Of a stretch of DNA of 22,267 nucleotides, positions 1-22,267 are shown one piece after another; position 1 is the stretch's first letter, and each line of letters opens with the position of its first letter. This DNA comes from a virus: IMG/VR virus record IMGVR_UViG_3300025892_000176, positions 1 to 22,267 of that record; one strand, given 5' to 3'. Below the pieces are notes generated by a model. The model ran no database searches. It was not told where the DNA came from and saw nothing but the letters and a program-made list of their open reading frames with translations. Both the position numbers and the translations under genes were made by a program.

Positions 1-193
1 CACGAACATGATTTCCGGCAGACGTAAAACTTGTAGTAACGGATAGGGTTGCACCATTCGCTCGAAGTGTTTCACTAATTGAGCCATTTTCATCGATAGT
101 CACATCTGGTTCAGCAGCACCTCCTGACCAGTTTGTAGTAGCATCTGCTGTATCGATGATTGTTGGAGTATTTGTGAGAGTAGGTACAGCCAT
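1..193 (-). CDS. Start of an unrecognised, probably structural protein (3' end beyond window)
   Basis: The frame opens with an ATG whose A is base 193 and stays open for 64 codons to the window edge, so only the N-terminus is visible. It begins MAVPTLTNTPTIIDTADATT and is rich in Thr, Ser, Ala and Asn with no charged clusters, no signal peptide and no membrane segment. That composition suits a beta-rich phage fibre or decoration protein, but I do not recognise the family. The start overlaps the stop of the collagen-like gene as TAATG, which suggests translational coupling and membership of the same late operon. In T4 the prohead protease gp21 follows gp20, so this gene and the collagen gene are extra material between those positions. 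Product unknown. Confidence 0.7.
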   Translation of the reverse strand, partial: MAVPTLTNTPTIIDTADATTNWSGGAAEPDVTIDENGSISETLRANGATLSVTTSFTSAGNHVR

Positions 194-1335
194 TAGTTAT
201 ACTCGTATGTAGCCCTGTCGTCCCAAATTTTATCAAAGTCGGCGGAATTATTTGCCCAAATGATTTCTAAATCTCCATCAGCAAATTCTTTTATTCTTTT
301 AATTCTCCAAATTCCGTCGGACTTATTTGTGCCTGGTACCGCTTCACCAACATAAGTATATGAGTTTGTAGCATCTTCATCAACAAGTTTATCGTATTGC
401 ACTTCTAAGTCTGCCTTTAGTCTATCAAGAATGTTCAAAAATGATTGAACAACGAATTTCTTTTTAGCAGGATCGTATATAAGAATACCGTCTCCTACTA
501 CATTTTTAATAGCAGACTTGTCTACATCTGCATTGTCAACAATTTTATATGAACCGCCACCACCAAGAGTGCTTAAAGAACGATTAATCTGGTGAATCTG
601 CCTTTCTAAATTCGCGGTGACTGTATTTTTATTTTCCGTTAATTGTTCATTAAATCGTTTAAGGGCTTCTTCAAATCTTTCTTTATAATCTGGACCTGCG
701 GGTCCCGCGGGACCAATTTCGCCCCGTTCTCCTTGTGGTCCAATTGCTCCATCCTCTCCTTTAATCCCCATTGGGCCACGTATGCCCTGTTCTCCTTGAA
801 TGCCCTGAACGCCTTTTTCGCCCCTGTCACCAGTTCTTCCAGTGTCTCCTTTGGGTCCTTGATTTCCCTTATCACCTTTTGTTCCTTTATTTCCAGTTTT
901 ACCTTGAGCACCGTCTCTACCATCTTGTCCACTAGCACCTTGAAGACCCTGTTCTCCTTGTGGACCTTGTTCTCCTTGTGGTCCAACAACAGGACCCATG
1001 TTTTCCCACATAGTTCCTGTGTACAACCAAAAATCTAATGATTTTTTATCAACAACACCGTCACCAGGATTAGCATAAGTAAAATTTTCAGTCAAAGAAG
1101 ATTGATCTTCGAAACTTTCAAACGATCCTATTATATTAATATTTGGTCCAACTTTACCCCGAGGTCCAGTTTTACCTATAGGTCCACGATCTCCCTTAAC
1201 GCCTTTATCACCTTTAGACCCTCTAATAGCTTGAACATCTTCGAGCGCGGCGAGAATTTTATCTTCTAATTTTTCGATTTCTTTTTGCGTATGTACAACT
1301 GCAAACGCAGTAGAAATAGTATCAATCTTGCTCAT
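193..1335 (-). CDS. Collagen-like phage fibre protein
   Basis: A 380-residue protein, probably a trimeric fibre on the virion. Residues 10-37 look like a short coiled coil. Residues 39-64 are nine Gly-X-Y triplets. Residues 65-117 form a globular connector with a WLYTGTMWENMGP stretch, a type that often joins collagen segments in phage fibres. Residues 118-216 are 33 uninterrupted Gly-X-Y triplets. Residues 217-257 are a charged, predicted coiled coil, followed by a GGGGS linker and a C-terminal globular region of about 120 residues. Collagen-like triplets are common in phage fibres, where a coiled coil usually sets trimer register; that role here is inference. The ATG at 1335 lies inside the end of gp20 (14-base overlap) with no strong Shine-Dalgarno site, so it is probably translationally coupled. 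Its site of attachment is unknown. Confidence 0.88.
   Translation of the reverse strand: MSKIDTISTAFAVVHTQKEIEKLEDKILAALEDVQAIRGSKGDKGVKGDRGPIGKTGPRGKVGPNINIIGSFESFEDQSSLTENFTYANPGDGVVDKKSLDFWLYTGTMWENMGPVVGPQGEQGPQGEQGLQGASGQDGRDGAQGKTGNKGTKGDKGNQGPKGDTGRTGDRGEKGVQGIQGEQGIRGPMGIKGEDGAIGPQGERGEIGPAGPAGPDYKERFEEALKRFNEQLTENKNTVTANLERQIHQINRSLSTLGGGGSYKIVDNADVDKSAIKNVVGDGILIYDPAKKKFVVQSFLNILDRLKADLEVQYDKLVDEDATNSYTYVGEAVPGTNKSDGIWRIKRIKEFADGDLEIIWANNSADFDKIWDDRATYEYN
688..984 (-). repeat. Long collagen Gly-X-Y repeat tract (33 triplets)
   Basis: In frame this stretch encodes a glycine every third residue, residues 118 to 216 of the fibre protein, without interruption. X and Y positions are mainly Pro, Glu, Gln, Lys, Asp and Arg, giving many charged KGD/KGE-type triplets that stabilise collagen without hydroxyproline. 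The 9-base period produces long spurious open frames on both strands here. A shorter tract of nine triplets lies at about 1141-1221. Confidence 0.9.
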
Positions 1336-3058
1336 TAAGTCGCGCCATATACCTGGTCAATTCTTCCGTCAATTCGTCGCTGTTAGTAGGAATGTAATCT
1401 TCCTTTTTCTCTTTCTTTTTCTTGGCGTCTTCGGCATCTTTCTGTCTTTCCATTTCGCTTGGATTATCAGTGCCCGGAACAACTGTCACAGGTGTAGGAG
1501 CAGGAGGTTGATTCGCCATAGCGATCTTTTCTTTTTCTTTTTCTTCCTCTTCTTCTGGATCAGGTATGTCACCTTCTGTCATTTCTTTATCAATCTGTTT
1601 TTTCATCTGCACGATTTCTTCATCATCTAACATAAGAACATTCTTTTGAACCCACTCTTTACTGTAGTATTCACCAACATACTGAGTGATTTCGTTCATA
1701 AGCGCTATACGATTTTGTAAAATTTCGGCGTCTTTTAGTTCAGAAAAATGATTATCTTTAATGTAATCAATATAGATATCGTCTTTCCATTCTTCCCAAT
1801 CTTGTGCAGTAATAATACCTTTAAGTATTAACTGTTTTTTGAGAATACCCAAAAACATGGTGCCAAATCTGCGTCTAATACGATCTACAAATTTTTGAAA
1901 TTTAACTTCGTCCCGAGTAATTTCAGTAGATCTTCCTAAACTAAATTGATTTTCTTGTTCTAATCTATTGACAGGTACATTTAAACTACGATATAATCTC
2001 TTTTGAAAATATATAATATCATCAATTTGACCTAAGTTATCACCACCAGGTAATGTACTAATCTCAGTACCTCGCCCGTTTTCTCTACGAGGCAACCAAA
2101 AATCTTCCAGCATAGACATGTGCTTACGATCATCTTTGATCTGCCCTGTACTGGCGTCATACACCAGTTTATTTCTATACTTGGTCATGATGTCTTTCAT
2201 ATATTGATCTGCTTTACCACGTGGCAAATTACCCACATCAATATAAAAAATTCTTCTTTCGGGAGCACGAGCCAAACGATAGATGACCAACGAGTCTTCC
2301 ATCATTCGCAATTGGTTGATAGGCTTCAACGCTTTGTGTAAATGAGATACAACTTTCTTTTTAGTCTCATCTAATAAACCTGATGTTACATAGCTAATAG
2401 CATCAGTTGAAATTTTAACACCTTGTACAGTGTTAGCACCAGGTTTTTCTTCGTATACATAATACTCATCTATACGATCTACAATTTTAACACCTGTCTT
2501 AGGATCTTTTTTATACTTAACTTCTTTCACTTTACGAATTTTTGCAGAGTCAATATGTCTAATTTCTTGAATGCCTGCTTTTACATTACCTTCGTTAACA
2601 AGAAGATGATGTACTACACGACCATCAATATACCATGATCTAAAAATATCATGACCTATATCATTAAATTTTAAAAGAGAAATAATATTTTCAAATTCTT
2701 CTAATATTTGATCTTTAATTTTTTTAGGCGCTTCGATTTCGTCTACTTTAAGATCGACCGAAGACTCTAACTCAGAAGAAACAATCGTTTCGTTGACAAT
2801 TTCATCAATTGCCATATCGACTTCTGGGTTCATAGCAACACCACGATAACGCATTATAAGTTGTGCATTATCTTTTGATGAATCTCCATCCAGATTTATA
2901 TACTGACCATAAGCTCCTGCGCCAGTACTAATATAACCTGCGGCATCTTCGTCAGTAGGAGGAACAATAGAAGGAAGCATTTTAGTTTCCGCCTTCTTGC
3001 TAGACCTTTTGAGTTCAAATCCAAATAATTTCAATAATGAGTTATCGTTGTCTGCCAT
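1322..3058 (-). CDS. gp20: Portal vertex protein gp20
   Basis: This encodes the T4-type portal subunit of 578 residues (T4 gp20 is 524). Twelve copies form the ring at the unique capsid vertex through which gp17 pumps DNA and to which the neck attaches. Recognisable portal stretches are DVGNLPRGKADQYM, GGDNLGQIDDIIYFQKRLY and the following LNVPVNRL. The last roughly 80 residues are an acidic/lysine-rich low-complexity tail (PDPEEEEEKEKEK, then Pro-rich, then AKKKKEKKED), which accounts for the extra length. I chose the ATG at 3058, giving MADNDNSLLKLFGF. It has AGGA six bases upstream, whereas the longer frame would start at a TTG (3082) inside the intergenic hairpin. The gene's end overlaps the collagen-like gene by 14 bases. 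Confidence 0.96.
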   Translation of the reverse strand: MADNDNSLLKLFGFELKRSSKKAETKMLPSIVPPTDEDAAGYISTGAGAYGQYINLDGDSSKDNAQLIMRYRGVAMNPEVDMAIDEIVNETIVSSELESSVDLKVDEIEAPKKIKDQILEEFENIISLLKFNDIGHDIFRSWYIDGRVVHHLLVNEGNVKAGIQEIRHIDSAKIRKVKEVKYKKDPKTGVKIVDRIDEYYVYEEKPGANTVQGVKISTDAISYVTSGLLDETKKKVVSHLHKALKPINQLRMMEDSLVIYRLARAPERRIFYIDVGNLPRGKADQYMKDIMTKYRNKLVYDASTGQIKDDRKHMSMLEDFWLPRRENGRGTEISTLPGGDNLGQIDDIIYFQKRLYRSLNVPVNRLEQENQFSLGRSTEITRDEVKFQKFVDRIRRRFGTMFLGILKKQLILKGIITAQDWEEWKDDIYIDYIKDNHFSELKDAEILQNRIALMNEITQYVGEYYSKEWVQKNVLMLDDEEIVQMKKQIDKEMTEGDIPDPEEEEEKEKEKIAMANQPPAPTPVTVVPGTDNPSEMERQKDAEDAKKKKEKKEDYIPTNSDELTEELTRYMARLNEQD

Positions 3059-3064
3059 ACTTTT

Positions 3065-3068
3065 TCCT
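3065..3068 (-). promoter_or_regulatory. Ribosome binding site of gp20 (fixes its start)
   Basis: On the minus strand AGGA is followed by six bases and then the ATG at 3058. This supports the ATG over the upstream in-frame TTG at 3082. Confidence 0.7.
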
Positions 3069-3077
3069 AATAATAAT

Positions 3078-3104
3078 AACAAAGGTGCCCGTAGACACCT
3101 TGTT
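3078..3104 (-). terminator. Intergenic hairpin between gp19 and gp20
   Basis: On the minus strand AACAAGGTG pairs with CACCTTTGTT, giving a 9-10 bp stem with one bulged base and an 8-base loop. It is followed by an AT-only stretch (ATTATTATTATTA) rather than a clean U-run. The hairpin nearly fills the short gap after the tube gene. It could terminate transcription partially, protect the 3' end of the abundant gp18-gp19 message, or act as an RNA-processing site. The weak U-tract makes full termination doubtful. Confidence 0.5.
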
Positions 3105-3117
3105 ATTTAGACGAGTT

Positions 3118-3645
3118 TTAACTCGTTGTATTTGACTCCCAATATTGGTAAGTGAAAGAAACATCAAAAGTTTCAATCTCTCCGCCATTATCATATGTCA
3201 AAGAAATTTCTGCTACGCTTGTTGGGAAAGCGCCTCGGAAATTGTATCGTTTAATTACTGACTCGTCACGATCTAATTGATCTACAATCAAATCAGTTTG
3301 ATAGTCAACAGGATTTGTGATACCAGAATTGGTCTGATGACCATTAATTCCGTTCATCCATCGTTCAAACGAATCACGAACCGAAAAGTCAGTATCATTT
3401 AAGATAGTCACAGTCCATGGTTCGAAAGTTCTATCGCCAGCCACATTGAGAATTCTTCCTCTGAATGGAACAGCCAAAGGTTCTACTGTTGATTGTGGTA
3501 ACTGTGCCGCCCTACACATGAAAGATGTTAGTTCAACATCACCTCCTGCATATGATGGAAAGTTGATGGTCGCTTTGAATAAATTCGGTCGCGCACCACC
3601 ACCTCGCAGTTTTGATTTAAAGTCATCGACTCCTAAAATTGCCAT
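3118..3645 (-). CDS. gp19: Tail tube protein gp19
   Basis: A 175-residue protein (T4 gp19 is 163), the subunit of the rigid inner tube of the contractile tail through which DNA passes. T4-type tube signatures include an N-terminal FKSKLRGGGARPNLF, the CRAAQLPQSTVE segment, a central RTFEPWTVTILND and the closing FDVSFTYQYWE. The ATG at 3645 is preceded by a strong AAGGAG (3655-3660) with nine bases of spacing, as expected for a protein made in many copies. It follows gp18 after 22 bases and is followed by a hairpin that may set its transcript end. Confidence 0.96.
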   Translation of the reverse strand: MAILGVDDFKSKLRGGGARPNLFKATINFPSYAGGDVELTSFMCRAAQLPQSTVEPLAVPFRGRILNVAGDRTFEPWTVTILNDTDFSVRDSFERWMNGINGHQTNSGITNPVDYQTDLIVDQLDRDESVIKRYNFRGAFPTSVAEISLTYDNGGEIETFDVSFTYQYWESNTTS

Positions 3646-3667
3646 TGTTTATTTCTCCTTAGTGCGC

Positions 3668-5431
3668 TTATACCAAACCTACTACTTCTTCAAAGTCAAC
3701 ACCAGTTCTAACTGCAACGAAACTTAAAGTAACGTAGTTGATAGAACGTGCGGGTTTGACAAAGATGTCAGCAATAAATTGGTTGTTATCAATCACATTA
3801 GCAGTATTGTTTGTTTCGTCGCAAACAACTCTGAAGTCTGTGATGCCGCGTCTCCCCTTAATCTCTCTCAAAAAAGGTTCAACGATGTTAACAAATTCCG
3901 CTCGTGTGAATTCATCATTGAATTCGAACATTACATTCTGAGCGGCTGCTTTGATAGATCGTTCCATGACTAAGAATAGTCTACGAACATTAATTCGATC
4001 AAAAGCAGAAGGACGTCCTAGTTTAGTCTTATCTCCAAAAAGTAAGATGCCTTGTCCAGGAAGATTTACAATAGGATTAACGCCTGCTTTGTAAAGTGTG
4101 TCTCTTTGTGATTTAGTAGCATTCCATGCAAGTGAAGAAACGCCAAAATATTGACCTCTCCTGTTACCTGCAGGAGAATACCATGGAGCAGAAGAAAAAT
4201 CTCCAGCTGCCATTAACCCTGCGGTAGAACTTGCTGCGGGAATAAACACATACTCATCATTATACTTATCATAAACTTTAAGAAAGTTATTATCTACAAT
4301 TAAATATGATGATGATGGTAGACCATTGGCAAAAGCAACAACATTAGTCTTGATTTGATCGGGATCAGAAACATTTACAATCGATTCTTTAGCAGGAGAA
4401 GTAACAACAACACAGTCTTTTCTTAATTGAGCAGTCGATACTAAATCAGCAACAAGCGAAGTTTGATCATTATTAGTTGCCATTTTAGGTGCGATAAGAA
4501 AATCTATTTGAATAGTATCTTCATCTTCGAATTGATCAAATCCGACCAGATATTCAGCCAAACTTAAAGTTCCAGATGTTTGATTACCACCATTAAAAGA
4601 TTGTGTTCTAACAGTATTGTCTGTTACTGATGCAGTTAAAAATTCGGAAGCAGATAAGTTTGTAGGTCTTCCAGTATCAATAGCAGATGCCCAAATGTAC
4701 TGTGACTTATCAGATAATACATCAAGAGCAAAATTGTTAGTACCGTCTGGTGTTTTTGCATCTGTAGCTAAAGATAAGTAAGACCAAGTTTCTAGTACAG
4801 ATCCTGGAGTGCCAGTAAATTTACCACCTTCATCGATAACAGCCACATGAATTTCATCATGTGCTAACGCACTGTCGGTGCTTCTTGCTTCGACATAAGA
4901 AGAAGTTCCTGGTGCTCCATCAAAGAAAGATTTGTACGCCCAACTACCAAAAGCAGCATCGGTTTCAGAGTATGGGCAAATAGAAACAGATAATGAATTT
5001 CCTGCAAGTCCTGGATATTTTGCAACAATGCGATTAATGTCATTGACAAAAGACGAATTTTGCCAATCATCTAGGTTTCCAATTGGATCTGATTCTCCAC
5101 TGCCAGGCTGATTAGTTAAGCCTGCTGCATCGGAATCAACCGCGTTCGTTGCTGTAGCGTCAAGACCTCGGGTAACATATAATGTGCCTGAGTATTTTAA
5201 GAAAGCGGCTGCAGATAAAAAATCTGTATTGTCGCTGTCTACTACTAGAGTAGGAGATCCAAATTGACTTGTCAACTCTGCTTCGTTTCCGATCAGAATA
5301 GGTTTGTTTGCGGGTCCCCAATTAAAATCGCCAACAATAGCACCAGTGGATGAAGTAACAGCAGGCACAACACCTGATAAGTCAACTTCTCTGACGGTGA
5401 CTGCTGGAGACTCTGATGGTAAAAGTGCCAT
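3668..5431 (-). CDS. gp18: Contractile tail sheath protein gp18
   Basis: A 587-residue protein (T4 gp18 is 659), the subunit of the outer sheath that contracts to drive the tube into the host. The N-terminus SPAVTVREVDLSGVVPAVTS followed by GAIVGDFNWGPAN is typical of myovirus sheaths. The C-terminal domain ends RTGVDFEEVVGLV, and the preceding region (ERSIKAAAQNVMFEFNDEFT) matches the conserved contractile core. The middle, roughly residues 100-350, is the variable surface-exposed part. The start has AAGGA at 5439-5443, seven bases before ATG, and the gene has its own perfect late promoter at 5496-5503. Strong signals for both transcription and translation fit a major structural protein. Confidence 0.96.
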   Translation of the reverse strand: MALLPSESPAVTVREVDLSGVVPAVTSSTGAIVGDFNWGPANKPILIGNEAELTSQFGSPTLVVDSDNTDFLSAAAFLKYSGTLYVTRGLDATATNAVDSDAAGLTNQPGSGESDPIGNLDDWQNSSFVNDINRIVAKYPGLAGNSLSVSICPYSETDAAFGSWAYKSFFDGAPGTSSYVEARSTDSALAHDEIHVAVIDEGGKFTGTPGSVLETWSYLSLATDAKTPDGTNNFALDVLSDKSQYIWASAIDTGRPTNLSASEFLTASVTDNTVRTQSFNGGNQTSGTLSLAEYLVGFDQFEDEDTIQIDFLIAPKMATNNDQTSLVADLVSTAQLRKDCVVVTSPAKESIVNVSDPDQIKTNVVAFANGLPSSSYLIVDNNFLKVYDKYNDEYVFIPAASSTAGLMAAGDFSSAPWYSPAGNRRGQYFGVSSLAWNATKSQRDTLYKAGVNPIVNLPGQGILLFGDKTKLGRPSAFDRINVRRLFLVMERSIKAAAQNVMFEFNDEFTRAEFVNIVEPFLREIKGRRGITDFRVVCDETNNTANVIDNNQFIADIFVKPARSINYVTLSFVAVRTGVDFEEVVGLV

Positions 5432-5495
5432 AATCGTGTCCTTTTTTCGTTAACATAAATAAGATATTCATAATACGGAAATTAATCAATGTATT

Positions 5496-5503
5496 TATTT
5501 ATA
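5496..5503 (-). promoter_or_regulatory. T4-type late promoter (TATAAATA) for gp18
   Basis: On the minus strand the octamer TATAAATA is an exact match to the T4 late -10 element read by the gp55 sigma factor with the gp45 sliding clamp. It sits in the 92-base gap between gp17 and gp18, on the same strand as the genes. Transcription would begin about 60 bases before the gp18 ATG. The match and its intergenic position are seen directly; use by a gp55-like factor is inference from T4. Confidence 0.75.
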
Positions 5504-5523
5504 TACTATGAAATCTTAACATG

Positions 5524-7122
5524 TTACCAATCAGGTTCCCATGGAATGGACCAACCTCGATCTTTCATTTCTTCTCTATTTTCTAACTCATCTATCATAT
5601 CACTGGCATCATCATGAAATCCAAAAGGGACTAAATCATTTTCAATTTCTTCTGCACGTTGCGTAAACATAAGTTCTTTTAAATTAATATCGGTAAGATC
5701 AGTAAATCTATTATCGGTTGAAAAATAACCAAATAAAACTAAGTTCATCATTAGATCATCATGATTGCCATCACTGGCTTCATATGATTGCCCTTTAAGA
5801 CAAAACGTTGAAATTTCCATGATAGTATTTTCATCTACAATTTCTAGTTTATGTTCTTCTAATAAATCTTTTATTCCTGAACAACCTAGTCTTTTATTTT
5901 TGCGATTAATTTCTATGCCTAATCTGTTCTTGGTTACAGATTCAACATGCATGTTTTCATATTCCAAATCTAGATATAATCCATTTGTTACCAAAGTACC
6001 TTGATCATTGGATTCAATTACAACATATGCTTCGTTATAGACTTTCGCATACTTATATATAATATTAGGAAAGAGCAAAGGCGATATAGTGTTACAGCGG
6101 TACACAGCCACCTGTTTAAAAGGTCTCTCGCTAATGTCGATGATATTGAATGTAGAATAGTCTTGGCCTCTTCCTTTGCTTACGTCAACACACATGATAT
6201 AGTCATGATTTTCTTGCGTCTTTTCGTAAACTAAAAGATCACCTCCTTCAAAATGAGCTATAGGACTTTTTGCTCGTAATTGCATTAATGTTTGTGCGTT
6301 TATTAAAGTATCACCTGTTCCGAAAAAGGTGTTGCCAAATTCCTGATCGAACTGTAGTATTGAAGTGTTGGCTATGGTCTGTTCTTTCCATGTTTCGTCT
6401 CTGCCTGGTACATCATACCAATCTACACGAAAAGGAATAAACTCATTTATTTTTTGGTTGGCGCCTTCCCAAATTTTGTGGAAAATATTTCCAATGCCGT
6501 TTGCCGTAGATGTAATAATAACCTTGGTATCTTTACCCGAGGAGATAACTGGATAGGTGGAAGTGTAGAATTCAGACGCTCGCTCAACAAAAGCAAACTC
6601 ATCGAGATAGAGCAGATTAACAGACATACCCCGAATAGAACTCCCAGAGGTAGAAGCAGCAACAATCCTAGAGTTATTAGAAAAATCGATACTACCCTTG
6701 TTAAGAGTTTTGCAACCAGGCTGTAAAAAGAAAGGAAGATTTTCCAGCATGAGTGTAATACGCCCAAGCATTTCTCGTGAAGTCGACCCTTTGTTTGCGA
6801 GAACTGCGATTGTTTTTTCTGGGTGAAAGATTGCGTACCAAAGTAAGTAGGCGACAGATGAAATTGATTTGCCAGACTGTCTACAAGCAAGTACAATGTT
6901 AAACCTATTATTGTTAAAGTGTTCGAACATGCGTTCTTGATAGGGGTAAAGATTAAAAGGAACAAGACCCCTATCCAATGAAATAATTTTGACATAGGTC
7001 TCAGCAAAATAAGCGGGATTTTGCATACATTTAGCATATTCAATAACATCTTCTTGCGTCCATTCTTGGACTACACCGTCTTTCTTGACAAGATGATTAT
7101 ATTGATAAGTATCATTCGACAT
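5524..7122 (-). CDS. gp17: Terminase large subunit gp17 (packaging ATPase and nuclease)
   Basis: A 532-residue motor protein (T4 gp17 is 610) that cuts concatemeric DNA and translocates it into the prohead through gp20. The ATPase has Walker A CRQSGKS (80-86), Walker B plus catalytic Glu in LLYLDEFAF (170-178) and the coupling motif ITSTANG (203-209). The RNase H-like nuclease follows, with acidic residues in CVDVSKGRGQD (D313), VVIESNDQG (E370) and DGNHDDL (D455/D456). All key residues are present. I prefer ATG at 7122 (MSNDTYQYN), which overlaps gp16 by 11 bases; a TTG at 7146 would add eight residues. The small subunit lies immediately upstream, the standard packaging pair. Confidence 0.97.
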   Translation of the reverse strand: MSNDTYQYNHLVKKDGVVQEWTQEDVIEYAKCMQNPAYFAETYVKIISLDRGLVPFNLYPYQERMFEHFNNNRFNIVLACRQSGKSISSVAYLLWYAIFHPEKTIAVLANKGSTSREMLGRITLMLENLPFFLQPGCKTLNKGSIDFSNNSRIVAASTSGSSIRGMSVNLLYLDEFAFVERASEFYTSTYPVISSGKDTKVIITSTANGIGNIFHKIWEGANQKINEFIPFRVDWYDVPGRDETWKEQTIANTSILQFDQEFGNTFFGTGDTLINAQTLMQLRAKSPIAHFEGGDLLVYEKTQENHDYIMCVDVSKGRGQDYSTFNIIDISERPFKQVAVYRCNTISPLLFPNIIYKYAKVYNEAYVVIESNDQGTLVTNGLYLDLEYENMHVESVTKNRLGIEINRKNKRLGCSGIKDLLEEHKLEIVDENTIMEISTFCLKGQSYEASDGNHDDLMMNLVLFGYFSTDNRFTDLTDINLKELMFTQRAEEIENDLVPFGFHDDASDMIDELENREEMKDRGWSIPWEPDW

Positions 7123-7483
7123 TCGTAGAACTTGAGTCACTTTCAATCACCTTTTCTTCATTCTGTAATAGTCGCTGTAAATCCGTAGTGCTTCCTAGAA
7201 ACACATTGTTGTTTGTAATTTGTTTTTGTTCTGTTTTATCAGGCATTTTTATATCTTTTTGTTTTTTATTTAGATCCATCAGCCGATCGTTTACATCAGA
7301 TATGTTTTTAACCATTCCTGATAATACTTCAAAAGCACGAGGATGCTCGGATTCTCGTGCAACCTCAATCATAAGATCCAAAGATTCTTTTCCTTTTTCT
7401 ATGAGTTCATAATATGTAGCCCGAGAGTAATCATAATCGTAATCGATTTTTCCTTCAGGCGTTTCTTTGTCATGATGTTTCAT
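7112..7483 (-). CDS. gp16: Terminase small subunit gp16
   Basis: A 123-residue protein (T4 gp16 is 164). In T4 it forms rings that recognise concatemer DNA and regulate the ATPase and nuclease of gp17. Residues 20-75 are predicted helical, with the segment YYELIEKGKESLDLMIEVA followed by HPRAFEVLSGMVKNISDVND, a pattern conserved in exo-T-even gp16 proteins. The C-terminus is polar and Ser/Glu rich. The assignment rests on this region plus the position overlapping gp17. Start ATG at 7483 has no strong Shine-Dalgarno site. The gap to the upstream gene is 24 bases, with nothing notable in it. Confidence 0.88.
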   Translation of the reverse strand: MKHHDKETPEGKIDYDYDYSRATYYELIEKGKESLDLMIEVARESEHPRAFEVLSGMVKNISDVNDRLMDLNKKQKDIKMPDKTEQKQITNNNVFLGSTTDLQRLLQNEEKVIESDSSSTNVE

Positions 7484-7507
7484 AATAATACCATTAGTTA
7501 ATTAATC

Positions 7508-10500
7508 TTAAGGTTCATAGTTAGCGAGTAATTCTAGTCTGACTGAGGCGAGTACAGGCCCTGGGAATCCAGAAGTATACTCGGCTATTTCTATCACACC
7601 TCTAGAAAATGATGATAAACCATTACCTGTTTCATCTTCTTGTGTCCATGTTCTGGACACATCTAGACGGTAATACCCGTTGTTCGAAGTGCCTGTAGGA
7701 GTAATTACATCGTCGGTGTAGTCTGACATTAAATCTTCACGATACCTAATCATATAATCAGAAGCATTCCCCCCTGCTCCTAGCCAAGTTTGTTCCCAAG
7801 GATTACCATTATTATCTGTCAACCAACTAACACCATCTTTAAACGCGGTTGAAGAATCATATCCAGAAGGTAAAGGTGAAAATACGACTTTGCCGTCAGA
7901 AGCTTGAAAGGTAATTGATATTTGTGCTTTAGAAAATCCACTATAAAAAATATTGGACAAATTCCAATTATTTCCATCTAACTGCACAGTGACAGGTGGA
8001 TATGATACTAGAACTTGATCAGTGGCAAGTGCCGTTGAATCATATGTAAAGGCAAATCCTGGATTAGTTAGAGATAATTCTAAAGGTTTATACAAAGACC
8101 AACTAAAATTCTGATCGCCTGAAAACAGGCTTGGATCATTTACACTATTTACTGTAATATTATTAAATGAACTTTCATTAGCATCTTCTCTCACTACAAA
8201 TTGTTTAAAAGGCGGATATATGGAAAATGTTTCTTCAGTTCCAAAATAATAAGTTTTTGCTAAAGTATCGCTTGGTCCGTTGGTATCGGTTATGTCTGCC
8301 ATAGTTCTATCTAAAATAAGCGAATACCTTTCTCCACTGGATTGTGTTGACGTAGAAGGTATAGTAGCATTAGTAACTTTACCTATAAGTACGGCGTTTG
8401 TACCATGGGCTAGCGCCGGCGCCGGAGGATTAGGATAAGAAATTTCTTCGAAAGGACCATTAGGATATCCAAAATGATCTTCATTGTCAAAATCAGCCCA
8501 TACATACATACCATTTTCAACACCCAAATCTTGAAAAGTGCCGGGAGTGTTTTTATAAGTGTAAATATAATCGGATTCTCCATTTGAAGGAATAGTACAT
8601 AAAGGTACTAAAACCATATCAGTAAATCGAGCTTCAACTCTTCGATAATCACCTAAATTATAAACATCAGTACTCCAAACAATAGATTGACCTAATGATA
8701 CAGGTTCAATAGTTGCTAATTCGAAATTCCAAACTTCTCCCGCATCTGTCAATGTTATCGAACCAGAAGCAACCTCTGTGCCTTCAACTGATGCCGTTAT
8801 AGTTATTGTTCTAGGACCGTCAATAATTGCATCAGCGGGATTATTAGGAAAAGTTACTGAAGCAATACCACCAGGAATACTATTCGTATTTTGAACAGTA
8901 CTACTGAAAAAAGTACTGGCGTCTGTGCCTGTTATTTCGATTTCTAAATCTTCTACTGGTTGTCCTGCACTGACAGCAATGTTCACCTTTAAATCATTAC
9001 CTTCGGCTATGCTGGTAATAATTTCATCTTGAGCATCGACAGTGGTAATTTCATAAGTAGCTGCAGAAGTATCTAAAATTGTATAAACAGGCGAAATCGC
9101 TATTTCTGAGCCAGTATTATTTTCACCTATTACAAGTTGAAAATTTTCCATTCCTTCACGAAGAACATCTTCTGAAACTGTAACCCGTATATCAGCGCTT
9201 CCACTTGTAAGTGTTATATCTTTTTTATCAGTAAAAGTTCCAAATTCAGCACTAACTAATCCTAGCCCATCATTCTGATCTTTTCTCACCTCGGAAAAAT
9301 CAGCAGATGTAATATCACCAACAAACCAATACTTATATGTATCGTCAGTGCCTGATATAACCATTTCAAAAATAGAACCTTCATTTATATTTGTAGATGC
9401 TGGAGTTATGCCAGTAATAGCAGGTGTCGATCCTTGAATATTAAGATCCAAAGTTGCCAAAATATTATTGGCACCACCACCACTTGAAATATCATTTATT
9501 CCTACTTGATATAATTCATTATTAATACGAGCAGGATCTATTGAATATTTTAATTGTGTAGTAGAAGTAGTAACCTCTCGACGGTTAGCGTCTAGTGGAT
9601 AATAATCAGGAAATGGTTCAGATGCTACAGCAGCAAAATCGGCTGAAGTGACTTCGGTAGGATCTATATAAAAATAAACAGGAATACTAGGATCTATGTT
9701 GTTTCCTCCGATAGTAAATGTTACTATCTCACCACCGGGCGCTATTGATTTATCCGCCACCAGTGCGTATTCAGGATCTAAATTAGTAATACTAAAAGTA
9801 CTATTACCGGTAACACCTAAACCAGAAATTTCGACAGTGTTTTGTACTACTGGTTCAAAAGTATTACTTGCTGTTGTAGGTATATTTATTAATAAAGTTG
9901 ATCCAGTATAATTTGCCGTCCCTGTCGAAGATGGAAATCTACTATCAGGATTTAATATGGTCCAAGTCAATTCTTCATTAATATCTGAAGGAATCGAACC
10001 TTGGGATGCAGTGATATCAACGGTGACTACTAAATCTTGACCTTCTTGAATATCAGGTGAAGTAGCATTAATGCTTGGAAGAACATTTATAATTCGAATT
10101 TCTTGCGTCTTTAATTCATATCCGTATTCATTTATAATTTTAAATGTAGCAGTTTCGTCTGCAGATTCAGCGCCATCCAAAATAGACTTGACGTTAAAAG
10201 ATCCTGATCCTGCAGTAACAATAAATTCTTGAGCGCTACCTAATAAAGGCATAGTTCCTTCGAAATCAGCATCGACAGCAGTGCCTGGTTCAAAATACCA
10301 TCTAAGCACTGCTTCTCCATTATTAGGAAGGACTTCTAAATCATTAGAACTCATAACAAATTCAATATTTGATCCTTCTAAGATATCAATTGTGCTACCA
10401 CTTACAGAACCATTAATTCTTAAAACCCAACCAGGCAATCGATCTTCTAAGTTACACACTTGAGACAATATAATTCTACCAGCACGATCAGTTACATATA

Positions 10501-11482
10501 TGGTAAAAGTTTCTGAAGCTAGATCTTCGGGATTGCCATATGAATCTAAAATGGTATTTAAATTAAATGATCCTTGTGCTGTTCCTCCTGAACCGTTTAA
10601 TTCAAAGTATTGAGGATTGTTAATATCGGGCAAACCAGAAGTTTGATCATAACTATTGATTCCGAAGTCAGCGTCAGTTGTTGTTCCGTGTTCGCCATAC
10701 CAATATAAAGCATCTTTTTCATATGGAGTTTCAGTTGCTTGAACTGTAAATGTCCACTCTCTACCTTCTTCTTGAGTTGTAATTAAAGTTTGAAAAGAAT
10801 ATTCTGTACTAAGTCTAGACGGAACATTATCAAGAGAATTCGTAATCTCTAACGCTTGTAATGCCGCCAAAATATCATCAGTAATCGATACTTCACTACC
10901 TAAATACATTCCTGCTGGATGAGTAAACAATTTAAAAACATCTTTCCACTCAGAGATAGAAACGCCAACGCGAACTAATAAGGCAAAAGTTTGATATAAT
11001 TTATCGTCAGTAAGAAATCTTAAGGATTCTGGTCCAATTTTAGAATCAGTGTCACCTACTTTAAAAATATTTTCTTTAGGATATAATACTTCAACATCCT
11101 CATTATAAAATGATCTAAAGAACCACTCAATTGCAAACTTAGTTCCTTTTGATCGAAATAAAATGTTAGAGAAATTAGCAGCGGCTCTTAACTCAGCAGC
11201 ATTGTTTTCTTTTCTTAAACCATCAAAGTATGCATCACCCAAAAGCAATTCATCTTCGATATAAGAAAGCAAAGTGATATCTGTTTCTGTGACATCGCGT
11301 GTCGCAAAAAGATGATTTAATAATTCAGTAGAACTATTCTGATCTTGAAATTCATAGTATCGTTCTAACAGAGCAATGAAATTAGGATAGTACGCCGCAA
11401 AATGTTCGGGCAAAACATTTTCGACTTTCATTTCCCGCAGATTTAAATTTCTACGTTTTTTGTCTATAAAACGAGTGTGCAT
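7508..11482 (-). CDS. Large virion protein: conserved helical head module plus Calx-beta/Ig-like repeats
   Basis: 1324 residues. Residues 18-200 form a helical module (KVENVLPEHFAAYYPNF, RSKGTKFAIEWFFRSF, DDKLYQTFALLVRVGV, HPAGMYLGSEV) that I recognise as recurring in structural proteins of marine T4-like phages; it is probably the virion anchor. Residues 225-800 contain Calx-beta-like units. Four show the ADF signature (TTDADFG, AVDADFEG, VTSADFAAV, ITSADFSEV), and others show EG-start strands such as ILEGSNIEF and INEGSIFEM. Residues 810-915 resemble an Ig-like domain. Residues 920-1324 are beta-rich and unassigned. There is no signal peptide, membrane segment or enzyme motif. It follows the cupredoxin gene by four bases. 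A second possible start is Met18 (11431). The likely role is a surface-exposed tail or neck fibre; exact location and ligand are unknown. Confidence 0.85.
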   Translation of the reverse strand: MHTRFIDKKRRNLNLREMKVENVLPEHFAAYYPNFIALLERYYEFQDQNSSTELLNHLFATRDVTETDITLLSYIEDELLLGDAYFDGLRKENNAAELRAAANFSNILFRSKGTKFAIEWFFRSFYNEDVEVLYPKENIFKVGDTDSKIGPESLRFLTDDKLYQTFALLVRVGVSISEWKDVFKLFTHPAGMYLGSEVSITDDILAALQALEITNSLDNVPSRLSTEYSFQTLITTQEEGREWTFTVQATETPYEKDALYWYGEHGTTTDADFGINSYDQTSGLPDINNPQYFELNGSGGTAQGSFNLNTILDSYGNPEDLASETFTIYVTDRAGRIILSQVCNLEDRLPGWVLRINGSVSGSTIDILEGSNIEFVMSSNDLEVLPNNGEAVLRWYFEPGTAVDADFEGTMPLLGSAQEFIVTAGSGSFNVKSILDGAESADETATFKIINEYGYELKTQEIRIINVLPSINATSPDIQEGQDLVVTVDITASQGSIPSDINEELTWTILNPDSRFPSSTGTANYTGSTLLINIPTTASNTFEPVVQNTVEISGLGVTGNSTFSITNLDPEYALVADKSIAPGGEIVTFTIGGNNIDPSIPVYFYIDPTEVTSADFAAVASEPFPDYYPLDANRREVTTSTTQLKYSIDPARINNELYQVGINDISSGGGANNILATLDLNIQGSTPAITGITPASTNINEGSIFEMVISGTDDTYKYWFVGDITSADFSEVRKDQNDGLGLVSAEFGTFTDKKDITLTSGSADIRVTVSEDVLREGMENFQLVIGENNTGSEIAISPVYTILDTSAATYEITTVDAQDEIITSIAEGNDLKVNIAVSAGQPVEDLEIEITGTDASTFFSSTVQNTNSIPGGIASVTFPNNPADAIIDGPRTITITASVEGTEVASGSITLTDAGEVWNFELATIEPVSLGQSIVWSTDVYNLGDYRRVEARFTDMVLVPLCTIPSNGESDYIYTYKNTPGTFQDLGVENGMYVWADFDNEDHFGYPNGPFEEISYPNPPAPALAHGTNAVLIGKVTNATIPSTSTQSSGERYSLILDRTMADITDTNGPSDTLAKTYYFGTEETFSIYPPFKQFVVREDANESSFNNITVNSVNDPSLFSGDQNFSWSLYKPLELSLTNPGFAFTYDSTALATDQVLVSYPPVTVQLDGNNWNLSNIFYSGFSKAQISITFQASDGKVVFSPLPSGYDSSTAFKDGVSWLTDNNGNPWEQTWLGAGGNASDYMIRYREDLMSDYTDDVITPTGTSNNGYYRLDVSRTWTQEDETGNGLSSFSRGVIEIAEYTSGFPGPVLASVRLELLANYEP

Positions 11483-11486
11483 ATTT

Positions 11487-13100
11487 TTATACTACAGTAA
11501 TGGTATTTGCCATTCCGCCGTGATTAGTACACTTGTAATAAAGTGAACTCGGAGCGCTCATAGGTACTTTAAATTGTGTAATCCCAACTTCATCTGTTCC
11601 TGATATTACTGACACACCTGTGGTGTATGGTGTGCTAGTATCCGCTTCAGTAATTAAAAATGGATGACCTGTATGATTATGATCAAATCTATATGTATCA
11701 CCTCTCCTCAAATACAATACCGGATTGTCTTCTGCGGAAGGAAACCAAACATTTCCTGCATCACTAAAGGTATAAGCAGAGCTACCATTATTGGTCATGT
11801 TAAATGAATATGCTACGCCCGTACTAACAGAAATTCCCACATCACTGTCTGCTCCAAAATACATAGCACCAGTGTTGCTGATGTTATTAATTTTAGAAAT
11901 ATCAGGAACATATCTTAGATTGCTGGAAGCGTTGACTTCATCAGCAGGAGCTCCTGAAGCACTTCCAAAATGAATATATGAAGTACCGTTGTTGGCATCT
12001 GCATTAACAACTTTTACTTCATTCGCTATCGAAAGAGATAAATTAGTTAACTCTGAACCGTTACCAGAAAATTTTGTTGCGTATACAGTATCACCTTCAA
12101 CATAAAAATGTTCATGGATACCAACGCTGTCGTATCCTGTTGTGCTGGCTTTTCCTGTCACATAATCTTTAACTGGCTCAGCTAATAAAGGGTCCCTGAT
12201 TATAGAATCTGTTTTCTTTGTCCATTGTGAACCACCAAATAAAAAAAGTTCAGTTTCGGTAGTACCTTTAATTATGTTTGTACCAGGATTATATAAAAAT
12301 GCAGTGTCTATATTAGTGCTATCATATGTTTCAGCAGTAGTATCCAAACGAAATAAAACACTATGATCTGCGTCTTCTTCGGTAAGATTGGCTTGAATTT
12401 GTTTTCCGCCAACATTTTCTAATAATGATCCATCACCTACAAAAAATATATCAGGTCCACCAAATTGATTTGTTGCTGGATCATGTCTTAAATCTGAATC
12501 TACATACAAAACAGAAGCGCCGTCTTTGGTTGTAGAAAACGTAGCATAAAGAGTATCAGTAATACTATTCAATATTGGATCTTGAATATTTACTTGATCA
12601 GCTAAATCAGTTATTTGTGAATGATAAGCACTATCAACTTTTATTAATTCCGCACCGTTACCAGAAAATGCTGGCGCACTTAAAGTGGCTAAATCACCTG
12701 TAGTATCATATCTAAGACCTGTGCTCGTATATGAACTATCAAAACCTGTTGCGTTTTCTCTAAAAATTAAATATCCTTCAGTTAATGTTTGATTGTCTAC
12801 AGCATCTATTTCTTTGGAATCTGCTACAAGTTCGTCTAAATTAGTAATGCTATTGCCAAATCCATCAGTTAATGTATTAGAAAAGGTGATATCCGTTGTG
12901 CCGGTTATAGATCCACTAGCACTTAAATTTCCATCTACTTGAGAACCACCTGCTACATCATCAATATTAGTATTTGCTAAATTACGTATATCTTGTAATG
13001 TGGATCGTTTGGTCGTCAATGAGCTGACATCATTAACAATAACTTCATCTGACAATACAGGAGTAAAAGCAATTAATTGGGATAGTTTAACGTCTGCCAT
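11487..13100 (-). CDS. Virion structural protein with C-terminal cupredoxin domain
   Basis: 537 residues. The N-terminus MADVKLSQLIAFTPVLSDEV resembles short attachment modules at the start of many marine-phage fibre-like proteins. The middle (about 50-440) is Gly/Ser/Asn/Thr-rich with repeated tail-fibre-like pieces, for example FSGNGAELIKV and FSGNGSELTNL. Residues 450-537 form a cupredoxin fold: LYLRRGDTYRF, NHTGHPFLI, then LYYKCTNHGGM at the end. Candidate type-1 copper ligands are H479, C524, H527 and M530. The C-x2-H-x2-M spacing is that of amicyanin. It has no signal peptide and is not a free electron carrier, so the domain is more likely a fibre tip or stabilising unit. A late-promoter variant lies just upstream. 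Confidence is high for a virion protein with this domain and low for copper binding. Confidence 0.85.
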   Translation of the reverse strand: MADVKLSQLIAFTPVLSDEVIVNDVSSLTTKRSTLQDIRNLANTNIDDVAGGSQVDGNLSASGSITGTTDITFSNTLTDGFGNSITNLDELVADSKEIDAVDNQTLTEGYLIFRENATGFDSSYTSTGLRYDTTGDLATLSAPAFSGNGAELIKVDSAYHSQITDLADQVNIQDPILNSITDTLYATFSTTKDGASVLYVDSDLRHDPATNQFGGPDIFFVGDGSLLENVGGKQIQANLTEEDADHSVLFRLDTTAETYDSTNIDTAFLYNPGTNIIKGTTETELFLFGGSQWTKKTDSIIRDPLLAEPVKDYVTGKASTTGYDSVGIHEHFYVEGDTVYATKFSGNGSELTNLSLSIANEVKVVNADANNGTSYIHFGSASGAPADEVNASSNLRYVPDISKINNISNTGAMYFGADSDVGISVSTGVAYSFNMTNNGSSAYTFSDAGNVWFPSAEDNPVLYLRRGDTYRFDHNHTGHPFLITEADTSTPYTTGVSVISGTDEVGITQFKVPMSAPSSLYYKCTNHGGMANTITVV

Positions 13101-13127
13101 TTTTTAAAATCTCGTTTTTCTTAAGTT

Positions 13128-13135
13128 TATTTATG
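13128..13135 (-). promoter_or_regulatory. Possible late promoter variant (CATAAATA)
   Basis: The minus-strand octamer CATAAATA differs from the T4 late consensus only at the first base. It lies in the 38-base gap after gp15 and 28 bases before the ATG of the cupredoxin protein. Position and strand fit, but one mismatch in an AT-rich genome can occur by chance. Confidence 0.4.
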
Positions 13136-13138
13136 CGT

Positions 13139-14425
13139 CTATGACACAGTTATATTAACAGTTGCAACTTCTGATGTACCAATTTCTGGTGTAACTCGAT
13201 AAACAAAAGAGTCTGTTCCAGTATAACTTACGTTGGGTGTATATCTAAATTGTCCTGTGGCAGAATTTAGGACTTCTACAGATCCATTGAGAGGATCTCC
13301 TCCTGCTGCCAAAGAAAATACTAATGTTGTATTTGTCCACAAATCATTTGTTGCAACATTAAAGATCTGTGGAGTATCCAACGTCACATTAACAACATCA
13401 TTTATAGCGTCTGAAATCGCTGCAACATTAACAGCAATAGGATATAATTTAGAACCAAAGTCACCAAGAACATTGATATTAAAAGAATCCAATCCACTAT
13501 AGTCGATATCGGAAGTATATGTATAAGTAGCTACCGCACTTATCACGCCGTCTGTCGATGTTAATACATTTGTTAATGATCCCGAAGCAGTGCCGTGTAA
13601 AGGATCTGACACTGTAATAGATGTTGCTGAAGAAGGAATATTTTTTATCATAAAATTTTCTACTGTTAAAGGCACTTCTTCGATAGGCTCTATAGATAAA
13701 GGAGATGCCGCAAAAGCACTATCAAGACATACTTTAGAAAATAACTCTTCTTCTGGGTATGCGTTAAGATTGAGAAACTCAACACACGCTTCTTCGATAA
13801 TGGCAGAACTGTTAGAAACATCTTTATATAAATTGATTTTCATATCAAAATCTAATGTATAAATGATAGTACGTCTGTTTTCTATAGCCGCTTCGTAATC
13901 ATCACTAAATGTAATTCCCGTCATTGTGATAGGTGTGTCTTCTTTAATATCTAAATCATTTAATGGCTTAACAGTGACGGTGTAATGGGGTGTAAAATAA
14001 GGCAATATTTGCTCAACAATTTGTAATGCGTCATCTTGAGTTTTAGCGTATGCGTTCAATTGGAAAGAAATTATGTATGGAACAGGTGAATAAACTCTTT
14101 GCCCTTTTCCATTATAAGATGAAGGAAAAGTAACGCAGTTGTTCATTTTAGGCAACTGTCTTGTCGCATCATAATTCATAGCTAAAATTTCAAATGAAAT
14201 TCTGGGTAATTTTAATGCAACCTGTCTTTCGTAATCTTCTCCATTTTGCATAGATTCAATTCGTGCAAGAAAATCTCTTTTAGGAGCATAAGATAAAGGC
14301 ACTTTTTGTTGAGATAAAGTTTTACCTGCACTGTCTTGTCTTACAATGTTGATGTTATTAAATAACGATCCAAACACCGCAACTGCTTTTCTTATTCTTT
14401 GATGATAAAAATGATCGCCAAACAT
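13139..14425 (-). CDS. gp15: Tail terminator (sheath stabiliser) gp15 with C-terminal cadherin/Big-like domains
   Basis: 428 residues, while T4 gp15 is 272. Residues 1 to about 235 are the gp15 core: MFGDHFYHQRIRKAVAVFGS, LPRISFEILAMNYDATRQ, PYIISFQLNAYAKTQDD and FSDDYEAAIENRRTIIYTLDF. In T4 a hexamer of gp15 caps the finished tail and joins it to the gp13/gp14 neck. The remaining 190 residues are a linker plus two tandem beta-sandwich repeats of the cadherin-like/Big type. The hallmark YTYTSDIDYSGLDSFNINV (301-319) recurs as FRYTPNVSYTGTDSFVYRV (393-411), each before a terminal strand. The extension would place six or more adhesive domains around the neck. The start overlaps the gp14 stop as TAATG. 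Confidence 0.9.
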   Translation of the reverse strand: MFGDHFYHQRIRKAVAVFGSLFNNINIVRQDSAGKTLSQQKVPLSYAPKRDFLARIESMQNGEDYERQVALKLPRISFEILAMNYDATRQLPKMNNCVTFPSSYNGKGQRVYSPVPYIISFQLNAYAKTQDDALQIVEQILPYFTPHYTVTVKPLNDLDIKEDTPITMTGITFSDDYEAAIENRRTIIYTLDFDMKINLYKDVSNSSAIIEEACVEFLNLNAYPEEELFSKVCLDSAFAASPLSIEPIEEVPLTVENFMIKNIPSSATSITVSDPLHGTASGSLTNVLTSTDGVISAVATYTYTSDIDYSGLDSFNINVLGDFGSKLYPIAVNVAAISDAINDVVNVTLDTPQIFNVATNDLWTNTTLVFSLAAGGDPLNGSVEVLNSATGQFRYTPNVSYTGTDSFVYRVTPEIGTSEVATVNITVS

Positions 14426-15321
14426 TATGGATCTCCAAACGGATTAGATTCAGAGAAATCAATGAAGTCTATAGTACCGCCTTGTGATGTAGTATTGAAT
14501 GCGTCATTCATAGCGCCGTCTTGTAAGTCTTCTCCTATGACACTAGGAGTGCCGGTAGCACCTGATGTGGATCCAACAATAGGAGCGTTAGTACTCCAAT
14601 CATGATATTCGCCATCAGAAGCACCTCCAGTGTGAGCGACATATATTTTCTTTTCAGATGGATTTGAATTGTCTATGTTGACAACTTCACCTGTTAGGGT
14701 AAAAGAACCATTAACCTGAGTTACTGTTTCATTAAATACAAATGCTCCTGTAATTTCAGGAAAGGTAAACACAGTTTGGAAAGCATGAGCGCTTTCAACA
14801 TTGTCTATACCTTCTACACCAGTATCAAAATCTTCGTCGTTGTATTCAAACAATTCCGCACGAAGTTTAAAGACTGGCAAATCTTTTAGCTGATAGAAAG
14901 GTGATTCGTCTTCAACTTTAGTAATTTCAAAAATAGATTTTGAAAGTGGAAGAGAAATCAGATCTCCTTCGCGAGGGCGGTAGAATGGTTTGTCTTCTGA
15001 TGATTCGTAAACAGCAACTTGATTTAACCAACGCCTGCGAGATACAATAAAAGTGGCGGCATCACGAATCTCTACTCCAAATTTGCTGAACAAATCTGAT
15101 TCGCCATCGAATCCTTCAGTATTTTCTATATACATTTCCACCTTATATGCGTCATCAAACCTAGACACATTATCATCTGAAAATATGGTATCTTTGTTTA
15201 CAATCTCTCGGGGCATATAATAAACATCTTGCCCATACATTTTAAGAGATTCGATAATCAGATCTTCGTAAAGTTCTTGCTCTGAAGATCTGCCTTGTGT
15301 GAAATAGAGATTAGTAGCCAT
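14425..15321 (-). CDS. gp14: Neck protein gp14
   Basis: 298 residues (T4 gp14 is 256). With gp13 it forms the neck that closes the filled head and receives the tail. Diagnostic stretches are LKMYGQDVYYMPREIVNKD (27-45), FDDAYKVEMYIENTEGFDG (55-73) and SKFGVEIRDAATFIVSRRRW (79-98), which match exo-T-even gp14. Residues 110-160 hold the conserved FYRPREGDLISLP region. The last 100 residues (TVFTFPEITGAFVFNETVTQ onward) are Gly/Ser/Asp-rich and less conserved, ending NPFGDP. The gene lies three bases after gp13, and its stop overlaps the gp15 start as TAATG, so the three neck/tail-joining genes are probably translated together. Confidence 0.93.
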   Translation of the reverse strand: MATNLYFTQGRSSEQELYEDLIIESLKMYGQDVYYMPREIVNKDTIFSDDNVSRFDDAYKVEMYIENTEGFDGESDLFSKFGVEIRDAATFIVSRRRWLNQVAVYESSEDKPFYRPREGDLISLPLSKSIFEITKVEDESPFYQLKDLPVFKLRAELFEYNDEDFDTGVEGIDNVESAHAFQTVFTFPEITGAFVFNETVTQVNGSFTLTGEVVNIDNSNPSEKKIYVAHTGGASDGEYHDWSTNAPIVGSTSGATGTPSVIGEDLQDGAMNDAFNTTSQGGTIDFIDFSESNPFGDP

Positions 15322-15324
15322 TCA

Positions 15325-16086
15325 TTAACCCATAAAAAAATCAGGTGGAAATTCATTTTCATTTCGTAACTTTTCTTCTAATTTTTCCAATTCAGCAGTA
15401 GCATCATCATAATACTGTCTTCCGTTTAATTGTACTCCTCCCGGCAAAGTCATACCGTCAAACTTCATCATGTTACCACCCCATTGTTGTTTGATCAATT
15501 GTGTGGTATAATCTTTCATAAACTTGTCATTCCATACGTCAGCAAACGAATCTGGATCTATAAGAGATAAACATTCGGCAATAATATAATCACCTTCTGC
15601 TAGATTATTGTATTGATTGGGAGCCCACTCACCAAAAATATATAATCTATTCTGATGCCTTGAAAAATTAACTCGAGGTTCGCCGTCTAAAATATCTGAA
15701 ATAAACTCTAGATACTGTTCCATTTGGTAATAATATGACAAACCTCCTGCGAAGTTCATGAAGTCGCCCATGCTGTTTAACATCATTTGATATTTAACAT
15801 CAAACATATTAACAGATCCAAATGTTTTACTAAATGGATATACTTTAGTGAGATATAGTACAGTGTTTGGAATAGTAATGTATTCGTTTGTTACATCATC
15901 CGCTGTTATTTGATGTTTAATGTAAGTAGTAAAAGTAGCGTCTGCATGATATTCTTGAAACATTTGTAACGCATCATCAACTTTATCTTCAATCTGATCA
16001 TCATCTACATTAATTTCTAACACAGGAGAACCTAATCTCCGCAGGCAGAAATCAACTAGTTCTTCTCTTGTAGTAGGCGATGCCAT
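15325..16086 (-). CDS. gp13: Neck (head completion) protein gp13
   Basis: 253 residues (T4 gp13 is 309). It acts with gp14 at the portal vertex after DNA packaging. The N-terminus reads ELVDFCLRRLGSPVLEINVD then DQIEDKVDDALQMFQEYHAD, the conserved opening of exo-T-even gp13. Later landmarks are YITIPNTVLYLTKVYPF and a helical C-terminus (DATAELEKLEEKLRNE) ending PPDFFMG. The ATG at 16086 has GGAG at 16095-16098, eight bases upstream, and a perfect late promoter at 16109-16116. It heads the gp13-gp14-gp15 unit. Confidence 0.94.
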   Translation of the reverse strand: MASPTTREELVDFCLRRLGSPVLEINVDDDQIEDKVDDALQMFQEYHADATFTTYIKHQITADDVTNEYITIPNTVLYLTKVYPFSKTFGSVNMFDVKYQMMLNSMGDFMNFAGGLSYYYQMEQYLEFISDILDGEPRVNFSRHQNRLYIFGEWAPNQYNNLAEGDYIIAECLSLIDPDSFADVWNDKFMKDYTTQLIKQQWGGNMMKFDGMTLPGGVQLNGRQYYDDATAELEKLEEKLRNENEFPPDFFMG

Positions 16087-16108
16087 GTAAATGTCTCCGG
16101 TTTATGTT

Positions 16109-16116
16109 TATTTATA
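16109..16116 (-). promoter_or_regulatory. T4-type late promoter (TATAAATA) for gp13-gp15
   Basis: An exact TATAAATA on the minus strand lies in the 36-base gap between the subtilase stop and the gp13 ATG. A start about six bases downstream leaves a short leader that still contains the GGAG ribosome site. Two exact copies in this window, both intergenic and on the coding strand, support a gp55-type late system. Confidence 0.72.
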
Positions 16117-16122
16117 AGAGTA

Positions 16123-18033
16123 TTAAAGCGTTAATCGAATACGTCTTCTAGGATAAGTTTGACCGCTTACTGGTCTGTCTACATGTAATTTGCCATGTAT
16201 ATCATTATGATATTGAGATATTCTATCCAGTCTAACTTCGTATGGTAAAAATACTCTGAGGGGATTTGTACCAAACAATTCAGTTAATGTAAATCCTCCG
16301 TTTGCAAATCTTACCTCATCATAAGTATTAGGGGTTGTATATCTTTCAGGATATATTTTATTGGAAGATGACGGCGCACCTGTTAAATTTGTGTAATCTA
16401 TCACGCTATCACTTTGTAACACGGATTTAGCATTAGTTAACATGTATGTTTTAAGTTCATCAAAAGATGGATATCTACCGTATTTAACATACCACCAACT
16501 GACTATGACACCAGCGACACCTGCTACTTGAGGAGCAGCGTTACTTGTTCCACCAAACATACCCCATTTAAATCCTAATGCATCAGTGGCTAAAGGATAA
16601 GCATTAAATGTTGAAGTTCCATTCGCTGCCAAATCTACAACTGGTCCACGAGCAGAATAACTATCTAATAATGTGTTAGTATCACTGTGTTGTGAAGCGG
16701 CTACAGACATACACCATCGTGTGTCTCCATCTCTTCCATTTCGTAAAGGATATACTACTGAAGGTGCTGATCCTGTAGTGTCTATTATAGTATAATTAAG
16801 ACTAACCCCTTGTTCTGCAGAAAAACTTTGATAAAAATATTTAATAGGAACTGATCCACCACCTTGATCTTCAATTTGTATTTGAGTGTTCCATTGAGGT
16901 TGATTCCAACCAGCCTTTACTCCTGCTCCATTACCCAAAGACATAAAATTATATATGCCATTATATGTAGACCAGGTGTCACCTATTTCTTCCCATGCGC
17001 TAATTTTATTTTGGGTTGTCCAAGGTATCATCCATTGAGAAACTCCTCCATCGGTTACATATCGAGGAGCAATACCAGCGTTAACAAAAGGAGTTAAATC
17101 GTTTCCCCAACTGGCACCAGGTCGATTAGTGGTAACAAGATTGCCTGCGGAATCATATGCTTGTAATTGATCTATGTAATCTGGTAAAATAGCATAGTTA
17201 ATAGTAGAACCAAAAAATCCCCACGCACCGGTGACTATCGTAGCATTTCTTTTACCTGTTTCGGGATTAATAGGTTTTGTGTTATGCCATTCTAAAATTG
17301 CACCGTAAACTGATACATAAGGATCTACATTAATGTATATAACTCGAAGAGAAGCATTTTTACACCAACCAGAATATAATCCTCCTGAAGTGCTTAATAC
17401 ACCAATTGCATGACTGTCAAAATATTTTAATCCTGCAATTTGATTATTTTCATCCGAGTTAAGATTCACATTGTAATCACGCCATTGCATAGGAATAAAT
17501 CTTCTATCGCCATTCGCATCTAAGAAATCAGGATGATCGATTGTCATATCAGTATCGTAATCAGGTAATCCAGCCTCAACAGCAACAATGTCTACATATT
17601 TTCCATCGTTCCAATAATCATAAGAACCCGGTATATTATTGTCTTCGTTTTCTGGAGGATCAATAAATCTTCCTACAGGATTTTCATTTTCAATTGAATC
17701 AGAAAAATAATAAAATGAAGTAGTTGCTCGATCTATACCAATTTCTCCTTCAGCAAATGTTACAGAGTCATCGGTTATAAAATTCGATTGTTGTTGTCGT
17801 AATATGTCTGGATATGTAGAAGATGAGATTGCTATTTCTTGTTTTTCAAGTGAGACAATTTCTTCGCAGTGTGAAAGTTCCTCAGCCTCTTCTTCGGTCA
17901 ATCTAAAAACCATAAGAGATTGGAACATAGAACATTCATCTATACACTCGTAGTCACAGGCGTGACCAGTATGAATAAATTCATGTTGATCACACTCTCC
18001 TGTAACAATTGCGTTGTATATGTGTTTTCCCAT
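16123..18033 (-). CDS. Subtilisin-like (S8) serine protease, phage-encoded, with Glu at the Asp position
   Basis: 636 residues. Residues 1-70 look like an I9-type propeptide: FRLTEEEAEELSHCEEIVSLE matches its C-terminal half. They include an unusual Cys/His cluster (C14, H17, H21, H24, C26, C30, C34). The protease domain spans about 145-545. His208 lies in FDSHAIGVLSTSG and Ser496 in GGTSNAAPQVAG; a candidate oxyanion Asn is N303 in LVTTNRPG. The position usually held by Asp in a DTG-like turn reads Glu153 (VAVEAGLP). The segment WHNTKPINPETGKRNATIV is typical of marine-phage subtilases. No signal peptide is visible, so it probably acts in the infected cell or on the virion, for instance maturing or releasing surface proteins. 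The start overlaps the upstream stop as TAATG. The fold is secure; activity is not. Confidence 0.9.
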   Translation of the reverse strand: MGKHIYNAIVTGECDQHEFIHTGHACDYECIDECSMFQSLMVFRLTEEEAEELSHCEEIVSLEKQEIAISSSTYPDILRQQQSNFITDDSVTFAEGEIGIDRATTSFYYFSDSIENENPVGRFIDPPENEDNNIPGSYDYWNDGKYVDIVAVEAGLPDYDTDMTIDHPDFLDANGDRRFIPMQWRDYNVNLNSDENNQIAGLKYFDSHAIGVLSTSGGLYSGWCKNASLRVIYINVDPYVSVYGAILEWHNTKPINPETGKRNATIVTGAWGFFGSTINYAILPDYIDQLQAYDSAGNLVTTNRPGASWGNDLTPFVNAGIAPRYVTDGGVSQWMIPWTTQNKISAWEEIGDTWSTYNGIYNFMSLGNGAGVKAGWNQPQWNTQIQIEDQGGGSVPIKYFYQSFSAEQGVSLNYTIIDTTGSAPSVVYPLRNGRDGDTRWCMSVAASQHSDTNTLLDSYSARGPVVDLAANGTSTFNAYPLATDALGFKWGMFGGTSNAAPQVAGVAGVIVSWWYVKYGRYPSFDELKTYMLTNAKSVLQSDSVIDYTNLTGAPSSSNKIYPERYTTPNTYDEVRFANGGFTLTELFGTNPLRVFLPYEVRLDRISQYHNDIHGKLHVDRPVSGQTYPRRRIRLTL

Positions 18034-21000
18034 TACAGGAATTCAGCCGGTAAAGCATAGTTGGCGTAATACACACCTTCACCAACAACTATCTTGAAGT
18101 TTTCAATATATCCATGAAAACCAGAAGTGCCGTCAGCCAATGCAGCCAATGTTAGAGGTCTAGTACCCCAATCCCATACATTGAGAGGAAGGTTTGTAGG
18201 TTTGAAACCATTCATGGAGAAAACTCTGGGATCAGGTTGACTTGAATAAGTTATTGCAAGATGGTTCCACTGTGATGTTACAAAAGAAGTTTGTGATAGA
18301 CTTGCCGTTGAAACACCAGAGATGAATCCGCCGTCATTTTGATACACCCGTATCTGATCATCTTCTCTAGTCACAGTTAAATACTTGTTGCCAGTAGAAT
18401 CAGAGGTTGATGGTGCGCCAAAGGTAAATAAAACCTCTTCGCCTCTACCAGTTTGATCAGACCAAAACCAACCTTCTATTGTGCATTTTTGTGTACCTAA
18501 AGCAATCCCTGTAGTTGTCTGTAAATAATTATTTCCAGTGGTTTGATCAGCAAACATAGATTCGTTTCCAAATTTAGTTTGAGCTGAGGAAGAGGCAAAG
18601 TTACCAACTAAATTGAATGATACTGAAGCATCTGAAATATCTGAAATAACACCCGCATCTGATTTAAGTAATAACTGTGATCCTATAGTTCCCCAGACTG
18701 GATATTCTCTAGGATTGCTTTCTTTAATTGCACTGTTTAGTCCAAAATTAGTGGCACTTGGTACATTTACAACATTCCATGTTATAAGACTGAAATTCAT
18801 TGCACTAGCACCGTTGAACATATTATTCATAAAGTTACTAGTAACACTAGATGTGTCCCAAGAACTTATATTTTGGTTGAATGCAGAGGCGTTCTGGAAC
18901 ATACTCTGCATATTAGTAACAGCACCAGTATTCCAACCGCTAATGTCTTGATTGAAATTGGTTGCGTCTCTGAACATCCTTTGCATATCAGTGACACTAG
19001 ACGTATCCCAAGAACTTATGTCTTGATTAAAGGCTGTACAACCGTCAAACATTTGATTTGTTGATGTCACACCAGTAGTGTTCCAACCCGAAATATCTTG
19101 ATTGAATGCAGAATTCCTGAAGACGCTGCCGAGCGCTTGTCCCGATAAATTTAATGTGGTTGCAAAATTACCATTTAAGGCTACACCACCATTGTTGAAT
19201 GACGTAGCATTGTCAAACATTGTTGTCATACCAGTAACACTAGACATATTCCAAGAACTAATGTCTTGATTGAATACAGTAGCAGTGTCGAACATTTGTT
19301 GCATATTTGTAACAGTACTGACATCCCAAGATGAAATATCTGGATCATTAACTGACGATCCATTGAACATACTTTGCATACTAGTAATAGGCGATCCTGT
19401 CGGCATTAAGATACCAACGTTTGCAACGAACTGATAAGTTGGGTTAGCAGTTCTCCAAGCAGTACCAGTAGGATCTGTAGCAGTGTTACTTAACGGATAC
19501 AGGATACCACCTGACGTACCCCAGATAGGATGTTCATCGGGCGTGAATAGTAGTGTGTCAAGATCAAAATTTGTTGGTTCTAGACCTATTGAAGATACAT
19601 CCCAAGCATTTAGGTTTTGATTAAAACTAAGTGCTTTTGCAAAAGTTTCAGTCATATCAGTGACATTAGAAACATTCCAACCGGATATGTCCGGAGTATC
19701 TAATGAATAAATATATCCATAACCAGGGTCAGTCGCGTTTGCGGTTGCCTCTAGATTTTCACCTTCATAATTAAAAACTATAAGTTCAGAGTCGTCTATC
19801 AAAGAAACTGTGTTTCGCTCAGCATTGATGGCCAAATTCATTGCATTAAACTGACTGCTCAATAGATCGCCATTAGAAAGATCATAAACATATACTGAAT
19901 CTCTGCCGGAGATACCTGCCGCTGACGCGGGCGTATTAGCGACATTATCGTCAAAACACGTAATAGCTAATTTATTTTGACTAACCGAAATGCCCGGTTC
20001 GACAGCAAAACCGCCCCAACGATCAGTCTGATCGCCAGTATAAGGATTATTTAGTTCGTAGAGTAAATTTCCTGTTGATATGCTATGCACATAAACAGTA
20101 TTATACGAAGAAGAATTTTTTCCTAGCGTCACAACATAATCACCAGAAACTGCCATATGATAACCCCCCCAAGACGGGTTGGTGGTGTTCAGCGATGCCG
20201 GTCGAGTTAATTCTCGTAATGGTGCACCTCCAGAGACAATATCATACACATAAACGCGACCATAATTACTAGGATCGCCATCTTCGCCTTTAGAACTTAC
20301 AATTAAATTTGTTCCTGATATTTTAGGCGCCGCACCGCCAAAGTATCCAAAAGAAGTATTTCCTACCCCAAGAGGATTTGGTGATGTAAAGGTATTAATT
20401 AATGTGTTGTAGTTAACGCCACCCCACACCTTTACTCTGCCGTTCTGAGGATTGTCAGCACCGTAATCTGTTATTGCAAGATAGTCAGAAGACATGCCCA
20501 ATTTTTCACCTAGATGATCACCAAAAGGTAACCCCGTTGCTCCTGTTTTAGTATTGACAACAGATCCTGTTGTCAAATTGTAAATTTGAACTCGCCCTGC
20601 TGCGCGAGTATTACTCGCGCCAGAATACCATTCTGATGAACTTACTGCTAAGTAATCACCACCCAAAGCAATTTCATCAGCATAACCGACATCTGAAATC
20701 GGTTGTGAAAAATTAATAGTTCCGTCATTTTCAAGTGCTTTATCAAAAGTTTTAGTAGATGTATCATATATTAAAACGGCTCCACCATCAACACCAATGG
20801 ATAAATCGTGGTCTGGTGCCGCAACTGCAATCCAAGTCGAATTTACTTTGGCGCCATTTATACCAAAGTCAGAATTGTCTGGGTTGTTGGTGGGGGAGCT
20901 TTGCTTAGGAGAAAGATACCCGGTAAGTTTTAAACCACCAAATTGAAGCGCTTTATCAAACATTGCAATCATATTTACTACACTAGATGTATTCCAATCC

Positions 21001-22267
21001 GATATGTCTTGATTAAAAACGGCAGATCGTTCAAACATTCTTTCCATATTTGTAACATTGTTTATAGTGCTAGAAAAAGTACTCCCTACAAATGTTGTAT
21101 TCCCGTTGTTAAAAGTTTTATTTCTAGCTTGAGAATTTTGAGAAAACATAAAAGAAGTGTTTGTAACATTAGCCATGTTCCATGAAGATACGTCTTGATT
21201 AAACTCTAACGCAGTATAAAACATATTAGTCATGTTAACATTTGTTGCTGTTCCGCCAGCTAAATTCCATGTCAAAGGAACAAAAAGAGGATTATTGATT
21301 AAGACACTATCTCCACCATTATTAAATTTAAGTGAGGTATCGAACATGGAAGTAAAGTCATTAACGTTACTTACATCCCAACTACTAAGATCTTGGTTGA
21401 AGAGGCTGGTACTCTTAAACATATTACTCATATCGGTAACAGTGCTAACATCCCACACTCCAATATCAGGATCATTAAATGACTTATTATTGAACATATC
21501 ACTCATATCAGTAATAGGTGTTCCTGCTGGCATTAGAATACCAACGTTTGCTATAAACGAATATCCAGCCGCTGTGCCATAGTTGGTTCTCCAAGCAGTA
21601 CTAGTAGGATCTGTGGCAGTATTACTTAACGGATACAGGATACCACCTGAAGTACCCCAAAGAGGATGTTCGTCGGTAGTGAATAATGTAGCTCCAGTGG
21701 CAAAGTTATTTGGCAGAGAAGCAATGTTTGAAACATCCCAAGCATTCAAGTTTTGATTGAATGCTAAAGCGCCATTGAACATGTTTAACATATCTTGAGT
21801 TGTGCCGGAATTATCAGTACCCACTAAACCAGTATCCCATCCACTAATGTCTTGATTAAATGTCTGGGCATTGTTGAACATAAACCCCATGTTGATGACA
21901 GCGGCAGTATTCCAAGAACTAATATCTTGATTGAATGCGGTAGCGTCGGAGAACATACCATACATATAATCTACAGTTGAAGTGTTCCAAGTCAAAGCAA
22001 CACCGCCATTGTTGAATGCAGAGGCACCTTGGAACATTCTATCCAGACCTCTAAGATTAGTGTTGTTGAATGCCACAATACCACTAAGACTCCAAGAACT
22101 AAGATCTTGATTGAATGAAGTTGCATTGGTGAATGTTGACCACATACTAGTAACAGTAGAAGTATCCCAAGTAGAAATGTCAGGATCATTAAATGTTGAA
22201 TTGCCTGAAAACATACTGTTCATATCAGTAATGGGTGATCCTGTTGGCATTAAAATACCAACGTTTG
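18033..22267 (-). CDS. Giant BspA/DUF285 surface protein with embedded beta-propeller and C-terminal LamG domain (5' end beyond window)
   Basis: The frame is open through the window edge, so the N-terminus is missing; 1410 residues are visible. Numbering from Met at 22250: 1-437 is a DUF285 (BspA-like leucine-rich) array of about a dozen units, built on [16 protein letters not shown] and an MF-containing helix with a 25-residue period. 438-842 has about seven blade-like units ([35 protein letters not shown], alternating with [16 protein letters not shown]), best read as an FG-GAP-like beta-propeller. 843-1155 is a second DUF285 array of about nine units. 1215-1405 is a LamG/concanavalin-like domain ([39 protein letters not shown]). 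DUF285 proteins are often cell-surface or adhesive. Its place upstream of neck genes, where T4 has whisker and tail-fibre genes, suggests a host-binding fibre. This is inference. Confidence 0.88.
18770..19724 (-). repeat. DUF285/BspA repeat array 2
   Basis: A second run of about nine 25-residue units of the same family, resuming with [15 protein letters not shown] directly after the propeller. Successive FNQ triplets at residues 1064, 1089 and 1114 show the exact 25-residue period. It ends before the region leading to the LamG domain. Confidence 0.85.
19450..19540 (-). repeat. Linker repeat copy 2 within the DUF285 protein
   Basis: This 91-base stretch matches 21586-21676 at 84 of 91 positions by hand alignment, with no gaps. 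It encodes the linker [20 protein letters not shown] that separates groups of DUF285 units. It is followed in both copies by [14 protein letters not shown], and a third copy of that end piece sits at the window edge. Confidence 0.85.
20940..22267 (-). repeat. DUF285/BspA repeat array 1
   Basis: In-frame 75-base units encoding a 25-residue repeat with consensus [20 protein letters not shown]. About a dozen units are visible, some expanded by insertions such as [11 protein letters not shown]. The array continues past the window edge. At the gp13 side it stops abruptly after AMFDKALQF, where propeller sequence begins. Confidence 0.85.
21586..21676 (-). repeat. Linker repeat copy 1 within the DUF285 protein
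   Basis: Direct-repeat partner of 19450-19540, in the same orientation and frame about 2.1 kb apart. Identity at DNA level is clearly higher than among neighbouring DUF285 units, which suggests recent duplication or gene conversion. Confidence 0.85.

Follow-up and report, generated by a model that had tools for sequence, protein, structure and literature searches.

The gp15 tail terminator of a marine T4-like phage is fused at its C-terminus to two Ig/cadherin-like domains of the Big_9 family. The fusion is conserved among relatives of the phage, and within the wider gp15 family the module found at this position turns over. Because relatives bear a different module, or none, at the same place, our analysis suggests that the gp15 C-terminus is a general attachment (or swap) site where surface modules can be exchanged and, probably, presented around the neck of the virion.

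Results

The window, that is, the whole stretch of DNA analyzed, is a virus record of 22,267 bases with the gene order of a T4-like myophage and its genes on the minus strand; gp13, gp14, gp15, gp16, gp17, sheath, tube and portal were all found by Pfam and PHROG. The gene for gp15 (13139..14425, minus strand; PF16724, phrog_227) is a single uninterrupted open reading frame that starts with ATG and encodes 428 amino acids: the tail terminator, or tail sheath stabiliser, plus a C-terminal extension. The start codon shares bases with the gp14 stop codon (TAATG at 14425), and the gene belongs to the row 13-14-15 together with gp14 (head closure Hc2, 298 aa, 14425..15321, minus strand; phrog_460, E 1.5e-77) and gp13 (head-tail adaptor Ad2, 15325..16086, minus strand; phrog_211, E 1.1e-39). 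Two large genes separate gp15 from gp16, unlike in phage C48C1, which is the nearest phage record by gp15 core and whose own gp15, of 258 aa, has no extension.

The 22,267-base window contained no RNA elements or tRNAs, and scans of positions 12900-14600 for sigma-70-type promoters and terminators gave results at chance level. The motif ATAAATA, which we take to resemble T4-type late promoters, is found ∼23-61 bases upstream of gene starts at 13128-13134, 16109-16115 and 5492-5502 (minus strand). Despite these three clusters close to gene starts it was rejected as a late promoter, its total in the window (7 matches) being not above but below the 11.2 expected by chance.

The first part of the protein is, by sequence match and by terminator fold, a T4-type gp15 tail terminator. 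This core (residues 1-220; 13766..14425, minus strand) is covered by Pfam T4-gp15_tss (PF16724) at residues 5-218 (E 2.3e-66, 223.9 bits against a cut-off of 25) and by PHROG 227, ‘tail sheath stabilizer’, at residues 1-220 (E 2.8e-72). T4 gp15 is also the top structure match of the predicted core, both in Foldseek (model 1 against 9mkb, E 2.5e-13) and in VIA-align (model 2 against 4huh_B, Z 15.5, rmsd 3.7 over 167 residues). Alignment with L026 and other short gp15 proteins places the equivalent of the native C-terminus (..ELFSKVCLDSA) at residues 221-237 (13715..13765, minus strand). An earlier reading of this DNA, made from the sequence alone, had the core finishing near residue 235, which is right: the L026 protein, which lacks the extension and whose core is 65% identical, stops at residue 234, and in both of our models the Ig part starts at ∼238-241. 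That reading also called the core close to T4 length, which is true only roughly, T4 gp15 having 272 aa.

Behind the core, it is well supported that a tandem Big_9 pair lengthens the native C-terminus of an otherwise normal T4-type terminator. Domain 1 (residues 238-336; 13418..13714, minus strand) is defined by one of two Big_9 stretches, by model 2 and by cadherin matches; domain 2 (residues 337-428; 13142..13417, minus strand) is defined by the better Big_9 stretch and by its VIA-align match to the collar protein gp13 of phage Milano. That stretch, at residues 340-426, scores E 3.5e-12 and 47.5 bits against a cut-off of 23.6, and two Big_9 stretches are likewise present in each of the homologues L104, L112, L109, L102 and L114. 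Cadherin_5 (Pfam; E 1.1e-4, 22.4 bits) stays under its cut-off of 26.5, as does the tandem-95 repeat (NCBIfam; E 5.7e-11) under its own. The usual home of Big_9 is in long bacterial surface proteins.

The two domains align with one another as repeats (BLASTP E 4e-5), and each contains the signature YTxxxxYxGxDSF exactly as first read: YTSDIDYSGLDSF in domain 1 (residues 303-315; 13481..13519, minus strand) and YTPNVSYTGTDSF in domain 2 (residues 395-407; 13205..13243, minus strand). The claim of a gp15 terminator fused to two cadherin/Big-like domains is thus borne out by Pfam, by PHROG, by the single 428-aa frame and by its presence in many contigs and lineages. The interval first assigned to the fusion, 13139-13670, does fall within the extension (residues 252-428), but the extension begins earlier, at ∼13714.

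Two single-chain AlphaFold2 models were made, model 1 from 21 sequences and model 2 from 59. A cadherin/Ig-type beta-sandwich fold is well supported as the predicted fold of the extension: in model 2 the mean pLDDT is 78, both sandwiches lie at 80-95 by ten-residue blocks, and domain 1 lies at 81-94 from residue 241 on. With a pTM of only 0.42, model 2 does not fix how the domains are positioned against the core. A strand, a candidate sheath-binding arm by analogy with P1, XM1, Milano and 7-7-1, is predicted at residues 229-234 in model 2, but residues 230-232 have pLDDT below 50; moreover, the motif D[SD]D[FY]G[FY], which stands near the C-terminus of most other gp15 proteins, is missing from the two-Ig clade. 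These two points weaken the case for a putative outward route of the chain from the neck.

The best VIA-align match of domain 2 (residues 338-428) is to residues 69-153 of Milano collar gp13 (Z 11.3, rmsd 1.7, 82 residues, 21% identity), followed by the phage 7-7-1 collar protein (Z 10.3) and then, among single-domain matches, by a protocadherin (Z 9.4). Cadherin pairs match residues 238-428 as a whole (Z ∼9 in VIA-align, with cadherin matches in Foldseek too). When a profile of the extension was compared with all solved structures, the top hit was Milano collar gp13 (E 3.4e-6), followed by an RTX protein and then by the 7-7-1 collar (E 4.7e-4); with a smaller extension profile (A1) the RTX protein ranked first and Milano second. 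The VIA-align matches listed for the gp15 model span only the D domain of the Milano protein, absence of its wall domain from such a listing being no proof. Because the D domain of the Milano and 7-7-1 collars is the nearest match, this kind of domain is one already known around phage necks. Since Big_9 is widespread, the Milano match may nonetheless reflect a common fold alone.

To gauge recurrence we scanned IMG/VR with the whole protein and used the best 80 of 255 relatives. L001 to L017, L019 and L021 match over the full or nearly full length at 50-82% identity, except for L014, which is cut by a contig end. A second scan of IMG/VR, with a profile of the extension only, returned 41 loci: in 33 the extension stands behind a gp15 core, one (L113) lies too near the start of its contig to be assigned, and the other seven are parts of different, mostly large proteins. 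The two-Ig form of gp15 amounts to ten clusters at 90% identity. By contrast, no close copy of residues 231-428 turned up among 50,697 phage records (tblastn), a search that distant Ig-like extensions would escape; the sole hit was a hypothetical, unrelated protein of phage C48C1 (31% match, E 0.02).

This recurrence bears on two ways in which the extended protein might not exist as such. The first, raised in part by the sequence-only reading itself, is that a frameshift, a chimera or a sequencing error joined two genes; with the same single-frame architecture in 33 contigs from many samples, and synonymous differences far exceeding others, we reject such an artefact as exceedingly improbable. 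The second is that the extension is proteolytically removed or absent from virions. The domains are conserved and in frame across ten clusters, which speaks against removal, and we know of no processing of T4 gp15; this too we consider very improbable.

Both parts of the protein appear to be under purifying selection. For the three closest of seven pairs, dN/dS ranged from 0.037 to 0.055 over the core and from 0.102 to 0.154 over the extension. These values are rough, as dS is at least 1.3 (saturated), and in the four wider pairs the ratio was undefined or higher.

We then asked what other gp15 proteins carry at the same place. Five IMG/VR scans and 13 named phage records yielded 354 open reading frames with a gp15 core, 333 of them complete at both ends, with 197 unique sequences and 100 clusters at 90%. 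Phage CP39 (L362), part of which reads as unknown letters, was left out of the tree, leaving 99 representatives. An added domain is present in 33 of these and absent from 66, a proportion that is not a prevalence, since each query supplied at most its 80 best matches and a few phage records were added to these. The 33 extended representatives are diverse: ten have the two-Ig form; one has a single Ig domain (Big_9 E 3e-7); four have DUF285 repeats (Pfam E 1.9e-73 to 9e-77 in the three of four scanned) that follow a linker rich in proline, often PEPEPE; four are cyanophage forms with an insert ahead of the end motif; five have a C-terminal stretch resembling the end of a 537-aa fibre protein encoded in the window itself (E 2.4e-12 to 3.5e-6); two further extension types account for five and two representatives; and KVP40 and Mosig stand alone with one each. 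Our labels ‘cupredoxin-like’, ‘SGATG-like’ and ‘GRGY’ were given by sequence appearance or recall, and in those self-labelled types that were scanned Pfam returned nothing above cut-off except gp15. The DUF285 repeats are those of L319, L299 and L317, together with L331 by look.

Cultured phages are among those with an extended gp15: Mosig (532 aa), KVP40 (450 aa) and S-CAM9 (359 aa). In the Vibrio phage KVP40 (L363:1992-3344) the extension is a run of imperfect DIDWSTR-like repeats. In the Pelagibacter phage Mosig (L129:1501-3099) the middle part looks like laminin-G, an assignment that we rejected as a look-alike: there was no Pfam hit at E ≤ 1 and only a match at E 0.022 to laminin alpha-2. 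The comparison of gp15 lengths in related phages that the sequence-only reading had proposed confirms that the two-Ig form recurs, but it also reveals extensions of several other kinds, cultured phages included, that this reading had missed.

Similar modules are encoded close by. The 537-aa fibre/connector-like protein (11487-13100, minus strand) lies between gp15 and gp16, and its last 90 residues resemble the C-terminal gp15 module of L255, L230, L238, L074 and L271. Upstream of gp13 a 1405-aa protein (18033-22250, minus strand) consists largely of DUF285 / PARCEL repeats (Pfam E 1.2e-154); modules found on the gp15 of relatives thus also occur in neighboring structural genes here. A 636-aa tail-fibre-like protein (16123-18033, minus strand) has a subtilase (Peptidase_S8) match at residues 435-536 (E 5.4e-8), and a 380-aa protein beside the portal gene (193-1335, minus strand) contains collagen-like triple-helix repeats. 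The gp14 protein is variable too, but through insertion before a conserved end: against 179 unique gp14 sequences that of the window is lengthened in its C-terminal half, ahead of the conserved terminal DFSESNPFGDP, and NPFG or NPLV is present in all 40 of the commonest gp14 endings (161 of the 179 unique sequences). Insertions ahead of the same conserved end bring other gp14 proteins up to 590-656 aa.

A tree was built by a quick method on the gp15 core alone (residues 1-200); 36 of its 96 inner branches are weak. On this tree the presence or absence of an extension requires at least 16 changes, and all extension labels together require 18, compared with a mean of 32.3 when shuffled. DUF285 must have changed state at least four times given the starred branches, and the two-Ig group requires one change, that is, a single origin, with a support of only 64. 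The 532-aa gp15 of Mosig adjoins L132, with 268 aa. One further protein, L300 (L300:2949-3752), ends in PEPEPEPNFI, which is the linker plus the last residues of the DUF285 form with the repeats missing: it looks like a loss of the repeats, or could be an assembly collapse.

The many gains and losses across the core tree, the apparent deletion remnant in L300 and the faster evolution of the extension relative to the core are what would be expected if the extension were a near-neutral passenger that a free C-terminus tolerates, that has little function and that comes and goes by chance. Nevertheless, the dN/dS of the extension is ∼0.10-0.15 in the closest pairs (rough, dS being saturated), and the two-domain form, with its single origin on the tree, has been kept in ten clusters. 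We therefore consider a mere passenger improbable.

Discussion

How might such modules be deployed? Most probably the gp15 core forms a hexamer that caps the tail tube and would tie the tube to gp14 and the top sheath ring. In the joined particle of T4, residues 203-245 of gp15 are contacted by residues 178-256 of gp14 (PMC12270204). Related contractile tails have a terminator whose C-terminal arm runs outward and adds a strand to the top sheath subunit; that the arm reaches the top sheath ring is described in the reports on Milano (PMC10491603), 7-7-1 (PMC12796354), P1 (PMC10304247) and XM1 (PMC10457771). Because the arm does so in these four phages, we infer, by analogy, that the extension is displayed outward around the neck: a module behind the arm would exit on the outside of the neck, where the decorating domains of Milano sit. 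If gp15 assembles like its T4 counterpart, each hexamer would present twelve domains, and the six subunits would thus surround the neck with ∼twelve beads. Such a ring would be an integral equivalent of the collar for which Milano-type phages use a separate protein.

The most likely use of such beads would be to adhere weakly to glycans or to polymers on cell surfaces, whether of the host or of its surroundings, and an adhesive role of the domains is plausible. The sequence-only reading had described the neck as a site not usually associated with host contact. As written this is not supported, for the necks of other phages do bear decoration or adhesion modules: Milano and 7-7-1 have collars there, and the 936 lactococcal phages have carbohydrate-binding modules in their neck passage structure (PMC6669499). 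Against adhesion stands phage A-1(L), whose neck-fibre carbohydrate-binding module failed to bind its host (PMC10966104).

It is also possible that the domains form a structural collar, packing on gp14 and the top sheath ring and stiffening the neck with no partner outside the virion. Particles of phage 812 that have lost their neck decoration proteins often have deformed or broken necks (PMC12886913), the Milano collar is a cross-linked wall around the neck (PMC10491603), and purifying selection on the extension would fit such a role. Yet the modules at this site are unrelated in sequence and size, and the close relative L026 (core 65% identical) has no module at all, both of which are hard to reconcile with one shared structural contact. 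A purely structural collar is thus a serious contender that we nonetheless judge rather unlikely. Taken as a whole, a terminator with an exchangeable module displayed at the neck, likely used for weak adhesion, is the explanation that we favor, with slightly better than even confidence. More tentatively, and with somewhat less than even confidence, the extension may be a second, neck-based contact device that adds to the tail fibres and fills the place that collar or whisker proteins have in other phages.

Contractile tails conserve the terminator. Should surface modules regularly be attached to its C-terminus, annotation as merely ‘tail sheath stabilizer’ would overlook a display device. The neck would then become a place where abundant marine phages might touch hosts or glycans, and the swap series (no Ig domain, one, two, or another module) would provide natural constructs with which to approach the role of Ig-like domains on virions, a long-open question.

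The domain type and the neck location are each known separately, and capsids and tail tubes with Ig-like domains are familiar. As far as we found, neither a T4-type terminator fused in this way nor modules that are swapped repeatedly at its C-terminus have been described: in the literature searched, which covers subscription journals thinly, gp15 was nowhere said to carry additional domains, Ig-like or other, which is weak evidence of absence. T4 gp15 (PF16724; PDB 4hud, 4huh, 9mkb) shares with the present protein core sequence, fold and the gene row 13-14-15, but it ends at 272 aa, whereas here two Ig/cadherin-like domains are added and the end motif has diverged. With Big_9, cadherin-like and tandem-95 proteins the domain type is shared; here two copies stand on a phage terminator. 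T4 Hoc, T5 pb10 and pb6, and Sf14 gp20 likewise carry extra Ig-like domains, in varying number, on a structural protein, although theirs are on capsid or tail tube and not on a myophage terminator (PMC11313276, PMC11821841). The neck passage structure of the 936 phages is also a neck display, but it is a separate fibre protein around a siphophage connector.

The nearest parallel by fold is the collar of Milano and 7-7-1 (gp13, gp118), which shares with domain 2 the D-domain fold and a profile match, and probably the same location at the neck. In Milano the collar protein gp13 combines a wall domain with a decorating one, and the collar forms four rings around the neck that touch the top of the sheath, with a cross-linked wall (PMC10491603). 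That collar is made from a separate 230-aa protein with a wall domain, in 60 copies arranged as four 15-fold rings; here, in contrast, the domains are fused to a terminator that is presumably hexameric.

Follow-up and report, generated by a model that had tools for sequence, protein, structure and literature searches.

The window analysed here is the whole of the linear viral record IMGVR_UViG_3300025892_000176 (22,267 bases), in which every large gene lies on the minus strand. Gene calls and searches with Pfam and PHROG profiles identified a T4-like structural cluster, transcribed in the order DUF285 protein, S8 (subtilase) protein, head-tail adaptor, neck protein, sheath stabiliser and fibre connector, followed by baseplate-wedge protein, terminase, sheath and portal. 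The DUF285 protein, referred to below as the adhesin, is encoded at 18033..22265 (minus). The gene after it (16123..18033, minus) overlaps the adhesin stop and encodes the S8 protein of the subtilase family (PF00082, E=5.4e-8), which also matches phrog_15006 'tail fiber protein' (E=4.9e-44). The gp13-like head-tail adaptor (15325..16086, minus; phrog_211, E=1.1e-39), the gp14-like neck protein (14425..15321, minus; PF11649, E=4.2e-33) and the gp15-like tail sheath stabiliser (13139..14425, minus; PF16724, E=2.3e-66) follow, the last with a C-terminal Ig-like domain (PF17963, E=3.5e-12). The position of a small protein between sheath and portal suggests that it is tube-like. The window sheath is 48% identical to that of Phage C48C1 and 44% identical to that of Pelagibacter phage HTVC008M and, judged by sequence, the source virus is a T4-like marine myovirus.

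The adhesin gene is a fragment coding for 1,410 amino acids; its frame has no stop before the contig end, and the N-terminus is thus missing. The contig end falls in linker sequence that is repeated inside the adhesin gene (repeat family D8), and this recurrence is the likely cause of the assembly stop. A first-pass annotation had read 18033-22267 as one protein with a propeller set inside a DUF285 array and a LamG domain at its end; the domains were found where it had placed them, but the whole protein was not, as the 5' end lies off the contig. Pfam detected DUF285 (PF03382) in 10 stretches (E=1.1e-154; 506.5 bits versus a cut-off of 25). From the N-terminal side, with all coordinates on the minus strand, DUF285 block 1 (residues 1-183; 21717..22265; PF03382 matches at 21675-22235) is followed by linker 1 (21549..21716) and by block 2 (residues 240-442; 20940..21548; PF03382 matches), which ends with AMFDKALQF at residues 434-442, the point at which the array had been reported to stop. 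The propeller (residues 443-855; 19701..20939) lies between F442 and D859-I-S-G-W, and DUF285 resumes, as had also been noticed, at residue 859 (segment of residues 856-895; 19581..19700; PF03382 match at 19587-19691). Linker 2 (19422..19580) is a copy of linker 1 (direct repeat family D9: 100 nt, 91% identical, spacing 2136) and precedes DUF285 block 3 (residues 949-1186; 18708..19421; PF03382 matches at 18777-19133 and 19191-19394). The protein is indeed closed by a LamG/concanavalin-like domain (18036..18707), its final 224 residues matching Laminin_G_3 (PF13385, E=8.9e-12; 45.8 bits versus a cut-off of 27.6). No relatives of the DUF285 and LamG stretches were found among PDB sequences.

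The fold of the insert was assessed by structure prediction and its homology by way of a related contig. The seven blade-like units that had been read from about 400 residues were borne out: when residues 395-935 were modelled with AlphaFold2 (12-sequence, shallow alignment; mean pLDDT 62, pTM 0.70), a closed ring of seven blades, comprising ~413 residues, was obtained between the arrays. According to our own strand-to-blade assignment, the N-terminal strand 446-451 closes the last blade. Foldseek matched the model to seven-bladed WDR5 propellers in the PDB (E ~1e-11, TM up to 0.7 by target length). The DUF285 flanks were poorly modelled, so that the geometry of the propeller relative to the repeat solenoid is not fixed by the model. 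The ~413-residue region taken alone gave no significant match in Pfam, PDB sequences, phage records or viral contigs. Of the profiles that the first-pass annotation had proposed for searching, DUF285 and LamG scored above their cut-offs but FG-GAP did not, the window copy reaching only 12.2 bits (E=0.21) with FG-GAP_2 (PF14312; cut-off 23), versus 222-861 bits for the copies in sister contigs. Homology was reached via one of these, L021, which served as a bridge. L021 and L016, both found via the S8 gene, each show seven distinct FG-GAP blades flanked by DUF285 blocks (FG-GAP_2 match in L021 with Pfam, E=5e-67). The window propeller aligns at ~30% identity with the seven-repeat FG-GAP_2 domains of the sister contigs, and blastp against the L021 propeller region gave 5e-16. 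The AlphaFold2 model of the L021 region (13-sequence, shallow alignment) has 28 strands in seven blades, with propeller blocks mostly at pLDDT 70-97; its best PDB matches in Foldseek are integrin alpha propellers, and among viral models a virion protein of cyanophage S-TIM5 is similar. Taking sequence and model together, the window insert is a divergent, predicted seven-bladed propeller of the FG-GAP type. The five-bladed platform of phage receptor-binding proteins (PF21311) was considered and rejected (E=0.046; 13.8 bits versus a cut-off of 23.7; seven blades).

The search of viral contigs for the same domain order showed that it recurs. DUF285-propeller-DUF285 nesting is present in four further contigs, each from a different dataset (L016, L021, L077 and L078); L078 encodes four seven-bladed propellers in one 3,977-residue frame, the last of them cut by the contig end. 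All nested propellers with readable junctions enter after an M..MF..A..F/Y segment and exit at ..IS.W.., the corresponding residues in the window being AMFDKALQF and PDISGW. From this shared phase it follows that the propeller replaces the residues that normally join the two halves of one DUF285 repeat. The nested cases share descent and cannot be counted as independent events. Very long arrays are also found in other large phages: in the 227-kb and 203-kb viral contigs L012 and L013, frames of >4,250 residues contain ~58 DUF285 units and the propeller is absent.

The adhesin gene is located between the baseplate/fibre and neck modules. The gene order in Phage C48C1 is similar: its adaptor is immediately preceded by proteins annotated as tail fibre and as 'structural protein'. 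A fibre protein of ~700-1,020 residues, starting with MS.L.T.SG or similar, precedes the S8 gene in L094-L099, L100, L107, L110 and L121, and the adaptor of L094-L099 is 96% identical to that of the window. The adhesin gene thus fills the fibre slot of the structural cluster, a feature of genes for tail fibres and receptor-binding proteins. A connection between fibre and array is found in L078, where baseplate-wedge and tail-fibre genes lie upstream of an ORF that is 40-46% identical to the complete L094 fibre over most of its length. Its frame passes the usual end of the fibre into a Calx-beta-like segment, meets one TAA (L078:3807-3809) and, in the same frame past the TAA, continues into more Calx-beta-like repeats and then DUF285 and propellers. 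An ATG lies a few bases after the TAA; this stop may reflect a nonsense mutation, a true division into two genes or an error in the sequence. Searching other contigs for the L078 fibre returned L078 itself only, and the continuity of fibre and array therefore rests on one contig. On the simplest reading, the DUF285/propeller array lengthens the fibre at its distal end. Because the N-terminus of the window protein is missing, we infer such an extension for the window itself.

Closely related phages differ in the adhesin. Although L018 and L021 share 99.50% identity across the 11,878 nt that begin at the S8 start, their adhesins differ: that of L018 has >4,000 residues of DUF285 and a LamG tip and lacks the propeller, and that of L021 has a propeller and a tip unrelated to that of L018. 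The LamG allele on this 99.5%-identical core is known from a single metagenomic contig, for which a chimeric assembly is possible. A stretch of 2,236 nt that begins shortly ahead of the adaptor gene is 99.0% identical between L010 and L020; in L010 the S8 gene is missing and the tip is of yet another, third type, and a further contig, L103, agrees with L010. At the DNA level the window's LamG tip shares 89-92% identity with those of L018 and L020, versus 66-70% for the adjoining S8 gene and 74-79% for the adaptor gene. In addition, a DUF285 cassette of ~880 nt is common to the contig of L018, L021 and L078 at 90-94% identity, at different positions. The allele swaps and the contrasts in identity indicate recombination of modules, which is typical of host-recognition genes, and suggest a host-recognition arm that may be swapped among near-identical sister phages. 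With somewhat less than even confidence, we propose that these giant adhesins form a class of phage protein whose leucine-rich repeat (LRR) period serves as a standard socket, with complete propellers inserted, duplicated and removed always at one point of the repeat and C-terminal tips swapped at the boundary to the following gene. Recombination between repeats would then provide a combinatorial host-range system that varies among otherwise 99.5%-identical phages.

Overall, the protein probably makes up the distal portion of a receptor-binding arm, modular and recombining, on a T4-like marine myovirus; all of the evidence comes from metagenomic contigs, from which we infer its presence in the virion, surface binding and the point of attachment. 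The DUF285 leucine-rich repeats would form a long scaffold, one of its repeats interrupted by an integrin-type seven-bladed propeller that projects sideways, and its free end capped by a lectin-like LamG domain. Judging from related contigs, the missing N-terminus may be a fibre through which the arm is attached to the tail close to the baseplate. Propeller and tip would be the ligand-binding faces, and phages could acquire different combinations through homologous recombination among the repeats and linkers, which occur in many near-identical copies. The composite receptor-binding fibre postulated by the first-pass annotation is thereby supported in part, through sequence features: the fibre slot, the L078 frame that runs from fibre to array with one stop, the shared insertion phase, and architectures that differ between near-identical phages. 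If this is correct, the receptor-binding arms of these uncultured marine phages are assembled from exchangeable adhesion modules of eukaryote-like type (LRR, integrin-type propeller, LamG), and the whole recognition end could be exchanged with the rest of the virus unchanged, a route to fast host-range change in the ocean. Such exchange would also yield a virome marker for alleles of host recognition, and the repeat socket would mark where functional domains can be inserted.

The propeller and LamG domain could instead be structural spacers or parts for trimerisation or capsid decoration, another fibre binding the host and this protein lengthening the arm or binding environmental polysaccharide non-specifically. 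Other fibre candidates are indeed present in the genome (the collagen-like protein at 193-1335 and the fibre connector at 11487-13100), and in a related contig distinct tail-fibre genes lie upstream. We nevertheless regard this as unlikely, as allele replacement between near-identical phages is the usual pattern of host specificity and not that of inert spacers. Still less probable is a non-virion protein, made during infection and secreted or displayed at the surface, that binds cell envelopes, for instance to block superinfection or clump hosts in the manner of bacterial BspA. DUF285/BspA proteins of bacteria and protists are established surface adhesins, and some phage DUF285 genes adjoin glycosyltransferases instead of neck genes. 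The window gene, however, sits in the structural cluster, fills the fibre slot and overlaps the next tail-associated gene, and in a related contig the array is joined to a fibre.

Finally, the repeats might have led the assembly to place a propeller gene wrongly within a DUF285 gene: metagenomic repeats are prone to chimeras, and DUF285 contigs commonly break within repeats, as at the window end and in L009 and L021. For the nested order this was rejected and is very improbable, given that order and junction phase recur in four other contigs from different datasets, in continuous frames and in sequence that is 67-79% related; it still has to be reckoned with for the one contig in which a LamG tip adjoins the 99.5%-identical core.

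The statement that DUF285/BspA proteins belong mostly to bacteria or protists has to be qualified: phage members are common (111 of 50,697 phage records match). Vibrio phage pir03 (ORF 200 and 287), Synechococcus phage ACG-2014f (a '26-residue repeat' protein, its gene close to tail collar genes) and Aeromonas phage LAh10 share the 25-residue repeat and very long arrays with the window; in the available part of the pir03 report, DUF285 figures as an annotation only (PMC7765460). In none of the 50,697 records did one place cover 80% of the DUF285-propeller-DUF285 query. When 84,980 species genomes were scanned with the corresponding L021 region, a search that reaches close relatives only, two bacterial DUF285 loci were found, both lacking the propeller. 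The seven-bladed FG-GAP fold of the L021 propeller is shared by integrin alpha subunits and by cyanophage FG-GAP proteins annotated as virion proteins (S-TIM5 H6WG31, S-MbCM6); the DUF285 nesting was not found in the latter with the 80%-coverage query of phage records, and the window copy is too divergent for the FG-GAP_2 cut-off. A functional precedent for a propeller in a phage host-recognition protein is the receptor-binding protein of Staphylococcus phage phi11, described as a five-bladed propeller platform (PMC4901313); it differs from the window protein, which has no significant match to PF21311, in its five blades and lack of DUF285. Module exchange is likewise seen in T4-like tail fibres and in tail-fibre modules shared among marine Alteromonas phages (PMC10579305), whereas the unit exchanged here is an entire adhesin built of repeats and nested domains. 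DUF285 and FG-GAP are each already known in phages, and their combination is new as a variant of the modular phage adhesin; a literature search of open papers returned no description of it, in agreement with the first-pass annotation.

Further features were seen in other proteins of the cluster. The S8 protein (16123-18033, minus) retains two residues of the subtilase triad, His and Ser; in the alignment the Asp position is Glu in the window, L018, L020 and L107, and the expected Asp in L094-type relatives. The S8 gene itself is lacking in L010 and L103. The C-terminal domain of the gp15-like stabiliser (13139-14425, minus) is a bacterial Ig-like domain, Big_9; we know of no such domain in the classical gp15 of T4. 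The baseplate-wedge protein (7508-11482, minus; 1,324 residues) has the wedge domain PF23786 followed by a long extension that looks Ig- or Calx-beta-like by eye. A collagen-like (Gly-X-Y) protein, possibly a further fibre, is encoded directly after the portal gene (193-1335, minus). The fibre connector (11487-13100, minus) ends in a cupredoxin-like motif (..FDHNHTGHPF..YYKCTNHGGMANTITVV), in which the spacing of His, Cys, His and Met resembles a type 1 copper site; endings of this kind also occur in L017, L018, L021, L023 and L077.
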